Below are positions 1 through 64,000 of a stretch of 64,000 nucleotides of DNA, in pieces. The position numbers and the translations under genes were made by a program. Numbering within the stretch: the stretch's first letter is position 1; each line of letters begins with the position of its first letter. The DNA is from Stella humosa (GTDB lineage: Bacteria > Pseudomonadota > Alphaproteobacteria > ATCC43930 > Allostellaceae), in assembly GCF_006738645.1 (NCBI RefSeq), contig NZ_AP019700.1, forward strand, positions 1,500,001 through 1,564,000. The letters run 5' to 3'. The notes below the pieces were generated by a model. The model was given only the letters and a program-made list of their open reading frames with translations, made no database searches and was not told the DNA's origin.

Positions 1-35
1 GGATCCGGTAATCGCGAGGCAGGATCCGATCCCCC

Positions 36-293
36 ATGGCGACCGTCGAAATCTACTCCAGCCCCTGGTGCGGCTACTGCGCCCGCGCCAAGACCCTGCT
101 GGACCGCAAGGGCGTGGCCTATACCGACATTGACGTCGATGCCGACACCAAGCGGCGCGACGAGATGACCAAGCGCGCCGGCGGGCGAACCTCGGTGCCG
201 CAGATCTTCATCGACGGCGTCCATGTCGGCGGCTGCGACGAACTCTACGCGCTCGACCGGGCGCGCAAGCTCGACCCGATGCTGGAGGCATGA
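36..293 (+). CDS. grxC: Glutaredoxin 3 (GrxC)
   Basis: Small cytosolic dithiol oxidoreductase of 85 residues, the usual size for glutaredoxin 3. The redox-active pair is C12-G-Y-C15 after the first beta strand, preceded by S-P-W. The TSVPQIFIDGVHVGGCDEL stretch provides the cis-proline and the glutathione-binding glycine pair. It reduces protein and glutathione mixed disulfides. It begins at the first ATG and its TGA overlaps the next gene's ATG, so it is co-translated with the nitrilase-family gene. The variant active site (CGYC rather than CPYC) is the only departure noticed. Confidence 0.93.
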   Translation: MATVEIYSSPWCGYCARAKTLLDRKGVAYTDIDVDADTKRRDEMTKRAGGRTSVPQIFIDGVHVGGCDELYALDRARKLDPMLEA

Positions 294-1153
294 GCCCCAT
301 GAGCACGACCTTCAAGGCGGCCTGCATCCAGATGACGACGGCGCGCGACATGGCGCCCAACATCGATACCATCGCCAGCCTGACCCGGCAGGCGCGCTCG
401 GCCGGCGCCGACCTCGTGATGACGCCCGAGGTCAGCAACATGATCGAGCCGGACCGCAAGGCCCAGCTCGCCAAGGTGCGCTTCGAGGGCGACGACCCGA
501 TGCTGGCCGCCGGCCGCGACCTGGCGCGCGAGACCGGGGTGTGGCTGCTGTTGGGCTCGCTGGCCGTGAAGGCCGAGGGCGAGGAGCGGCTGGCCAACCG
601 TTCGTTCCTGTTGTCGCCCGCGGGCGAGATCGTCGCGCGTTACGACAAGATCCACATGTTCGATGTCGACCTGGCGGGCGGCGAGAGCTATCGCGAGAGC
701 AATCGCTTCCGGCCCGGCGAGCAGGCGGTGGTGGCCGACCTGCCCTGGGGCCGGCTCGGCATGACGATCTGCTACGACATGCGCTTTGCCTATCTCTACC
801 GGGCGCTGGCCCATGCAGGGGCTACGATGCTGTCGGTGCCGGCGGCCTTCACCGTGCCGACCGGGCGCGCCCACTGGCACACGCTGCTGCGCGCGCGCGC
901 GATCGAGACCGGCTGCTACGTCTTCGCCCCGGCCCAGACCGGCGAGCATGCCGAGGGCCGGCGGACCTATGGCCATTCGCTGATCATCTCGCCCTGGGGC
1001 GAGGTGCTGGCGGATGCCGAGGAAGCCGTTGGCTTCGTCATGGCCGAGATCGACCCGGCCAAAGTGGTGGAGGCGCGCCGCATGGTGCCCGCACTCGGCC
1101 ACGACCGCCCGTTCGCCCTGCCGGGCCAGCCGATCGCCCGGGCCGCGGAGTAG
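290..1153 (+). CDS. Carbon-nitrogen hydrolase (nitrilase superfamily, Nit1/omega-amidase type)
   Basis: 287-residue single-domain amidase. The nitrilase triad is visible as E47 (TPEVSN), K120 ([11 protein letters not shown]) and C161 (MTICYDMRF). The LFDVD-like and CYDxRFP-like motifs match the Nit/omega-amidase branch, which hydrolyses deaminated glutathione or omega-amides of 2-oxo acids. Its ATG overlaps the grxC stop (ATGA), so the two are coupled; an alternative ATG lies 9 bases downstream. The glutaredoxin neighbour fits a role in glutathione repair, which is an inference. Confidence 0.88.
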
Positions 1154-1164
1154 GCGGCCGGCCG

Positions 1165-1635
1165 ATGATCCTCTTCAACCTGCGCTGCACCGCGGGACAT
1201 ACGTTCGAGGCCTGGTTCCGCAACGGCGACACCTATGACCGGCAGGCGAACGCCAAGGCCGTCGCCTGCCCGGTCTGCGGCACCAATGCGGTCGAGAAGG
1301 CGCTGATGGCGCCGCGCATCTCCAAGGGGACGAAGCCGCGGCAGGAAATGGTCAAGGCCGTGGACGCGGCACCGCCCGCGCCGCCGGCCGAACCGACGCC
1401 CGAAATGGCCAAGGCGGCCGAGATGCTGCGCGTGCTGCGCGAGGCGCGGCGGCTGGTCGAGCAGAACTGCGACTATGTCGGCAAGGACTTCGCCGAAGAG
1501 GCCCGCAAGATCCACTACGGCGAGACCGATCGCCACAACATCTACGGCGAATCGACCGAGGACGAAGCCCGCGCCCTGGCCGAGGAGGGGATCGAATTCG
1601 GCCGCATCCCGTGGGTCCCGGTGGCCGACCAGTGA
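1165..1635 (+). CDS. DUF1178 family protein (zinc-ribbon-like)
   Basis: 156-residue protein of unknown function found next to grxC and nitrilase genes in many alphaproteobacteria. The N-terminus opens with MILFNLRCTAGH and is followed by ACPVCG, so C8, H12 and the CPVC pair could bind a metal. A Pro/Ala linker precedes a conserved-looking C-terminal half with the run HNIYGE. It starts 12 bases after the nitrilase stop, completing a three-gene operon. Function is not known; the family assignment rests on motif recognition and context. Confidence 0.8.
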   Translation: MILFNLRCTAGHTFEAWFRNGDTYDRQANAKAVACPVCGTNAVEKALMAPRISKGTKPRQEMVKAVDAAPPAPPAEPTPEMAKAAEMLRVLREARRLVEQNCDYVGKDFAEEARKIHYGETDRHNIYGESTEDEARALAEEGIEFGRIPWVPVADQ

Positions 1636-1699
1636 CGATGCCCGGCTGACGATGCCCGGGCGGCTTGAATCCCGCCGGCGGAAGCGTTACCTTCGCCCC

Positions 1700-1833
1700 A
1701 TGGTCATGCGCACGATCCTCGTTCCCTCGGGCACGCCCCGATTTTGCGGCCGCTGGTTTCCACCGGCGGCCTAGGCAACAGCGACACGCGCGCAACCCTG
1801 CCAAAGCCGCCCGGACCCCTCCGAGGCGGCTTT
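1700..1833 (+). promoter_or_regulatory. Candidate transcription attenuator with leader ORF
   Basis: A 24-codon ORF (ATG 1700, TAG 1772-1774) ends exactly at the base of a strong stem, 1748-1757 with 1762-1771. A second stem-loop, 1803-1815 with 1820-1833 (AAAGCCGCC / GGCGGCTTT), looks like an intrinsic terminator followed by TTTCTC. GGCGGC at 1765-1770 can pair instead with GCCGCC at 1806-1811, giving the mutually exclusive 1:2, 2:3, 3:4 pairings of a classic attenuator. The leader has one Trp and one Phe codon side by side but no run of control codons, so the signal is unclear. It could simply be the terminator of the upstream operon. Confidence 0.4.
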
Positions 1834-1880
1834 CTCATGTCCGACATCCGACATAGAGGCACCGCCAGAGGTGCCGGACG

Positions 1881-1912
1881 GCCTCCACCCGATCCAAACG
1901 GAGGCTTCCATG
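1881..1912 (+). promoter_or_regulatory. Hairpin sequestering the ribosome-binding site of the small ORF
   Basis: GCCTCC at 1881-1886 is the exact complement of GGAGGC at 1900-1905, which contains the only good Shine-Dalgarno sequence in front of ATG 1910. A further hairpin (GGCACC 1858-1863 / GGTGCC 1870-1875) lies just upstream. Together these could gate translation of the small ORF and the overlapping methyltransferase gene. Confidence 0.4.
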
Positions 1913-2083
1913 TTCGATTTCGACGTCGTCACCGGCCCGACCCACGGCACCACCCAGCCCGCAGCGGCGGCCGAGCCGCAGCCGGCCCAGCGCCCCGCCG
2001 CCGCGGTCACGCCGATCGCGCCCGCCATCCTGCCGCGAACCCCCGAACAGGAAGGCATGTCCGATGCGCGCCGTGCTGCCTGA
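1910..2083 (+). CDS. Small hypothetical protein (57 aa)
   Basis: A strong GGAGG lies 5 bases before ATG 1910, and the reading frame runs 57 codons into the start of the methyltransferase gene (20-base overlap). The product begins MFDFDVVTGPTHGTTQP and is then rich in Pro, Ala and Gln with no obvious fold. It could be a real small protein, or a translated leader that delivers ribosomes to the methyltransferase start. No homology is claimed. Confidence 0.4.
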   Translation: MFDFDVVTGPTHGTTQPAAAAEPQPAQRPAAAVTPIAPAILPRTPEQEGMSDARRAA

Positions 2084-2936
2084 CGGGGCCCTGACCGCGT
2101 CCGTGCCCTGGCAGGGCTTACTGCCACAGCCGGTCCGTCCACCCTCGGACTTCTCGCCGACCTCGGACTTCTCCCCGATCGCCGGCCGCTACGATGCCAC
2201 GCGCGACGTGCCGCCGGGCCTGCTCGACGCCGCCTATGACCGGATGATCGCGGCCGGCCTGCTGCCGGCGGCGGGCACGATCCTGGATGCCGGCTGCGGC
2301 ACCGGCCAGATGTCGCTGCCGCTGGCCGCGCGCGGCTACGCCATCGAGGGCTTCGACATATCGGGTCCGATGGTGGCGCTGGCCCAGGCCAAGTGCCGGC
2401 CCGGCTGGCCGGCACGCTATCGCCAGGCCGACGTGCGCGCCTTGCCACTGCCCGATGGCGCCGTCGACGCCGTGGTCGTCTCCAAGCTGTTCCAGCACGT
2501 GTCCGGCTGGCAGGATGCCTGTCGCGAACTGCTGCGCGTGCTGAAACCCGGCGGCGCGCTGATCCACCTGGCCGACCGCGGCGCCTTCGGCAACCCGGTC
2601 CGCCGCTACTTCGCCGCGATGGCCGAGGGCATGGGCTTCGTCGACCGCTTCCCCGGCATGCAGCGCCGCGCCGACCTGGTCGCGTTCGCGCGCTCGACCG
2701 GTGCCGCCGTGGCCGCGCTCGACCTGACCGACCTCCGCTGGGCCAAGGACGTCCGCTATGGCGACGCCTGGGACCAGATCCGCGATCGCCTGTTCGCCGA
2801 GTTCTGGTACCTGCCGGATTCCGCCTACGCCCAGATCCTGGCCGATACCGCCGACTGGATCGAGGCGCTGCCGGACGGCCGCGACACGGTCGCCCGCATG
2901 ACGCCCTGGCTCGACGCCGACATCTTCCGTCGCTGA
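2064..2936 (+). CDS. Class I SAM-dependent methyltransferase
   Basis: 290 residues with a Rossmann methyltransferase core. Motif I is ILDAGCGTGQ, the acidic residue after strand 2 is in GFDIS, motif II is the ALPLPDGAVDAVVV stretch, and LLRVLKPGGALIHL is the post-II motif, all typical of the Methyltransf_11/25 group. The N-terminus has a short near-duplicate, SDFSPTSDFSP. The substrate cannot be deduced. It overlaps the preceding 57-aa ORF, suggesting translational coupling, and lies downstream of the attenuator-like leader. Confidence 0.8.
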   Translation: MRAVLPDGALTASVPWQGLLPQPVRPPSDFSPTSDFSPIAGRYDATRDVPPGLLDAAYDRMIAAGLLPAAGTILDAGCGTGQMSLPLAARGYAIEGFDISGPMVALAQAKCRPGWPARYRQADVRALPLPDGAVDAVVVSKLFQHVSGWQDACRELLRVLKPGGALIHLADRGAFGNPVRRYFAAMAEGMGFVDRFPGMQRRADLVAFARSTGAAVAALDLTDLRWAKDVRYGDAWDQIRDRLFAEFWYLPDSAYAQILADTADWIEALPDGRDTVARMTPWLDADIFRR

Positions 2937-2950
2937 CGCCGATACTCTTT

Positions 2951-3436
2951 TCACGGGCGTGGAAGGGCGTGGGAATCGCCTGCCGTCACCGGGAAGACCA
3001 GTCGGACTTCGCGGCCTGGGACGGCAGGCTCGATCTCCGCGACGCGAAATCCGACCGCCTGGTAGAAGGCCAGGGCGGTCGGATTGTCGGCCCGGACGAG
3101 GGCGACCAGGCGGCGATAGCCTTGCTGGCGGGCGCGGGCCAGGGTGGCCCGCGTCAGGGTGCGACCGATGCCGCGGCCATGGCGGTCCAGGCGCACGAAG
3201 GTGCTGATCGCGCCGGTGCCGTCGGGCAGGGGCAGGACGTCCTGGATGCCGACGATCGTGCCGGCCTCCACCGCTGCCAGGTAGATGGCCCCGGGCGGCA
3301 GGCCGTCGATGAAGGCGCGCTGCTCGTCGGCCGTGAAACTCTGGTCCATGGCGGTCAGCCCGCCGGCCCGGATGATGGGGTTCAGCAGGGCGACGATGGC
3401 TTCGGCATCGCCGCGCGCGACCCGGCGGACGATCAT
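2951..3436 (-). CDS. GNAT family N-acetyltransferase
   Basis: 161-residue acetyltransferase. The acetyl-CoA loop is seen in RLDRHGRGIGRTLT (Q/RxxGxG/A motif) and the C-terminal GNAT strand in NPTALAFYQAVGFR. The N-terminus MIVRRVARGDAEAIVALLNPII is typical of PAT/phosphinothricin-acetyltransferase-like members. The start overlaps the stop of the upstream tetR-like gene as ATGA, so both are read from one message. The neighbouring regulator suggests an inducible detoxifying or modifying role, but the substrate is unknown. Confidence 0.82.
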   Translation of the reverse strand: MIVRRVARGDAEAIVALLNPIIRAGGLTAMDQSFTADEQRAFIDGLPPGAIYLAAVEAGTIVGIQDVLPLPDGTGAISTFVRLDRHGRGIGRTLTRATLARARQQGYRRLVALVRADNPTALAFYQAVGFRVAEIEPAVPGREVRLVFPVTAGDSHALPRP

Positions 3437-4023
3437 GGCGGCGGCCCAGCGCCAATGGCGGCCAGGAACCGCCGCAGGCTGTCGCGCACATGGCTTTCCA
3501 CGTCGCCTTGCGGGTCGAAGCTCCACCACAGCAGCGAGCCCTGCCACTGCGTCGCCAGCAGCAGGCCGATGCCGGGGGGCACCGGCTTTGCCGATCCGGC
3601 GAGGGCCGATCCGGCGAGGCAGTCGTCCAGCAGGCGGCACAGCGCCACCTTCCAGTGTGCACCACGCGCCCGCAACGCCGGGTCGCGCAGGTCCTCGCGC
3701 AGGATCAGCAGCCCCTCGGCATAGGCTTCGATGTCGCCATAGTCGCGCGACAGGGCGGCCAGCAGCTCGACCGCGCCGGCGGCCGTCCGCGGCACGGCAG
3801 CACCGATGCGCGCGGTCTTGTCGTCCAACTGGTCCCAGGCGCGCTGCAGAGTCGCCCGGACCAGCAGCGCCTTGGTGCCGAAGCGCTGCACCAGGGTCGA
3901 GGCCGACAGGCCCGACGCACGCGCCACCGCGGCGAAGGTGAGCGCCTGCGGGCCGGACGCGTGCATCAGCCGCAGGGCGGCCTCCAGCACGTCGCCGTCG
4001 GTGAGAATCTTGGTGCGTGGCAT
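3433..4023 (-). CDS. TetR family transcriptional regulator
   Basis: 196 residues. The N-terminal helix-turn-helix spans roughly residues 29-56 (LTFAAVARASGLSASTLVQR) in the standard TetR_N setting. The rest is a helical ligand and dimer domain with no recognisable specificity. It is divergent from the SDR gene at 4083 and co-transcribed with the GNAT gene. The 10-bp palindrome between the two starts is the obvious operator candidate, so it probably represses itself and the SDR gene. Confidence 0.87.
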   Translation of the reverse strand: MPRTKILTDGDVLEAALRLMHASGPQALTFAAVARASGLSASTLVQRFGTKALLVRATLQRAWDQLDDKTARIGAAVPRTAAGAVELLAALSRDYGDIEAYAEGLLILREDLRDPALRARGAHWKVALCRLLDDCLAGSALAGSAKPVPPGIGLLLATQWQGSLLWWSFDPQGDVESHVRDSLRRFLAAIGAGPPP

Positions 4024-4044
4024 GTTGTCAGTCTAATATAACCG

Positions 4045-4054
4045 AACGATCGTT
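4045..4054. promoter_or_regulatory. Candidate TetR operator palindrome
   Basis: AACGATCGTT is a perfect 10-bp palindrome inside an AT-rich stretch (4034-4063) between the divergent tetR-like and SDR starts. It lies 22 bases from the regulator's ATG and 29 from the SDR ATG, where a repressor could block both promoters. Confidence 0.5.
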
Positions 4055-4082
4055 TATAAATACATTGACGGAGGAGGGAGCG

Positions 4083-4991
4083 ATGCGCCTCGCAGGAAAG
4101 GTGGCCCTGGTGGCGGGCGGCACGCGCGGTGCCGGGCGCGGCATCGCGGTCGAACTGGGGGCGGCGGGCGCCACGGTCTATGTCACCGGGCGCACCACCC
4201 GCGACCGCCCGTCCGAGAGCGCCCGGCCCGAGACGATCGAGGAGACGGCGGAACTGATCCAGGCCGCCGGCGGCATCGGCATCGCGGTTCGCGTCGACCA
4301 TTTGGTGCCGGACGAGGTCGCGGCACTCGTCGCCCGCATCCGGGCCGAGCAGGGGCGCCTCGACATCCTGGTCAACGACATCTGGGGTGCCGATCGTCTG
4401 ATCGAGTGGGACCGCACGGTGTGGGAGCACGACCTGGCGAAGGGGTTGCACATGCTCCACCTGGCGATCGACACCCATCTCATCACCGCCCACCACGCCC
4501 TGCCGCTGCTGATCGCCCGGCCCGGCGGCCTGCTGGTGGAGGTGACGGACGGCACCGCGGAGTACAACCAGAACCACTATCGCATCTCGCCCTTCTACGA
4601 CCTCGCCAAGGTGGCGGTGACGCGCATGGCCTGGGCCCATGCCCGCGATTTGGCGCCGCACGGCGCCACCTCGGTCTGTGTTACCCCCGGCTGGCTGCGG
4701 TCGGAGGCGATGCTGGAGGCCTATCGCGTCACCGAGGCCAACTGGCGCGACGCCACGCGCATCCAGCCGCACTTCGCCATTTCCGAGACGCCGCGCTTCG
4801 TCGGCCGCGCCGTGGCGGCCCTGGCCGCCGACCCGGACCGCGCGCGCTGGAACGGCCATTCCCTGTCGAGCGGGGGGCTGGCCCAGGTCTATGGCTTCAC
4901 CGACCTCGACGGCTCCCGGCCCGATGCCTGGCGCTATGTGCCCGAGGTGCAGGACGCGGGCCGGCCGGCGGACACGACGGGCTATCGATAG
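4083..4991 (+). CDS. Short-chain dehydrogenase/reductase (SDR)
   Basis: 302-residue NAD(P)-dependent oxidoreductase. The cofactor loop reads VAGGTRGAGRGIA (a TGxxxGxG variant), the NNAG position is VNDIWG, and the active-site YxxxK is YDLAK in the helix before the PG motif (VTPGW). The long form and the VNDIWGA element resemble the SDR group often annotated as SDR family oxidoreductase with unknown substrate. GGAGGAGGG stands just before ATG 4083 and decides the start. It is divergent from the TetR regulator and probably controlled by it. Confidence 0.87.
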   Translation: MRLAGKVALVAGGTRGAGRGIAVELGAAGATVYVTGRTTRDRPSESARPETIEETAELIQAAGGIGIAVRVDHLVPDEVAALVARIRAEQGRLDILVNDIWGADRLIEWDRTVWEHDLAKGLHMLHLAIDTHLITAHHALPLLIARPGGLLVEVTDGTAEYNQNHYRISPFYDLAKVAVTRMAWAHARDLAPHGATSVCVTPGWLRSEAMLEAYRVTEANWRDATRIQPHFAISETPRFVGRAVAALAADPDRARWNGHSLSSGGLAQVYGFTDLDGSRPDAWRYVPEVQDAGRPADTTGYR

Positions 4992-5022
4992 CCCCGGCGG
5001 GTTTCCCGATGGGAATTGCTGT

Positions 5023-5037
5023 TGAGAACGATTATCA
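5023..5037 (+). promoter_or_regulatory. Fur box
   Basis: TGAGAACGATTATCA matches the 7-1-7 Fur consensus TGATAATNATTATCA at 12 of 14 defined positions. It lies about 60 bases before the TTG start of the sigma factor gene, as expected for iron-repressed control of a fecI-type gene. Binding by Fur rather than another iron regulator is inferred. Confidence 0.75.
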
Positions 5038-5095
5038 ATTTAGGTAGCGTCGATCGATCCGCGATCGGGATAGCGAGTGTGATCGGTACGCGTCG

Positions 5096-5611
5096 TTGAC
5101 GAAGAAAGACCTCAAGGGCCTGTTCCTCGCGCACCAGCGCGAGGTTCACGCCTTTCTCCATAGAAAGCTGCGGGATCGGGAAGCTGCCGCCGACCTGACC
5201 CAGGAGACGTTCCTGCGCTTCGCGGCGTTCCGGGCGGACAATCCGGCCGTGACGATCACGCACGAGCGCTCCTACATCTATCGCACCGCGCACAACCTCG
5301 CGGTCGACTATCTGCGCCAGGAGCGGGGCGGCCCGACCGAGCGGGCGGACGACCTCCAAATCGCCCAGGTGGCGGACGAGATGCCGTCGCCGGAAGCGGT
5401 CGTCAGCGGCCGGGACGAGCTCGACGCCATCCGCGCGGCGCTGCTGGAATTGCCCGAACGGACGCGCCAGGTCTTTGCCCTGGCGCGCCTCGAGGGGCTC
5501 ATCTACCAGGACGTCGCCGACCGGCTCGGCATTTCGACCAGTTCCGTCCAGAAGCATCTGATGGTGGCGACGAGGCACGTCATGCTGCGGCGCCGACGCG
5601 AGCGCAATTGA
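5096..5611 (+). CDS. fecI: ECF sigma factor, FecI type
   Basis: 171 residues with sigma region 2 (DLTQETFLRFAAF, then YIYRTAHNLAVDYLRQ) and region 4 (LPERTRQVFALARLEGLIYQDVADRLGISTSSVQKHL). It directs RNA polymerase to iron-transport promoters once FecR receives a signal from the receptor. TTG at 5096 is the only start giving a normal FecI length. The Fur box upstream and the fecR and TonB-receptor genes downstream form the standard FecIRA order. Confidence 0.88.
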   Translation: MTKKDLKGLFLAHQREVHAFLHRKLRDREAAADLTQETFLRFAAFRADNPAVTITHERSYIYRTAHNLAVDYLRQERGGPTERADDLQIAQVADEMPSPEAVVSGRDELDAIRAALLELPERTRQVFALARLEGLIYQDVADRLGISTSSVQKHLMVATRHVMLRRRRERN

Positions 5612-5618
5612 CGAAACT

Positions 5619-5659
5619 ATTTCGGGTCTCCGTTACCGGGTCGGGGTCGCTGCTCCGTC
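5619..5659 (+). promoter_or_regulatory. Candidate ECF-sigma promoter of fecR
   Basis: ATTTCGG (5619-5625), TTACCG (5633-5638) and CGTC (5656-5659) recur in front of the TonB receptor gene with the same 17-base gap between TTACCG and CGTC. CGTC is a common ECF minus-10 core. It lies 57 bases before the fecR start. Confidence 0.5.
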
Positions 5660-5715
5660 ATACTCGATAGGCAAGTGGGTGCCCCGCGGCACCGGGTGAA
5701 ATCTGGACAAGAGCT

Positions 5716-6726
5716 TTGGGCAACAGCGGCGACCGACAGGACGAGATCGACACGGCAGCGGCGGACTGGGCGGCACGCCTCGGCGGCGGCCCCCTGTCGG
5801 ACGCCGAGCGCCGGTGCCTCGACCGGTGGCTCGATGGAAGCCCCGTCCACGCGGCCGCTTTCGCGGAAGCCCTGGCGGCCTGGGACATGATGGGAGCGCT
5901 CCGTTTCGCCCCCGGCGCTCTCCGGCACGACATCGTCCCGCCGCCGCGAACCAGGCGGATTGCGTCTTCCATGATGGCCGGCCGCCGTCCCCGGTGGACG
6001 CATGTCGCGGCCGTGGCGGCCAGCCTGCTGCTGTTCGCCGGCAGCCTGGCCGTCTGGGTCGGCGACCCGGTCGTCCTGGCGACGGCGGACTATCGGACCG
6101 CGCCTGGAGAGCAGCGTCGCGTCGCGCTCGCCGATGGCAGCACGGTCGATCTCGGCCCGGCCAGCGCGATCGCCGTCGACTATGGCGACAGCACGCGCCG
6201 GGTGCGGCTTCTATCCGGCGTGGCCTACTTCACCGCCGCGCCCGCCGACGCCAGCGAACCCCGACCATTCGTCGTGGGCGCGGCCAGTGGCACCGCGCGG
6301 GCATTGGGCACGCGGTTCATGGTGGAGCGCCTGTCGGCCGCGGTCGAGGTCACGGTCGCCGAGCATGATGTCGAGGTGGCGCTCGCGGGGGCCGCGGCCG
6401 ACGGCCCGACCGTCGTGGTCGCGCCCGGCCAGGTGGTGCGCTACTCCGAATCCGGGCTCGGCGCCGTCCACGATGCCAACATCGAGCGCGCGACCGCCTG
6501 GCAGCGTGGCCGCCTGATTTTCGACGACGTCCCGCTCGGCGACGTGGTGGCCGCGCTCAACCGCTATCGCCACGACCGGATCGTGATCGCGGGCGCGGGC
6601 CTCGCGTCCCGCAAGGTCAGCGGCGTGTTCGACACGGCGGCGCCGGATGCGGCGCTGGCGACCATCGCCCGGGATCTCCGCATCTCGGCGGCATCCCTGC
6701 CGTTGCTGGTGACCGTCCTCTTCTGA
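5716..6726 (+). CDS. fecR: FecR family anti-sigma/sigma regulator
   Basis: 336-residue inner-membrane regulator. The N-terminal cytoplasmic DUF4880-like segment has the AADWAARLGGG and ERRCLDRWLDGSPVHAAAFAEA signatures. One membrane segment (HVAAVAASLLLFAGSLAVWVG) comes next. The periplasmic FecR domain holds DYRTAPGEQRRVALADGSTVDL, GTRFMVE and the C-terminal STN-like LNRYRHDRIVI part. It relays receptor occupancy to the sigma factor. It starts with TTG 105 bases after fecI and has its own candidate ECF promoter. Confidence 0.88.
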   Translation: MGNSGDRQDEIDTAAADWAARLGGGPLSDAERRCLDRWLDGSPVHAAAFAEALAAWDMMGALRFAPGALRHDIVPPPRTRRIASSMMAGRRPRWTHVAAVAASLLLFAGSLAVWVGDPVVLATADYRTAPGEQRRVALADGSTVDLGPASAIAVDYGDSTRRVRLLSGVAYFTAAPADASEPRPFVVGAASGTARALGTRFMVERLSAAVEVTVAEHDVEVALAGAAADGPTVVVAPGQVVRYSESGLGAVHDANIERATAWQRGRLIFDDVPLGDVVAALNRYRHDRIVIAGAGLASRKVSGVFDTAAPDAALATIARDLRISAASLPLLVTVLF

Positions 6727-6763
6727 CGGGTGGTTCGGCCCGGCCGGCAGCTCCCGCAGAAAA

Positions 6764-6803
6764 ATTTCGGTTTCCTTTACCGACTCCCATTCGAAATCGC
6801 GTC
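6764..6803 (+). promoter_or_regulatory. Candidate ECF-sigma promoter of the TonB receptor
   Basis: ATTTCGG (6764-6770), TTACCG (6777-6782) and CGTC (6800-6803) match the set before fecR, with an identical 17-base TTACCG-to-CGTC gap. It stands 66 bases before the receptor ATG. Confidence 0.5.
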
Positions 6804-6868
6804 CCAATGAAGAGAGCGAATGCGAGGCATTCGCCAAATTCTGGCCACGGGCGCGAAGGGATCGAGCG

Positions 6869-9310
6869 ATGGGGGCGAAGGCGGTGCGCCGGGGGGCGGT
6901 GAAGGCCCGGGTCGGGTTGGCCCTTTCCGGGTTGGGGCGGATGGCCGCGGGCGCCGGGCTTCTCACGATGCAGGCGGCCCTGGCGCCGGTCCCGCTCGCG
7001 GCCCAGGAGGGCAGCCCATCGGCGGCGGTCGCCCGACGCACGGTCGAGTTCGATATTCCCGTCCAGAGCCTGAACTCGGCATTGCTCACCTTTGCCGAAC
7101 GGGCGGGGCTTCAACTCATCTACGACGTTGCGTCGGTCAGAAGCCTGCGCAGTGCGCCCTTGCGCGGCCGGTTCACCGCCCAGGACGGCCTCAACCGCCT
7201 CCTCGCCGGCACCGGCATGGCCTACCGGTTCAGCGGCCCGAACACCGTGTCGTTGCAGATGGCGACGACGAGCGATTCGAGCGGGGTCGTCACGTTGGTG
7301 CCGGTGATGGTCAGCGGCCGGGCCGAGCTCGCCGTCGAGGGATTCCGCGCCCGCCAGGCCAGCAGCGCGACCAACGTCGCCGCGCCGCTGATCGAAACGC
7401 CGGCGACCGTGAACGTCATGTCGTCGGAGACGATGGAGCGGCTCAACGTCCAGCGGCTCGACGACATCCTGCAGTACATCCCAGGAACCGGCCCGGGGGC
7501 GACGGGCAGTTCGATGACCAACACCTTCACCATCCGCGGCTTCGAATCGTCGACCACCAGGGGCGGCAGCCTCGGATCGCGGTCGAACTCGGTCTATATC
7601 GACGGGCACCGGCCGGCCAGCCGGCACTATCACTATGACCGGTCATTGTACGAGCGCGTCGAGGTGCTGAAGGGCACGTCTTCGGTCCTCTATGGCGCAG
7701 CGTCTCCTGGCGGCATCGTCAGCTACACCTCCAAGAAGCCGCTTTTCGAAACCCGCAACCAGCTCTCGACCACCATCGGCAGCTTTGATACGCGGCGCGC
7801 CTCCGTCGACCTGACCGGCCCGGTGGCGGCGCTGAACGGCCTGGCCTACCGCCTGATCGCCACGGCCCAGGAAGCGAACCAGCCCTATACCGGCAAGAAC
7901 CACGCGAGCAGCTTCGACGACCGCACCATCGTGAAGCCGCAGATCGCCTGGCAGAGCGACGGGGGGACCAGGGTCGATCTCGGCTACGAATACAGCCGGC
8001 AGAACAGCGTGGCCGACCCCGGCATCCTGCGCTTCAGCGACGGGAGCTTCGGCTTCGGCGGGCGGTCGCTGGTCAGCGACGACAGCTTCTCCAAGCACAC
8101 GAACCACATTGCCACCGCCAGCATCTGGCACCCGATCACCGACCAGTGGTCGATCTCGGTCGATGGCAGCTATGGCAAGAATCACATCGACGCCTTGTGG
8201 GATTCGGCCAATACCCGGACCGCGCCGTCGAGAACCGCGCTGATCGACCGGGACGTCATCCGGTTCGAGACGGATTTCGAGCACCGGGAAGCGCGGGCCA
8301 AGCTGCAGGGCGAGTACCAGATCGGCGTGGTCGCGAACACGACCACCATCGGGGTTTCGCATCGCCGCGAGGGCTACGACAGCAAGCGGGTCCAGCGCAC
8401 GATCCGGGGCGCGATCAACCCGCTCGATCCGGTGTTCGCATCGGTGGGCGACCTTGGCCCCTACACCGGCACGGTCGACTGGACCATCCGGGAACAAGGC
8501 GTCTACATCCAGAACTACGCCCGGGTCGGCGAGAAGCTGAAGCTGTTCGGCGGCCTCCGCTACACCGATATCCGGACCGTCTTCAACGACACCGGCGGCA
8601 CCGACAAGGCGATCGACTATGCGATCGGCGCCATCTTCAACCAGAACGACTGGCTGAATCCCTTTATCAGCTACTCGACCTCGCTGACGCCGCAGGTGGG
8701 CACGCTGAAGACGGGCGGGCCGGTGCCGTTCTCCGAAGGCAAGCAGTTGGAAATCGGCGTGAAGAGCCAGTGGTTCGGCGACGCCGTCGCCTCGACCCTG
8801 TCGATCTTCCAGATCACCCAGACCAACCGGGTCGAGACCGATCCGGCCGATCGCCTGCTGTCGATCATCGCCGGCGACCAGGAGGTCAAGGGCATGGAGC
8901 TGGAGGTGGTCGGCAAGATCACCGACAATTTAACGTTCATCGGTGGATACAGCTATCTCGATACGGAATTCACCGAATCCGTTCTCTACAAGGGAAACAC
9001 GCCCGCGAACGTGCCGAAGCACAAGGCGACGGCCATGCTGAACTACAGCCTCGATACCGACTTCGGTCTGTGGGATGCGGGCGTCGGCTATATCTATGTT
9101 CGCAACCGTCAGGGCGACAACGAGAACTCGTATCGCCTGCCAGACTACTCGCGGTTCGATCTCAGCCTGGGATGGCAGTACGAAAGCCTGGAGCTGCGGC
9201 TCAGGGCGGAGAACATCTTCAACAAGAAGTACGTGTCCGGCTCCAGCGGCGTCTTCATGAACCAGGGGCTGCCGCGCTCCGTGTTCCTGAACGCCAAAGT
9301 GACGTTCTGA
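6869..9310 (+). CDS. TonB-dependent ferrisiderophore-type receptor with STN signalling domain
   Basis: 813-residue outer-membrane transporter. A long basic signal peptide ends near PLAAQEG. The secretin/TonB N-terminal (STN) domain follows (FDIPVQSLNSALLTFAERAGLQLIYD), marking a signal-transducing receptor. The plug domain contains PATVNVMSSETMERLNVQRLDDILQ and the SVLYGAASPGG element. The beta barrel ends in the expected aromatic residue (NAKVTF). It imports a ferric siderophore and signals through FecR to FecI. Sequence style resembles the FpvA/FoxA/FhuE group; the ligand is unknown. Confidence 0.9.
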   Translation: MGAKAVRRGAVKARVGLALSGLGRMAAGAGLLTMQAALAPVPLAAQEGSPSAAVARRTVEFDIPVQSLNSALLTFAERAGLQLIYDVASVRSLRSAPLRGRFTAQDGLNRLLAGTGMAYRFSGPNTVSLQMATTSDSSGVVTLVPVMVSGRAELAVEGFRARQASSATNVAAPLIETPATVNVMSSETMERLNVQRLDDILQYIPGTGPGATGSSMTNTFTIRGFESSTTRGGSLGSRSNSVYIDGHRPASRHYHYDRSLYERVEVLKGTSSVLYGAASPGGIVSYTSKKPLFETRNQLSTTIGSFDTRRASVDLTGPVAALNGLAYRLIATAQEANQPYTGKNHASSFDDRTIVKPQIAWQSDGGTRVDLGYEYSRQNSVADPGILRFSDGSFGFGGRSLVSDDSFSKHTNHIATASIWHPITDQWSISVDGSYGKNHIDALWDSANTRTAPSRTALIDRDVIRFETDFEHREARAKLQGEYQIGVVANTTTIGVSHRREGYDSKRVQRTIRGAINPLDPVFASVGDLGPYTGTVDWTIREQGVYIQNYARVGEKLKLFGGLRYTDIRTVFNDTGGTDKAIDYAIGAIFNQNDWLNPFISYSTSLTPQVGTLKTGGPVPFSEGKQLEIGVKSQWFGDAVASTLSIFQITQTNRVETDPADRLLSIIAGDQEVKGMELEVVGKITDNLTFIGGYSYLDTEFTESVLYKGNTPANVPKHKATAMLNYSLDTDFGLWDAGVGYIYVRNRQGDNENSYRLPDYSRFDLSLGWQYESLELRLRAENIFNKKYVSGSSGVFMNQGLPRSVFLNAKVTF

Positions 9311-9358
9311 CGCGGCCGGTCACCAAGCTTTCAGCCAACTCACCATCAGGAGCAGGAA

Positions 9359-10012
9359 ATGGCCTCGCACCATGTCCGCATGTCTAAATTTCGCCTCGGC
9401 GCCATCGCACTCTTCTCGGCCGTGCTGTTCGCCCAGACCGCGAGCGCGGCCGCTCCCGGTCCGGATGGCAACCGCGGGCACCTGAACCGCCTGCTGCACA
9501 ATCCGACCGTGATCGCGCATCTCGGGCTCACGGCCGAGCAGGCCCGCGCCGCCCAGGGCATTTCCAATGCAGTCATCGAGAGCCAGCGGGTGGAATTCGA
9601 GACGGCGCTGAAGCCGGCCACCAAGGCCGAGCGGGTGCCGCTGGTGAAGGACCTGTTCATAGCCGTCAACGCCGATACGTTCAAAAGACTGGAGAGCGTG
9701 ATCAGCGCCGCCCAGAACCAGCGTCTGAGGCAGATCGAGATCCACACCTTCGGTGTCCGGGCCTTCGGCCGGCCAGCGGTGATCCAGTACCTGGAGCTGA
9801 CGCCCGCCCAAACCGAGCGGCTGTCGAAGGTGGGCGATGCGATGGGCGACCAGCTATCGGGCCTGCACAAGTCATCGGCCATGAGTGCCGCCGAGAAGAA
9901 AGAGGCAACCGGCAGGATCCGCACGGCGGCGCTCGCGGAGGCCCGGCAGGCCATGAGCCCGGAACAGTGGGTCCGGTGGGAACTGCTGATCGGCGCCGAA
10001 TTCCGCCTTTGA
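9359..10012 (+). CDS. Exported LTxxQ-type helical protein linked to the TonB receptor
   Basis: 217 residues. A signal peptide (FRLGAIALFSAVLFAQTASAAA) leads into an all-helical, charge-rich mature part with two LTxxQ-like motifs (LGLTAEQ and LELTPAQ), as in periplasmic Spy/CpxP-like proteins. AGGAG before ATG 9359 favours that start over ATG 9380. It lies 48 bases after the receptor gene, so it should be the fourth gene of the iron operon. A periplasmic chaperone or metal-sensing role is inferred; no specific function is recognised. Confidence 0.6.
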   Translation: MASHHVRMSKFRLGAIALFSAVLFAQTASAAAPGPDGNRGHLNRLLHNPTVIAHLGLTAEQARAAQGISNAVIESQRVEFETALKPATKAERVPLVKDLFIAVNADTFKRLESVISAAQNQRLRQIEIHTFGVRAFGRPAVIQYLELTPAQTERLSKVGDAMGDQLSGLHKSSAMSAAEKKEATGRIRTAALAEARQAMSPEQWVRWELLIGAEFRL

Positions 10013-10021
10013 GTTAGCACT

Positions 10022-10038
10022 CGGCGGCATCGCCGCCG
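10022..10038. terminator. Bidirectional terminator-like hairpin
   Basis: CGGCGGC-ATC-GCCGCCG fills the 27-base gap between the convergent exported-protein and radC genes. There is no T-run, so it may also be a simple barrier stem. Confidence 0.4.
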
Positions 10039-10039
10039 G

Positions 10040-10771
10040 TCAGATCAAGCCCATCCCCTTCAGGCTGGCATGGCGGCCGCGGGCGATGATGATGTGGTCG
10101 TGCAGCGCGATGCCGAGCGTGGCGGCGGCCTTGGCCACCTCCTTGGTCATCGCGATGTCGGCGCGGCTGGGGGTGGGGTCGCCGGACGGGTGGTTGTGGA
10201 CCATGATGATGGAGGAAGCGCCGCGCTCCAGCGCGCGCTTCACCACCTCGCGCGGGTAGACCGGCGTGTGGTCGACCGTGCCGACCTGCTGCTGCTCCTC
10301 GTGGATGATGCCGTTCTTGGCGTCGAGATAGAGGATGCGGAACTCTTCCCGCTCGTTGTGCGCCATCGCCGCCCGGCAATAGTCCAGCACCTTCTGCCAG
10401 GAGCTCATCACCGGCCGGTCGATGATCGCCTCGCGGGCGAAGCGCAAGGCCGCCGCATGCACGGTCTTGATGGCGGCGGCTGTCGCCTCGCCGATGCCCT
10501 TCACCGTGGCAAGCTGGGCCAGCTCGGCCGCCAGCACGCCGTGGAAACTGCCGAAGCGCTGGATCAGGCGCTTGGCGACGGGCTTCACGTCCCGGCGCGG
10601 GATGGCCAGGAACAGCACCAGTTCCAGCATTTCATAGTCCGCCAGCGCATCGCCGCCGCCGGCCAGGAAGCGTTCGCGCAGGCGCTCGCGATGGCCTTCA
10701 TAGTCTGCCGGTTCCAGCGGCAGCAGGCCCGCCGCATCGTCGAGCCCCGGCCGGTTCGACGCGCGTGCCAT
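10040..10771 (-). CDS. radC: RadC family protein (JAB/MPN+ domain)
   Basis: 243 residues. The N-terminal helical part includes the helix-hairpin-helix-like VKGIGEATAAAIK. The C-terminal JAMM/MPN domain has the metal motif HNHPSGDPTPSRAD with the upstream glutamate in the RILYLDAKN strand region. RadC was once assigned to DNA repair; its molecular role remains unsettled. It lies directly downstream of map on the same strand, the order sfsA-map-radC being common in alphaproteobacteria. Confidence 0.9.
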   Translation of the reverse strand: MARASNRPGLDDAAGLLPLEPADYEGHRERLRERFLAGGGDALADYEMLELVLFLAIPRRDVKPVAKRLIQRFGSFHGVLAAELAQLATVKGIGEATAAAIKTVHAAALRFAREAIIDRPVMSSWQKVLDYCRAAMAHNEREEFRILYLDAKNGIIHEEQQQVGTVDHTPVYPREVVKRALERGASSIIMVHNHPSGDPTPSRADIAMTKEVAKAAATLGIALHDHIIIARGRHASLKGMGLI

Positions 10772-10802
10772 CCTGCCCCCGGGGACCGTGCGGCGCCTTC
10801 GA

Positions 10803-11630
10803 TCAGGCGGTCTTGTAGGGGGGCTGGTCCATGCCGGTGGGCGACAAAGTCATGATCTCGAAGCCGCTGTCGGTGACGCCGACCGTATGCTCGAACTGCG
10901 CCGACAGGGACTTGTCCTTGGTGACGGCGGTCCAGCCGTCCGCCAGGATCTTCACGTCGTAGCGGCCGGCATTGATCATCGGCTCGACCGTGAAGAACAT
11001 GCCCGGCCGCAGCGTCGGGCCATGGCCCGGCCGGCCGAAATGCAGGATCGACGGCGCGTCGTGGAAGATGCGGCCGATGCCGTGGCCGCAGAAATCGCGC
11101 ACGACCGAGAAGCGCTGGCCCTCGGCATAGCTCTGGATGGCGTGGCCGATGTCGCCCACCGTGGCGCCCGGGCGCACCGCGCGGATGCCGCGCATCATCG
11201 CCTCGTAGGTGACGTCGATCAGCCGGCGCGCCTTCAGCGGCACCTTGTCGCCGACCATGTACATGCGGCTGGTGTCGCCGTACCAGCCATCCAGGATGAC
11301 CGTCACGTCGATGTTCAGCGTATCGCCGTCGACCACCCGCTTCTCGCTCGGGATGCCGTGGCAGACGACATGGTTGATCGAGGTGCAGATGGACTTGGGG
11401 AAGCCCTTGTAATTCAGGGGCGCCGGGATCGCGCCGTGCTCGACGATGAATTCGTGGCAGAGCCGGTTCAGCTCGTCGGTGCTGACGCCGGGCTGCACGT
11501 GGGGCGTGATGAAATCCAGCGTCTCGGCCGCCAGCCGGCCCGCCTTGCGCATGCCGGCGAACGCCTCGGCGCCATGGATCTTGATGCTGCGCTCTTCGGG
11601 GTCCGGGCGGACGGCGAGGTTTCGGTTCAT
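10803..11630 (-). CDS. map: Methionine aminopeptidase type I
   Basis: 275-residue metalloprotease that removes initiator methionine. The dinuclear metal ligands are visible in NIDVTVILDGWYGDTSRM (two Asp), CGHGIGRIFH (His), FTVEPMI (Glu) and FEHTVGVT (Glu). ATG 11630 (MNRNLAVRP) is chosen because a longer frame starting at 11666 would overlap sfsA by 17 bases. The chosen length is close to the 264 residues of the E. coli enzyme. Confidence 0.93.
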   Translation of the reverse strand: MNRNLAVRPDPEERSIKIHGAEAFAGMRKAGRLAAETLDFITPHVQPGVSTDELNRLCHEFIVEHGAIPAPLNYKGFPKSICTSINHVVCHGIPSEKRVVDGDTLNIDVTVILDGWYGDTSRMYMVGDKVPLKARRLIDVTYEAMMRGIRAVRPGATVGDIGHAIQSYAEGQRFSVVRDFCGHGIGRIFHDAPSILHFGRPGHGPTLRPGMFFTVEPMINAGRYDVKILADGWTAVTKDKSLSAQFEHTVGVTDSGFEIMTLSPTGMDQPPYKTA

Positions 11631-11649
11631 GGCAGTGTCTTCCCTCATA

Positions 11650-12381
11650 TCAGCACCCCGGCGCATCCAGCATCAGGGGCAGCGGCCGGGCGATCTCGAT
11701 TCCATCGGTCCGCACGTCACAATAATAGCACAAGATTTCCACGCCACGCGCCCTGGCCCGCACGAGAGCCCTGGCATAGCCGGGGTCGAGGTCCCCGGCA
11801 ATGGCGAAGCCGCGGCAATCGCCGCGCTGGACGACATAGACCATGACCGCGCGGTCGCCCGCCTCCACCCGGTCGCCCAGCTCCTCCAGGTGCTTGGCGC
11901 CCCGCAGCGTCACGCAGTCGGGGAACTCCGCCCGGTCGCCGCGCCGCAGATGGACGTTCTTCACCTCGACCCAGCAGGGTGGCCGCCCCGGTTCGTCCTG
12001 GAAGCCCGGCTGGGTCAGCAGCAGATCGATGCGCGAGTTGCGGCCATAGGCGACCTCGCGCCGGGCGGTGCCGTAGCCCGCCAGTTCGGCGATTCGGCCG
12101 GCCGCCACCGCCTCGGCCAGCAGGATATTGGGGTGCCCGGTATGGATTCCCACCAGGTGCCCGTCCACTTCCTCCAACTCCCAGCCGAAGGGCAGCTTGC
12201 GGCCGGGGGCGGTGGCCGGCGACAGCCAGATCCGGGCCAGCGGCCGGGCCATGCCCAGCATGGCGCCGGGGTTGGGGCAATGGACGGTCACCTCGCGCCC
12301 GTCCGCCAGTTGCACGTCGGCCAGGAAACGCTTGTAGCGGCGCAGCAGCGTCGCCGGCACCAGCGGCAAGGGGAAGCGCAT
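11650..12381 (-). CDS. sfsA: Sugar fermentation stimulation protein homolog SfsA
   Basis: 243 residues. SfsA hallmarks are [12 protein letters not shown], the [11 protein letters not shown] run, [17 protein letters not shown] and [16 protein letters not shown]. The E-x-K (EVKN) element resembles a nuclease-type active site, and the family binds DNA in E. coli, but its physiological role is uncertain. It precedes map by about 20 bases in a probable sfsA-map-radC operon. Confidence 0.92.
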
Positions 12382-12390
12382 GGGGCTGCC

Positions 12391-13023
12391 CTATGCCTCC
12401 GGCGACTGGTCGACGAGGCCCAGGCGCGGCACGACCTGGCTCGGCGCCAGCAGGGCGCCCGGCGCGATCACGGCATTGGCGCCGATCCGCGCGCCGTCGC
12501 CCAGGACCGCGCCGAAGCGCTCCACGCCCGTGTCGATCACCTCGCCGTCCTGGAGGATGCGGATGCGCCGATCCTTACGCTCGTTGCGGAAGTTGGCGAT
12601 GACGGCGCCGGCCTCGCAATTGACGTCGGCGCCCAGGATGGAATCACCGACGAAGTTGAGATGGGCCAGCCGGCTGCCGGCGAACAGCAGCGAGGATTTC
12701 ACCTCCGATCCCGGGCCGATGGTGCAGCCCTCGTCCAGCCAGACGCCGCCGCGCAGATAGGCGCCCGCGGCGACGTAGCAGCCGGATGCGACGATCGCCG
12801 GCCCCTTCACCACGGCCCCCGTCTCGACGATGGCGTCGCGGTGGATCGCCACGCCTTCGTTGATGGCATAGGTCGACCCCAGCCCGCCGGCCAGCATCGT
12901 CGCCAGCAGGTCGGGCAAGGCTTGGGTGATCGCCCAGGGCATCTCGTCGACGCGGGCGCGGAAGGGCGAGAAGGCGAAGCCGGCGATGAACAGGCGCAGC
13001 ATGGTGGTCTTCCCCTTCGCCAA
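12391..13023 (-). CDS. Left-handed beta-helix (hexapeptide-repeat) protein, GlmU/sugar-nucleotidyltransferase C-domain-like
   Basis: 210 residues. From about residue 50 on it is a run of hexapeptide repeats (AIHRDAIVETGAVVKGPAIV, then IGPGSEVKSSLLF). The NFVGDSILGADVNCEAGAVIANFRN segment is typical of the acyltransferase half of sugar-1-phosphate nucleotidyl/acetyltransferases. No N-terminal pyrophosphorylase is present, so it is a stand-alone acyltransferase-like domain. It ends 9 bases before sfsA. Possible starts are ATG 13023 and ATG 13002; substrate unknown. Confidence 0.72.
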   Translation of the reverse strand: MAKGKTTMLRLFIAGFAFSPFRARVDEMPWAITQALPDLLATMLAGGLGSTYAINEGVAIHRDAIVETGAVVKGPAIVASGCYVAAGAYLRGGVWLDEGCTIGPGSEVKSSLLFAGSRLAHLNFVGDSILGADVNCEAGAVIANFRNERKDRRIRILQDGEVIDTGVERFGAVLGDGARIGANAVIAPGALLAPSQVVPRLGLVDQSPEA

Positions 13024-13097
13024 TATCCGGTCGCGGGATGCCGGCGCAGCCGGTAGAAGCTGGCGCCAGCCACCCCGCGCGTCCCAAGGAGCAAGCC

Positions 13098-13868
13098 TTG
13101 TCCGATTCCAGTCCCGAGCGGAAGACCGTCACCGCCTGCGTCCTCATCATCGGCAACGAAATCCTGTCGGGCCGCACCAAGGACGCCAACCTGGCCTTCC
13201 TGGCCGAGCAGCTTAACCTGTCGGGCGTGCGCCTGATGGAGGCGCGCGTCATCCCCGACGTGCCGCAGACCATCATCGACACGGTCAACGCCGTGCGCGG
13301 GCAGTTCGACTATGTCTTCACGACGGGCGGCATCGGGCCGACCCATGACGACATCACCTCGGAATGCGTGGCGGCCGCCTTCGGCCTGCCGCTTATCCGC
13401 AACCCCGAGGCGGTGCGCCGGCTCCAGGCGCACTATCCGCCGGGCGGGCTGAACGAGGCGCGCCTGCGCATGGCCAACACGCCGGAAGGGGCCGAGCTGA
13501 TCGACAACCCGGTGTCGATCGCGCCCGGCTTCCGCATCGGCAACGTCTTCGTGCTGGCGGGCGTGCCGGCGATCATGCGGGCGATGTTCGAAAGCCTGCG
13601 CCACAGCCTGACCGGCGGCCTGCCGATGCAGTCGCGCACGGTGACCAGCACCCTGCCCGAAGGGGCGATGGCGGCCGAGTTGTCGGCCATCCAGGATCGC
13701 TTCGCCGAGGTCGAGATCGGCAGTTATCCCTTCTTCCGCATGGGCAAGCCCGGAACGGCGATCGTGCTGCGCGCGACCGACGTGGCGCGGCTGGCGCTCG
13801 CCACCGACGACGTGAAGGCGATGATGACCGGCCTCGGCGACAGTCCGGTCGAGACGGACGCGGAGTAG
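13098..13868 (+). CDS. CinA-type molybdopterin-binding domain protein
   Basis: 256 residues of the competence/damage-inducible protein A (COG1058) fold. Visible are LIIGNEILSGRTKDANLAFLAEQL near the start, the MoaB/MogA-like FTTGGIGPTHDDIT loop, and NPVSIAPGF with VFVLAGVPAIM. It lacks the C-terminal nicotinamide-nucleotide amidase domain of full CinA, as usual for this short alphaproteobacterial form. TTG 13098, with AAGGAG 8 bases upstream, is the best start; in-frame codons before it have no ribosome site. A nucleotide-metabolite repair role is likely but not shown. Confidence 0.85.
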   Translation: MSDSSPERKTVTACVLIIGNEILSGRTKDANLAFLAEQLNLSGVRLMEARVIPDVPQTIIDTVNAVRGQFDYVFTTGGIGPTHDDITSECVAAAFGLPLIRNPEAVRRLQAHYPPGGLNEARLRMANTPEGAELIDNPVSIAPGFRIGNVFVLAGVPAIMRAMFESLRHSLTGGLPMQSRTVTSTLPEGAMAAELSAIQDRFAEVEIGSYPFFRMGKPGTAIVLRATDVARLALATDDVKAMMTGLGDSPVETDAE

Positions 13869-13874
13869 GGCGCC

Positions 13875-14063
13875 ATGCCGGCAGGCATGGCGGGCATGCT
13901 GCTGGGGTTGGCGACCGGCGGCGGCGCGCTGCTGATGTGGTACGGGCTGCAACGCCTGCGCGACCGCGCGCTGCCGGACGGCAAGCGGCGCCAGGGCTGG
14001 TGGGGGATCAATCTCGGGCTGCTCGTGCTGACGCTGTCTATGCTTCTGTTCTCGCGCTCCTGA
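13875..14063 (+). CDS. Small two-helix membrane protein
   Basis: 62 residues starting 6 bases after the CinA-like stop, with GGAG upstream. Two hydrophobic segments (MLLGLATGGGALLMWYGL and INLGLLVLTLSMLLF) flank a short basic loop. No family is recognised. Its end overlaps the convergent MFS gene by 26 bases. Spacing suggests co-transcription with the CinA-like gene. Confidence 0.55.
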   Translation: MPAGMAGMLLGLATGGGALLMWYGLQRLRDRALPDGKRRQGWWGINLGLLVLTLSMLLFSRS

Positions 14064-15462
14064 CGGCGGGCGCGATCAGCAGGGCGGCGGCGGCTGCCGC
14101 CGTCAGCGGCCCCAGCGCGAACAGGCCGAACAGCCAGAGGGCGGCATTGGCCCCGCCCACGGCCCCGCCGGGATCGGTGATGCCGGCCAGGTTGGCGACG
14201 ACGCCGGCCAGGGCCGAGGCGAACGCGCTGGTGACGAGCTGGACGGTGGAGATGGAGGAACTGGCCAGGCTGCGCTCGCCGTCGGGTGCCACCGTCATGG
14301 CCCGGGTCAGCAGGTGCGGCCAACTGAAGCCGACGCCCATGCCGACCACCGCCAGCAGGCAGCCGATGGTGGCGATCGCGGCCGGGTCGCTGTGGCTCGC
14401 GAGCGGCATGCGCCATGCCAGCAGCGCCAGGCCGATAGTCATGGCGGCCGGCCCCAGCACCATCGACCGCGCGACCCGGCCGGGTCCGGAGCCGGCCGAC
14501 AGCAGCGATCCCACCGTCCAGCCCAGCGCCTGCAGCACGGTCAGGTAGCCCGCACCCAGCGGCGTCAGCCCGTGCAGCGTCTGCAGCAGCAGCGGCACGA
14601 AGACGATGCAGTTGGTGCCGACCGTCGTCAGCGCCATGGTGAGGTAGACGGCCCCCAGCGGCGTGCCCGGCCGCAGCGCGTCTGACGGCAGCAGCCGCAC
14701 GGCGGCCCCGCTTTCGATCCGCACCATGGCGAACAGCAGCGCGATGGCGACCGCCATGCCGGCGGCATTGACCCAGATGCTGGGGATCACGCTGGCGCCC
14801 GAGATGGCCAGGGCAGCACCCGCCAGCAGCGCCAGGCGGCGCACCGGAAAGCGCGGCGGCGCCTCCACCCGCGGGGCGGCCGATGGCGACGGCAGGACAC
14901 GGGCGCAGAGCAGCGCGAAGGCGGCGGTGGCTGCCAGCACGGACCAGAAGGCCAGCCGCCATTCCCCGATTTCGGCGAAGATGCCGCCGACGAAGGGGCC
15001 GGACAGCGCGGCCACGCCCCAGGTGCCGGATACTAGCGCGATCGCCCGCGGCCACAGCTCCTGCGGCAGGACCAGCCGGATCAGGGCATAGGACAGCGCG
15101 AACAGCATGCCGCCGCCCAGCCCCTGGATGCCGCGGCCGAGCAGCAGCACCGGCATGGCCGGCGCCAGTGCCGCGATCAGCGTGCCGGCGGCAAAGCAGA
15201 CCGCGGCCAGCCGGTAGGCGCCGCGCACGCCGCGCCGGGCCAGCAGCTCCGACGACAGGGCCGAGCCGATGATCGAGCCGACGATGAAGAGGGTGGCGTT
15301 CCAGGCGTAGTAGGCCAGCCCGCCGATCTCGGCCACCACCGAGGGCATGATGGTGGTGACGACGAAGATGTTCACGGCATGCAGCGTGACGCCGGCCGCC
15401 AGGGCCACGGCGCGGCCGCCATGCCCGCCGCTGAACAGTTCTCGCCAGCCCGGGGTCGCCAT
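14038..15462 (-). CDS. MFS transporter (drug/solute exporter type)
   Basis: 474 residues with about 14 hydrophobic segments. The LGRGIQGLGGGMLFALSYALI stretch is the motif following helix 4 of DHA-type exporters, and the helix 2-3 loop reads LLARRGVRGAYR. It belongs with multidrug and metabolite proton antiporters of the inner membrane. GGAGGGCGC stands before ATG 15462. A MerR-type promoter with an over-long 19-base spacer lies directly upstream, so expression is probably induced by a MerR-family activator encoded elsewhere. Confidence 0.85.
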   Translation of the reverse strand: MATPGWRELFSGGHGGRAVALAAGVTLHAVNIFVVTTIMPSVVAEIGGLAYYAWNATLFIVGSIIGSALSSELLARRGVRGAYRLAAVCFAAGTLIAALAPAMPVLLLGRGIQGLGGGMLFALSYALIRLVLPQELWPRAIALVSGTWGVAALSGPFVGGIFAEIGEWRLAFWSVLAATAAFALLCARVLPSPSAAPRVEAPPRFPVRRLALLAGAALAISGASVIPSIWVNAAGMAVAIALLFAMVRIESGAAVRLLPSDALRPGTPLGAVYLTMALTTVGTNCIVFVPLLLQTLHGLTPLGAGYLTVLQALGWTVGSLLSAGSGPGRVARSMVLGPAAMTIGLALLAWRMPLASHSDPAAIATIGCLLAVVGMGVGFSWPHLLTRAMTVAPDGERSLASSSISTVQLVTSAFASALAGVVANLAGITDPGGAVGGANAALWLFGLFALGPLTAAAAAALLIAPAVRSARTEA

Positions 15463-15488
15463 GCGCCCTCCTTCTTGTCGGGAGGGCG

Positions 15489-15519
15489 GTGATAGGACCT
15501 CGACCTAAGTGGAGGTCAA
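15489..15519 (-). promoter_or_regulatory. MerR-family-type promoter/operator
   Basis: On the minus strand TTGACC (15519-15514) and TATCAC (15494-15489) are separated by 19 bases. The dyad GACCTC-N10-GAGGTC (15496-15517) fills the spacer. This is the arrangement used by MerR/SoxR/CueR-type activators, which untwist over-long spacers. It ends 27 bases before the MFS start codon. Confidence 0.65.
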
Positions 15520-15538
15520 GGCAATTCGCCGGGCGGGT

Positions 15539-17026
15539 TCAATCCCCCGCGGCAGGGGCGGTGACGGGTGCCGTCGAGACGCGGTCGCGCAACGGCAGTT
15601 CGCGCATCATCACGAAGGCGCAGAGCGCGGTGGAGACGCCCATCGCGGCGGCCAGGAACACCCACTGGAAGCTGGCGACCAGCGTGGCGCTGTTGGCGGC
15701 CGACAGGACCGTGCCGGCACCGCGCCCGGCGACCACGCCGCTGCCCAGCACGATGGCGCCGAAGCCGGCGATCACCAAGGCACCAGAGAGCTGGCGGAAG
15801 AAGTGCATGGTCGCGGTCGCACTGCCCATCATGTGCATCTGCACCGCGTTCTGGATGCAGACCGTGGTGACCGGGAAGGACGTGCCGACGCCGAAGCTGG
15901 CGACCGCGAAGAGGATCTCCAGCCCCCACAGCGGCAGGCCCTGGGGGAAGAGGGCCAGCGTCGCCAGCGCGCTGGTGGAGATCGCCAGGCCCACCATCGG
16001 CAGGCGCTTGTAGTGGCGCACGCGCGCCATGACGTTGCCCGACGTGATGGCGCCCGTCACGGTGCCGACCAGCAGCGGGATGAGGGCCAGGCCCGACTGG
16101 CTGGCGGACAGGCCGACCACCAGCTCCAGATAGATCGGCACGAAGAAGGTGAGGCCCATGAAGGTGCCCATGCCGAACCCGGCCGAGGTGATGCCCAGCA
16201 TGACGACCGAGTTGCGCAGCAGCTCGCTCGGGATCAGCGGCTCGTCGGCGGTGCGGATGCGGGCGATGAAGAGCAGCCAGATCATCGCCGACGTGACGAG
16301 CAGCGCCATGATGACGGGTGACGACCAGGGCATGCGCACGCCGCCCCAGTTGAGGGCCAGCAGCAGGGTGGTCGTGGCCGCCACCATCAGGCCGGCGCCG
16401 GCGAAGTCCATCCGCCGGCGGCGATGCACGCGCGGCATCTTCTTCAGGACCGAGTTGGTCATGAAGAGGGCGGCCGCCCCGCAGGGGATGTTGAGCCAGA
16501 AGATGACCGACCAGTGCAGGTGCTGGGCGATCAAGCCGCCCAGGACCGGGCCGGCGACGCCCGATGCCGCGAAGACGCTGGCGATATAGACCTGATACCG
16601 GCCGCGCTCCTTGGGCGGCACGACGTCGGCGATGATGGTCTGGGCCAGGGCGACCAGCCCGCCGCCGCCCAGCCCCTGGATCGCGCGCGCGACCGCGAGT
16701 GCTGCCACCGACGGCGCCATGGCGCTGGCGACCGAGCCCGCCACGAAGATGACGATGGCCGACAGCATCGTGATGTGGCGGCCGTGCGTATCGGCCAGCC
16801 GGCCATAGAGCGGCACCACGGCCGTGGCCGCGATCAGGTAGGCGGTGATGACCCAGGGCAGGTTCTGGAAGTCGCCCAGGTCGCGCCCGATCGTCGGCAT
16901 GGCGGTGGCGACGATGGTCTGGTCGAGGGCCGCCAGCATCATCGCCATCATCAGGCCGAAGATGGTGGAGCGGATCTCGCGGTGGGTTTTGGGCGGCGGA
17001 TCGCCCGCGGGGTGGCTGGGGGGCAT
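15539..17026 (-). CDS. DHA2-family MFS multidrug exporter (EmrB/QacA type)
   Basis: 495 residues and about 14 membrane segments. Family motifs are LDQTIVATAMPTIGRDLG in helix 1, PLYGRLADTHGRH between helices 2 and 3, ARAIQGLGGGGLVAL in helix 4 and the antiporter motif SGVAGPVLGGLIAQHLHW in helix 5. It exports drugs or toxic metabolites using the proton gradient. It is transcribed toward the other MFS gene but ends 22 bases before that gene's own promoter, so the two are probably separately controlled. Confidence 0.9.
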   Translation of the reverse strand: MPPSHPAGDPPPKTHREIRSTIFGLMMAMMLAALDQTIVATAMPTIGRDLGDFQNLPWVITAYLIAATAVVPLYGRLADTHGRHITMLSAIVIFVAGSVASAMAPSVAALAVARAIQGLGGGGLVALAQTIIADVVPPKERGRYQVYIASVFAASGVAGPVLGGLIAQHLHWSVIFWLNIPCGAAALFMTNSVLKKMPRVHRRRRMDFAGAGLMVAATTTLLLALNWGGVRMPWSSPVIMALLVTSAMIWLLFIARIRTADEPLIPSELLRNSVVMLGITSAGFGMGTFMGLTFFVPIYLELVVGLSASQSGLALIPLLVGTVTGAITSGNVMARVRHYKRLPMVGLAISTSALATLALFPQGLPLWGLEILFAVASFGVGTSFPVTTVCIQNAVQMHMMGSATATMHFFRQLSGALVIAGFGAIVLGSGVVAGRGAGTVLSAANSATLVASFQWVFLAAAMGVSTALCAFVMMRELPLRDRVSTAPVTAPAAGD

Positions 17027-17241
17027 TGCTCGACCTGGAACCTTCGGCGCAGGGGCGCCTCAAAATTACTTTGCACTGCAACATACCCCGCGGCCCGGCC
17101 GGTGCCATGTGCGGAGCCTTGCTGTTTCGGAATAGGGGGGCTGCATCATCCGGGGGGCTGCATCCTGCAGGCGGCCGGTCATGCTTCCGTCGCCCGGCGG
17201 TGCTACTGGAAGGCGGACGGCGGATGGAGAGGAGCAGCGGG

Positions 17242-18327
17242 ATGGCGGACGAGCGGGCAGGGGAGGCGGCGCCGTTGCCGTTCGGCACGGTGGCGGTGGT
17301 CGGCGGCGGCGCCTGGGGCACCGCCCTGGCGATGGTGGCCGAGCGCGCCGGGCGCAGCGTGCGGCTGTGGATCCGCGAGCCCGAAGCCGCCCGGGCGGCA
17401 GCGGACAGCCGGCGCAACCCGTTCCTGCCGGGCCACGTGATCCCGCCCGCCATCGCCATCACGAGCCGGCTGGACGCGGTCCTGCACGGCGCCGACCTGG
17501 CGCTGCTCGTCATCCCATCGCAGTTCCTGCGCCGGGTCGCGGCCGAGGTCGAGCGGCAGTTGGCCCCGGGCGTGCCGGTGCTGGTTTGCAGCAAGGGCAT
17601 CGAGGCCGGAACCGGCGCCCTGATGACCGCGGTGGTGGCGGCCGAAATGCCGGGCCGGCCCCACGCCGTCCTGTCCGGCCCCAGCTTCGCCGACGAGGCC
17701 GCGGCCGGGCAGCCGACGGCCGTCACCATCGCCGTGCCGCCCACGGCGGGCGGCATCGACCCGCTGGCCGCGCGCCTGGCCGTCACGATGGGGACGGCCA
17801 CCTTCCGCCCCTATGTCTCGGATGACCCAGCGGGGGTGGAGGTCGGCGGCGCCGTCAAGAACGTGCTGGCGATCGCCTGCGGCATGGCGGCGGGCCGGGG
17901 ATACGGGTCCAACCCCCGCGCGGCCCTGATCGCCCGCGGACTGGCCGAGATGCAGCGCCTGGCCGATGCGCTGGGCGGGCGGCGCGATACGGTGAGCGGG
18001 CTGGCCGGTGTGGGCGACCTGACGCTGACCTGCTCCAGCGAGCAGTCGCGCAACTTCTCGTTCGGCAAGGCGCTGGGCGGCGGCCTGTCGATCGAAGCGG
18101 CGCTGGCCGGCCGGACGGCGGTGGTGGAGGGCTGGGCCAACGCCCGCTCGGTGACCGAGCTGGCCGACCGGCTGGGGGTGGACATGCCGATCTGCGCCAC
18201 GGTCAAGGCGATCCTGGATGGTGGGCTGTCGATCGAGGACGCCATCCACGGCCTGCTGACGCGGCCGATCACGGCCGAGCCCTGGGCGCTGGCCGCCGGC
18301 GTGCAGGTTCCGCACCCGGCGGGCTGA
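17242..18327 (+). CDS. gpsA: Glycerol-3-phosphate dehydrogenase [NAD(P)+]
   Basis: 361 residues. The Rossmann loop is VVGGGAWGTAL, the substrate pocket motif SKGIEAGTG and VLSGPSFADEAAAGQPTAV is intact, and the catalytic lysine lies in GGAVKNVLAIACGMAAG. It reduces dihydroxyacetone phosphate to sn-glycerol 3-phosphate for phospholipid synthesis. ATG 17242 with GGAG 11 bases upstream is preferred over ATG 17224. The 215-base gap to the divergent MFS gene holds the promoters; no clear boxes were identified there. Confidence 0.94.
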   Translation: MADERAGEAAPLPFGTVAVVGGGAWGTALAMVAERAGRSVRLWIREPEAARAAADSRRNPFLPGHVIPPAIAITSRLDAVLHGADLALLVIPSQFLRRVAAEVERQLAPGVPVLVCSKGIEAGTGALMTAVVAAEMPGRPHAVLSGPSFADEAAAGQPTAVTIAVPPTAGGIDPLAARLAVTMGTATFRPYVSDDPAGVEVGGAVKNVLAIACGMAAGRGYGSNPRAALIARGLAEMQRLADALGGRRDTVSGLAGVGDLTLTCSSEQSRNFSFGKALGGGLSIEAALAGRTAVVEGWANARSVTELADRLGVDMPICATVKAILDGGLSIEDAIHGLLTRPITAEPWALAAGVQVPHPAG

Positions 18328-18453
18328 CCGGGGGGCCGAGTCGGCGCCGGATGCCCTGGGAGGCCGTGCCAATTCGGCCGGTCACAGCCATTTCTCGGAC
18401 GGCAGTGTCATTCGTGCCGCATTCGGAATAGGATAAGGGAACGGGTGACATAT

Positions 18454-18487
18454 GACCGCCGGTCCATAGCCATGGCCGGCGGCGGTC
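18454..18487 (+). terminator. Stem-loop downstream of gpsA
   Basis: GACCGCC (18454-18460) pairs with GGCGGTC (18481-18487), with extra GC pairs inside, followed by TTCC. It lies 130 bases after gpsA and before the next gene; a smaller hairpin (18509-18525) follows. Terminator function is tentative. Confidence 0.35.
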
Positions 18488-18549
18488 TTCCCGCTACATA
18501 CCGGTGATGCCGCCCTTCCGGCGGCTACGGATCTGGAGAGGTGGACGCC

Positions 18550-18867
18550 ATGGCAGATGGACGGCATACCACCGAGGCCAAGGCGGCAAAGGAATCCGCC
18601 AAGGCAAGAGCCGCCCAAGAGGCGAGGGAGGCGGAGGCGCGCGCGCGGTTGCTGGCCCGCTTGCCGCAACTTCCCGACGACGACCTGCAGACGTTGAGCA
18701 TGAATGCCGAGCGCCTGGAGCAGAACGGCACCGCCGGCCAGAAGGCCCAGGCGGCGGCCATGCTGCCGGCGATCCGGGCCGCCCTGGCCGAACGGGCGGC
18801 CGCCAAGCCCCCGGTCAAGCCGCGGGCGGCACGCAAGCCCGCTGCCGCCGCGGTCGCGGCCGGCTGA
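18550..18867 (+). CDS. Basic Ala-rich hypothetical protein
   Basis: 105 residues of low complexity. The N-terminal half is a strongly helical, charged Ala/Lys/Glu/Arg segment that could form a coiled coil. A short ordered-looking part (LPDDDLQTLSMNAERLEQNG) follows, then a basic Pro/Ala/Lys tail (KPPVKPRAARKPAAAA) like histone-H1-type bacterial proteins. GGAGAGG lies before ATG 18550; a GTG at 18541 is also possible. No family recognised. It lies 47 bases before the CphA-like gene and may share its message. Confidence 0.55.
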   Translation: MADGRHTTEAKAAKESAKARAAQEAREAEARARLLARLPQLPDDDLQTLSMNAERLEQNGTAGQKAQAAAMLPAIRAALAERAAAKPPVKPRAARKPAAAAVAAG

Positions 18868-18914
18868 GCCGCCCGACAGGGTCCTAGACGGACTACGGCG
18901 CGGGTTCGACGGGC

Positions 18915-20783
18915 ATGGGCGATCCCCAACCTGGGGATCGCCCCCTCGTCGCGATCGGCGCCATCCGGCATTTCCGTGGCATCAACGCCTATGCCGACCG
19001 CGATGTCGTGGTCGCGCGGCTGCGTGGGCGCCTGCCGGGTGACCCGCCGGCCGCCGACGCCGCCCTCGCTGGCCGGACAGCGGAGGCGTTGCGTGCCGCC
19101 GGAACTGCAATCGACGCCGCGACGCTGCCGGCGGCCGGGACGGGCGTTGACCTGATCCGGGCGGTGGCCGGCCGCCTGCTGGCTGAGCACGGCCTGGCGA
19201 CGGCCGACGCGCTGGCGCTGCGCCCGGCGGCCGCTGTCGATCCGTGGGAGGTGGTCATCCCGCTGGAGCACGGGCCGTCGACCGAGGAAATCCTGCGCCT
19301 GGCGACCGACCTGGTGGCCTGGCTGGCGGTGCGGCCGGCCGATGACGCGCTGCACGGGCGGGTGGCCGCCCAACTGTCCGCCATAGCCGGCATGGTGGCG
19401 GGATGGCGCCCCGACCTCGACCAGGCGGAGATCATCGGTGCCTGCCGCCGGCTCGGCGTGCGCTGGCGGCGGCTGGCCAGCTTTCCCGATTGCATCCAAC
19501 TGGGCGAGGGGCGCCGGCAGCGGCGGCTGCTGACCGCGATCACCGGCGAGACGGGGTTCATCGCCGTCCGCATGGCCAGCGACAAGACGTTGGCCAACCG
19601 CCATCTGGCCGAGCAGGGCGTGCCGGTGCCGCGCCACCGCGTCGTCGCCTCGGCCGACGAGGCCGGGCGGGCGGCGGCCGCGTTCGGCCTGCCCGTGGTG
19701 GTGAAGCCGCGCGACGGCCGGTGGAACCGCGGCGTGTCGGTCGTGTTCATCGGCGATGAGATCCCGGACGCCTTCGCCGCCGCCCAGGGTCGCGGGACCG
19801 GCGGCGGCATCATCGTCGAGAAATACGTGCCGGGCCGTGAATACCGCATCCTGGTGGCGGCGGGTGCTGTGTGCGCGGTCTATGAGCGGGTGGCGCCGGT
19901 CGTGGTCGGCGACGGGCGCGCCACGGTTGCCGCGTTGATCGCCGCCGCCAATGCCGATCCGGCCCGCCTGGCCCCGGCCGATGCCTGGTCCGGGCCGATC
20001 GTGGTGCAGCCGGCCGTCGAGCGCTGCCTCGCCTGGCAGGGGCTGGGCCTGGACCGCGTGCCCGCGGCCGGCCGTACCGTCCTGGTCAACCCGCTGCCTT
20101 TCCGCAAGCATGGCGGCACCTATCGCGACACCAGCGATGGCGTGCATCCCGAGAATGCGGCGCTGGCCGTGCGCATCGCCCGGCTGATGGGGCTGGAGAT
20201 CGCCGGCATCGACATCCGCATGGCGGATATCGGCCAACCCTGGCAGGACGGGCCGGCCGGCGTGTGCGAGGTGAATGCCGGCCCCGGCCTCGACAACATC
20301 GCCGTCACCGGCCGGTTGCGCGGCGTCGACGTGCCGGGGCGGCTGGTCGACCGCATCCTGCCGCCGGCACGCCGGGGGCCGCTGCCCTTCATCCTGTTCG
20401 CAACGACGGGGCCGGTATCCCCGGCCATGGCCGGCCGGGCCGGCCGGCTGGCGGCGGCGCTCGGGCAGCGCCACGGTTGGACGGTGGCGCTGGCGGGGCC
20501 CGACGAACTGCACGTCGGCACCGACCGGTTGCGCGTACCGCCGCGATCAGGCGCCGCCTGGGCGGTGGATCGCATCCTGGAGCATCCCGAGGCCGATGCG
20601 GCCCTGCTCGTCATGCCCAAGGACCACCTGATCGGCCATGGCATCGGCCATGACCGCATCGACCTGGCGCTGGTCGAGGGCGGCCCCTACGGGGGAATGC
20701 TGGGCCGCCTGCTGGCCGAGGCCGGCACCCGCCTGCTGCCGTTCGATGCCGACGATGCTGCCATCCTGGCAGCGATCCCGTGA
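18915..20783 (+). CDS. Cyanophycin-synthetase-like ATP-grasp ligase (CphA2-like, Mur-ligase half degenerate)
   Basis: 622 residues. The N-terminal CphA region ends with DPWEVVIPLEHGPSTEEILRL in part. The ATP-grasp domain (about 210-480) shows SDKTLANRHLAEQGVPVPRH, VVVKPRDGRWNRGV, VEKYVPGREYRILV, HPENAALAVRIARLMGLEIAG and EVNAGPGL. Full CphA1 enzymes then carry a Mur-ligase domain of some 400 residues with GTNGKT. Here that spot reads FATTGPVSPAM, and the chain stops after the ILEHPEADAALL...DRIDLALVEGG element. The short form with a dead second ATP site matches what is known of CphA2, which polymerises beta-aspartyl-arginine. Polymer and substrate here are unproven. Confidence 0.72.
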   Translation: MGDPQPGDRPLVAIGAIRHFRGINAYADRDVVVARLRGRLPGDPPAADAALAGRTAEALRAAGTAIDAATLPAAGTGVDLIRAVAGRLLAEHGLATADALALRPAAAVDPWEVVIPLEHGPSTEEILRLATDLVAWLAVRPADDALHGRVAAQLSAIAGMVAGWRPDLDQAEIIGACRRLGVRWRRLASFPDCIQLGEGRRQRRLLTAITGETGFIAVRMASDKTLANRHLAEQGVPVPRHRVVASADEAGRAAAAFGLPVVVKPRDGRWNRGVSVVFIGDEIPDAFAAAQGRGTGGGIIVEKYVPGREYRILVAAGAVCAVYERVAPVVVGDGRATVAALIAAANADPARLAPADAWSGPIVVQPAVERCLAWQGLGLDRVPAAGRTVLVNPLPFRKHGGTYRDTSDGVHPENAALAVRIARLMGLEIAGIDIRMADIGQPWQDGPAGVCEVNAGPGLDNIAVTGRLRGVDVPGRLVDRILPPARRGPLPFILFATTGPVSPAMAGRAGRLAAALGQRHGWTVALAGPDELHVGTDRLRVPPRSGAAWAVDRILEHPEADAALLVMPKDHLIGHGIGHDRIDLALVEGGPYGGMLGRLLAEAGTRLLPFDADDAAILAAIP

Positions 20784-20811
20784 AGCCGTCGTACAGCCGG
20801 AAGACCGTACC

Positions 20812-23800
20812 GTGACCGATATCGAGACCCTCGTGCGATCGTTCGACTGGTCGCGGACCAGCCTTGGCCGCCAGGATAGCTGGCCGCAGAGCCTGCGCAC
20901 GACCGTCGACATGGTGCTGCAGTCGCCGATCGCCATGGTGCTGATGTGGGGTCCCGACCACGCCATGGTCTACAACGAGGGCTATGTCGCGATCGCCGGG
21001 AAGAAGCACCCGGAGGCGCTGGGCGGCACCGTTCCCGCCATCTGGCCCGAGATCTGGGACTGGAACCGCCAGATGCTGGCGGCGGGCTTCCGCGGCGAGG
21101 CGCGCACGGCGCGCGACCATCTGCTGCGGCTGGAGCGCGACGGCGTTGCCGAGGAGCTGTGGTTCGACCTGTTCTACACGCCCGTGCGCGACGAGAGCGG
21201 CGCGGTGGCGGGCGTCCTCTGCACCGCGATCGACACGACCGAGCGGGTCCGGCTCAATCGCCGGCTGGCGACGGAGAGCATGCGGCTGAAGGAGCTGTTC
21301 CGCCAGGCGCCCAGCTTCATGGCGGTGATGCGCGGGCCCGATCAGGTGTTCGAACTGGCCAACGATGCGTTCCTGACACTGGTCGGCGATCGCGACCTGG
21401 TCGGCCGACCGCTGGCGGCCGTCCTGCCGGAGCTGTCGGAGCAGGGTTTCCCCCAGATCCTCGACCGGGTGCTGCATACCGGCGAGGCCTTCGTCGGCCG
21501 CGAGATGCGGGTCCTGCTGCGGCCACAGCCGGGCGGGCCGGCGCAGGAGCGCTTCCTCGACTTCATCTACCAGCGCATCGACCCCGAGGCCGCCGCGCCC
21601 GGCATCTTCATCGAGGGCTTCGACGTCACCGACCGGGTACGCGCCGAGCAGCGCCAGGCGGTGCTCTACGAGATGGGCGAGCGCCTGCGCGAGCTTGACC
21701 AGATCGACGAGATCGCCCTGGTGGCGGCCGAGATGCTGGGCCGGGCCGTGGGCGGCGCCCGCGCGGGCTTCGCCACCATTGATGCCACCGGCGAATATGC
21801 CGAGATTGTGCGCGACTGGACCGACGGCCGGGTCGCCAGCGTCGCCGGCCGCCATCGCCTGGAGGAGTTCGGCCAGGCCTTCGCCGCCCTGCTGCGGCGC
21901 GGCGACAGCGTGTCGGTGGCCGATGTCGCCCACCACCCGGCGACGGCGGCCGGCGCTGCCAGCTTCGCCCGGCTCGGCATCCGTGCGCTCCTGAACCTGC
22001 CGGTCATGGATGGTGGCCGCCTGGCCGCGATCCTCTACGTCCATGATTGCGAGCCGCGCGCTTGGTCGGCCGACGACCTGGCCCTGCTGCGCGACGGTGC
22101 CGCCCGCGCCCTGTCGGCGATCGAGCGCGCCCAGGCGCGGGCGGCGTCCCGCGCGAGCGAGGCGCTATTCCAGTCGCTGGCGGAAGCGGCACCCCAGCAT
22201 GTCTGGATGGCCGATGCCGATGGCCGGCTCTTCTGGTTCAACGCCCGGGTATATGGGTTCACGGGCGCGGCCCCGGGGGAGCTCGATGGCGAAGGCTGGG
22301 CAAGGGTGGTCCATCCCGAACATCTGCCCGCAGCACTTGCGGCCTGGACCCTGGCGGTGGCCACGCATCAGAACTACCAGGTGGAGTTCCGGCTGCGCGA
22401 CGCGACGGGCGCCTATCGCTGGTTCCTGGCGCGCGCCGTGCCGGTATTCGGCGATGGCGGCCAGGTGATCCGCTGGATCGGCACCAACACCGACATCGAC
22501 GACCAGAAGATGGCCGTCGACCGGCTGGCGGAACTGAATGCCACGCTGGAGGAGCGTGTGGCCGAGCAGACCCAGGCGCGCGAGCGCATCTGGCGGGTCA
22601 GCCAGGACATGCTGGTGGTGACCGACCTGGATGGCGTCTGGCTGGCGGTGAACCCGGCCTGGGAGGCGACGCTGGGCTGGCGCGAGCATGAACTGGTCGG
22701 CCGCACCTCGCGCTGGCTGGAGCATCCCGACGACGTGCGGGCGACCGATGCGGAGCGCCTGCGGCTGCAGGGCGGGGGCAGGACCACCAGCTTTGAGAAC
22801 CGCTTCCGCCATCGCGACGGCTCCTATCGCTGGCTGTCGTGGATGGCGGTGCCCGAGGACGGCCGCTTCTATGCCGTGGCCCGGGACGTGACGGCCGAGC
22901 GGCTGCGCCAGGCCGAGTTGGAGCAGACCCAGGACGCGCTCCGCCAGTCCCAGAAGATGGAGGCGGTCGGCCAACTGACCGGCGGCATCGCCCATGATTT
23001 CAACAACCTGCTGCAGGGCATCACCGGCTCGCTCGACCTCGTGAAGAAGCGGATCGCCCAGGGCCGCACCGGCGAGCTTGACCGCTATGTGTCGGGCGCC
23101 ATGACCTCGGCCAGCCGCGCGGCGGCCCTGACCCATCGCCTGCTCGCCTTCTCGCGCCGGCAGCCGCTCGACCCCAAGCCGGTGCAGGTGAACGCCCTCG
23201 TCTCCTCGATGGAAGACCTGTTGCGCCGCACGATGGGCGAGCGCATTGCCATCGAGCTGGTCCTGGCCGGCGGCCTGTGGCTGACGCTATGCGACCAGAA
23301 CCAGCTCGAGAGCGCGCTGCTGAACCTCGCCATCAATGCGCGCGACGCCATGCCGGACGGCGGCCGTCTCACCATCGAGACGGCCAACGCCCATCTCGAC
23401 TCCGTCTATGTCGCCCGCCAGCGCGACATCGCCGCCGGCCAGTACGTGTGCCTGTGCGTGACCGACACCGGCACCGGCATGGCGCCGGAGGTGGTGCAGC
23501 GGGCCTTCGATCCGTTCTTCACGACCAAGCCGATCGGGCAAGGCACGGGCCTGGGCCTTTCGATGATCTACGGCTTCACCCGCCAGTCGGAGGGCTATGC
23601 CAAGATCTACAGCGAGGTCGGGCGCGGCACGACGGTGAAGCTCTACCTGCCGCGCCATCGCGGCGGTGCGGTGGAAGCCGACGCCATGCCCCAACTCACC
23701 GTCGCCCACCAGGCCGAGGACGGTGAGACCGTGCTGGTGGTGGAGGACGAGGCGGTGGTGCGTGGCCTGATCGTCGACGTGCTGCAGGACCTGGGCTATC

Positions 23801-24084
23801 GCGCACTGGAAGCGGCCGACGGCGACGCCGCGCTGGCCATCCTGCGGCAGGCGCCGCGGATCGACCTGCTGGTCACCGACATGGGGCTGCCGGGTCTGAA
23901 CGGCCGCCAGATCGCCGACGCCGCGCGCGAGCGCCGCCCCGGGCTGAAGGTCCTGTTCATGACCGGCTATGCGGAGAATGCCGCACTGGCCAACGGCTTC
24001 CTCGACCCGGGAATGGCGATGATCACCAAGCCCTTCGCCATGGAGACGCTGGCCACCCGCATCCGCGACATGATCGAGACGTGA
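20812..24084 (+). CDS. Hybrid sensor histidine kinase (PAS-PAS-GAF-PAS-PAS-HisKA-HATPase-REC)
   Basis: 1090 residues, cytosolic. PAS-like domains lie at about 1-150 and 160-285 and a GAF domain at 290-440. Two more PAS domains follow at 450-580 and 595-700 (YRWFLARAVPVFG, YRWLSWMAVPED). The HisKA box is QLTGGIAHDFNNLLQG with phospho-acceptor H728. HATPase N and G boxes are NLAINARDAMPDGG, DTGTGMAPEV and GTGLGLSMIYGF. The C-terminal receiver has the acceptor D1023 in LLVTDMGLPG. GTG 20812 is chosen because the frame upstream lies inside the CphA-like gene. It starts 29 bases after that gene; no partner regulator lies nearby. Domain edges are approximate. Confidence 0.88.
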   Translation: MTDIETLVRSFDWSRTSLGRQDSWPQSLRTTVDMVLQSPIAMVLMWGPDHAMVYNEGYVAIAGKKHPEALGGTVPAIWPEIWDWNRQMLAAGFRGEARTARDHLLRLERDGVAEELWFDLFYTPVRDESGAVAGVLCTAIDTTERVRLNRRLATESMRLKELFRQAPSFMAVMRGPDQVFELANDAFLTLVGDRDLVGRPLAAVLPELSEQGFPQILDRVLHTGEAFVGREMRVLLRPQPGGPAQERFLDFIYQRIDPEAAAPGIFIEGFDVTDRVRAEQRQAVLYEMGERLRELDQIDEIALVAAEMLGRAVGGARAGFATIDATGEYAEIVRDWTDGRVASVAGRHRLEEFGQAFAALLRRGDSVSVADVAHHPATAAGAASFARLGIRALLNLPVMDGGRLAAILYVHDCEPRAWSADDLALLRDGAARALSAIERAQARAASRASEALFQSLAEAAPQHVWMADADGRLFWFNARVYGFTGAAPGELDGEGWARVVHPEHLPAALAAWTLAVATHQNYQVEFRLRDATGAYRWFLARAVPVFGDGGQVIRWIGTNTDIDDQKMAVDRLAELNATLEERVAEQTQARERIWRVSQDMLVVTDLDGVWLAVNPAWEATLGWREHELVGRTSRWLEHPDDVRATDAERLRLQGGGRTTSFENRFRHRDGSYRWLSWMAVPEDGRFYAVARDVTAERLRQAELEQTQDALRQSQKMEAVGQLTGGIAHDFNNLLQGITGSLDLVKKRIAQGRTGELDRYVSGAMTSASRAAALTHRLLAFSRRQPLDPKPVQVNALVSSMEDLLRRTMGERIAIELVLAGGLWLTLCDQNQLESALLNLAINARDAMPDGGRLTIETANAHLDSVYVARQRDIAAGQYVCLCVTDTGTGMAPEVVQRAFDPFFTTKPIGQGTGLGLSMIYGFTRQSEGYAKIYSEVGRGTTVKLYLPRHRGGAVEADAMPQLTVAHQAEDGETVLVVEDEAVVRGLIVDVLQDLGYRALEAADGDAALAILRQAPRIDLLVTDMGLPGLNGRQIADAARERRPGLKVLFMTGYAENAALANGFLDPGMAMITKPFAMETLATRIRDMIET

Positions 24085-24114
24085 CCACCGACGTCAGGCG
24101 TTCATGGATCAATC

Positions 24115-24143
24115 TTGCTCGTAAGGTATCATCACCTTACATT
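24115..24143 (+). promoter_or_regulatory. Promoter and inverted-repeat operator of the toxin-antitoxin pair
   Basis: TTGCTC (24115-24120) and TACATT (24138-24143) are spaced by 17 bases. The perfect inverted repeat GTAAGGT-N6-ACCTTAC (24121-24140) fills the spacer, as expected for autorepression by an AbrB-type antitoxin or its complex. Confidence 0.6.
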
Positions 24144-24165
24144 TGATGAAACAAGAGAGGGCTGC

Positions 24166-24417
24166 ATGGCGACCTTGACGGTTACAGCCAAAGGCCAGAT
24201 CACGTTGAAGAAGGAATTGCTGCAGCATCTTGGCGTGCGGCCGGGTCAGAAGCTGCACGTGGACAAGCTGCCCGGGGGGAGCATTACCGTGCGCCCGGCC
24301 GAGACGGGTCGCTCGATCCGGGACATTTTCGGCACCCTCAGGTGCGAGGGGACCGCACCCCTGTCGATCGAGGAAATCGCCCGGATCGCAGAAGAGGGCT
24401 GGGCAGGTCGGCGGTGA
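24166..24417 (+). CDS. AbrB/MazE-type antitoxin
   Basis: 83 residues. The swapped-hairpin AbrB DNA-binding domain is at the N-terminus (LTVTAKGQITLKKELLQHLGV, RPGQKLHV). The C-terminal tail (IRDIFGTLRCEGTAPLSIEEI) would bind and block the PIN toxin. GAGAGGG precedes the ATG. The stop overlaps the toxin GTG (GTGA), typical of vapBC-like operons. Confidence 0.87.
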   Translation: MATLTVTAKGQITLKKELLQHLGVRPGQKLHVDKLPGGSITVRPAETGRSIRDIFGTLRCEGTAPLSIEEIARIAEEGWAGRR

Positions 24418-24812
24418 AGATCACCGCTGACACGAACGTGCTCGTGCGGTCGATTGTTGCCGACGACGTTGCCCAGGCGGAGGTCGCGCAACGCACCCTG
24501 GCCGCTGCTGAGACGATCGCACTACCGTTGCCGGTTCTGTGTGAATTGGTCTGGGTCCTTCGCCGAGGCTATCGTCAGCCGACCGATGATCTCGTCAGGA
24601 CGCTCCGAGGGCTCATCGAAAGCCCGGAATGCGTGATGGACCGCCCTGCCGTCGAGGCCGGCATCGCGCTGCTGGAGGCCGGCGGTGACTTCGCCGATGG
24701 CGTGATCGCCCATGGTGGCAGGGCGCTCGGCGGCGAGACTTTCGTGTCTTTCAACAAGCAGGCCGTGCTGTTGCTGCAGGCGTCCGGCGTGCGTGCGGAT
24801 ATCCCCGACTGA
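24414..24812 (+). CDS. PIN-domain toxin (VapC-like RNase)
   Basis: 132 residues. The acidic PIN active-site residues appear as ITADTNVLVR (first Asp), CELVWVL (Glu), and GGDFADGVIAH (two Asp near the C-terminus), followed by the VSFNKQAVLLL strand-helix. Such enzymes cut tRNA, rRNA or mRNA when freed from the antitoxin. The GTG start overlaps the antitoxin stop, so the pair is translated in step. Confidence 0.86.
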   Translation: MKITADTNVLVRSIVADDVAQAEVAQRTLAAAETIALPLPVLCELVWVLRRGYRQPTDDLVRTLRGLIESPECVMDRPAVEAGIALLEAGGDFADGVIAHGGRALGGETFVSFNKQAVLLLQASGVRADIPD

Positions 24813-24878
24813 TCATGCTGCCAGGGGCTGGGCAGGCTGGCGTCCAGGGCCTATTCAGGGCCAGGATGTCTTCATGGG

Positions 24879-25727
24879 ATGGCCATGCGCCAGCACCTCT
24901 TCCTGTCGCCCCATTTCGATGACGCCGTTGGATCCTGCGGCGGGCTGATCGCGAGGCTGGCCGCCAGGGGGCGCTCGGTTCGCGTGCTGACTGTCTTCGG
25001 CGGCCTGCCCGGTGGGACGCTGTCGCCGCTGGCCCGGCGAATACACGAACGTTGGGGCGCAGGGCCGCAACCGGTCGAGGAGCGCCGCCGCGAAGATGCC
25101 CGCGCCTGTGCCATGCTGAGCTGCCGGTCGGCGTGGCTGGATATTCCCGATGCGCTCTATCGCCGCGACGATGGTGGCGCCAGTCTCTATGGCGGTTCGG
25201 AGATGATCGGCGGGCGGCCGGCGCCGGGCGACGATCGGCTTGCCGATCTGATCGTGCCCGCTGTCCTGGCCGGGCTGGGCGGCAAGCCGGCCACGGTCTA
25301 CCTGCCGTACGGGTTGGGCGGGCATGTCGACCATGTGCTGTGCCGCGGCCTGGCCGCCCCGCTGATGGCGGCGGGCCTGGCCGTCATACTCTACCGGGAC
25401 TTCTACTATGCCCAGGGACGGCGATGCTTCGTCGGCCCCTATCGGCGCAGGCGGCTGGCGCCGCCCGAACTGGCCGGCAAGATTGCGGCATTCAGCGAGT
25501 ACCGCTCGCAGATCCCGATCCTGTTCGGCGACGATGCGGGCATGCGTCGGTATTTCGAAGGCCCAGGCGCGATCGAGGAATACCAGACGGCGGACGCTGC
25601 CGCGAGCGGCCTCCGGTCGCCGGGCGATGCCGGCGACCGGCGTGCCGCTGCAAATCAGGCCGCGGCGGCGAGCCTGGTGCCGGAGAAGGTCGGCGTCTCG
25701 GGGCTGGGGATGCCCGACTTGGTGTAG
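24879..25727 (+). CDS. PIG-L family deacetylase (LmbE-like)
   Basis: 282 residues. The zinc motif SPHFDDAVGSCGG near the N-terminus (H12, D14, D15) and the second ligand motif GGHVDHV are the PIG-L/LmbE signatures for N-acetyl-sugar deacetylation. The family acts on GlcNAc-type substrates in glycolipid, bacillithiol and antibiotic pathways. The substrate here is unknown, though a glycan role would fit the gene-rich glycan island 8 kb away. The C-terminal tail overlaps the convergent hemerythrin gene by 73 bases and may be partly non-essential. Confidence 0.82.
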   Translation: MAMRQHLFLSPHFDDAVGSCGGLIARLAARGRSVRVLTVFGGLPGGTLSPLARRIHERWGAGPQPVEERRREDARACAMLSCRSAWLDIPDALYRRDDGGASLYGGSEMIGGRPAPGDDRLADLIVPAVLAGLGGKPATVYLPYGLGGHVDHVLCRGLAAPLMAAGLAVILYRDFYYAQGRRCFVGPYRRRRLAPPELAGKIAAFSEYRSQIPILFGDDAGMRRYFEGPGAIEEYQTADAAASGLRSPGDAGDRRAAANQAAAASLVPEKVGVSGLGMPDLV

Positions 25728-26173
25728 CTGGCGGTCAGTTCCTGCTTGCGCGCGGCCATCGTCCGGCCGAGTGCGTCCATGTCCAGGCCGGCCTTGCGGG
25801 CCTGCGAGAACATGCCCTCGACCCGCTTCTCCTCTTCCTCGACATGGTGCTTGATCATCTCGGACAGCACCTTGACCTTGGCGTCGAAGAACTCGTCGTC
25901 CGGGCTGGTGGCGGCGATCTCGGCCAGCAGCACCTTGGCGCCGTCATGCTCGACATGGGCTTCGTCGAGCAGGTCTTCCTCGATCTTGCCGCGACAGGCC
26001 GGATAGAAGACATCCTCCTCGATCTTGGCGTGCACGGCCAGTTCCAGGCAGATCTGGTCGGCCAGCTTGCGCTTGCGCGTGCCGTCCTTGGCCTTCTCGA
26101 ACTGCTCGAACAATTCCTCTACCTTGCGATGGTCGCTCTTCAGCAGGGCTACGGCATCAGCTTCGCTCGCCAT
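25655..26173 (-). CDS. Hemerythrin HHE-domain protein
   Basis: 172 residues, a four-helix bundle. Metal-ligand motifs are KSDHRKVEELFEQFE, LAVHAKIEEDVFYPA and EAHVEHDGAKVLL, with IKHHVEEEEKRVEGMF further on. These are the repeated H-x(n)-HxxxE pattern of HHE proteins, which bind a di-iron centre and respond to oxygen or nitrosative stress. ATG 26173 (MASEADAVALL) is preferred over ATG 26191. It stands alone, divergent from the reductase gene at 26290. Confidence 0.85.
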   Translation of the reverse strand: MASEADAVALLKSDHRKVEELFEQFEKAKDGTRKRKLADQICLELAVHAKIEEDVFYPACRGKIEEDLLDEAHVEHDGAKVLLAEIAATSPDDEFFDAKVKVLSEMIKHHVEEEEKRVEGMFSQARKAGLDMDALGRTMAARKQELTASYTKSGIPSPETPTFSGTRLAAAA

Positions 26174-26289
26174 GGGGCAGTGTCCTTTCATGGTGGATTA
26201 GCAGGACAAACCAGGGCTCCGCGATTCCGTTCCGGTGGCGCGATCGGGCACGGCGGATTGTGCGGCCGCCCAACCGGAGAAGAGGATCG

Positions 26290-27306
26290 ATGCGCATCTG
26301 TATCGTCGGAGCCGGCGCCGTCGGCGGGGTGCTGGGCTTTCGCTTGGCGACCGCCGGGCATGCCGTATCGCTCGTCACCCGCGGCCCGCACCGGGAAGCG
26401 ATCGACCGTGACGGTCTGGGCCATCTTGGCCGGGATGGCGCCGTGCGCCGGGCCACTTCCGTCCGCGCGGTGGCGCAGGTGGCCGAGGCCGGCCCGCAGG
26501 ACCTGGTCATCCTCGCCGGCAAGTCGCACCAGATCCCGCCGGTCGCCCCCGACCTGCCGGCTCTCTTCGCGGCGGACACGCCCGTGGTGGCGCTGCAGAA
26601 CGGCTTGCCCTGGTGGTACTTCCATTGCCATGGCGGTGCGCTGGAGGGCACCCGGCTGGAAACGGTCGACCCTGGCGGCATCGTCTCGCGCCATGTCGAC
26701 GGGCACCGGGTGATCGGCAGCGTCGCCTGGGGCGCCTACCGGATCGTCGAGCCGGGGGTCGTCGAGGGCGGCGACAGCGAGCGCGACCGCTTCCCCCTGG
26801 GCGAGCCCGACGGCACCGTGTCGGCCAGGGTGGAGGCGTTGTCGCGCATGTTCGCCGAGGCCGGCATCCGCGCCCCGGTCGTGCCCGACATCCGGGCCGA
26901 GAAGTGGTTCAAGCTGTGGGGCAACGCCGCGCTCAACCCGATCGGCGCGTTGGCCCACGCCACCATCGGGCAGATCTATGCTCATGGCCCGGCGCGCGAA
27001 CTGGCCCGCAACCTGATGGTCGAGGTGGCCCGGGTGGCCGGCAGCGTCGGCGTCGCGTTCCCGGTGGCGCTCGACGCGCGCCTGGCGAACTCGGCCGCGC
27101 TGGGCGCGGTGCGCACCTCCACCCACCAGGACGTGGAGGCCGGCCGCCGGCTCGAGGTCGATGCGCTGGTGGGTGCGGTATCCGAGATCGGCCGGTTGAC
27201 CGACACGCCGACGCCGCTGCTGGATGCCCTCTACGCCTGTTGCCTGCTGCTGGACCAGGTGATCGCCGATGGCCGGGTTCGCATCGCGACCGAGCCGCTG
27301 GAATAA
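26290..27306 (+). CDS. 2-dehydropantoate 2-reductase family protein (PanE/ApbA)
   Basis: 338 residues. The NADP loop is CIVGAGAVGGVLGFRLA. The LAGKSHQ and PVVALQNGLPW elements follow, and the catalytic lysine lies in IRAEKWFKLWGNAALNPIGAL with the DVEAGRRLEVDALVGAV motif near the C-terminus. These are the PanE/ApbA signatures. Ketopantoate reduction for coenzyme A is the family activity, but the WWYFH insertion after the NG motif is typical of paralogs of unsure substrate. ATG 26290 follows a GAGAAGAGG site. Confidence 0.82.
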   Translation: MRICIVGAGAVGGVLGFRLATAGHAVSLVTRGPHREAIDRDGLGHLGRDGAVRRATSVRAVAQVAEAGPQDLVILAGKSHQIPPVAPDLPALFAADTPVVALQNGLPWWYFHCHGGALEGTRLETVDPGGIVSRHVDGHRVIGSVAWGAYRIVEPGVVEGGDSERDRFPLGEPDGTVSARVEALSRMFAEAGIRAPVVPDIRAEKWFKLWGNAALNPIGALAHATIGQIYAHGPARELARNLMVEVARVAGSVGVAFPVALDARLANSAALGAVRTSTHQDVEAGRRLEVDALVGAVSEIGRLTDTPTPLLDALYACCLLLDQVIADGRVRIATEPLE

Positions 27307-27388
27307 CGCCCAAGTCCCGCCACAAATCCCCACCAGGATGCTCGGAGGCGATCACTTTAGCCGATCCATGGCGAAAGGAGATTTCGCG

Positions 27389-27601
27389 ATGTCTCAGCGA
27401 TTGACCCTCCCTCCGGGCAATCCAGGGCCATACCGTCAGCCTGTGACCATCCCGGACGACAAGGCCGAGCGCGGCGGCTTGGCCGGCGATTCCTTCGACG
27501 ACCTGATGCAGGCCTGCGACCGGCTGGCCAAAGGGGCCGGCCTGGACCAGGTGCTGGAGCGGCACGAGGCAGTGTTGCGGCGGACCGGCGGCGACCAGTA
27601 G
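27389..27601 (+). CDS. Small hypothetical protein (70 aa)
   Basis: AAAGGAG stands 9 bases before ATG 27389 and fixes the start. The product (MSQRLTLPPGNPGPYRQPVT at the start) is hydrophilic, with a helical C-terminal half (FDDLMQACDRLAKGAGLDQVLERHE). No family is recognised. An in-frame ATG at 27368 has no ribosome site. It is followed by a T-rich TATTTTTTG stretch. Confidence 0.5.
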   Translation: MSQRLTLPPGNPGPYRQPVTIPDDKAERGGLAGDSFDDLMQACDRLAKGAGLDQVLERHEAVLRRTGGDQ

Positions 27602-27691
27602 CGCCCTATTTTTTGTCCCGCGGCCGATGGCGCCGGTGCGCCCGAGCCGCGTATGGTCATCCGGCGGTGGTGCTGCCGGAGGGCTAGGGGC

Positions 27692-28822
27692 ATGGCGGAG
27701 GCCAGTTTCGATTTCGTCGTGGTCGGTGGCGGGGTGGTCGGCTCGTCGATCGGCCTGGGCTTGGCCCGGCGCGGCGCCCGGGTGGCGATCCTCGACCAGG
27801 GCGACACCGCGCTGCGTTCATCGCGGGTCAATTTCGGGCTGGTCTGGCTGCAGTCGAAGGGCGACGGCATGCCGGAATATGGCCGCTGGACCCGGCGCTC
27901 CGCCGACTTGTGGACCGAGTTCGCGGCCTATCTCCAGGACCTGTCCGGCATCGACCCGGAGCACGAGCAGAAGGGCGGCATCGCCTTCTGCCTGGGCGAG
28001 GCGGAGTTCGAACACCGCCGCAACACCATCCAGCGCATGCACAATCAGGTCGAGCCATGGGTCTACGAGACCCGGATGATCGACCGCAAGGCGGTGGAGG
28101 CGCTCTATCCCGGCGTCCGCTTCGGGCCCGAGATGGTGGGCGCCTCGTTCGGGCCGCATGACGGCGTGACCAACCCGCTGCGCCTGCTGCAATCGCTGCA
28201 TGGCGCCCTGAAGCGCGTCGGCATCGCCTACCGCCCGGATGCACCGGCCCAGGCGATCCAGAGCGACGGTGGCGGCTTCGTCATCGACACCCCGGCCGGT
28301 CCGTTCCGCGCCGGCAAGGTGGTGCTGGCGGCCGGCCACGGCACGACCGGGCTGGCGGCGACGCTGGGCCTGGAAGCGCCGATCGTGCCCGAGCGCGGCC
28401 AGCTCATCATCACCGAGCGGGTGGCGCCGATCCTGCCGATCCCGGCCAGCGGCGTGCGCCAGACGCGCGACGGCACCATCATGATCGGCACGACCCACGA
28501 AGCGGCCCCCGACCTCACGACGCGGGCCACCACCGCCAACGCCGTCCATATCGCCGAGCGCATCGTCCGCCTGATCCCCGACATGGCGCGGGTGAAGATG
28601 GTGCGCACCTGGCTTGGCCTGCGCGTGCTGTCGCCGGATGGCTTTCCGGTCTACATGGAATCCGAGACCCATCCGGGCGCCTATGTCGCCATCTGCCATT
28701 CCGGCAACACCCTGGCGGCCGTCCATGCCAACGACCTGGCGGAGGCGTTCCTCGCCCACCGCCTGCCCGACACGCTCGCACCCTTCCACCCGAGGCGATT
28801 CCATGTTTCGCAAGCTGCCTGA
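27692..28822 (+). CDS. FAD-dependent oxidoreductase, DAO type (HcnC/opine-oxidase beta-like)
   Basis: 376 residues. The FAD loop is VVVGGGVVGSSIGLGLARRG. The DAO-family C-terminal motif region includes HSGNTLAAVHANDLAE, with the conserved KVVLAAGHGTTGLA in between. It resembles the catalytic subunit of hydroxyproline, glycine/cyanide (HcnC) and opine dehydrogenases that oxidise a secondary amine. Its end overlaps the [2Fe-2S] gene by 20 bases, so it is first in a four-gene flavoenzyme operon. The substrate is not known. Confidence 0.83.
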   Translation: MAEASFDFVVVGGGVVGSSIGLGLARRGARVAILDQGDTALRSSRVNFGLVWLQSKGDGMPEYGRWTRRSADLWTEFAAYLQDLSGIDPEHEQKGGIAFCLGEAEFEHRRNTIQRMHNQVEPWVYETRMIDRKAVEALYPGVRFGPEMVGASFGPHDGVTNPLRLLQSLHGALKRVGIAYRPDAPAQAIQSDGGGFVIDTPAGPFRAGKVVLAAGHGTTGLAATLGLEAPIVPERGQLIITERVAPILPIPASGVRQTRDGTIMIGTTHEAAPDLTTRATTANAVHIAERIVRLIPDMARVKMVRTWLGLRVLSPDGFPVYMESETHPGAYVAICHSGNTLAAVHANDLAEAFLAHRLPDTLAPFHPRRFHVSQAA

Positions 28823-29123
28823 CCCGGCCTGCGCCACCGTCGCCGTCACGGTCGACGGCCAGGCGATGCGGGTCGCCACCCATGAGACGGCCGCCTCGGC
28901 GGCCCTGCTGGCCGCCATGGGTGCGACCCGCACGTCGCCCGTGAACGGCGAGCCACGCGCGCCCTTCTGCATGATGGGCGTCTGCTACGACTGCCTGATG
29001 GTGATCGACGGGGTCCCGTCGCGCCAGGCCTGCCTGGTCCCGGTGCGGGACGGCATGCGGATCGAGCGCCAGGCCGGCGCGCGTGCGCTCGCCTTCGGCA
29101 GCGCGGAGACGGCCGATGTCTGA
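28803..29123 (+). CDS. (2Fe-2S)-binding subunit (HcnA-like)
   Basis: 106 residues, mostly one plant-type ferredoxin fold. The cluster ligands are C56, C61, C64 and C77 (CMMGVCYDC then QACL), the pattern of small gamma subunits in HcnABC, octopine/nopaline oxidase and hydroxyproline dehydrogenase complexes. It carries electrons between the flavin subunits. It overlaps genes on both sides, showing tight coupling. Confidence 0.87.
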   Translation: MFRKLPDPACATVAVTVDGQAMRVATHETAASAALLAAMGATRTSPVNGEPRAPFCMMGVCYDCLMVIDGVPSRQACLVPVRDGMRIERQAGARALAFGSAETADV

Positions 29124-30507
29124 GACCTTTGACCTGGTCGTGATCGGCGCCGGCCCGGCCGGGCTGGCGGCTGCCGCCCAGGCGGCCGAACTGGGCCTGT
29201 CGGCCGTCGTCGTCGACGAGCAGCCGGAGCCCGGCGGCCAGATCTACCGCGCCGTCGAGCGCGCGACCAAGGGACCGGCTGCCGCCGCCCTTGGCGCGGA
29301 CTATGCCCATGGCCGCCAGGTCGTGGAGGCGTTCCGGCGCAGCGGTGCCGCCTACCGCCCCGGCCTGCAGGTCTGGCAGGTCGAGCCGTCGGGCGAGGTG
29401 CTGGCGAGCGATGGCCAGCGCTCGGTCGCCTTTGCCGGCCGACGCGCCCTGGTCGCGGTCGGTGCCACCGAGCGGCCGGTGCCGATCCCGGGCTGGACGC
29501 TGCCCGGCGTGATGGGCGTCGGTGCGGGCCAGATCCTGCTGAAATCGTCGGGCATGGTGCCGGCGGGCGAGACCTGGGTCGTCGGCAGCGGGCCGCTGCC
29601 GCTGCTCTACATGCAGCAGATCATCGCGGCCGGCGGCCGGATCGCCGGCTATATCGACACCACGCCGGCCGCCAACGGCTTCCTGGCGGCCCCGCATCTG
29701 TCGGCGGCGCTGCGCAACCTCCCCTATCTGCGCAAGGGCCTGAAGCTGCGCGGCGCGCTCCGCCGGTCGGGCATTCCCGGCCATCGCGCCGATGCGGTCG
29801 AGGCCGCAGGCGACGGCCGGGTGGAGCGCGTGCGCTTCCGCAGCGGCGGCACCTGGCACGAGAAGCCCTGCGACCTGCTGCTGCTGCACGAGGGCGTGGT
29901 GCCCAACGTCCATGTCACCATGGCGATCGGCTGCGCGCATGAATGGGACGAGCGGCAGGAATGCTTCCGGCCGCGGCTCGACGAGTGGGGGTGTACCGAC
30001 ATCGCGGCGATCCTGGTCGCGGGCGACTGCGGCGGGATCGAGGGCGCGCGGGCTGCCGAGGCTCGCGGCCGGCTGGTGGCGCTGGGTGCTGCGGCATCGC
30101 TGGGCCGCATCGACGACGCCACCCGCGACCGAATGGCCCGGCCGCTGCGCCGCGAACTGCGCCGGCACCTGCCGATCCGCCCGTTCCTCGATACGCTGTT
30201 CCGGCCTCGCCGCGGGCTGACGGCGCCGGCCGACGCCGTGATCGCGTGCCGTTGCGAATCCGTGACGGCGGGCCAGGTGCGCGAAACCGTGCGGATCGGC
30301 GCGGTCGGCCCCAACCAGGCCAAGTCCTTCATCCGCTGCGGCATGGGGCCGTGTCAGGGCCGCATGTGCGGCCTGACGGTGACCGGCATCATCGCCGAGG
30401 CGACCGGCCGCACCCCGGCCGAGGTCGGCTTCTTCCGCATCCGGCCGCCGCTGAAGCCGTTGACGCTGGGCGAATTGGCGGCGCTGGGCGAAGATTCCGG
30501 GACATGA
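29116..30507 (+). CDS. NAD(P)/FAD oxidoreductase with BFD-like [2Fe-2S] domain (HcnB/OoxA-like)
   Basis: 463 residues. The FAD loop VIGAGPAGLAAAAQAAELG is at the N-terminus, and PGWTLPGVMGVGAGQILLK and VAGDCGGIEGARAAEARG lie further on. The C-terminal BFD-like cluster domain has CRCESVT and RCGMGPCQGRMC. This is the alpha subunit architecture of HcnB and opine oxidases. ATG 29116 overlaps the ferredoxin stop (ATGTCTGA), and its own stop overlaps the next gene (ATGA). Confidence 0.86.
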   Translation: MSETFDLVVIGAGPAGLAAAAQAAELGLSAVVVDEQPEPGGQIYRAVERATKGPAAAALGADYAHGRQVVEAFRRSGAAYRPGLQVWQVEPSGEVLASDGQRSVAFAGRRALVAVGATERPVPIPGWTLPGVMGVGAGQILLKSSGMVPAGETWVVGSGPLPLLYMQQIIAAGGRIAGYIDTTPAANGFLAAPHLSAALRNLPYLRKGLKLRGALRRSGIPGHRADAVEAAGDGRVERVRFRSGGTWHEKPCDLLLLHEGVVPNVHVTMAIGCAHEWDERQECFRPRLDEWGCTDIAAILVAGDCGGIEGARAAEARGRLVALGAAASLGRIDDATRDRMARPLRRELRRHLPIRPFLDTLFRPRRGLTAPADAVIACRCESVTAGQVRETVRIGAVGPNQAKSFIRCGMGPCQGRMCGLTVTGIIAEATGRTPAEVGFFRIRPPLKPLTLGELAALGEDSGT

Positions 30508-31652
30508 CCGTCGAGGCCGATGTCGTCATCGTCGGCGGCGGTCTGCACGGCTGCTCGGCCGCCCTCCACCTGGCCCAGCGTGGCCGGCGCGTCGTCGTGC
30601 TGGAGCGCCGCCATGTCGGGCGGCATTCGTCGGGCATCAATGCCGGCGGCGTCCGCACCATGAACCGCGACCCGGCCGAGATCGGCCTGTCGGTCGCCGG
30701 CATGGAGCTGTGGCGCCGCATCGGCGAGCTGACCGGCGACGATTGCGCCTTCCATGCCCATGGCCAGATCCGCGTCGCCGAGACGCCGGCCGAACTGGCC
30801 AAGGTGGCCGAGCGCGTCGCGATGGTGCGCCGCCTGGGCTTCGAGCATGAGGAACTGATCGAGCGGGACGAACTGCGCCGGCTGGTGCCGGCGATCGCGC
30901 CGCACTGCGTCGGCGGGCTGATCGTGCGCGACGACGGCGCCGCCGACCCCTATCGCACGACGCTGGCCTTCGGCCGGCGGGCGGCGGCATTGGGTGCCGA
31001 GGTGCGCGAGGGCGAGGGGCTGGTGGCGCTGGAGCGGGCCGGCGCCGACTGGCTGGCGGTGGGCGAGCATGGCCGCTATCGCGCGCCCATCGTGGTGAAC
31101 GCGGCCGGCGCCTGGGCCGGTGACGTGGCGGCGATGGTGGGCGATGCCGTCGACCTCCGCGTCCGCGCCTCGATGATGATGGTGACCGAGCGGATGCCGC
31201 GCTTCCTCGACCCGGTGATCGCGTCGGTGGGCCGCAAGCTGTCCTTCAAGCAGAGCGACGCCGGCACCGTGGTGATCGGCGGCGGCCAGCAAGGGACGGC
31301 CGACCGCCATACCGAGAAGACCCGGATCAACTTCGCCAACCTGGCCGGTAGCGCCCGGGCGGCGATCGCGCTATTTCCGCTGATGCAGGGCGCCCGCCTC
31401 GTGCGCAGTTGGTGCGGGATCGAGGCCGAGACGGTCGATCATCTGCCGGTGCTGGGCCGCTCGCTCGCCGCCGACGGCATCATCCACAGCTTCGGCTATT
31501 CGGGGCACGGGTTTCAGCTCGGGCCGATCTGCGGGTCGGTGGTGGCGGACCTGGCGATCCACGGCGCCACCAACCTGCCGATCGCCGGGCTCGGTCTGGA
31601 ACGCTTCGCGGCGCAAGCCGCCAACGGGAAGGCCGCGGGCATCGGCCACTAG
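30504..31652 (+). CDS. Second DAO-type FAD-dependent oxidoreductase
   Basis: 382 residues. FAD loop VIVGGGLHGCSAALHLAQRG, the RHSSGINAGG substrate-side motif, VVNAAGAWAGDVAAM, and a C-terminal FGYSGHGFQLGP. This last motif is typical of the sarcosine-oxidase-beta/SoxB and opine-dehydrogenase branch. The start overlaps the alpha-subunit stop as ATGA. Having two different DAO subunits round one alpha/ferredoxin pair is unusual and may give two substrates or a two-step oxidation. Confidence 0.84.
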   Translation: MTVEADVVIVGGGLHGCSAALHLAQRGRRVVVLERRHVGRHSSGINAGGVRTMNRDPAEIGLSVAGMELWRRIGELTGDDCAFHAHGQIRVAETPAELAKVAERVAMVRRLGFEHEELIERDELRRLVPAIAPHCVGGLIVRDDGAADPYRTTLAFGRRAAALGAEVREGEGLVALERAGADWLAVGEHGRYRAPIVVNAAGAWAGDVAAMVGDAVDLRVRASMMMVTERMPRFLDPVIASVGRKLSFKQSDAGTVVIGGGQQGTADRHTEKTRINFANLAGSARAAIALFPLMQGARLVRSWCGIEAETVDHLPVLGRSLAADGIIHSFGYSGHGFQLGPICGSVVADLAIHGATNLPIAGLGLERFAAQAANGKAAGIGH

Positions 31653-31808
31653 GCCGGTCCAGGCGCAGGCCCCGCCGATGATCAGCAGGCCCAACCCCGC
31701 CAGGCGCGCCGGCGCGCCGCCACGCCCGAGCCCGAGCCCGAGCAGGCCGAGACCGCCCAGCATGGCGACGGCCCCCAGGACGATCTGCAGGGTGGCGATA
31801 TGTTGCAT
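31371..31808 (-). CDS. Possible small membrane protein (doubtful)
   Basis: From ATG 31808 the minus strand encodes two convincing hydrophobic segments (IVLGAVAMLGGLGLLGLGLG and LAGLGLLIIGGACAWTGLVA) separated by a short basic loop. The frame then runs 282 bases antisense into the well-supported oxidoreductase gene, where it loses any protein character. The membrane part could be real with the rest a fortuitous extension, or the whole could be chance in GC-rich DNA. Confidence 0.25.
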   Translation of the reverse strand: MQHIATLQIVLGAVAMLGGLGLLGLGLGRGGAPARLAGLGLLIIGGACAWTGLVADARGLPVGGLRREAFQTEPGDRQVGGAVDRQVRHHRPADRPELKPVPRIAEAVDDAVGGERAAQHRQMIDRLGLDPAPTAHEAGALHQRK

Positions 31809-32064
31809 GCTGCGGCGATCGGCCTGGCGGCAGGAGGGGCGGGATCCGACTGCCATAGCACGCATCCGGGAGAAGTAAATATCCTGATTACTTCTTCTAT
31901 TGGAGGCATTGGTGCCATCGGGTTCGACATGCGCCAAATCGGCGGCTATAGCTGGCCGTGACGGTCGCCCGGCCCTGGCGCCGGGCTGTCCGGCGGCATA
32001 GGTTGCTTGCCTGCCGAGGTTGCCCGCCCGTCAAACCCCCTGGCAACCGTTCGCTGCGGTTGGA
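31653..32064. other. 412-base intergenic region with AT-rich inverted repeat
   Basis: The region holds triple CCCGAG repeats (about 31724-31742), a possible minus-strand membrane ORF, and an AT-rich patch unlike its surroundings. In this patch AGAAGTAA (31871-31878) and TTACTTCT (31888-31895) form a perfect 8-bp inverted repeat with a 9-base loop. That could be an operator or the promoter of a small RNA near the LuxO-like gene. No sigma-54 promoter (GG-N10-GC in good context) was found in it. Confidence 0.4.
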
Positions 32065-33498
<1,434 letters not shown>

Positions 33499-33505
33499 TC
33501 GGCGG

Positions 33506-35884
33506 TCAGCCAGCCCGGCTCCAGATCGCCAGGCCGGGCAGGGGCCGGGCGAAGTGCTCGACCGTCCAGCCGTCCATCGCCGCCGGCATCACGTCGCGCA
33601 GGCCGGTCTCGGCGTGCCAGACCGGCACCTCGGACAGGTTGGTGTTGTTGACGACGAGGCGCCCGCCCGGCAGCACGGCCGCGACGGCGGCTGGCCATAG
33701 CGTCTGCCATACCTCGGGCCCGTTGCCATGCAGGTCGATGAGGACCAGGGCGAACCGGCGGCCGGATGCCTCCAGGAAATGCCGGCCGTCATCGACGACC
33801 AGTTCCACCCCCATGCCGTCCAGATTGTCGGCCGCACCCCGGCGGGCGATGTCGACGCTCGTCACCATGCAGCCCAGTGCCGCCAGCATGGCGGTCAGGT
33901 GTCCGCGCGAGGTGCCGATCTCCAGCACCGGCTGGCCGGCAAAGGGGCGGGCGGCGTCCAGGATGCGGGCGGTGGAGACGGCCGACGGCGACTGCCCGGG
34001 GTCGCCCCATTGGCCGCGATTGGCCAGCCAGCGGAAGCGCGCCGGCACCGGTGGCTCGCGGGTGCAGTCGGGCAGCATGCCGGCCGCCACCATGCGGCCG
34101 AAGTGCGGGTTGTGGCCGTGGAAGGCATAGCTGAAGTGATAGCCCCAGGCCCGGCCCTGGTCGCCGGCCAGGCCGAAGTCGAGCCCGTCCTGCGCGCGCC
34201 GGCCGAACGGGAACACGTTCAGCGGGATCGCCAAGGCGCCCGCCTGCTGGAAGGCGACGGCGGCCACGCCCTGCTCTTCCACGTCCCGGCGCCCGTCATG
34301 GCCGGCCGGCAGCGGCGGCCGGTCGAGGGCTGCTTCGAAGCCGGCGCGGAAGCCCTGTCCGGGCGGTAGCGAGATCAGGCCCGAATAGAGCAGGAGGGCC
34401 CGGTCCACCTGGTCCTTGTAGACGCCATAGGCGCGCGCGGGGATGCAGCGATCGTCCTGCGTCACGCGCAGGCGGTCGCGGCCCTCGCACCACGCCTCGA
34501 ACCAGTCCGGCGCGCCGGTGATCACCATGTCGCCGTCGAGTATCCATTCGGGCGCGTCCGGGCGGACGCGCTCGGGAAACCACTTCCACCAGTAGCCATA
34601 GCGGTCGGGATAGCAGCCGGCGGCGCCCAGCCGGCCCGCGAGCCAGGGGTTGTCGGCAGCGGCGACCGGCCACAGCTCCACCGGCTGCTCGGCATGGGCC
34701 AGGATCGCGCGCGCCCGCGCGCCGGAGATACCGTTGGTGCAGAGGCAATAGTCGACCCGGTCGCCGAAGAGGCGGGTGGCGAGCGCGATGGCGGCCTGCG
34801 TCACCACGTCGTCCTGCCCGTCGCCCTTGATCCAGCGGATGACCGGGCGCGTGCCGGCCGAGAAAGGGCGCCGGGCCGCCTGGCGCCGGGCGGCGTCCGT
34901 CTCGGCCATGCGCCGGGCGAGCGGCAGGTGGCCGTCCTCGGCGCGGTCCGATTGCAGGCGGGCTTCCTCCTCCAGCACCTCGGCCGGGATCGCCGTGCCC
35001 CGATGCCAGCGCTGGATGGCGGTCAGGGGAAGCCCGGCCCGCACCTCGACCTTCAGCCAGGCGACGTCGCCGGCCGCGGCAATGGCGGGCCAGGGGGAGT
35101 CCGCCGGCAGCAGGCAGAGCTGGACGAGATAGTGGCCGGGCTCGGGCGGGGCTGCCATCCATCCATCCATCCAGAAGCGCCCGCCCGGTGCCAGCGCGAC
35201 GGGCGGCGGCGTGCGACCGTCGGCGACCGGCCCGCGATCGGCCAGGCGCAGCCAGCGATGCCCGAGCCGCGCCGGGCCGTCGCCCTCCAGCGTCCAGCCG
35301 GCCAGGCCGTCATTGTCGAGGCGCAGGCGGGTCGGGAAGGTGGCGCCGCTCGGTACCCGCAGGGGATGGCGCAGGACCGTGATCCGGCCCAGCGGTCGGA
35401 ACCGGTCCATGGCGCGCTGCCGGCGATGATGCTCGAGCGGGTGGATCGCGGCCAGGTCGATGCCGGGATGGGCTGCCAGATAGTCCGCGGTGGCGAAGCT
35501 CGGGCCCGGGTCCCGGCCGTCGCGCGCGCCGTGGTGCCAATAATGCAGGGCCGGGTCCATGCCGCTGCGGGCGACGTCGGGATAGGCTTCCAGATACCAG
35601 GCCGGGTCGAACAAGGGATGCGGGCTGCGCCGGGCCGGATGGCCGCGCAGGTAATGTGCCAGCGGATCGCCGGCCCCCAGTTCGGGGTGCTGGCTGCGAT
35701 ACCAGGGCAGGTGGAAGAAGGGGTGGGGCGCGATCCCCGCCCGGACCCCGCTTGCCAGGTAGTGGCGGGCGGCCTGCGTCCGGGTCGCCAACTGCCGGCC
35801 GATGGCGGCGCAGTAGCCGCGCGCGTCGAAGAAGGGCGAGCGGGCGACGGCGTCGATCTGGGCTTCGGCGGGCTCCTGCGGCAT
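33506..35884 (-). CDS. Modular glycan protein: WYLxxxPDV repeats, beta-sandwich, glycosyltransferase-like, SAM methyltransferase
   Basis: 792 residues. Residues 50-150 contain repeats of the kind HPLFDPAWYLEAYPDVARSG, DPALHYWHHG, seen at the ends of many polysaccharide glycosyltransferases. Residues 165-285 look like a beta-sandwich of the Wzt C-terminal type. Residues 345-600 resemble a nucleotide-sugar transferase, with DGDM at 450-453 as metal motif. From about 650 there is a methyltransferase fold (VLEIGTSRGHLTAM, VTSVDIA, LVLIDLHGNG). It probably adds and methylates a sugar on a surface polymer; this is inferred from domains. Confidence 0.68.
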   Translation of the reverse strand: MPQEPAEAQIDAVARSPFFDARGYCAAIGRQLATRTQAARHYLASGVRAGIAPHPFFHLPWYRSQHPELGAGDPLAHYLRGHPARRSPHPLFDPAWYLEAYPDVARSGMDPALHYWHHGARDGRDPGPSFATADYLAAHPGIDLAAIHPLEHHRRQRAMDRFRPLGRITVLRHPLRVPSGATFPTRLRLDNDGLAGWTLEGDGPARLGHRWLRLADRGPVADGRTPPPVALAPGGRFWMDGWMAAPPEPGHYLVQLCLLPADSPWPAIAAAGDVAWLKVEVRAGLPLTAIQRWHRGTAIPAEVLEEEARLQSDRAEDGHLPLARRMAETDAARRQAARRPFSAGTRPVIRWIKGDGQDDVVTQAAIALATRLFGDRVDYCLCTNGISGARARAILAHAEQPVELWPVAAADNPWLAGRLGAAGCYPDRYGYWWKWFPERVRPDAPEWILDGDMVITGAPDWFEAWCEGRDRLRVTQDDRCIPARAYGVYKDQVDRALLLYSGLISLPPGQGFRAGFEAALDRPPLPAGHDGRRDVEEQGVAAVAFQQAGALAIPLNVFPFGRRAQDGLDFGLAGDQGRAWGYHFSYAFHGHNPHFGRMVAAGMLPDCTREPPVPARFRWLANRGQWGDPGQSPSAVSTARILDAARPFAGQPVLEIGTSRGHLTAMLAALGCMVTSVDIARRGAADNLDGMGVELVVDDGRHFLEASGRRFALVLIDLHGNGPEVWQTLWPAAVAAVLPGGRLVVNNTNLSEVPVWHAETGLRDVMPAAMDGWTVEHFARPLPGLAIWSRAG

Positions 35885-35890
35885 GGGCGG

Positions 35891-36748
35891 TCAGCGCACC
35901 TGGGCTGGGGCCGTGGCCAGGTCCCAGGCGGCGAGGGCCGCATCGACCTGGGCCGGCTCCACGAAGCGGCGCACCGATCGCTCGACGATGCGGTCGCGCC
36001 TGGCCCGGGCGATGGCCGCGTCGACATAGGCCACCCATTCGGGCTCTTGCTGCCGCATGCCGGCGCCGCGATGGCCTAGCTGGTAGGGCTCGCCCAGCAG
36101 GCGGACGCGCGGGTTCTTGTTTCCCAGCGCCTGCAGCACTGCCTGGTCGTGGGCAAAGCCGGCGCCGCGCCCCTGGAGAAGTGCCTGCAGCCCCTCCGAC
36201 ACCGTGTCGAGCGGCAGCAGCGTCGCCTCCGGCAGGTTGCGCTCGAACCAGCCGACCTGCCAGGTGCCCCGGATGACGATGACCGTCTTCCCGCCCAGGT
36301 CGTCGAGGCGGCCGAGCGGCCCGTCGGCGGCCACCAGCATGTCGCTGACCCCCCAGGCATAGGGCGCGGAGAAGGCGATCTGGCGCGCCCGCTCCTCGTT
36401 GATGCTGAAGGTGGCGAGGACGAGGTCGAGCCGGCGGCCGACCAGCCAGGGGATGCGGTTGGCGGCGCTGACGCAGATCACGTCGATGCGGTCGGGCCGG
36501 CCGAAGGCATAGGCGGCGATCTGCCGGGCGAGGTCGACTTCGATGCCGGCCGGGCGACCGCTCTGGTCGACGAAGCCGTCCGGCGGGTAGTCGCAGTTGA
36601 CGCCGACGCGCAGCAGCCCGTGACGCTTGATGTCGGCCGGCAGCGGCGGCAGGTCCTGGGCGATCGCCGTGGCCGGGATGCCAAGGATCACGGGAAATGC
36701 CAGTATCAGGAAGCAGAGCGGACCGAGGCGGCGCAACCAACCATGCAT
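35891..36748 (-). CDS. Periplasmic solute-binding protein, family 3 (amino-acid type)
   Basis: 285 residues. A signal peptide (LCFLILAFPVILGIPATAIAQ) is followed by a type II periplasmic binding fold: GLLRVGVNCDYPPDGFVDQSG, GIEVDLARQIAAYAFG, LVLATFSINEERARQIAFSAPY, VIVIRGTW. No permease or ATPase gene is next to it. It ends 6 bases before the glycan gene upstream on the plus-strand map (same direction), so it may be a recruited sensor or an orphan. The ligand is unknown. Confidence 0.8.
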   Translation of the reverse strand: MHGWLRRLGPLCFLILAFPVILGIPATAIAQDLPPLPADIKRHGLLRVGVNCDYPPDGFVDQSGRPAGIEVDLARQIAAYAFGRPDRIDVICVSAANRIPWLVGRRLDLVLATFSINEERARQIAFSAPYAWGVSDMLVAADGPLGRLDDLGGKTVIVIRGTWQVGWFERNLPEATLLPLDTVSEGLQALLQGRGAGFAHDQAVLQALGNKNPRVRLLGEPYQLGHRGAGMRQQEPEWVAYVDAAIARARRDRIVERSVRRFVEPAQVDAALAAWDLATAPAQVR

Positions 36749-36845
36749 CTGGCAGCTCCCTGGCCTCCCTTGCCGCGGGGAAGCTGGCCGAACTCTATGG
36801 GAGGATCGCCGTCGGGGTCCACAACCTAGCGGATGGGGGCGTCAC

Positions 36846-37871
36846 TTGGGCCAATCAGCCGGCGGGCCGGCATGCGAAACCGCGGTGGCGCTGACCGTCT
36901 TCAACCGGCCGGGGCCGACGCGGGCCGTCTTCGCGGCCATCCGTGCCGCCCGGCCGCCCCGCCTGTTCCTGTTCGCAGACGGTCCGGCCGATGCCCCCGG
37001 CGTTGCCGAGGCGCGGGCGGCCGTGGCCGACGTCGACTGGCCCTGCCGGGTCGAACGCGACTATTCGGCGGTCAATCTCGGCTGCCGGCAGCGTCAGGCC
37101 TCGGCCTTCTCGGCTGTTTTCACCGCGGTCGATCAGGCGATCCTGCTCGAGGACGACTGCCTGCCGCAGCCGGGCTGCCTTGCCTGGTGCCAGGCGATGC
37201 TGGACCGCTACCGCGACGAGCCGCGGGTGATGATGGTGACGGCCAGCAACCCGCTTGAAGAATGGCAGGCGGACCGCCAGTCGCACCATTTCGCCCATTA
37301 CGGCAGTTCGTGGGGCTGGGCCACCTGGCGACGGGCCTGGGCTGCCTTCCGTGACCCGCCGGACGATCATCGCGCGCCCGATGCCCTGGCCCGGCTGGCT
37401 CGTGTCCTGCCCGACGCCGACGAGCAGCGGCGCCATCTGGCCGGCGTCGACCGGGTGCTGGCCGGCATCTGGTCGACCTGGGACGTGCAGTGGGAGCATG
37501 CGCGCCTGCTGGCGGGCGGGCTGGCGGTCGTGCCGGCGCGCAACATGGTCGACAATCTCGGGCTCGGTGCGGGCGCCACCCACACCGGCCGCTCGACGCC
37601 GCTGGATGCGGTGCGTCGGGCCTATCCGGCGCCTTCGGCCCTTCGTCCGCCCCCGGCCGTGGCCGCCGATGGGGCCTATGACCGGCTGGTCTACGAGCAG
37701 CGCAGCGGCAACCTGTCGCCGGCCGGCATCGCCTTGTGGGCCGATCGCCTGATCGGGCGCGGACGGGCGGTGCAGGCGCTGGCGATGGTGCGGGGCGGCC
37801 AGCGCCGGCACGGCGGCGACCCGGCACTGGCGGCACTGGCGGCCCGGGCGCTGGCGGCACTCGGCCGCTGA
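36846..37871 (+). CDS. Glycosyltransferase-like protein (GT-A fold, HlpA-type)
   Basis: 341 residues from TTG 36846 (GTG 36885 also possible). It begins VALTVFNRPGPTRAVFAAI and continues with RPPRLFLFADGP, AILLEDDCLPQPGCL (acidic metal motif) and YGSSWGWATWRRAWAAF. These are found in proteins labelled hemolytic-protein HlpA-like or nucleotide-diphosphosugar transferases of glycan loci. A helical tail follows. It is divergent from the binding-protein gene and convergent with the GT2 gene, the only plus-strand transferase in the island. The start is uncertain. Confidence 0.68.
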   Translation: MGQSAGGPACETAVALTVFNRPGPTRAVFAAIRAARPPRLFLFADGPADAPGVAEARAAVADVDWPCRVERDYSAVNLGCRQRQASAFSAVFTAVDQAILLEDDCLPQPGCLAWCQAMLDRYRDEPRVMMVTASNPLEEWQADRQSHHFAHYGSSWGWATWRRAWAAFRDPPDDHRAPDALARLARVLPDADEQRRHLAGVDRVLAGIWSTWDVQWEHARLLAGGLAVVPARNMVDNLGLGAGATHTGRSTPLDAVRRAYPAPSALRPPPAVAADGAYDRLVYEQRSGNLSPAGIALWADRLIGRGRAVQALAMVRGGQRRHGGDPALAALAARALAALGR

Positions 37872-37875
37872 CGGA

Positions 37876-38547
37876 TCAGCCCTCGTCCGTGCCGGCCCGC
37901 CGGTCGCGCAGGCGCCGGGCGATCACCGCGAAGGCGGCCGCGCGGTTGACGGCAGGGTCGGCCGACAGGGCGTCGGCCCGCAGCGTCTTCAGCAGCAGGA
38001 CCGCCGGGTCGGCCACGCGCCGGCAGCCGGCCGCGTCGGCCCGCACGAACCAGTCCATGTCGCAGCCCATGCCGAGCGTCGGGTCGAACGGGCCGACGCG
38101 GTCGAACAGCGCGCGCGGCGCCACCAGCGTCCCCGGCGTGCGCCCCAGGCGCGGCAGCCCGCGGGGACCGTCGATCGGCGTGCCGTCCGCATCGTCGGCC
38201 ACGAAGCGCAGGTGGGCGACGCCATAGGCGGTCTCGTCGGGGCCTGCGAGGTCGGCCGCCTGGCGGGCCAGTTTGTCCGGCATCCAGCGGTCGTCATGGT
38301 CGAGGAACGCGACCAGTCGGCCACGCGCCTCTGCCAGCGCCAGATTGCGGGCGTCGGCCAAGCCGCGGCCGGACTGTTCAACGACCCGGGCACCCCACTG
38401 CCGCGCGATCTCCGCCGTGCCGTCCGTCGACCGTCCGTCGACCACCAGCACCTCGTCCGGCTGGCGGGTCTGGGCGCGGATGCTGGCCAGCGCGCGCGGC
38501 AGCCGCAGGGCGCCGTCGCGCACGCAGACGACGGCGGTGATCGTCAC
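37876..38547 (-). CDS. Glycosyltransferase family 2
   Basis: 223 residues, GT-A fold. It opens with TAVVCVRDGALRLPRALASI and has the GRSTDGTAEIARQWG loop and the acidic triad motif VAFLDHDDRWMPDKL, where the D-x-D equivalent binds the nucleotide sugar. GMGCDMDWFVRADAAGC is the ED/xDW acceptor-side motif. The start overlaps the stop of the upstream GT2 gene (ATGA). It adds a sugar during surface-glycan assembly; donor and acceptor are unknown. Confidence 0.85.
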   Translation of the reverse strand: MTITAVVCVRDGALRLPRALASIRAQTRQPDEVLVVDGRSTDGTAEIARQWGARVVEQSGRGLADARNLALAEARGRLVAFLDHDDRWMPDKLARQAADLAGPDETAYGVAHLRFVADDADGTPIDGPRGLPRLGRTPGTLVAPRALFDRVGPFDPTLGMGCDMDWFVRADAAGCRRVADPAVLLLKTLRADALSADPAVNRAAAFAVIARRLRDRRAGTDEG

Positions 38548-39251
38548 GGGACCGCCCCCGCGCGCCGCGCGCGCAGGGTCCGGGCAAGGATGACCGGCCA
38601 GCGCCGCAGATGATCGGCCGTCCGGACCGGCGGCTCCATCTTGTCCATCAGCGATCCGTGCCCGCGCCGGTAGTAGAGGGTGACGTCGGGCAGGGTCGTC
38701 CGCACCGCGCCGGCGGCACGCGCCCGGACCCAGAAGTCGACGTCCTCGGCGGTGCGCATGGTTTCGTCGAAGCCGCCCAGGCGGGCGACCAGTTCGCGCC
38801 GGAAGAGGGCGCTGCCCAGGTTGAAGCCGCCCGCGACCTTGCCGAGAAGGGTGGCGGGACCGTCCGTTTCGCCCTCGACGGTGTCCCGGAATCGCCGCAC
38901 CTGGCCGTGCGCGGCCTCGCAGGCGGGGTCGGCCTCGATCGCGGCCAGCAGGATGGCCAGGCTGTGCCGCGGCCAGATGTCGTCGGCGTCGAGGAAGGTC
39001 ACGAAGCGCCCGCGGGCGACGGAAAGCCCCCGGTTGCGGGCGGCGGACGGCCCCTTGTTCGCTTGGTGCAACAGGACGACCGGCAGGGCGGCACGGGACA
39101 GCCGCGTGGCCGGGTCGTCCTGCGACCCATCATCGACCGCGATGACCTCGATATCGTCGATCCCCTGGCGGGCGATGCTGGCGATCGCCTCCAGCAACAG
39201 GTCGCCCGCGTCGAAGATCGGCACGACGACGCTCACCAGCGGGTGGGCCAT
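38544..39251 (-). CDS. Glycosyltransferase family 2
   Basis: 235 residues. SVVVPIFDAGDLLLEAIASI, VIAVDDGSQDDPATRL and VTFLDADDIWPRHSL are the GT2 core motifs, with RTAEDVDFWVRARAAG as catalytic-base region. It lies 9 bases after the PqqD-like gene and is coupled to the next GT2 gene by an ATGA overlap. The two share layout but differ in sequence, so they likely make different linkages. Confidence 0.87.
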   Translation of the reverse strand: MAHPLVSVVVPIFDAGDLLLEAIASIARQGIDDIEVIAVDDGSQDDPATRLSRAALPVVLLHQANKGPSAARNRGLSVARGRFVTFLDADDIWPRHSLAILLAAIEADPACEAAHGQVRRFRDTVEGETDGPATLLGKVAGGFNLGSALFRRELVARLGGFDETMRTAEDVDFWVRARAAGAVRTTLPDVTLYYRRGHGSLMDKMEPPVRTADHLRRWPVILARTLRARRAGAVP

Positions 39252-39260
39252 GCGGGGCTG

Positions 39261-39713
39261 CTAGGTCGTCTTGGCCGCCGGGTGCGGCCAGCCCAGGTCG
39301 TCGACCTCGTGGATGGGGTCCAGCGTCAGCAGGTCCTGCATCTCGGTGAAGCGCTCGACCACCGGGGGCGTGAAGGGCGTACCGGCCGCCGGCAGCAGGG
39401 CGGAACGATCGGCGGTGATCGCCGGTGGCTGGTCCGATCGCAGCAGCAGGTCGTCGGCCACCAGCGCTTCGACCAGGCCGGCCACCGCCGCTGCGGCTTC
39501 GGCCGGCGCCAGCCCGTACTGCTCTTGGGTCCACTGGGTTACCTGCGCGATGGATCGGCCGCCCTCGATGCCGGCCCACATGGCCGCACCCGTGCCGCGC
39601 AGGCTGAAGTAGAAACCGCTGACCGTGTTCACCAGAACCACCTCGCCGTCGATCACGTCATGGGCGATCAGGTTGCGGTTGATGTGCAGGTAGCAGGGTG
39701 GTTCGGCGGTCAT
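39261..39713 (-). CDS. PqqD-like (RRE-fold) protein with acidic/aromatic C-terminal tail
   Basis: 150 residues from ATG 39713, with AGGAG 12 bases upstream. A GTG at 39761 overlapping the GT4 stop would add MTAEPRPPTGPQEPCR and duplicate the MTAEP start. Residues 8-92 fit a PqqD/RRE winged helix (INRNLIAHDVIDGEVVLVNT, FYFSLRGTGAAMWAGIEGG, LVEALVADDLLLR). The tail at 121-142 (FTEMQDLLTLDPIHEVDDLG then WP) looks like a separate conserved peptide. PqqD-type domains bind leader peptides of RiPPs, but no pqq or radical-SAM gene is here. Role unknown. Confidence 0.66.
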   Translation of the reverse strand: MTAEPPCYLHINRNLIAHDVIDGEVVLVNTVSGFYFSLRGTGAAMWAGIEGGRSIAQVTQWTQEQYGLAPAEAAAAVAGLVEALVADDLLLRSDQPPAITADRSALLPAAGTPFTPPVVERFTEMQDLLTLDPIHEVDDLGWPHPAAKTT

Positions 39714-39757
39714 GCGGCAGGGCTCCTGCGGGCCTGTTGGGGGGCGCGGCTCGGCCG

Positions 39758-41215
39758 TCACGATAGCGGGTCCGGCGGTACGCCGTCATCGCGCATATTG
39801 GCCAGGCGGCGGCCGGCACGCTCAACTGCGGCACCGGCTGCGATCGCGGCGGCGAGTTCGCGGGCCGCTGCCGGGATGCGACCTTCGGCGGCCAGCACAA
39901 GACCGGTCCAGTAGCGCAGCATGCCGTCGTCGGGCATGCCGTTGCGCTGGTGGAACAGCCCGCCCTCGACCCGCACCTGATCGGCGGGCAGGGCGGCGAT
40001 CGCCGCATCGGCCCGATCGTCGCCCGCGAGGCTGTCGCGAAACGCCTTTCCCCATGGCCCGAGCGCGTCGGCGAAGCGCCGGGCGGCCGGGAAGGGTGGT
40101 GGCGGCTCGGGCGACGCCGGCCGTGTCCGGACAGGGCCGGCGGTGACCTCGCCCAGGATGGCGGCGAGGCGGGCGCAGGTGCGCCCGGCATCGAACTCGC
40201 GGCGCGCGTGGCGGGCCGCACCGGCCCCCAGGCGAGCGCGCAGCCCGGGGTCGGCATGCAGCAGGGCCAGGGCCGCGCCGTACTCCCGCTCCGGCACGAC
40301 CAGGCCGGACACCTCATGCTCGACCATGGTGGGAATGCCGCCATATGGCAGGATCACCGGTGGCAGGCCGGCGGCCATCGCCTCCTGCAGGCTACGGTCG
40401 CTGCTGGAATAGGTGTCGGGCGCCAGCGGATAGCCGAACACGTCCGATCCGGCCAGGACCGGCACCAGGTCGCGGACATGGCCGCGCAGGTCGAACCGTT
40501 CCGGCGCGCCGGCTGCGGTGGCCGCCGCCGTCAGGGCGGGTTCCCCGCCACCGCCGCCGCAGAGGACGAAGCGGGCGTCTGGCAGGCCGGCCGACAGCGA
40601 CAGCGCGACGAAGTCCGGGTGGATCTTGCCGGGCCCGACAGTGCCGACATAGGTGACGACGAAGCCCGCATGGGGCACCGGCGCCAGCCCTTGCAGCGGC
40701 TCCAGGTTGGCCGGCGCGCGCAGCACCTCAGCCGGCGCCGGCAGCGTCATGCCGGCGAGTGGCGGCAGAAGGGCGGTGCAAGGCGCGGTCAGCAGGATGC
40801 GGTCGGCCCGCCGGGCGAGCGCTGGCGGCACGACCTGCGGCGGGGCGGTGCCGGCCACCTGGATCCAGGCGACCACGGGCACCCGCGGCGGCAGGCGCTC
40901 GATGAAGGCCAGCGAGGCCGGCGTCGTCCAGAAGTGCAGCAGGATCACGTCCGTCGCGGCCAGTGCGGCTGTCTCGGCCGCCGGGCCGGGCAGGAGGGCG
41001 ACGCCGCCGCGTGCCAGCTCGATCCGGATGAGGGGCGAGACGATGGCTTCCAACGGCAGGACCCGGTGCTCGGCCGCGAACCCGGCCGCCTGGAGGCGAC
41101 GGACGGTGGTGGCCATCGAGCCGGCGGCCCCGCCCGCGCGCAGATGCGGGATGACGTGGAGGATGCGCAGCGCCCGGCTGCCGCATGAGTTGCCGCCGGA
41201 TGAGTCGATTGCCAT
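39758..41215 (-). CDS. Glycosyltransferase family 4 (GT-B fold)
   Basis: 485 residues. The N-terminal Rossmann half starts LRILHVIPHLRAGGAAGSMATTV. The C-terminal donor half has VVTYVGTVGPGKIHPDFV, DLRGHVRDLVPVLAGSDVFGYP, and the E-x7-E motif region SSDRSLQEAMAAGLPPVILPYGGIPTMVEHEVSGLVV. A helical tail of about 110 residues extends beyond the GT core. Its TGA can overlap the upstream-most GTG of the PqqD-like gene. It is first in the minus-strand GT4-PqqD-GT2-GT2 operon. Confidence 0.84.
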   Translation of the reverse strand: MAIDSSGGNSCGSRALRILHVIPHLRAGGAAGSMATTVRRLQAAGFAAEHRVLPLEAIVSPLIRIELARGGVALLPGPAAETAALAATDVILLHFWTTPASLAFIERLPPRVPVVAWIQVAGTAPPQVVPPALARRADRILLTAPCTALLPPLAGMTLPAPAEVLRAPANLEPLQGLAPVPHAGFVVTYVGTVGPGKIHPDFVALSLSAGLPDARFVLCGGGGGEPALTAAATAAGAPERFDLRGHVRDLVPVLAGSDVFGYPLAPDTYSSSDRSLQEAMAAGLPPVILPYGGIPTMVEHEVSGLVVPEREYGAALALLHADPGLRARLGAGAARHARREFDAGRTCARLAAILGEVTAGPVRTRPASPEPPPPFPAARRFADALGPWGKAFRDSLAGDDRADAAIAALPADQVRVEGGLFHQRNGMPDDGMLRYWTGLVLAAEGRIPAAARELAAAIAAGAAVERAGRRLANMRDDGVPPDPLS

Positions 41216-41313
41216 GAAATTCTTCCGAAGGGGGCAAAACCGCCCGGCCGGTGGGGGCGACTATCGCTCAACCCCGGTGCGACACCCGCCCGGCCATCCA
41301 ACAGGAGACCAAG

Positions 41314-41586
41314 ATGATCAAGACCGCAATCGCCGCCGCCCTGCTTTCCGTGACCTTCGCCGGTGCCGCGCTGGCCTCGATGGACGAGGGCAAGTTCGGC
41401 CAGATGCTTGACGACGGCAAGTTCGGGCAGAACACGGACGAGGGCAAGAAGGGCTCGAACATGGACGAAGGCAAGTACGGCCGGAACCTCGACGACGGCA
41501 AGTTCGGCGCCGACATGGATGAGGGCAAGAAGGGCGCGAACCTCGACGAGGGCAAGCTCGGCGCCAACGGCATGGACAGCTTCTGA
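41314..41586 (+). CDS. Exported nonapeptide-repeat protein
   Basis: 90 residues. A clear signal peptide (1-21, cleavage after ALA) is followed by seven tandem 9-residue repeats (23-85) and a GMDSF end. The repeat consensus is hydrophobic-D-(E/D)-G-K-x-G-x-(N/D), for example MDEGKYGRN and LDDGKFGAD. Glycines and the N/D fall at RTX positions 1, 4 and 6, but K replaces the second glycine. AGGAG stands 9 bases before the ATG. It is divergent from the GT4 gene inside the glycan island. No known family is recognised; a calcium-binding, matrix or wall-linked role is possible. Confidence 0.72.
   Translation: MIKTAIAAALLSVTFAGAALASMDEGKFGQMLDDGKFGQNTDEGKKGSNMDEGKYGRNLDDGKFGADMDEGKKGANLDEGKLGANGMDSF
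41380..41568 (+). repeat. Seven tandem 27-bp repeats
   Basis: The coding repeats of the exported protein form seven direct 27-base units sharing GACGAGGGCAAG or GACGACGGCAAG cores. They vary mostly in the sixth and eighth codons of each unit, which suggests selection on the protein pattern and not recent slippage alone. Confidence 0.85.
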
Positions 41587-41617
41587 CACGCTGTCGCCGG
41601 TTGCGCCGCTGCCCCAG

Positions 41618-41649
41618 ACGACCGGCTGGCCAGACGGCTCGCCGGTCGT
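41618..41649. terminator. Bidirectional terminator-like stem-loop
   Basis: ACGACCGGC (41618-41626) pairs perfectly with GCCGGTCGT (41641-41649) between the convergent repeat-protein and GT39 genes. It is followed by TTCCC. Confidence 0.4.
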
Positions 41650-41673
41650 TCCCGCTTGCGGGCGGCGCTTCCC

Positions 41674-43233
41674 CTACGAGCCGGCCATGCAGCGGCCCAT
41701 CCAGAACCGTCGGTTGTCGGCGATCGTGCAGGCATGGATCGGCACCGACTCCTCGCACTCGTTGGGTGCGGGCCGGACCTTGATGAAGAGCACGGGGCGC
41801 TCGGCCCGGATCGCCTTCCAGTTGTCCTGTGAGCAGCCGCCCAGCTTGTGGCCGGCGTCCTTGCCGATCATGAAGGCCGGGCGCTCGGCATAGAAGGCGA
41901 TGTCGGCCATCCAGTCGTTGCCGGTGACGACGATGGGGCCGGGGGGGTAGTTCCCCTCCTTGATGTGGCGCGCGATCTCCAGCGGACGGGCCGCTTCCGG
42001 CCAGTGGGGTGCGTTCGGCATCAGGCGGCGGACGAGATAGATGGGCGCATCGCCGCGGCGGGCCGCCTCCAGCGGTCGCCAGCGCAAATCGAGGTCGATC
42101 CAGGTCGCCACGACCAGCGCCGGCATGGCCAGCGCCATGATCCAGGTCCGCCGGCCGAGCAGCCGTACCAGGACCACCAGCCCCCAGGCCGCCAGCACCA
42201 CCAGCACCGGCAGGATCGCATAGCTGTAGTAGTCGTGGACGACGTAGAGGTTGATGAAGACCGCCGGCCCGAGGGCGGCGGGCAGCGCCCAGGCCAGCCG
42301 GCGCGGATCGCTCAGCGAACCGAGACCCCCGACGACCACCGCCAGCAGCGCGGGCAGCCCCAGCGCGGTGATGCCGACGGTGATGGCGACCGCCTTCCAC
42401 GATTCGAATTGCAGGCGTTGCGCCCAGGTGCCGAAGCTCCATTCCAGCATCTCGGGCGACACCAGGCCGAGCCCGCCGACCAGGTTCTCGCGCTTCACCA
42501 GGTCGGCCCAGCCGGTCCAGGCGAAGGCCGCCATCATCGGCAGGGCGGCCGCGAACAGCAGCACGCTGACGTCCCGCAGCCGCCATTCGGACGGGACCCA
42601 GATCCGCCGGCCGATGGCATAGAGCAGGCCCGCCGCCGGCAGATAGAGGACGAAGGTCGTGACCTTCACCATCGCCGCCAGCACGCCGGCCACGGCCGCC
42701 AGCGCGATCAACGACGCGAACCGCGGCGAGCGGCTGGCGCGGTCGACCAGGTCCATGTGCAGCAGCGACAGGGCCACCACCATGGATTCGATCATGGCGC
42801 TGGTCGACCAGAAGACCGCATAGGGCAGGGCCAGCCACAGCAGCACGGCCCCGTCTGCGGCCGCCGTCGAGAAGTGGCGTTGCGCCAGCCGATGCAGCGG
42901 CCAGGCCGCCAGCAGGTGGAAGGCGAAGGACACGCCCCGGCAGGCGGCCGTCACGGCCGCGACCGAATCCTGTCCCAGCAGTTTCAGGATGGCCGCCGCG
43001 ATCGCTTGGTAGAGCGGGAACTCGAGCGGGATGGACGGGTGGGTCGTGCCGAACAGCGGCAGTGGCGGCCGCAGCAGGTCGATGCCGTCGCGCAGGTACC
43101 AATAGACGGTGAGCGCGGTCTGGGTCTGGCGGAACGCATGCTGATCGATCAGCGGCGCCGTCCAGGTGATGAAAAGATGGGCAACGGCGACCAGCGCCGC
43201 CGCGCCCAGAACGAACGACCGGGCGGAGAGCAA
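41674..43233 (-). CDS. Integral-membrane glycosyltransferase (GT39/ArnT-like)
   Basis: 519 residues with some ten hydrophobic segments and a C-terminal periplasmic part. The first loop after helix 1 holds PLIDQHAFRQTQTALTVYW, with the Asp expected for lipid-linked-sugar transferases. IPLEFPLYQAIAAAILKLLG and the PYAVFWSTSAMIES loop follow. These enzymes move a sugar from polyprenyl phosphate to a glycan or lipid on the outer face of the inner membrane. It is last in the epimerase-GT2-GtrA operon, whose GT2 could supply the lipid-linked sugar. Confidence 0.8.
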   Translation of the reverse strand: MLSARSFVLGAAALVAVAHLFITWTAPLIDQHAFRQTQTALTVYWYLRDGIDLLRPPLPLFGTTHPSIPLEFPLYQAIAAAILKLLGQDSVAAVTAACRGVSFAFHLLAAWPLHRLAQRHFSTAAADGAVLLWLALPYAVFWSTSAMIESMVVALSLLHMDLVDRASRSPRFASLIALAAVAGVLAAMVKVTTFVLYLPAAGLLYAIGRRIWVPSEWRLRDVSVLLFAAALPMMAAFAWTGWADLVKRENLVGGLGLVSPEMLEWSFGTWAQRLQFESWKAVAITVGITALGLPALLAVVVGGLGSLSDPRRLAWALPAALGPAVFINLYVVHDYYSYAILPVLVVLAAWGLVVLVRLLGRRTWIMALAMPALVVATWIDLDLRWRPLEAARRGDAPIYLVRRLMPNAPHWPEAARPLEIARHIKEGNYPPGPIVVTGNDWMADIAFYAERPAFMIGKDAGHKLGGCSQDNWKAIRAERPVLFIKVRPAPNECEESVPIHACTIADNRRFWMGRCMAGS

Positions 43234-43294
43234 GGAGCGGCGTCCTGTCTGTGGCGGTTGGGGCTGGTGTGCCGGGGGCCTAGGGGGGCCGGGC

Positions 43295-43753
43295 CTACGG
43301 AACTCGGGCGTCGTCTATCGGTCCGCCACCGGCAAGCCGGTTGCCGACCCGCCAGCTTGCCTCCGGTATCCGGGCCGAGAAGACCAGCAGCCGGCGACCC
43401 AGGAAATTCCAGGCCAGGACGGGCGCCACGGCCGAGATCTTCGCCAGAACGGGGGCGGCCCCCAGGGCCAGCAGCAGCCAGACGAAGCCGGTGTTGAGGC
43501 CGAGCCCGACCAGTGCCACGAAGGCGAAGCGCAGCGCCTCCTGCCCGCGCGAGATGCCGCCGCTCTGGAAGGCGATGACGTTCGAGAGGACATAGTTGGC
43601 GCCGGACGCCACGACGAAGCTGGCGACGGAGGCGGCGATTACCGCCATGCCGGCTTCGAGCAGCAGCAGGAAGGTCGCCAGCTCGACCAGGAAGGCCGAG
43701 CCGCCGACCACGAGGTAGCAGGCGAACTGCAACCGGATGTCGGTGCGGTTCAT
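43295..43753 (-). CDS. GtrA-like membrane protein (putative flippase)
   Basis: 152 residues with four membrane segments in the GtrA pattern: FACYLVVGGSAFLVELATFLLLLEAG, ASVASFVVASGANYVLSN, then two more, and the conserved WNFLGRRLLVF near the end. GtrA-type proteins are thought to flip polyprenyl-phosphate sugars across the inner membrane. ATG 43753 overlaps the stop of the GT2 gene (ATGA), placing the flippase just after the enzyme that would make its substrate. Confidence 0.85.
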   Translation of the reverse strand: MNRTDIRLQFACYLVVGGSAFLVELATFLLLLEAGMAVIAASVASFVVASGANYVLSNVIAFQSGGISRGQEALRFAFVALVGLGLNTGFVWLLLALGAAPVLAKISAVAPVLAWNFLGRRLLVFSARIPEASWRVGNRLAGGGPIDDARVP

Positions 43754-44571
43754 CGGTGCCACACCTGCAACTGGCTTTCCCGCAGGTCGTGACGGTCGCG
43801 ATAGTCCTGCCGCGACAGCCATTTCTCCAGCAGGCAATAGAGGATGATGAAGAGGTAGCGCGAGCCCATCTCGCGCACCTTGAACTTCGACAGGCCTTCC
43901 TTGCGGTTGATCCAGCCGTTGGGCTCGACCGCGTAGCGATAGCCGCGGACGATGGCCTTCAGCGGCAGCTCGACCGTCAGGTTGAAATGGTAGGCCAGCA
44001 GCGGCTGCAGGCCCGCGATCACCGACCGGCGGTAGAGCTTGAAGGCGTTGGTGACGTCGTTGTAGCGGATCAGGAAAAGGCTGCGGATCACCTGGTTGCC
44101 GAAGCGGTTCATCACCAGCTTGGGCCAGGGATAGTCCGACGTGCTGCCGCCGCGCGAGAAGCGGGTGCCGAAGACGCAGTCGTACCCTTCCTGGAGCCGG
44201 CGGTAGAAGCGGACCAAATCGTCCGGCGGGTCCGACCCATCGGCCATGACGATGGCCACCGCGTCGCCGCGGAACTCCGCCAGGCCGGTGCGCACCGCCA
44301 GCCCGAAGCCGTTGGGCTTGGGGTTGTTGACGTAGCGCACGGCCGGGTTGGCGGCCGCCATCCGCTGGAGGATGGCCTCGGTCGAATCGCGGCTGTTGTC
44401 GTTGACGACCAGGATCTCGTGGGCGATGCCGGCGGCCGAGAGCGCTGCCACCAGGGCGTCGATCGTGCCCTCGATCTGGCCTTCCTCGTTGTGGGCGGGA
44501 ATGACGACGGAGAGGAGGTCGGCGATGCCCGCCTTCTCCCACTCGGCGAGCGACCGGACCTCAAGCGGCAT
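43750..44571 (-). CDS. Glycosyltransferase family 2, DPM1/polyprenyl-phosphate-sugar synthase type
   Basis: 273 residues. [52 protein letters not shown] (the acidic metal site) and [18 protein letters not shown] are the marks of dolichol/undecaprenyl-phosphate mannosyl- or glucosyltransferases. The start at ATG 44571 limits overlap with the epimerase gene to 11 bases; ATG 44601 would overlap 41. With GtrA and the GT39-type enzyme it forms a complete lipid-linked sugar route. Confidence 0.86.
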
Positions 44572-45637
44572 CGTGCGCCAGCCTTCGCTCCACGGCCGCA
44601 TGCATCTGGTCGAGGATGCCGTCCAGGTCGTAGCGGTAGCGCCAGTCGGGGAAATCCGCCTGGAAGCGCCGCGTGTCGCTGACCCACCAGATATGGTCGC
44701 CCGTGCGCGCGTCGTCGGAATAGCTCCAGCGCATCGGCCGGCCGGTGCGCCGTTCGCAGCCGGCGATCGCCTCCAGCATCGAGCAGTTGGCGTGGCGCCC
44801 GCCGCCGATGTTGTAGACCGAGGCCGGCCTTGGCCGCTCGACGAAGGCCCAGAGTGCCGCGGCCAGGTCGTCGGCGTGGATGTTGTCGCGCACCTGCTTG
44901 GCCTTGTGGCCGAACACGGTATAGGGCTTGTCGGTGACCGCGCAGCGCATCAGGTAGGCGAGGAAGCCGTGCAGCTCGGCGCCGCTATGGTCGGCCCCGG
45001 TCAGGCAGCCGCCGCGAAAGCAGGCCGTGCGCAGGCCGAAATAGCGCCCATACTCCTGCACCAGCAGGTCGGCCGCGGCCTTGGAGACGCCGAACAGGCT
45101 GTGCAGCGTGCCGTCGATCGACATGTGCTCGTCGATGCCGTGCCGGGCGTAGGGGTGGGCCGGGTCCAGCTCGAACCGCATCTCCTGTTCCACCAGCGGC
45201 AGGTCGTTCGGCGTGTCGCCATAGACCTTGTTGGTGCTGAGGAACACGAAGGCGGCGTCCGGCGCGTGCTTGCGGGTCGCCTCCAGCAGCACCAGCGTGC
45301 CGTTGGCATTGACCGAGAAGTCCATGATCGGGTCGCGCGCCGCCCAGTCGTGCGACGGCTGGGCCGCGGCATGGACGATGGCCTTGATCGACCCGGCATG
45401 GTCGGCAAAGACGCGGTCGATGGCGTCGGCGTCGCGGATGTCGGCCGAGACGTGGCGATAGGCGGGGATCTCGCGCTCCAGCACCTGGCGGTTCCAGGCG
45501 GTGCTGGCCGCCTCGCCGAAGAAGTGGCGACGCAGATCATTGTCGATGCCCACGACATCCAGGCCCTGGGCGGCAAACTTGCGGACGGCCGCGGCTCCGA
45601 CGAGCCCGGCCGACCCTGTGACGATGGCGACGGCCAT
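44561..45637 (-). CDS. NAD-dependent sugar-nucleotide epimerase (CDP-paratose/tyvelose-epimerase-like)
   Basis: 358 residues, extended SDR. The NAD loop is [80 protein letters not shown] and GKQVRDNIH-like [12 protein letters not shown] match the family that 2-epimerises CDP-paratose or related NDP-sugars. The usual catalytic YxxxK reads FGVSK; as I recall this group commonly has Phe there. The start overlaps the stop of the second epimerase (TGATG). Confidence 0.83.
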
Positions 45638-46761
45638 CACGCCTCGCTTTCCTGCCCCTGCCCGCTTGTCCGGTGTCCGCCCGACATGCCGAGAATGGGT
45701 TCCAACAGACTCCGATGGTCGGTCAACCATCGGAACACTTCTTCCAGTATAGCGTCCAACGGGCGTTCGGGCACCCACCCGGTCGCCGCCCGCACTTCGC
45801 CCGCATCCGTGACGTACCATGGCACGTCGGCGGGGGCGGTATCGGCGACGCCGCCGATGGTCCTGGCGTCACCGCCGCGCGTGCCGCACAGCGCCGACAG
45901 CTCGCGCAGCGACAGGCTGAGATCGCGCCCGCCGCCGACATTGTAGGTGCAACCGGCATGCCGATCGAGCTGGCCTAGCTGCCGGTCGAGCAGGGCGTAC
46001 AGGTCGGCCACGTGCAGGATGTCGCGCACCTGCAGCCCCTCGCCGCCGAAGCCCATGTAGGATAGCGGCCCGCCATAGAGGTGGCGGGCGGCCCACAGCA
46101 CGAAGAAGCCCTGGTCGACCTTGCCCATCTGCCACGGGCCGGTCAGCACGCCGCAGCGGTTGACGACGGTGCGCAGCCCGTACATGGCGCCGTACTCGTG
46201 CACCAGCAGTTCGCTCGCCAGTTTGGTCGCCCCATAGAGCGAGCGGGCGCCATCAAGCGGGAAGGCACGCGCGATGCCGGTCGCCGACCAGCCGACGCCG
46301 GCGGCATCGGCCGCCAGGTCGAGCCTGTTGCCGCGCCGTTCCAGCGGCAGCGCGCGCAGGCCGGCGATGGGATAGACCCGGCTGGTCGACAGGAACAGCA
46401 TGTCGGCGCCATGGCGGCGGGCCGCTTCCAGGCAACGGGTGGTGCCGCCCAGGTTGGTGTCGACCAGGTATTCGCCGCCGCCGGCATAGCCCGCATGCAC
46501 CGAAGGCTCGGCCGAACAGTCGACCAGCAGGTCGAAGGCCCCGGCGTCGGCCAGGTCGGACGCCTGGCGCACGTCGCCATGCACGAACTCGACGCCGCCG
46601 GCCGCCAGCCGGGCCAGCGCCAGTTCGCTGCCGCGCCGCTTCAGGTTGTCGAAGGCCAGCACCCGCGCGCCCGGCCGGTCGCGCTTCAGCAGGATGGCCA
46701 GGTGTGAGCCGACGAAGCCGGCCCCGCCCGTCACCAGGATGGTCTTGTGGTGGCTCGCCAT
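45637..46761 (-). CDS. NAD-dependent sugar-nucleotide epimerase/dehydratase
   Basis: 374 residues, extended SDR. The NAD loop [15 protein letters not shown], then [34 protein letters not shown] (YxxxK present), [13 protein letters not shown] and [12 protein letters not shown]. It is a distinct paralog of the following epimerase gene, sharing the layout but keeping the catalytic Tyr. The pair probably makes one rare NDP-sugar for the GT2/GT39 route. It begins 98 bases after hisI. Confidence 0.84.
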
Positions 46762-46858
46762 GCTTGCCGGTCGACTCCGATCACGCCAGAAGCGCCACCC
46801 ATGGCACGGCTGGCCTGCGAATGAGAAGCGCGATGGCGTCGCAACCTTCGCCCGATGC

Positions 46859-47323
46859 TCAGAAGCGGTCCTTGTCGGATGACGCGCCGGGGCCGTAGAG
46901 GGCGTCGGGGGCGACCAGCACCGGGGCGACCGTGCGCAGTTCGCCGTCGCGCCAGGCCCGGAAGAAGCAGTTGCGCCGGCCGGTGTGGCAAGCGACGCCA
47001 GCCTGGTCGACCAGCGCCAGCAGGGTGTCGCCGTCACAGTCTACGCGGAACTCGACCAGGCGCTGCACTTGGCCCGAGCTCTCCCCTTTGCGCCACAGGC
47101 GAGCGCGCGACCGCGACCAGTAGCAGACGCGGCCGGTGCGCACGCTCTCGGCCACGGCCTCGCGATTCATCCAGGCGACCATCAGCACCTCGCCCGTGTC
47201 GTGCTGCTGGGCCACCACGGCCACCAGGCCGCGATCGTCGAACGTGATGGCGTCCAGCAATGGCTGGCACGGCTCCTGCACGGCCGCCCCGCATGCGTCA
47301 TTGCCCAAAGTGGGGTCGTTCAA
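46859..47323 (-). CDS. hisI: Phosphoribosyl-AMP cyclohydrolase
   Basis: 154 residues, histidine biosynthesis step 3. Diagnostic motifs are VLMVAWMNREAVAESVRTG, YWSRSRARLWRKGESSG, VDCDGDTLLALVDQ (magnesium site) and ACHTGRRNCFF (zinc Cys). Only the cyclohydrolase domain is present, without HisE, as in alphaproteobacteria. TTG 47323 is the best start (GAGGC upstream). Its location at the head of the epimerase genes rather than in a his cluster is noteworthy. Confidence 0.9.
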   Translation of the reverse strand: MNDPTLGNDACGAAVQEPCQPLLDAITFDDRGLVAVVAQQHDTGEVLMVAWMNREAVAESVRTGRVCYWSRSRARLWRKGESSGQVQRLVEFRVDCDGDTLLALVDQAGVACHTGRRNCFFRAWRDGELRTVAPVLVAPDALYGPGASSDKDRF

Positions 47324-47498
47324 GCCTCGTCTCCCGCATTCCTGGTGCCGATTGCCTTCGGCGCGTGGGGTGGTATCGTAATTCAATTGCCCAGGTTCCG
47401 CAGGGGGTACGGGCCGGATGTCAATATTAGTTGGGTCCGTGTGCGGGGGCAGGGGCGAGATAAGGGCAAAGCAACCGTTTCAGGGAAGGTGGGAAAAT

Positions 47499-48521
47499 AT
47501 GAAAAAGCTCAGCATTATCGCTGCCGGCGCCGTACTCGCGGCGACGGTCGCCGGACCGGCGCAGGCCGGCAAGACCCTGGACACCATCAAGCAGCGCGGA
47601 CAGTTGATCTGCGGCGTCAGCCAGGCGACCGCCGGTTTCTCGCGCCCGAACAACCAGGGCGTCTGGGAAGGCCTGGACGTCGATTTCTGCCGCACCGTCG
47701 CGGCCGCGATCTTCGGCGATGCCACCAAGGTCCGCTATGTGTCGACCACTTCGCCGCAGCGCTTCCCGGCGCTCCAGTCGGGCGAGGTCGACATGCTGTC
47801 GCGCACCACGACGGCGACGCTCACGCGCGACACGGTGAACGGCTTCAACTTCGCCCCGGTCACCTTCTATGACGGCCAGGGCTTCATGGTGCCCAAGAAG
47901 CTCGGCGTGAAGAGCGCCAAGGAACTGAACGGCGCCACCGTGTGCGTCACCCCCGGTACCACCACCGAACTGAACCTGGCCGATTATTTCCGCGCCCAGA
48001 AGATGCAGTTCAAGCCGGTCGTCATCGAGAAGTTCGACGAGATCAAGGCGGCCTACTTCAGCGGCCGCTGTGACGTCTACACGACGGACGCCTCGGGCCT
48101 GGCGTCGCTGCGCGCGGTCGACGCCCCGGTGCCGGAGGACCACATCATCCTGCCCGAGATCATCTCCAAGGAGCCGCTGGCGCCGACGGTCCGGCACGGC
48201 GACGAGGAGTTCGCCGACATCGTGCGGTGGTCGGTCTATGCCACGATCGAGGCCGAGGAACTGGGCATCAGCTCCGCCAATCTCGAGCAGATGCTGAAGA
48301 GCGAAGACCCCAACATCAAGCGCTTCCTCGGCGTCACCCCCGGCAACGGCAAGGCGCTGGGCGTCGACGAGAAGTGGGCCTTCAACATCATCAAGCAGGT
48401 CGGCAACTACGGCGAGATCTTCGACCGTAACGTCGGCAAGGGCACGCCCCTGAAGCTGGAGCGCGGCCTGAACGACCTGTGGACCCGTGGCGGCCTGCAG
48501 TATTCGCAGCCGTTCCGGTAA
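47499..48521 (+). CDS. aapJ: General L-amino-acid ABC transporter substrate-binding protein
   Basis: 340 residues. A signal peptide (KKLSIIAAGAVLAATVAGPAQA) precedes a family 3 binding fold: IKQRGQLICGVSQATAGFS, GLDVDFCRTVAAAIFG, DMLSRTTTATLTRD and TVCVTPGTTTELNLADY. The C-terminus has DLWTRGGLQYSQPFR. These are AapJ/BztA features for broad-range amino acid uptake. A GGGAAGGTGGG site precedes ATG 47499. It heads aapJQMP and is separated from aapQ by a large stem-loop. Confidence 0.92.
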   Translation: MKKLSIIAAGAVLAATVAGPAQAGKTLDTIKQRGQLICGVSQATAGFSRPNNQGVWEGLDVDFCRTVAAAIFGDATKVRYVSTTSPQRFPALQSGEVDMLSRTTTATLTRDTVNGFNFAPVTFYDGQGFMVPKKLGVKSAKELNGATVCVTPGTTTELNLADYFRAQKMQFKPVVIEKFDEIKAAYFSGRCDVYTTDASGLASLRAVDAPVPEDHIILPEIISKEPLAPTVRHGDEEFADIVRWSVYATIEAEELGISSANLEQMLKSEDPNIKRFLGVTPGNGKALGVDEKWAFNIIKQVGNYGEIFDRNVGKGTPLKLERGLNDLWTRGGLQYSQPFR

Positions 48522-48553
48522 GCCCGGCCCGATCTGCCCGACCAGTATCTGAA

Positions 48554-48598
48554 CGCGGCACGCCGCCGACCCGGGGAGGGGGACGGCGGCGTGCCGCG
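48554..48598 (+). promoter_or_regulatory. Intercistronic stem-loop between aapJ and aapQ
   Basis: A perfect 15-bp inverted repeat (CGCGGCACGCCGCCG at 48554-48568 with its complement at 48584-48598) has a 15-base loop and no T-run. Such structures protect the upstream binding-protein message and lower permease expression. Confidence 0.65.
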
Positions 48599-48634
48599 GA
48601 CAGTTCCGGCTTCATCGCGGAAGGGGGATACGCT

Positions 48635-49825
48635 ATGGCCGTCCAGTATGGCGGTCGCCCGGGCCATGCCCGTTGGCGGCTCTCCTGGAACGACCGCAAC
48701 GTGCGCGCGGTCGTCTATCAAGCTCTGGCCCTGGCCGCCGTCGCGGCCGGCATCTGGTACTTCGTCGACAACACGCTGGCCAATCTGCGGCGCCTCGGCC
48801 TGGCATCGGGCTTCGGGTTCATGGACCGCGAGGCGGCCTTCCCGATCGGCGAAGCGCTCATCGACTACACGCCCGCCGACACCTATGCGCGGGCACTCCT
48901 GGTCGGCATCGTCAACACGCTCTACGTCTCGGCGATCGGCATCGTCATCGCCACCGTCCTGGGCACCGCCATCGGCATCGCCCGCCTGTCCCAGAACTGG
49001 TTGGTCCGCAAGATGTCCTCGATCTACATCGAGGTCGTGCGCAACACGCCGCTGCTGCTGCAGCTCTTCTTCTGGTACATGATCTTCCTTGAGATGCTGC
49101 CGACCTTCCGGGAGGCGCTCCAGCCGGTCACCGGCCTCTATCTTTCCAACAGCGGCCTGCGGTTCCCGGTGCCCGCCGCGGCACCCGGCTGGACCCTGCT
49201 GTCTGCCGGAGCCCTGGCCGGAACCGTCGCAGCGTTCCTGACGGCCAACTGGGCGCGCCGACGGCAGGAGGCCACGGGGCAGCAGTTTCCCAAGCTCTGG
49301 GCCGGCATCGGCATGATCGTCGGCCTGGGGGGGCTGGGCTGGCTCGTGGGCGGGGCGCCCACGACCTTCGACTGGCCCAAGCTCAGCCGCTTCAGCTTCA
49401 CCGGCGGCGCCGAGATCTCGCCCGAGTTCATTGCCCTGCTGCTGGGCCTGGTGATCTACACCTCGGCCTTCGTGGCCGAAATCGTGCGTGGCGGCATCCT
49501 CGCCATCTCCCAGGGACAGACGGAGGCCGCCTACGCGCTTGGGCTTCGCCGCGGGGTCGTTCTGCGGCTGGTGATCCTGCCGCAGGCGCTGCGCGTCATC
49601 ATCCCGCCGATGACCAGCCAGTACCTCAACCTCACCAAGAACAGCTCGCTGGCGGTGGCCATCGGCTATCCCGACCTGGTGCATCTCGCCAACACGACGA
49701 TCAACCAGACCGGCCAGGCGATCGAGGGCATTGCCATCATCATGGCGGTCTACCTGACCATCAGCCTGTCGATCTCGCTCTTCATGAACTGGTACAACCG
49801 GCGCGTCGCGCTGGTGGAGCGCTGA
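48635..49825 (+). CDS. aapQ: Amino-acid ABC transporter permease
   Basis: 396 residues. Long N-terminal part with the large periplasmic/membrane insertion typical of AapQ/BztB, then the permease core: [30 protein letters not shown], the EAA loop, followed by [35 protein letters not shown]. It forms half of the membrane channel with AapM. GGAAGGGGG lies before ATG 48635; the gene is 3 bases from aapM. Confidence 0.92.
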
Positions 49826-49828
49826 GCC

Positions 49829-50938
49829 ATGGCCGAAATCGCGCATGGCGGCCAGGCCGCCCCGTCCCTCCGCCCGCCGGCGATCGAGATCGGCGTCATC
49901 GGGTGGATGCACAAGAACCTGTTCGGCAACGTCTTCAGCTCGATCCTGACGATCCTGGCCGGTGCCGCCATCGTCACCACGGTGCCGGGCATCATCGACT
50001 GGGCCATCATCCGGGCGGTCTGGGTCGCCGACAACTCGGCGCCTTGCAAGGTCGCCGGCGCCGGGGCCTGCTGGGCCTTCATCGCCGACAAGCATCGCCT
50101 CATCTTCTTCGGCACCTATCCCTATGCCGAGCAGTGGCGGCCCCTGGCGGCCACCGTCATCCTCCTGGGCCTCATCATCGGCAGTTGCGACCGGCGGCTG
50201 TGGTCCCGCTGGCTGATGGCCTACTGGGCGGTCGGGCTGGTGGCGGTCGGTGTCCTGATGTGGGGCGGCGTCTTCGGCCTGACCTATGTCTCGAACCTCG
50301 ACTGGGGCGGGCTGCCGCTGACCATCATCATGGCGGTGGCGGGCTGCATCTTCGCCTTCCCCATCGGCCTCCTGCTGGCGCTCGGGCGGCGGTCGGAGAT
50401 GCCGATCATGCGCTGGCTCAGCGTCGCCTATATCGAGCTGATCCGCGGCGTGCCGCTGATCACCGTGCTGATCACCGCGTCGGTCATCTTCCCGCTGTTC
50501 CTGCCGGACGGGGTCAGCATCGACAAGCTGCTGCGCGCCCAGGTCGGGCTCATCCTGTTCGAGGCGGCCTACATCGCCGAGATCGTCCGCGGCGGCCTGC
50601 AGGCGGTTCCCCGCGGCCAGCACGAGGCGGCCGATTCGCTGGGCCTCGGCTTCTTCCACAAGCAGCGCAAGATCATCCTGCCGCAGGCGCTCCGCATGGT
50701 GATCCCGCCGCTGGTCGGCAACTTCATCGGCCTGTTCAAGAGCACGACGCTGGTCATCGTCATCGGCCTGTTCGACCTGCTGAACAGTGCCAAGGCGGCC
50801 CTGACCGACCTCAACTGGCGCGGCTTCTCGATCGAGCTCTACATCTTCACGGCGGCGATCTACTTCATCTTCTGCTATTCGATGTCGAAATACAGTCAGG
50901 CGCTCGAACGCGACCTCAACAAGGGAACCCGGCGATGA
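49829..50938 (+). CDS. aapM: Amino-acid ABC transporter permease
   Basis: 369 residues. AapM/BztC type: N-terminal membrane segments, [25 protein letters not shown], and the EAA region [23 protein letters not shown] before [31 protein letters not shown]. It pairs with AapQ in the inner membrane. The TGA overlaps the aapP start (ATGA), so the ATPase is translationally coupled. Confidence 0.92.
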
Positions 50939-51723
50939 CGCAAGCCATGCAGGCACACGAACTGGCCCCGCGTGCCGAACTCGGCGGCGAGGTGATGATC
51001 GAGCTGCGCCAGGTCAACAAGTGGTTCGGCGAATTCCACGTCCTGAAGGACATCAACCTCCAGGTCCGCCGTGGCGAGCGCGTGGTCGTGTGCGGCCCCT
51101 CCGGGTCGGGCAAGTCGACCATGATCCGCTGCATCAACCGCCTGGAGGAACACCAGAAGGGCCAGATCATCGTCGACGGGGTGGAACTCGGCAACGACGT
51201 GAAGAACGTCGAGCAGATCCGCCGCGAGGTCGGCATGGTGTTCCAGAGCTTCAACCTCTTCCCGCACCTGACGGTGCTGGAGAACCTCACGCTGGCGCCG
51301 ATCTGGGTGCGCAAGGTGCCCAAGCGCGAGGCCGAGCAGACGGCCATGCAGCTACTGGAGCGGGTGAAGATCCCCGAGCAGGCCAACAAGTATCCGGGCC
51401 AGCTCTCAGGCGGCCAGCAGCAGCGCGTGGCGATCGCCCGCAGCCTCTGCATGAAGCCGAAGATCATGCTCTTCGACGAGCCGACGTCGGCGCTCGATCC
51501 CGAGATGATCAAGGAAGTGCTGGACGTCATGGTGCAGTTGGCCGAGGACGGCATGACCATGGTCTGCGTCACCCACGAGATGGGCTTCGCGCGCACCGTC
51601 GCCGACACGATGATCTTCATGGACCGGGGCGAGATCGTTGAGACGGCCCCCCCGTCGCAGTTCTTCCACGATCCCAAGAGCGAGCGCACCCGGCTCTTCC
51701 TCAGCCAGATCCTGCGCCACTGA
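50935..51723 (+). CDS. aapP: Amino-acid ABC transporter ATP-binding protein
   Basis: 262 residues. Walker [11 protein letters not shown]-loop [13 protein letters not shown], signature [15 protein letters not shown], Walker [15 protein letters not shown] and switch histidine VTHEM are all intact. It powers the AapJQM importer. ATG 50935 gives a short N-terminal extension before [12 protein letters not shown], as in other AapP proteins. A palindromic terminator follows 24 bases after the stop. Confidence 0.94.
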
Positions 51724-51747
51724 CGGCACTCGCCCGTGCGGTGAATC

Positions 51748-51771
51748 AAAGGGCGGCCGCGGCCGCCCTTT
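51748..51771. terminator. Rho-independent-like terminator of aapJQMP
   Basis: The 24-base perfect palindrome AAAGGGCGGCCGCGGCCGCCCTTT ends in TTTCGATT, a typical GC-stem with flanking A and T tracts. Confidence 0.75.
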
Positions 51772-51826
51772 CGATTCCAGTAGGGCGGGTGCCCGTGGCA
51801 CATTGGCGGCCAATCAGGGGGAATTG

Positions 51827-54346
51827 ATGGCCGCAGTCACCTTCCAGATCGTCCATGTCGGCGATTTCGAACTCGAAACCGCCAATCTCGACCGCGCACA
51901 GCGCCTGGCGGCGATCGTCGACGGGCTGGTGCGCCAGCAGCCGGACAGCTTGGTGCTGTCGGTTGGTGGCAACTTGTTTCCCGGACCATTGCTGACGGCC
52001 GGCGGCGATCCGGCCGTCGAGGATGCCCTGACGGCGGCCGAGGATGCGCGGTTCGGACTGCCGGCCGGGTCCTTCGCCGGGCTGGCCGCCGCACCCGGGC
52101 GGGTCGACGTGGCGGTGCTGAACGCGATCGGCATCCAGGCATCGGCCCTGGGCAACCAGGAATTCGACCAGGGCACCGGCGTGCTGGCGGGTGCGATCGG
52201 GACCGACGGCGCCGGCCTGGGCGTTGCGGGCGTGCGCTGGCTGGGGGTGGAATTCCCCTATCTTTCGGCCAATCTCGACGCGTCCGGCGATGCCGCGATG
52301 GTGCCGCTGGTAACCGGCGCGATCCGCGACGGCGGCGACTTCGCGCCGGTGCCGGGTGATCTGGACGGGGCGGCGGACGGGGCAAAGATCGCGCCCGCCA
52401 CCATCCTGGAGGTGGCGGGCGAGCGCGTCGGCGTCGTCGGCTTCACCAACCCGCAGCTCGATTTCATCTCGTCGTCGGGCGGCGTCACCGTCGCCGACAC
52501 GCCCGATCTGGCGTCGCTGGCGGCCCTGCTGCAATCGGTCGTCGACGAACTGCGCGACCAGGGCATCGACAAGATCGTGCTGCTGGCCAATCTGGGCGAC
52601 GTTGCGGCCGGCAAGGCGCTGGCGCCGCTGCTGGCCGGCGTCGACGTGGTCATCGTCGACGGCAGCGACACGGCGCCGGCAGAGTATCCCGTGCGCCTCA
52701 GCGGCGCCGACGGCGACCCGGTGCTGCTGGTCTCGACGGCGGCCAGCTACAACGGCGTCGGCCGGCTCGAGCTGTCGTTCGACGATGCTGGCCGGATCGT
52801 GGCCGAAGGCGCGGCCGGCGTGGTGCCGACGACCGATGCTGCCGTCGCCGAACTGTGGGGGGCGGCCGATCCCTATGCGCCCGGCACGCGCGGCGGCGTG
52901 GTGGCCGACCTGATCGGCGCGGCGCGCGACGTGATCTTTGAGAAGGATGGCGACATCGCCGGCCGCAGCACGGTCTTCCTCGACGGCCGGGCCGAGCGGG
53001 TGACGAGCGAGGAGACCAACCTGGGCGACCTCGTCACCGATGCCGACCTCGCGCGTGCCCGCGCGATCGACCCGCTGGTGCAAGTGGCCTTCAAGAATGC
53101 GGGCGCCATCGGCGAATCGATCGGCCGCATCAGCCACGAGGCGGACGGCACCTACCGCTTCCTGCCCTCGGCCGCCAATGCCGCGGTCGGCAAGGCGGAG
53201 GGCGACATCTCCAGCCTCGACATCGACAGCGTGCTGCGCTTCGACAACCGCCTGACGACCGTCACGTTGAGCCGCGCGCAGTTGCTGGCGACACTGGAGC
53301 ATGCGCTGGCGGATGGCGTGCCCGGCCAGTTCCCCCAGGTCTCGGGGATCCGCTTCAGCTTCGATGCCGACCGGCCTTCGGGCGATCGCATCCTGTCGGC
53401 GGCCCTGGTCGACGGCGACGGCCACGTGACCGATGTCCTGGCGCGCGACGGCGAACTGGTCGGCCTGCCCGACCTGCCGGTCCGCATCGTCACCATCGCC
53501 TTCCTGGCCGAGAACGGCGACGGCTACCCGCTGGTGGATTTCATCGCGGCCGACCCCGACTTCGCCGACCGCGTCGACCTAGCCGACGGCGCCGGGCCGG
53601 TGACCGAGCAGGGGGCACTCGCCTGGCATCTGGCCGCGGAATATGCCGACACCCCGTTCGCCCAGGCCGAAACGCCGGCCGACGCCGACGGCCGCATCCA
53701 GAACCTGGACGCGCGCGCGGACGCGGTGCTGGAAGGCCCCTACGATCTCGTCGGTACGGCCATCGGCGACCATCTGGTGGGCAGCGATGCCGCCGACACC
53801 CTGTCGGGGCGCGACGGCGACGACGTGCTGGAGGGGGGCTCCGCCGGCGACCTGCTGCTGGGCGGTGCCGGGTTCGACATCCTGCTGGGTGGCGACGGCG
53901 CCGACTTCATCCTGGCCGGCGCCTTCGGCGACCGCATCGACGGCGGCGACGGCGACGACCTGTTGCTGGCCGGCAATCGCGGCACCGACAGCATCCGCGG
54001 CGGCGCCGGCAACGACCGCCTGGCCGGCGGCCAGGATAACGACACGCTGGAGGGCGGTGCCGGGGCCGACACCCTGTCGGGGGACCGCGGCGACGATCTG
54101 CTGGCCGGCGGCGACGGTGCCGACCGCTTCGTGTTCGCCGCCGGCTCGGGCCACGACGTGATCCTGGACTTCGACCCGGCGGAGGACCGGATCGTCCTGG
54201 CCGCCGGCACGACCTATGCCGTGCAGGTGGCCGACGACGGCGACGCGCTGCTGGTCCTGGGCGATGGCGGCACCGTCGAACTGCACGGATTGGCGCCGGC
54301 CCAGGTCCAGCCGGCGATCGCCGACCTGATCGTCTGGGCGGTCTGA
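51827..54346 (+). CDS. RTX metallophosphatase paralog 1 (active site degenerate)
   Basis: 839 residues, no N-terminal signal. It has a 5'-nucleotidase-type metallophosphatase domain (1-290) and a 5'-nucleotidase C domain (about 350-640: EETNLGDLVTDADLARA, GKAEGDISSLDIDSVLRF). An RTX block (about 645-780, GGDGDDLLLAGNRG, GGAGADTLSGDRGDD) and a cap ending AIADLIVWAV follow. Compared with the next gene, the metal residues D48, H119 and H267 are replaced by G48, Q111 and N255 (SVGGN, GNQEFD, LLANL). It is probably a secreted pseudoenzyme using a type I, C-terminal signal. ATG 51827 follows GGGGGAATTG. Confidence 0.82.
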   Translation: MAAVTFQIVHVGDFELETANLDRAQRLAAIVDGLVRQQPDSLVLSVGGNLFPGPLLTAGGDPAVEDALTAAEDARFGLPAGSFAGLAAAPGRVDVAVLNAIGIQASALGNQEFDQGTGVLAGAIGTDGAGLGVAGVRWLGVEFPYLSANLDASGDAAMVPLVTGAIRDGGDFAPVPGDLDGAADGAKIAPATILEVAGERVGVVGFTNPQLDFISSSGGVTVADTPDLASLAALLQSVVDELRDQGIDKIVLLANLGDVAAGKALAPLLAGVDVVIVDGSDTAPAEYPVRLSGADGDPVLLVSTAASYNGVGRLELSFDDAGRIVAEGAAGVVPTTDAAVAELWGAADPYAPGTRGGVVADLIGAARDVIFEKDGDIAGRSTVFLDGRAERVTSEETNLGDLVTDADLARARAIDPLVQVAFKNAGAIGESIGRISHEADGTYRFLPSAANAAVGKAEGDISSLDIDSVLRFDNRLTTVTLSRAQLLATLEHALADGVPGQFPQVSGIRFSFDADRPSGDRILSAALVDGDGHVTDVLARDGELVGLPDLPVRIVTIAFLAENGDGYPLVDFIAADPDFADRVDLADGAGPVTEQGALAWHLAAEYADTPFAQAETPADADGRIQNLDARADAVLEGPYDLVGTAIGDHLVGSDAADTLSGRDGDDVLEGGSAGDLLLGGAGFDILLGGDGADFILAGAFGDRIDGGDGDDLLLAGNRGTDSIRGGAGNDRLAGGQDNDTLEGGAGADTLSGDRGDDLLAGGDGADRFVFAAGSGHDVILDFDPAEDRIVLAAGTTYAVQVADDGDALLVLGDGGTVELHGLAPAQVQPAIADLIVWAV

Positions 54347-54437
54347 GGGCCGTCGCGGAACGGACGCCGAACCGTCGCATTCCCTTCATGGCCCTGTAGC
54401 GCACCGGTTATCCACCGCCGCTAACCCTGGCCGGAGT

Positions 54438-54467
54438 GGTCGACCGATCCGGGCGGGTCGGTCGACC
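54438..54467 (+). terminator. Stem-loop between the two RTX genes
   Basis: GGTCGACCGA (54438-54447) and TCGGTCGACC (54458-54467) form a perfect 10-bp stem with a 10-base loop, followed by CCCTTCCTTC. It lies 92 bases after the first RTX gene and just before the second. Confidence 0.5.
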
Positions 54468-54493
54468 CCCTTCCTTCATCGCCGGGGGCGACA

Positions 54494-58750
<4,257 letters not shown>

Positions 58751-58771
58751 CGCCCAGCCGGCGGGCCGGAC

Positions 58772-60172
58772 CTATGCCGGCCCGCCGGCCAGCGACAGCA
58801 GTAGGCTGGCGGCACTCCGCCCCTCGTTGGTGACGGTGCCGGGGGTGCGGCACAGGCTCTCGAACTGGCGCACGGTGGCCCAGCGCAGGTCGTCGGCCAT
58901 CGGCACGGCCATGTCCTCCGGCAGTTCGACCACGCGGTAGAGGTTGCTGTCCTGGAAGAAGCGACCGCCTTCCTCCGACTGGCGGCAGGCAAGGCGGACA
59001 GCGGCCCGGCCATCCTCCGCCGCGGCATGGAGGGTGCGCCAGGGGGCCGGCATGGCGGCGCCCGGTGCCACCTGCAGGCTGGCCGTCACCTCGACCCGGT
59101 TGGCGAGGCCGGCCTCGCCGATCGCCCGCAGCAGCAGGTGCAGGATGCCGCGCCGCCGCTGGCAAAGCAGGGTGACCGTGCCCTCGCCGGTGCTTTCCAC
59201 CAGCGGCTGCTGCCATTCCGGCACCTCGCGGTCGCGCGCCCGCACGTCGAACCCATGCACGGCGAAGCCGCCTGGCCGTTCGGCCGCGATGTCCGGCACC
59301 AGCCCGGCCTCGGCCAGCCGCCATCCGGGGATGGCGGCCAGGGGCAGGCGCGCGTGCAGGTGCTGCCGCGCCGCGCGGTGGCGGGCCAGCCATGCGGCCA
59401 GCCGGGCCGATGTCTCTTCGCCGGCATCGTCGGCGGCCGCATGGGATTGCGCCACCGCCTCGCCGAAGCCGCCCCGGCCGCGCCAGCCAGCAAAGGCGGG
59501 GCCATCAGCCAGCCGGTCCCAGGGCGCGGAAACCAGGACCGACCGGGCATCGGTGTTCAGCACGTTGTCCCAGGCCAGCAGGCGCAGCACGTCGGCCGCG
59601 GGCAGCCAGCGCCAGGCGGCGTCCGCCGGCTCGGGCGCCTGCGCCTGCGTCACCTCCACCAGCATGTTGCGGTTGCGCTTGCCGAGGAAGCGCGAGCCCT
59701 GCTCGCTCTGGCGGGCATCGGCCACGATGGCCCCGGCGTCTGCGTCCCGGAACAGATCCAGGTAGGGTGCCACTGTGCCCGCATGGCGCCGCTCGTAGTT
59801 GCTGGGCGTGCATTGGAAGGTGGGGGCAAGCTGCACGGCCCCGATGTTGCCGGGCTCGGTCTTGGCCTGCACCAGCAGTTCACGGCCACCCGCCTTCCGG
59901 CGCGACAGGAAGCCCAGGATGCCGATCTCCGGCTGGTCGATGAAGGGCTGCCGCTCGACCATGTCGGGGCCGCCGGCATCGTCCCGCGCCCGGGTCTCGA
60001 TGCCCAGCACCCGAAAGAAGCCACCCGTGTCGTGCGCCAGGGCGTCGTCGCCGAGCGTCCATCGCGCGACCTGGGTCAGCGGGCGCCGGGCGACGGCGAA
60101 GCCGCTGCGATGGGCCTGCTCGGCGCGCCACAGGGCGATGTCCGCGACGAGGGGGGAGCCTGGCAAGGTCAT
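58772..60172 (-). CDS. NDP-hexose 2,3-dehydratase
   Basis: 466 residues built from two similar halves. Each half has the LGFLSRRKAGGRELLVQAKTEP / GTVTLLCQRR-type strand, with NIGAVQLAPTFQCTPSNYERR in the first and FFQDSNLYRVVELPE in the second. These are signatures of the EvaA/TylX3-type enzymes that remove water from NDP-4-keto-6-deoxyhexoses on the way to 2,6-dideoxysugars. The start overlaps the GT61 stop (ATGA). The other deoxysugar enzymes are not in this window. Its end is convergent with the RTX gene, 21 bases away. Confidence 0.85.
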   Translation of the reverse strand: MTLPGSPLVADIALWRAEQAHRSGFAVARRPLTQVARWTLGDDALAHDTGGFFRVLGIETRARDDAGGPDMVERQPFIDQPEIGILGFLSRRKAGGRELLVQAKTEPGNIGAVQLAPTFQCTPSNYERRHAGTVAPYLDLFRDADAGAIVADARQSEQGSRFLGKRNRNMLVEVTQAQAPEPADAAWRWLPAADVLRLLAWDNVLNTDARSVLVSAPWDRLADGPAFAGWRGRGGFGEAVAQSHAAADDAGEETSARLAAWLARHRAARQHLHARLPLAAIPGWRLAEAGLVPDIAAERPGGFAVHGFDVRARDREVPEWQQPLVESTGEGTVTLLCQRRRGILHLLLRAIGEAGLANRVEVTASLQVAPGAAMPAPWRTLHAAAEDGRAAVRLACRQSEEGGRFFQDSNLYRVVELPEDMAVPMADDLRWATVRQFESLCRTPGTVTNEGRSAASLLLSLAGGPA

Positions 60173-61287
60173 CGACCGCCGGGCGGCTGGGCCGCGGTGG
60201 CGGCGATGGCGGCCTCCGCACAGCGCACGAGCTTGCGCGGGTCGACGCGGCGCAGGTCGCCGTCGTCCGCCGGTTCGCTCCGCAGATAGGCCAGGCGGTG
60301 GCCGCGCAAGCCGGCGATGCGGCTTTGCGTATCGTTCAGCAGGTCGATGTTCACGATGCCGGTGCCCCGGCGCGAGAAGACGGTGCTCTTCAGGGCCGAG
60401 CCATGGACGCCCGCGATCACCTCGGCGCCAGCGAAGATCGCCACCTGTCGCGGCCAGGGCAGGGTCTCGGGGCGGATCGCGACGAAGCCCAGCGGCTCCA
60501 GCGCCGCGATAAGGTCGCTGTCGTCGGCCAGCAGGCGCCCGCGCCCGGAATCGACGCCGGCCCGCGAAATGAAGACCCGCCTCGGCACCGGCTCCCGGTC
60601 CCCGATCCGGTCCGCCAATGAGGCATAGAACCCGGCCGCCGCCGGATGGAACCAGAAGTCGCCATGAGCCAGCGTCGGCACCAGCAGGGTTTCCACCCGC
60701 AAGGTCTCGGTCGCGACGCTGTAGCGATGCACCCGGTCCTGGTGGATGCCCAGCGTGCGCAGCATCTGCCGGGCGAAGCCCCGCACGAAGCTCGGCAGCA
60801 GGATCGGCACGTCGGCGGGAATGGTCCGGATCGCCCCCCGCAGGATCCAGAGCCGGGGCAGGATGTCGAGCAGCAGGTGGCCGTAGCTGGTGAAGCCGGG
60901 CCCGCCGATCAGGATCGCAGCACCGGCCAGCCGCCGCTCGGGGAGCTTCGTGCTGAGCGGAGAATCGAACATCTCGCCGCGCAGCAACTGGTTGCGCCAA
61001 TGGCCGGTGATGCTGCGGCCGACGACGATGCGGCCGTCCATGGCCATGTGCCCGGCGCCGCCGACCAGGACATCCTTCAGCACATGGCAGCCGAGCGCCG
61101 GCACCGCTTCCGGCGCCGCGCCATGCAATGCGGCTGCGTTGTCGGGCAGCAGGTCGGCATCATCCAGCAACAGCGGCGGCGCGGCGCTGGCCGTCGCCGC
61201 CGGCAGGAACGGAAGCCAGCGATGGCGCTCGCCCAGTTCCGCTGGCTCCGCCAGGTCGATCGCGCCGGTATGGTCGTCCACGGCCAT
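60169..61287 (-). CDS. Glycosyltransferase family 61 (DUF563)
   Basis: 372 residues. GT61 marks are GFTSYGHLLLDILPRLWIL, RRVFISRAG, the SDLIAALEPLGFVAIRPETL stretch and FAGAEVIAGVHGSALKSTVFS with GTGIVNIDLL. ATG 61287 (MAVDDHTG) is preferred; upstream codons run into the sulfurtransferase gene. The overlap with the 2,3-dehydratase suggests it transfers the deoxysugar made by that pathway, possibly to a surface glycan. Confidence 0.83.
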   Translation of the reverse strand: MAVDDHTGAIDLAEPAELGERHRWLPFLPAATASAAPPLLLDDADLLPDNAAALHGAAPEAVPALGCHVLKDVLVGGAGHMAMDGRIVVGRSITGHWRNQLLRGEMFDSPLSTKLPERRLAGAAILIGGPGFTSYGHLLLDILPRLWILRGAIRTIPADVPILLPSFVRGFARQMLRTLGIHQDRVHRYSVATETLRVETLLVPTLAHGDFWFHPAAAGFYASLADRIGDREPVPRRVFISRAGVDSGRGRLLADDSDLIAALEPLGFVAIRPETLPWPRQVAIFAGAEVIAGVHGSALKSTVFSRRGTGIVNIDLLNDTQSRIAGLRGHRLAYLRSEPADDGDLRRVDPRKLVRCAEAAIAATAAQPPGGR

Positions 61288-61303
61288 GCCGGCGCCGGCC
61301 GGC

Positions 61304-62170
61304 CTAGCCCTTGGCGGGGCCGGTCGCGACGGGGGTGTCGCCCGGCAGGCCCCATTCGGCCCACGAGCCGTCATAGAGGGCCAGGTCCTTCTTACCCAGC
61401 AAGTGCAGGCCGAGATAGAGGATCGCCGCCGTGATGCCCGAGCCGCAACTCGTCACCACCGGCCGGTCGAGGTCGACGCCGGCCGCCAGGAAGGCTGCGC
61501 GCAGCCGGTCGGCCGGCAGGTAGGTCTTGGTCTTGGGGTCCAGCAGGTCGGGGTAGGGCACGTTCAGGCTGTCCGGGATGCGGCCCTGGCGGCGGCCCGG
61601 CCATACCTCGGCCGCCTCGCCGCGCCAGCGCTCGGCCGCGCGGGCATCGACCACCTGCTCGGCCGCGGCGTCGATGTTGGCCCGCACCTGCGCCTTGTGG
61701 CGCAGCCGCGCCGGGTCGAACGACGCCTGGTAGGTGGTGGCGGGCAGCATCACCCTGCCGGCCTCCACCGACCGGCCCTCGGCCTCCCACTTCGGCAGGC
61801 CGCCATCCAGCACCGACACGCGGGCATGGCCGAAGATGCGGAAGGTCCACCACACCCTGGGCGCACTCACCAGTCCGCTGGCATCATAGACCACCACATG
61901 GTCGCCGTTGGCGATGCCGCGCTCGCCCATGGCACGCGCGAAGGCGTCCGCATCGGGCAGCATGTGCGGCAGGGGCGAATTATGGTCCGACACGCCGTCG
62001 ACGTCGAAGAAGACCGCGCCCGGGATGTGCTTGGCCTGGTACTCGGCCAGCGCGTCGCGCTTCAGGTTGGGCAGGAAATAGGTGCCGTCGACCACCCGCA
62101 CGCCGGGGTCGTTCAGATGCTCGGCCAGCCACTGGGTGGAAACCAGGGCGTCGGGATTGGCATAGCTCAT
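61304..62170 (-). CDS. sseA: 3-mercaptopyruvate sulfurtransferase
   Basis: 288 residues, two rhodanese domains. The N-terminal domain starts LVSTQWLAEHLNDPGVRVVDG and contains YDASGLVSAPRVWWTF. The catalytic domain has the loop CGSGITA with active C242, the SseA-type variant that selects mercaptopyruvate over thiosulfate. It moves sulfur from 3-mercaptopyruvate to thiophilic acceptors. It follows the AlaX and cysteine synthase genes on the same strand, a cysteine-metabolism operon. Confidence 0.92.
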   Translation of the reverse strand: MSYANPDALVSTQWLAEHLNDPGVRVVDGTYFLPNLKRDALAEYQAKHIPGAVFFDVDGVSDHNSPLPHMLPDADAFARAMGERGIANGDHVVVYDASGLVSAPRVWWTFRIFGHARVSVLDGGLPKWEAEGRSVEAGRVMLPATTYQASFDPARLRHKAQVRANIDAAAEQVVDARAAERWRGEAAEVWPGRRQGRIPDSLNVPYPDLLDPKTKTYLPADRLRAAFLAAGVDLDRPVVTSCGSGITAAILYLGLHLLGKKDLALYDGSWAEWGLPGDTPVATGPAKG

Positions 62171-62186
62171 GGGGGCTTCCTTGGGA

Positions 62187-62894
62187 TCAGGCAAAGGCGA
62201 TGACGACGCGCCGGTTCTGCCGGCCCTTGTTCTCGATCTTGGCGATCTCGACCCGACCGATCTCGCCCGTGCGCTGCACATGCGTGCCGCCGCAGGGCTG
62301 CAGGTCGACGCCGGCAATGTCGAGCAGCCGCACCCGGCCCTGGCCCGAGGGTGGCTTCACCGACATGGTGCGCACCAGCTCGGGCCGCTCGGCCATCTCG
62401 GCGTCGGTGATCCAGGTCGAGGCGACCGGGTGGTCGGCCGCCACCAGCGCGTTCAGCTTCTCGGTCAGCACGGCCTTGTCCAGCGCCTCGCCGGGAATGT
62501 CGAAATCCAGCCGGCTGCGATCGGCGCCCACCTGGCCGCCGGTAACGGCACCCGGCACGATGGCGCAGACCAGGTGCATGCAGGTGTGCATGCGCATGTG
62601 GCGGTGGCGCCGCTCCCAGTCGATGGCCGCGACCACGGCGCTGCCGGCGGCCGGCAAGGTGCTGCCGGGGGCGGGGATATGCAGGATGCCGTCGGGCGTC
62701 GGCGCCTTCACCGTGTCGACGATGGCGATCTCGCCGCCGTCGGCCAGGCGGATGGTGCCGGTGTCGCCCGGCTGGCCGCCGCCGGTCGGGTAGAAGACGG
62801 TGCGGTCGAGCGTGATGCCGCGCTCGTCGGCGGCGATCACGGTGGCCGCGCACTCGCGCAGGTAGGCGTCGTCGCGGAACAACTGCTCGGTCAT
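62187..62894 (-). CDS. Alanyl-tRNA editing protein AlaX (AlaXM type)
   Basis: 235 residues, a free-standing copy of the AlaRS editing domain. FYPTGGGQPGDTG near the N-terminus, the zinc HxxxH motif in MHTCMHLV, and the second CGGTH motif (LQPCGGTHVQRTGEIG) are intact. It hydrolyses Ser-tRNA(Ala) or Gly-tRNA(Ala). The gene lies between cysteine synthase (7 bases upstream) and sseA (16 bases downstream), so it is made with sulfur amino acid enzymes. Confidence 0.92.
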   Translation of the reverse strand: MTEQLFRDDAYLRECAATVIAADERGITLDRTVFYPTGGGQPGDTGTIRLADGGEIAIVDTVKAPTPDGILHIPAPGSTLPAAGSAVVAAIDWERRHRHMRMHTCMHLVCAIVPGAVTGGQVGADRSRLDFDIPGEALDKAVLTEKLNALVAADHPVASTWITDAEMAERPELVRTMSVKPPSGQGRVRLLDIAGVDLQPCGGTHVQRTGEIGRVEIAKIENKGRQNRRVVIAFA

Positions 62895-62901
62895 CGCCGC
62901 C

Positions 62902-63903
62902 TCACGCCATCCAGGAGGGAACGGGCAGGTTCTTCTCCCGCAGGAAGGCGGGGTTGAACAGCTTGGACTGGTAGCGCGCGCCGCCGTCGCACAGTATGGT
63001 GACGATGGTGTGGCCCGGCCCCAGCTTGCGCGCCAGCTTGATGGCGCCGCCGACATTGATGCCGCTCGACCCGCCCAGGACCAACCCTTCCTCGCGGATC
63101 AGGTTGAAGATGATCGGCAGGGCCTCCTCGTCGGTCACCTGGAACTGGTCGTCGATCGAGGCGTCCTCCAGGTTCTTGGTGATGCGGCCCTGGCCGATGC
63201 CCTCGGTGATGGACCCGCCCTCGGACTTCAGCTCGCCATGGGCATAGAAGTTGTAGAGCGCGGCCCCCATCGGGTCGGCCAGGACGATCTTCACGTCCTT
63301 GTTGCGCGCCTTCAGCGCCATGCCGGTGCCGACGAGCGTGCCGCCGCTGCCGACCGAGCAGGTGAAGGCGTCGACCTTGCCGTCGGTCTGTTCCCAGATC
63401 TCCGGCCCGGTCGTGTCGATATGGGCCTGGCGGTTGGCGACATTGTCGAACTGGTTGGCCCAGACCGCGCCGTTGGGCTCCGTCTTCGCCATCGCCTCGG
63501 CCAGGCGGCCGGACTGCTTGATGTAGTTGTCGGGGTTGGAGTAGGGCACCGCCGGCACCAGGCGCAGGTCTGCCCCGCACAGGCGCAGCATGTCCTTCTT
63601 TTCCTGGCTCTGCGTCTCGGGCATGACGATGACGGTGCGATAGCCCAGCGCATTGGCGACCAGGGCCAGCCCGATGCCGGTATTGCCGGCCGTGCCCTCG
63701 ACGATGACGCCGCCCGGCCGCAGCAGGCCGCGCCGTTCGGCATCGCGGATGATCGACAGGGCCGCCCGATCCTTCACCGATCCGCCGGGATTGAGGAACT
63801 CCGCCTTGCCGAGGATGGTGCAGCCGGTCTCCTCGGAGGCGCGGCGCAGCTTGATGAGGGGGGTCCGGCCGATCGTGCCGGTGAATCCGTCGCGGATCTC
63901 CAT
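62902..63903 (-). CDS. cysK: Cysteine synthase A (O-acetylserine sulfhydrylase)
   Basis: 333 residues, PLP fold type II. K44 in NPGGSVKDRAALSI binds PLP; the substrate loop is EGTAGNTGIGLAL and the phosphate-cup motif VGSGGTLVGTGMAL. It makes cysteine from O-acetylserine and sulfide. A longer C-terminal part (KLFNPAFLREKNLPVPSW) is as in alphaproteobacterial CysK-like proteins. It heads the cysK-alaX-sseA operon; the 97-base region to the window end shows no gene. Confidence 0.92.
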   Translation of the reverse strand: MEIRDGFTGTIGRTPLIKLRRASEETGCTILGKAEFLNPGGSVKDRAALSIIRDAERRGLLRPGGVIVEGTAGNTGIGLALVANALGYRTVIVMPETQSQEKKDMLRLCGADLRLVPAVPYSNPDNYIKQSGRLAEAMAKTEPNGAVWANQFDNVANRQAHIDTTGPEIWEQTDGKVDAFTCSVGSGGTLVGTGMALKARNKDVKIVLADPMGAALYNFYAHGELKSEGGSITEGIGQGRITKNLEDASIDDQFQVTDEEALPIIFNLIREEGLVLGGSSGINVGGAIKLARKLGPGHTIVTILCDGGARYQSKLFNPAFLREKNLPVPSWMA

Positions 63904-64000
63904 GGGGGGTGGCTCCTGAACGCCGGGGGAAACGTAGCCCGGAGTTAGCGAAAAACCGCCCGCCTGACCAGAACGATCCCCGCATGGCAGGGATCTGCCG

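Follow-up and report, generated by a model that had tools for sequence, protein, structure and literature searches.

The gene at positions 39,261 to 39,713 on the minus strand of the window, that is, of the whole 64,000-nucleotide stretch analyzed here, encodes an RRE that may carry its own leader and core peptide as a C-terminal tail. In our preferred reading, to which we assign a probability of about 0.45, this RRE-tail protein belongs to an LPP- or lasso-like system whose leader and core are fused to the RRE, and whose core would act as acceptor or carrier for an HprK-like kinase, an NTP_transf_5 protein and short GT2 glycosyltransferases. The enzymes of the system are ordinary; what is unusual is the fusion of a leader and an invariant core to the RRE.

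The RRE-tail gene and its operon

The window is part of a 5.83 Mb, single-contig alphaproteobacterial chromosome (G000). The relevant features are as follows.

39261..39713 (-): RRE-tail gene, 150 aa; likeliest start ATG 39713, GTG 39761 possible
39435..39695 (-): RRE (PqqD fold), residues 7-93; from PF05402 (residues 24-90), PDB profile search and model alignment
39375..39443 (-): variable linker, residues 91-113
39324..39374 (-): leader-like half of the tail, residues 114-130; called from its motif, its pLDDT and its likeness to lasso/LPP leaders
39285..39323 (-): core-like half of the tail, residues 131-143, LDPIHEVDDLGWP; near-invariant, modeled as disordered
39758..41215 (-): GT4 glycosyltransferase, precedes the RRE-tail gene in its operon; PF13692, family present at 15/80 loci
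38544..39251 (-): short GT2 glycosyltransferase, 235 aa; PF00535, GT2s present at 64/80 loci
37876..38547 (-): second short GT2 glycosyltransferase, 223 aa; PF00535
36885..37871 (+): GTx, glycosyltransferase-like; without Pfam match, family recurs at RRE-tail loci

The longest frame (39261-39761, minus strand) has 166 codons for amino acids, starting at a GTG that overlaps the stop of the upstream GT4 gene. The most likely start is nevertheless ATG 39713, because both orthologs from the genus Stella start there and an AGGAG lies upstream at the usual distance, GTG 39761 also being possible. The first-pass annotation, made from the letters alone, had drawn attention to two starts that share the sequence MTAEP; this carries no meaning, as the orthologs start at the second one and none repeats MTAEP. 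Its remark that glycosyltransferases adjoin the gene holds in the form of one GT4 and two GT2 genes on the same strand, in the order GT4, RRE-tail, GT2, GT2, with successive gaps of 44 bp and 9 bp and then an overlap of 4 bp, an order also kept in two relatives (L012 and L014). These GT4 and GT2 proteins are the only partners encoded at the window locus, which has neither kinase nor NTP_transf_5. The GTx family consists of a cluster from four RRE-tail loci, plus L110. In line with the first pass, no pqq or radical-SAM gene was recognized, either on inspection of the window gene list or among recurrent neighbors.

Close by, at 41314-41586 on the plus strand, lies a gene whose small secreted product is built from octapeptide repeats ([D/E]xGKxGxN), with relatives in L012 (at about 10.9-11.2 kb) and L014 (5221-5475). 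We considered this protein as a substrate and rejected it, because its family is also carried by G003, which lacks an RRE-tail gene. The family has seven to nine matches per genome in four Stella genomes; 37 other relatives gave no match.

The RRE is of the lasso-B1 type

Judged from sequence profiles and a structural model, the RRE of the window protein belongs to the lasso-B1 type. First, the protein matches PF05402 (PqqD) with 44 bits against a cut-off of 23.4. Second, the nearest PDB relatives are the lasso B1 proteins TbiB1 and TfuB1 (TbiB1, E 7e-18 with the family profile). Third, the model aligns with 5v1v, 5v1u and 6jx3 at Z scores of 12.8, 12.6 and 11.9, respectively. Of 76 members, 74 are matched by the NCBIfam model for lasso PqqD, the window protein scoring far below its cut-off. 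The PqqD-type domain that had been proposed is confirmed, and can be specified as a peptide-binding RRE of the lasso kind.

A conserved tail with leader-like and core-like halves

The layout of domain, linker and tail is as first described, the tail being VERFTEMQDLLTLDPIHEVDDLGWPH. Relatives were fetched by scanning GTDB contigs with a pattern inside this tail (residues 129-137). At least 263 contigs encode RRE-tail relatives, of which 80 were retained for analysis, from Cyanobacteria, Chloroflexota, Acidobacteria, Bacteroidetes, Ignavibacteria, Gemmatimonadetes, Rokubacteria, Eisenbacteria, Deltaproteobacteria, Nitrospirae, planctomycetes, Lentisphaerae, Alphaproteobacteria and Comamonadaceae; the relatives thus span more than ten phyla. 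No relative was found on viral contigs, and plasmids gave a single one, from the cyanobacterium Crinalium. Since the tail is present in orthologs, in paralogs and in relatives on so many contigs, it is not a product of chance.

The set is biased by the fetch pattern, so a second measurement of conservation left out columns 129-137. The unseeded tail has 2.92 bits per column, against 1.89 for the RRE, 0.67 for the linker and 0.96 after GWP, the difference being significant relative to both linker (p = 6e-8) and RRE (p = 9e-4) under the assumption of independent columns. The expectation that the tail would be more conserved than the linker is therefore borne out on columns that the search did not select. 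The core-like half reaches 3.7 bits per column, its residues 131-137 being pattern-seeded, and follows the near-invariant consensus LDPIH[ED]VDxxGWP. Residues D132, P133, H135, V137, G141, W142 and P143 are unchanged in all 76 aligned sequences; G141, W142 and P143 among them, as well as D124 and M125, which are conserved at more than 90%, lie outside the fetch pattern.

The leaders recognized by discrete lasso and LPP RREs have the motif [Y/W]xxPx[L/V/I/F/A] (PMC13381572), an example being YTAPQL of TfuA in 6jx3. In 75 of the 80 homologs, residues 114-119 fit aromatic-x-x-P-x-[L/V/I/F], FTPPVV in the window protein. AlphaFold, run with 76 sequences, places residues 111-120 at a mean pLDDT of 95, residues 120-122 forming a strand and 125-129 a helix; from residue 131 onward pLDDT falls to 54-58, and the core-like segment is modeled as disordered. 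The structure search listed no match for the tail and is uninformative about it.

The spacing within the tail would also fit the leader/core register of LPP and lasso precursors. The phosphorylated Ser of LPP lies 18 residues past the Tyr of YxxPxVLxHQxIxFETxxS (PMC13381572), and the residue 18 past F114 is the invariant D132. Likewise, lasso leader position -2 (Thr or Ile) lies 15 past the Tyr (PMC10368454), a place taken here by the invariant L129. LDPIH[ED]VDxxGWP lies in the place that a lasso/LPP precursor core would take. Hydroxyl residues are not a fixed part of it: 11 of 80 homologs have no Ser or Thr in residues 122-143, and three of the homologs (L054, L076 and L083) have none through the C-terminus, though a kinase is encoded in the locus. 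A conserved Thr as the kinase site was considered and discarded, as homologs from kinase-bearing loci have A, V, R, D, G or N in place of T123.

Within the genus, two orthologs with 57-59% overall identity have tails that read FTEM[QM]DLLTLDPIHEVDDLGWPH. The three Stella genomes with an RRE-tail gene also encode paralogs, with the tail FTDVQELLALDPVHDVDEVGWP or near it, in which the F and the P of the [F/Y]xxPxL motif have been lost. In all three, the paralog gene is followed by an HprK-like kinase, the sole member of its kinase family found per genome, and then by two or three GT2s. A fourth genome of the genus has no RRE-tail match and no NTP_transf_5. The Stella NTP_transf_5 genes were not accepted as members of the system, since they lie about 2 Mb off with no RRE or kinase adjoining; at these loci (L112:8034-12881 and L113:7473-12400), two NTP_transf_5 genes flank a CobW-like GTPase and a trypsin-like protein.

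Partner genes of the RRE-tail family

Across the 80 loci, the HprK-like kinase is found at 63, short GT2s at 64 (146 genes), the NTP_transf_5 protein at 49 and an MsbA-like ABC exporter at 24. A kinase, GT2 or NTP_transf_5 gene that directly follows the RRE gene does so within 50 bp in 53 of 63 cases. Further neighbors are sulfotransferases, epimerases, methyltransferases, SMP-30 and SDR proteins, and by gene content the neighborhoods appear surface-glycan-like. Tabulating the neighbors, as had been proposed, thus shows relatives consistently accompanied by short GT2s. As to a partner on which the tail might dock or that might modify it, co-occurrence favors the kinase at least as much as the GT2 and GT4 proteins, so that the suggested system of an RRE and sugar transferases is supported in part.

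The most faithful partner of the RRE-tail protein is the HprK-like kinase. In 194 cyanobacterial genomes, chosen regardless of the tail, strong matches to the kinase profile and matches to the tail profile fall in an identical set of nine, where the two share a contig and lie 0.1-6 kb from each other; PF05402, by comparison, has 63 places in 38 genomes. A marginal tail match in one more genome (G131) comes without an RRE gene. Among 14 genomes checked because the fetched locus showed no kinase, 11 encode it elsewhere, often 10-20 kb off on that contig, one has a weak match only and two have none. The tail is retained in G274 and G275, where no kinase was found. The kinase keeps its P-loop, and H203, K224, D241, D242 and K288 are conserved at 95-100%. 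Its model has the HprK/PEPCK fold (Z 14.1 to HprK 1ko7 over 134 residues, Z 18 to PEPCK), and its matches to Pfam Hpr_kinase_C are below the gathering score.

Several loci have arrangements of their own. The kinase is fused to one GT2 (L059, L090, L054) or to two (L045, L071). In genomes that we tentatively call Gastranaerophilales-like, the kinase carries a C-terminal fused RRE and a leader-like stretch, with no core (L109:5778-7307 and L107:5708-7234); the PF05402 match of this fused RRE is below cut-off, and the separate RRE-tail gene beside it keeps the core in an extended tail (GWTPEKDSIGYTKEET). In four Chloroflexota loci (L021, L022, L025 and L032), the RRE-tail gene adjoins an SsuABC-like uptake system with a solute-binding protein, L021 and L032 encoding in addition an AMP-binding protein of 916-921 aa. 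G168, from the cyanobacterial phylum, has eight PF05402 matches on two contigs (C12 and C49), several in tandem frames of 315-328 aa.

Comparison with LPP and phosphorylated lasso peptides

The set of RRE, HprK-like kinase, NTP_transf_5 and MsbA-like exporter matches the tailoring cassettes of LPP and lasso peptides. As in the Paenibacillus lpp system (PMC13381572), there is a discrete RRE of the kind that binds a [Y/W]xxPx[L/V] leader, an HprK-like kinase, an NTP transferase and an MsbA-like exporter, with no cyclase, and lpp is likewise sited in capsular polysaccharide loci rich in glycosyltransferases. The phosphorylated lasso clusters (paeninodin, pseudomycoidin and Bsf; PMC9266682, PMC10368454) share the B1-type RRE, the ABC transporter, the HprK-like kinase with its His, Lys and Asp-Asp residues, and a nucleotidyltransferase, which has been linked to a hexose on the phosphate (PMC9266682). 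In these systems the HprK-like kinase BsfK phosphorylates its peptide with the help of the RRE BsfB1 (PMC10368454), and PsmN has been linked to the addition of hexose onto the phosphate (PMC9266682).

The precursors of LPP, one to three in number, are separate and vary in their cores, whereas the RRE-tail protein has leader and invariant core joined to the RRE; the LPP core has Ser at position 3, whereas the RRE-tail core has Asp-Pro at positions 2-3; LPP uses an SpI-type leader peptidase, whereas none was recognized among the commonest neighbor families here. In addition, GT2s are core members of RRE-tail loci, unlike in LPP, and LPP has been reported from Bacillota, whereas the RRE-tail system extends over many other phyla. 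Relative to the phosphorylated lasso clusters, RRE-tail loci show no sign of a macrolactam cyclase (a single one of the 1147 genes at the 80 loci has SGGxDS), no recognized B2 peptidase and no separate precursor. The peptidase look-up covered recurrent neighbor families and, for 74 operonic neighbors without assignment, their 25 commonest Pfam families; the former and the latter contain no SpI-type peptidase, and the 25 commonest families no B2 transglutaminase-like peptidase. No separate LPP-type precursor was found within about 7 kb of the RRE at the 80 loci, a search that a distant or highly variable precursor could escape. A tail-only precursor elsewhere was also rejected, since all strong tail matches lie in RRE-sized frames, bar one at a contig edge.

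The HPr-rel-A (TIGR04352/04353) and SynChlorMet (TIGR04248/04249) families likewise place a PqqD-like protein beside an HprK-like one; however, the window protein and its paralog score far below the cut-offs of these models, and TIGR04353 gives any match in just 7 of the 76 members. None of the NCBIfam models listed covers the tail. Neither a description of the tail motif nor a natural RRE-precursor fusion was found in the literature searched, most subscription papers being outside that search.

A proposed fusion of leader and core, and its alternatives

The mechanism that we favor can be put as follows. A lasso-B1-type RRE would carry leader and core at its C-terminus via a loose linker, and the [F/Y]xxPxL segment, as modeled, would bind its own RRE. 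From the register, LDPIH[ED]VDxxGWP would then be held out to the HprK-like kinase at the distance at which lasso and LPP systems present their cores. The core may be the acceptor or carrier on which kinase, NTP_transf_5 and short GT2s build a phosphate/sugar modification, and the MsbA-like transporter, where the locus encodes one, may export the product. With its groove filled in cis, the RRE would not be free to bring another leader. This reading is favored by a tail conserved above both linker and RRE, by a leader motif present in 75/80 homologs and ordered at high confidence, by an RRE nearest to leader-binding lasso B1 structures, by the spacing match to LPP and lasso precursors, by the enzymes shared with LPP/lasso cassettes, by the joint occurrence of tail and kinase in cyanobacteria, by the occurrence of the tail only on RREs with no other precursor candidate near, by the kinase-GT2 fusions, and by the retained catalytic residues and HprK/PEPCK fold of the kinase. 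Against the core as substrate stand the lack of a conserved Ser/Thr, with three kinase-locus tails devoid of any; a core that hardly varies, unlike most RiPP cores; the absence of a recognized leader peptidase; a window locus without kinase and NTP_transf_5; Stella paralogs without the F and P of the motif; and 3 of 14 genomes without a strong kinase match.

Almost as likely as a substrate or carrier, and with appreciable odds of its own, is a tail that serves as a docking element. The RRE-tail protein would then be a scaffold or activator whose core motif sits as a pseudosubstrate in the kinase or another constant partner, with Asp standing where Ser would be, the true acceptor being a sugar, a lipid or an unlinked peptide. 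A core that is invariant without a conserved hydroxyl residue would fit docking, as would strict co-occurrence with one kinase family; the kinase-fused RRE lacks the core, as if it were unneeded once the RRE is attached, and the glycosyltransferases and sulfotransferases nearby suggest a glycan product. Yet the tail persists in the two genomes without a detected kinase, and the separate RRE-tail protein beside the kinase-RRE fusion still has its core. Moreover, an RRE with a cis-occupied groove would recruit no other leader, and the match in leader-core register would be needless.

We regard it as unlikely that the RRE binds a separate, unlinked precursor whose leader displaces the tail as an autoinhibitory lid. 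The tail does have the same type of motif as such leaders, and precursors encoded far away would escape a neighborhood search. However, no conserved small ORF was found within about 7 kb at the 80 loci beyond near-identical loci, leader motifs in the small ORFs near the loci show no excess (74 against 63 expected from shuffling, range 47-77), and a lid would not need an invariant LDPIHEVDxxGWP. Finally, a plain chaperone of the PqqD family whose tail does nothing in particular would account for the PF05402 match, but is highly improbable given an RRE nearest to lasso B1 rather than to PQQ PqqD, a window gene list in which no pqq or radical-SAM gene was seen, and a tail conserved across phyla with fixed partners, which contradicts it.

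Implications for the RRE-tail family

An RRE that seems to carry its own near-unchanging peptide, together with a kinase and sugar enzymes, may represent a widespread, undescribed route to a sugar-modified peptide. About a fifth of PF05402 proteins exceed a bare RRE without any other annotated domain (PMC12710340), and the RRE-tail family is a concrete, testable part of this gap. It also links the kinase and nucleotidyltransferase of phosphorylated lasso peptides and LPP, whose role has been described as unknown, to surface-glycan enzymes in many phyla. If the tail is the substrate, it would be a natural precursor fused to its own RRE, and the invariance of its core would suggest that the family shares one product or carrier, as opposed to an antibiotic that varies. 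More tentatively, the kinase, the NTP_transf_5 protein and the short GT2s may assemble a glycan or phosphoglycan on the invariant core as carrier or primer, in what would be a RiPP-like class, spread over more than ten phyla, with recognition element, leader and core in one chain; if so, it would be a peptide counterpart of a glycogenin-like primer.

Follow-up and report, generated by a model that had tools for sequence, protein, structure and literature searches.

A family of small nonapeptide-repeat proteins in the genus Stella, predicted to be exported and encoded by gene copies with an unusual evolution

One of the short genes of Stella humosa encodes a row of nonapeptide repeats behind a start that resembles a signal peptide. 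In this work, we find that the gene belongs to a family restricted to the genus Stella as far as we have searched, with no convincing relative outside it, and that the copies of one group in this family (group B) are homogenised within each species. The gene, its export signal, the family and the orthologous positions of its members are established here by computation. The family matches none that is known and its evolution is unusual; its function is a prediction only, and may lie in the cell envelope.

The window gene and its product

The window is a stretch of 64,000 nucleotides from Stella humosa ATCC 43930, a species that NCBI now lists as Allostella humosa. The repeat gene in this window and the features around it are collected in Table 1. 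The gene caller was home-made, so the starts of the neighbouring genes are approximate. The repeat gene lies on the strand opposite to both of its neighbours.

Table 1. The repeat gene of the window, its parts, its flanking signals and its neighbours
Feature	Position	Strand	Evidence
Nonapeptide-repeat protein gene, group W copy, 90 aa + stop	41314..41586	+	Translation; orthologous position in 4/4 Stella genomes
Predicted signal peptide, residues 1-21, putative AxA-type cleavage after ALA	41314..41376	+	Read from sequence
Seven 27-bp units, h-D-(E/D)-G-K-(F/Y/K/L)-G-x-(N/D/M)	41380..41568	+	Translation, Tandem Repeats Finder
Ribosome-binding site AGGAG	41303..41307	+	AGGAG <=20 nt from ATG in 23/23 copies
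AACCG ... GGCGAC block, possible promoter core	41238..41261	+	Conserved upstream of four group W copies, alignment
Stem-loop 3' of gene, possible terminator without T run	41618..41649	+	Fold of 41580-41690, z -2.7
Divergent neighbour, glycosyltransferase group 1 (context)	39758..41215	-	PF13692 56.1 bits
Convergent neighbour, PMT_2-type membrane glycosyltransferase (context)	41674..43233	-	PF13231 30.0 bits, cut-off 26.1

An earlier, sequence-only reading of this DNA had claimed a 90-residue product with a signal peptide and seven nonapeptides, and the translation bears this out. The signal-peptide-like N-terminus MIKTAIAAALLSVTFAGAALA is followed by S and then by the units MDEGKFGQM, LDDGKFGQN, TDEGKKGSN, MDEGKYGRN, LDDGKFGAD, MDEGKKGAN and LDEGKLGAN, with GMDSF as the C-terminal tail. 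The consensus proposed for these units largely holds. A length of nine residues and the residues D2, G4, K5 and G7 are found in 7/7 units of the window copy, but unit 1 ends in M rather than N or D and unit 3 starts with T rather than a hydrophobic residue. With Tandem Repeats Finder the array scores 159, 175 and 254 at periods of 27, 54 and 81, which are the top three scores of the window (the next best is 76). The core codons of the window copy differ by synonymous changes only (dN 0, dS 0.25). These synonymous changes, the AGGAG found before 23/23 copies and the full-length relatives in Stella genomes argue that the open reading frame is not a product of chance or an artefact.

That reading had also taken the protein to be exported. 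By its sequence the protein does carry a hydrophobic export signal, from which we too predict export, and the N-terminus is hydrophobic in all family members compared. A scan for the sigma-70 consensus found nothing at the conserved upstream block, and a terminator scan found none after the window gene. The sequence-only reading had recognised no family for the protein, and none was met in profile searches of Pfam, NCBIfam and the PDB; one PDB profile match (E 0.73) was put down to chance and nothing there was credible.

The surroundings of the gene hold some further observations. The glycosyltransferase cluster includes a PqqD-like gene (39261-39713, minus strand; PF05402, 44 bits), the second gene upstream of the W copy. 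ATCC 35155 and the draft Stella genome have counterparts of it in much the same position. Beside the cluster, 33506-35884 (minus strand) is called as a protein of 792 residues that has no Pfam match at E up to 0.001.

The family in Stella and searches beyond it

A profile search of the genus gave matches in 4/4 Stella genomes. The S. humosa genome has nine matches at eight loci. Full family genes number eight in S. humosa, six in Stella sp. ATCC 35155, where two of the seven matches lie within one gene, and eight in S. vacuolata (ATCC 43931). In the draft Stella genome, seven full or fragmentary matches represent at least four genes, a count that was made partly by eye and is a lower bound because the copies are mostly at contig ends. 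The copies are dispersed single genes, and all 22 in the closed genomes have open frames. Signal peptides and flanks divide them into three groups, W (the window copy and its orthologues), A and B.

Repeat residues were counted over 161 9-mers, tiled in register from the first unit of 23 genes. K5 is present in 154 of these. The other seven have Q instead, and each of them is the C-terminal 9-mer of a different group B gene, at a point where one residue is inserted. G4 and G7 are each present in 153/161, and D2 in 150/161, with E in the remaining 11. Position 6 is Y or F in 130/161 9-mers, and N9 is found in 114/161. For the core, dN/dS is 0.20 over all 161 9-mers and 0.058 over 138, with the last 9-mer of each gene set aside. 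For whole units it is 0.76, and positions 1, 3, 6, 8 and 9 vary; thus the constraint is confined to the repeat core. Purifying selection acts on this core (D, G, K, G): the core differences within the window copy are synonymous and core dN/dS is low, so the repeat core is selected as protein.

Outside the genus, the family profile matched none of 39 other genomes of the order. At most 13 candidates per genome were scored in the two wider searches. The class search (385 sampled genomes) matched two Stella genomes and one draft genome (G053) only, and the phylum search (398 sampled genomes) matched no genome but that of the window. A scan of 84,980 species with six exact peptide patterns of the window copy, where the window's own genome and records close to it may be omitted, returned S. 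vacuolata as the only species. Viral contigs, phages and plasmids yielded no relative of the family. The sequence-only reading had counted it as evidence against itself if homologues were absent from related genomes or scattered with broken frames. Within the genus this did not refute it, as the frames are intact, but the homologues are restricted to the genus as far as searched.

The match in G053, a genome of the same class and the sole one outside Stella in the genome searches, consists of tandem GASIDASRV units at L012 1402-1854 (E 8.7e-5 and 8.9e-7). We judge it to be probably unrelated: the units are near-identical and spell other words in other frames. They lack the first Gly of the Stella unit, and a signal peptide was not seen.

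Loci were compared using home-made gene calls and protein comparison of the flanks. Six loci are common to all three closed genomes, i.e. W, A1, A2, B1, B2 and B3. The W locus lies between glycosyltransferases and keeps its PMT_2-type neighbour in 4/4 Stella genomes. A counterpart of the group 1 glycosyltransferase is next or next but one to the W gene in ATCC 35155 and in the draft genome, and is absent among the four nearest called genes in S. vacuolata. A1 adjoins CoaBC and pyrophosphatase genes; A2 adjoins dnaX/SRP RNA and a GntR regulator, and its SRP RNA was confirmed by Rfam in all three closed genomes. B1 is directly behind GDP-mannose dehydratase/epimerase-type genes in three genomes, with the locus match on the upstream side. 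B2 adjoins a cupin gene and an unnamed gene (in ATCC 35155 the match is limited to genes further out). At B3 the neighbours are one gene with a beta-lactamase fold and one that is unnamed. A glycan gene is therefore the immediate neighbour at two of the six conserved loci, W and B1.

Pfam backs the names of 8/10 S. humosa neighbours scanned and has no match for two. The names CoaBC, dnaX and GDP-mannose dehydratase come from our own reading of the sequences. Further copies are A3 and B4 in S. humosa and A4 and B5 in S. vacuolata. Judged by eye, the flanks suggest that the draft genome shares A3. As a separate observation, the SRP RNA gene adjoining A2 is followed by a tmRNA gene about 3 kb further on (L084 9667-9764 and 6538-6851), an arrangement that is the same in three Stella genomes (also L089 and L034).

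Upstream elements and homogenisation of the copies

Groups A and B share a dedicated, predicted promoter word. The word CTACCTTCTGGTCAT occurs in exact form five times in the genome, and each copy precedes a family gene (four B genes and A2). A1 has it with one mismatch. A similar word, with the core TACCTTCTGG, stands 49-77 bases before the start codon in 13 copies. When up to two mismatches are allowed the genome has 27 sites, compared with seven in a backward control. Seven of the 27 were examined; six are before family genes and one (2490517) is inside a called coding gene.

Group B genes have a further upstream array, ATCACG...CGGTCAT...TCAC followed by GCGTGATTCGCC, which is largely conserved in 13 copies from four genomes. 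A strict pattern of this array has four sites in the genome, 4/4 of them before B genes, and none when read backwards. W copies have neither the A/B promoter word nor the array, and share a different short block in their alignment. The TCA[C/T] words of the array, 11 bp apart, made us consider a Pho-box, and this was rejected: the repeat found before pstS is only loosely similar. A stricter Pho-like pattern was sought in 11 stretches, among them the pst region, and its only two hits each precede a family gene.

The history of the group B copies follows the species rather than the locus. In a tree of upstream and signal-peptide DNA from the 11 closed-genome copies of this group, sequences group by species, with support of 99/98 for S. 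humosa, 94/95 for S. vacuolata and 100/100 for ATCC 35155, and AU tests reject B1, B2 and B3 as clades (p 1.1e-5, 1.9e-7 and 2.7e-6). Paralogues from the same species are 87.3-98.2% identical (15 pairs, mean 92%) and orthologous loci 72.4-81.9% (nine pairs, mean 76%), so the two ranges do not overlap. Because the flanking genes are orthologous, repeated conversion between dispersed group B copies is the simplest account of these patterns. For group A the evidence points in the same direction and is weaker. Its tree has one starred branch of five and both locus clades are rejected (AU p 5e-5 and 2e-3), and identity within a species (66.8-87.5%, seven pairs) overlaps that of orthologous loci (66.8-71.6%, six pairs).

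At the site of the S. humosa copy B4, the DNA of S. vacuolata is 585 bp shorter and that of ATCC 35155 584 bp shorter, and neither carries a family gene there. The extra DNA, whose ends are approximate, contains promoter, gene and terminator-like hairpin; a hairpin follows the gene in the three group B genes that were folded. Homogenisation with groups A and B does not extend to the W copy, which also lacks their promoter word and hence may be used differently. Taken as a whole, the family offers a clear bacterial example of concerted evolution, in which a dispersed, very small protein gene evolves in concert together with its promoter.

Possible roles and comparison with known systems

The mature chains are short, at about 42 to 75 residues, net acidic, and free of Cys and Trp (23 examined). 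In each unit a single residue, in most cases Y or F, sits between glycines (G-K-[YF]-G), and D-E, K and often R form charged spacers between it and the next. The charge-hydropathy rule puts 23/23 mature chains on the disordered side. AlphaFold2 gave a mean pLDDT of 52.5 from four sequences and 54.9 from one, with no strands, although low values from so few input sequences may reflect poor prediction and not disorder. Together these results suggest that the mature chain is probably intrinsically disordered in the cell. Gly makes up 18-24% and GRAVY ranges from -1.06 to -1.76 in 23/23 mature chains. PMC4190154 defines hydrophilins by Gly >6%, GRAVY < -1 and mean hydrophilicity >1. All 23 chains lie within the first two limits and 0/23 exceed the third (Hopp-Woods 0.55-0.86, although the scale used in that paper is possibly another). 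Codon usage of the S. humosa copies gives no sign of high expression by CAI: the eight copies have values of 0.70-0.78, compared with a median of 0.72 among the 197 other genes called; the ribosomal-protein region has 0.74. The test itself separates poorly.

Our tentative reading, which we hold as possible but short of probable, is that these genes encode an exported, disordered, hydrophilin-like envelope protein that is kept in several interchangeable copies. The W gene would be the stable, single-copy representative in a Stella-specific family whose small repeat proteins leave the cytoplasm by the Sec route. The mature protein would reside in the periplasm or on the cell surface, where it would act as a hydrated filler or protectant of the envelope that associates weakly with itself. 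The dose and sameness of the product may matter to the cell, since there are several interchangeable copies with their own promoters that are corrected against each other. That said, conversion between repeats can also occur without selection for dose. Several mutually corrected copies of a disordered, acidic repeat with evenly spaced aromatic residues, predicted to be exported and mostly behind one type of promoter, would fit a possibly abundant bulk component of the envelope, protective or structural, rather than an enzyme, a receptor or the partner of a single glycan.

Stella cells are flat six-pronged stars, and the paper announcing the genomes of these strains notes that how bacteria attain complex shapes is still unexplained (PMC6687932). 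In the Stella literature that we searched (including PMC8671808 and PMC5502672), we found no molecular study of the envelope. It is conceivable that this genus-defining family of disordered repeats with evenly spaced aromatic residues enters the envelope and is part of what shapes or stiffens the star points, its dose and sameness being kept by gene conversion within the genome. We regard this as quite unlikely, because the link joins just two genus-wide traits in one clade. A genus-wide, position-fixed, homogenised family that is predicted to be exported nevertheless gives a concrete list of candidates for studies of the Stella envelope and cell shape.

The genes could instead be a selfish cassette: a unit of promoter, gene and terminator, about 585 bp long, that spreads through the Stella chromosome by copying itself, is homogenised by recombination and has little function for the host. 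This would suit dispersed single genes with their own upstream elements, a hairpin behind the three group B genes folded, a B4 site that is 585 or 584 bp shorter and gene-free in the other two species, and the S. vacuolata copies A4 and B5, which are without counterpart among the loci compared. Yet all three closed species share the positions of six loci, purifying selection maintains the repeat core, 22/22 closed-genome frames are open, the phage, plasmid and viral collections hold no relative, and the 10 neighbours scanned with Pfam include no transposase. We therefore consider the cassette unlikely. The sequence-only reading had suggested that the protein works in the periplasm or at the surface as a partner of the polysaccharide that the glycan island around the gene makes. 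The PMT_2-type gene beside W in all four genomes, the group 1 glycosyltransferase near it in ATCC 35155 and the draft, and the position of B1 behind GDP-mannose dehydratase/epimerase-type genes in three genomes are all consistent with this. As a family-wide explanation we reject it on gene context, as no glycan gene was recognised directly beside four of the six conserved loci; the W gene, furthermore, runs opposite to both of its neighbours, and we find this kind of partnership very unlikely.

That reading had also raised an RTX-like calcium binder, and correctly stated the offset register in which the glycines and N/D fall on RTX positions 1, 4 and 6. A variant beta-roll, in which G-K-x-G-x-N loops bind Ca2+ after export and form a small solenoid, would make sense of this register and of the perfect nine-residue period, and RTX domains are described in PMC4303809 as undergoing a disorder-to-order transition. 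The position of the second Gly, however, is K in 154 and Q in seven of 161 9-mers and never Gly, and the hydrophobic position is D or E in 161/161. PF00353 has no match in 24 members at E up to 1, and two models predicted without calcium are free of strands. RTX proteins have a C-terminal type 1 secretion signal, whereas the Stella proteins start with an N-terminal signal peptide. With neither the GGxGxDxUx pattern nor the PF00353 profile found we reject RTX membership, and a calcium-binding variant seems to us highly improbable. Most doubtful of all is a precursor of secreted repeat peptides (a signal, bacteriocin-like or RiPP) whose units are cut or modified after export. A signal peptide followed by similar tandem units speaks for such a precursor, as does the PqqD-like gene near W with its counterparts in two genomes. 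PqqD-like genes occur in polysaccharide clusters too, however, the units differ within one gene, and the immediate neighbours that we examined show no recurring gene for a protease, a transporter or a modification enzyme.

Genuine RTX repeats are present elsewhere in the window. Two adjacent large proteins (51827-54346 and 54494-58750, plus strand) combine them with 5'-nucleotidase C-terminal domains; their PF00353 scores are 77 and 86 bits, and a choice-of-anchor I domain is present in the second as well.

Returning to the disordered, hydrophilin-like reading, its likeness to known systems is partial in each case. The Stella repeat shares with RTX repeats (PF00353, GGxGxDxUx) its nine-residue period, Gly at offsets 1 and 4 and N/D at 6; it differs in having Lys, rarely Gln, for the second Gly and Asp/Glu for the hydrophobic residue 8, and the protein has no profile match and an N-terminal signal peptide. 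Like collagen-like Gly-X-Y sequences (PF01391; Scl1/Scl2), it has Gly in two of every three triplets, while every third triplet is without Gly. Weak PF01391 and SclB matches were seen at E up to 1 in 23/24 members. The window copy scores 20.4 bits with PF01391 and 22.6 bits with the NCBIfam Scl model, under cut-offs of 27.2 (gathering) and 400, and in the best phase Gly is at 50-70% of every third position in 23 mature chains. Collagen membership was rejected on these scores and on this spacing.

With hydrophilins, Gly-rich and hydrophilic stress proteins that are induced by water deficit and protect against it, the family shares Gly >6%, GRAVY < -1, predicted disorder and small size. It differs in its signal peptide, its Hopp-Woods value <1 and its strict nine-residue tandem unit, and no curated family was matched above its cut-off. 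The PE_PGRS-type families of mycobacteria, for which PMC1762029 describes rearrangement between duplicated copies, are unrelated in sequence as far as searched, and the Stella family differs from them in its tiny proteins, predicted to be exported and each with its own promoter. Like them, however, it is genus-restricted, multi-copy and rich in repeats.
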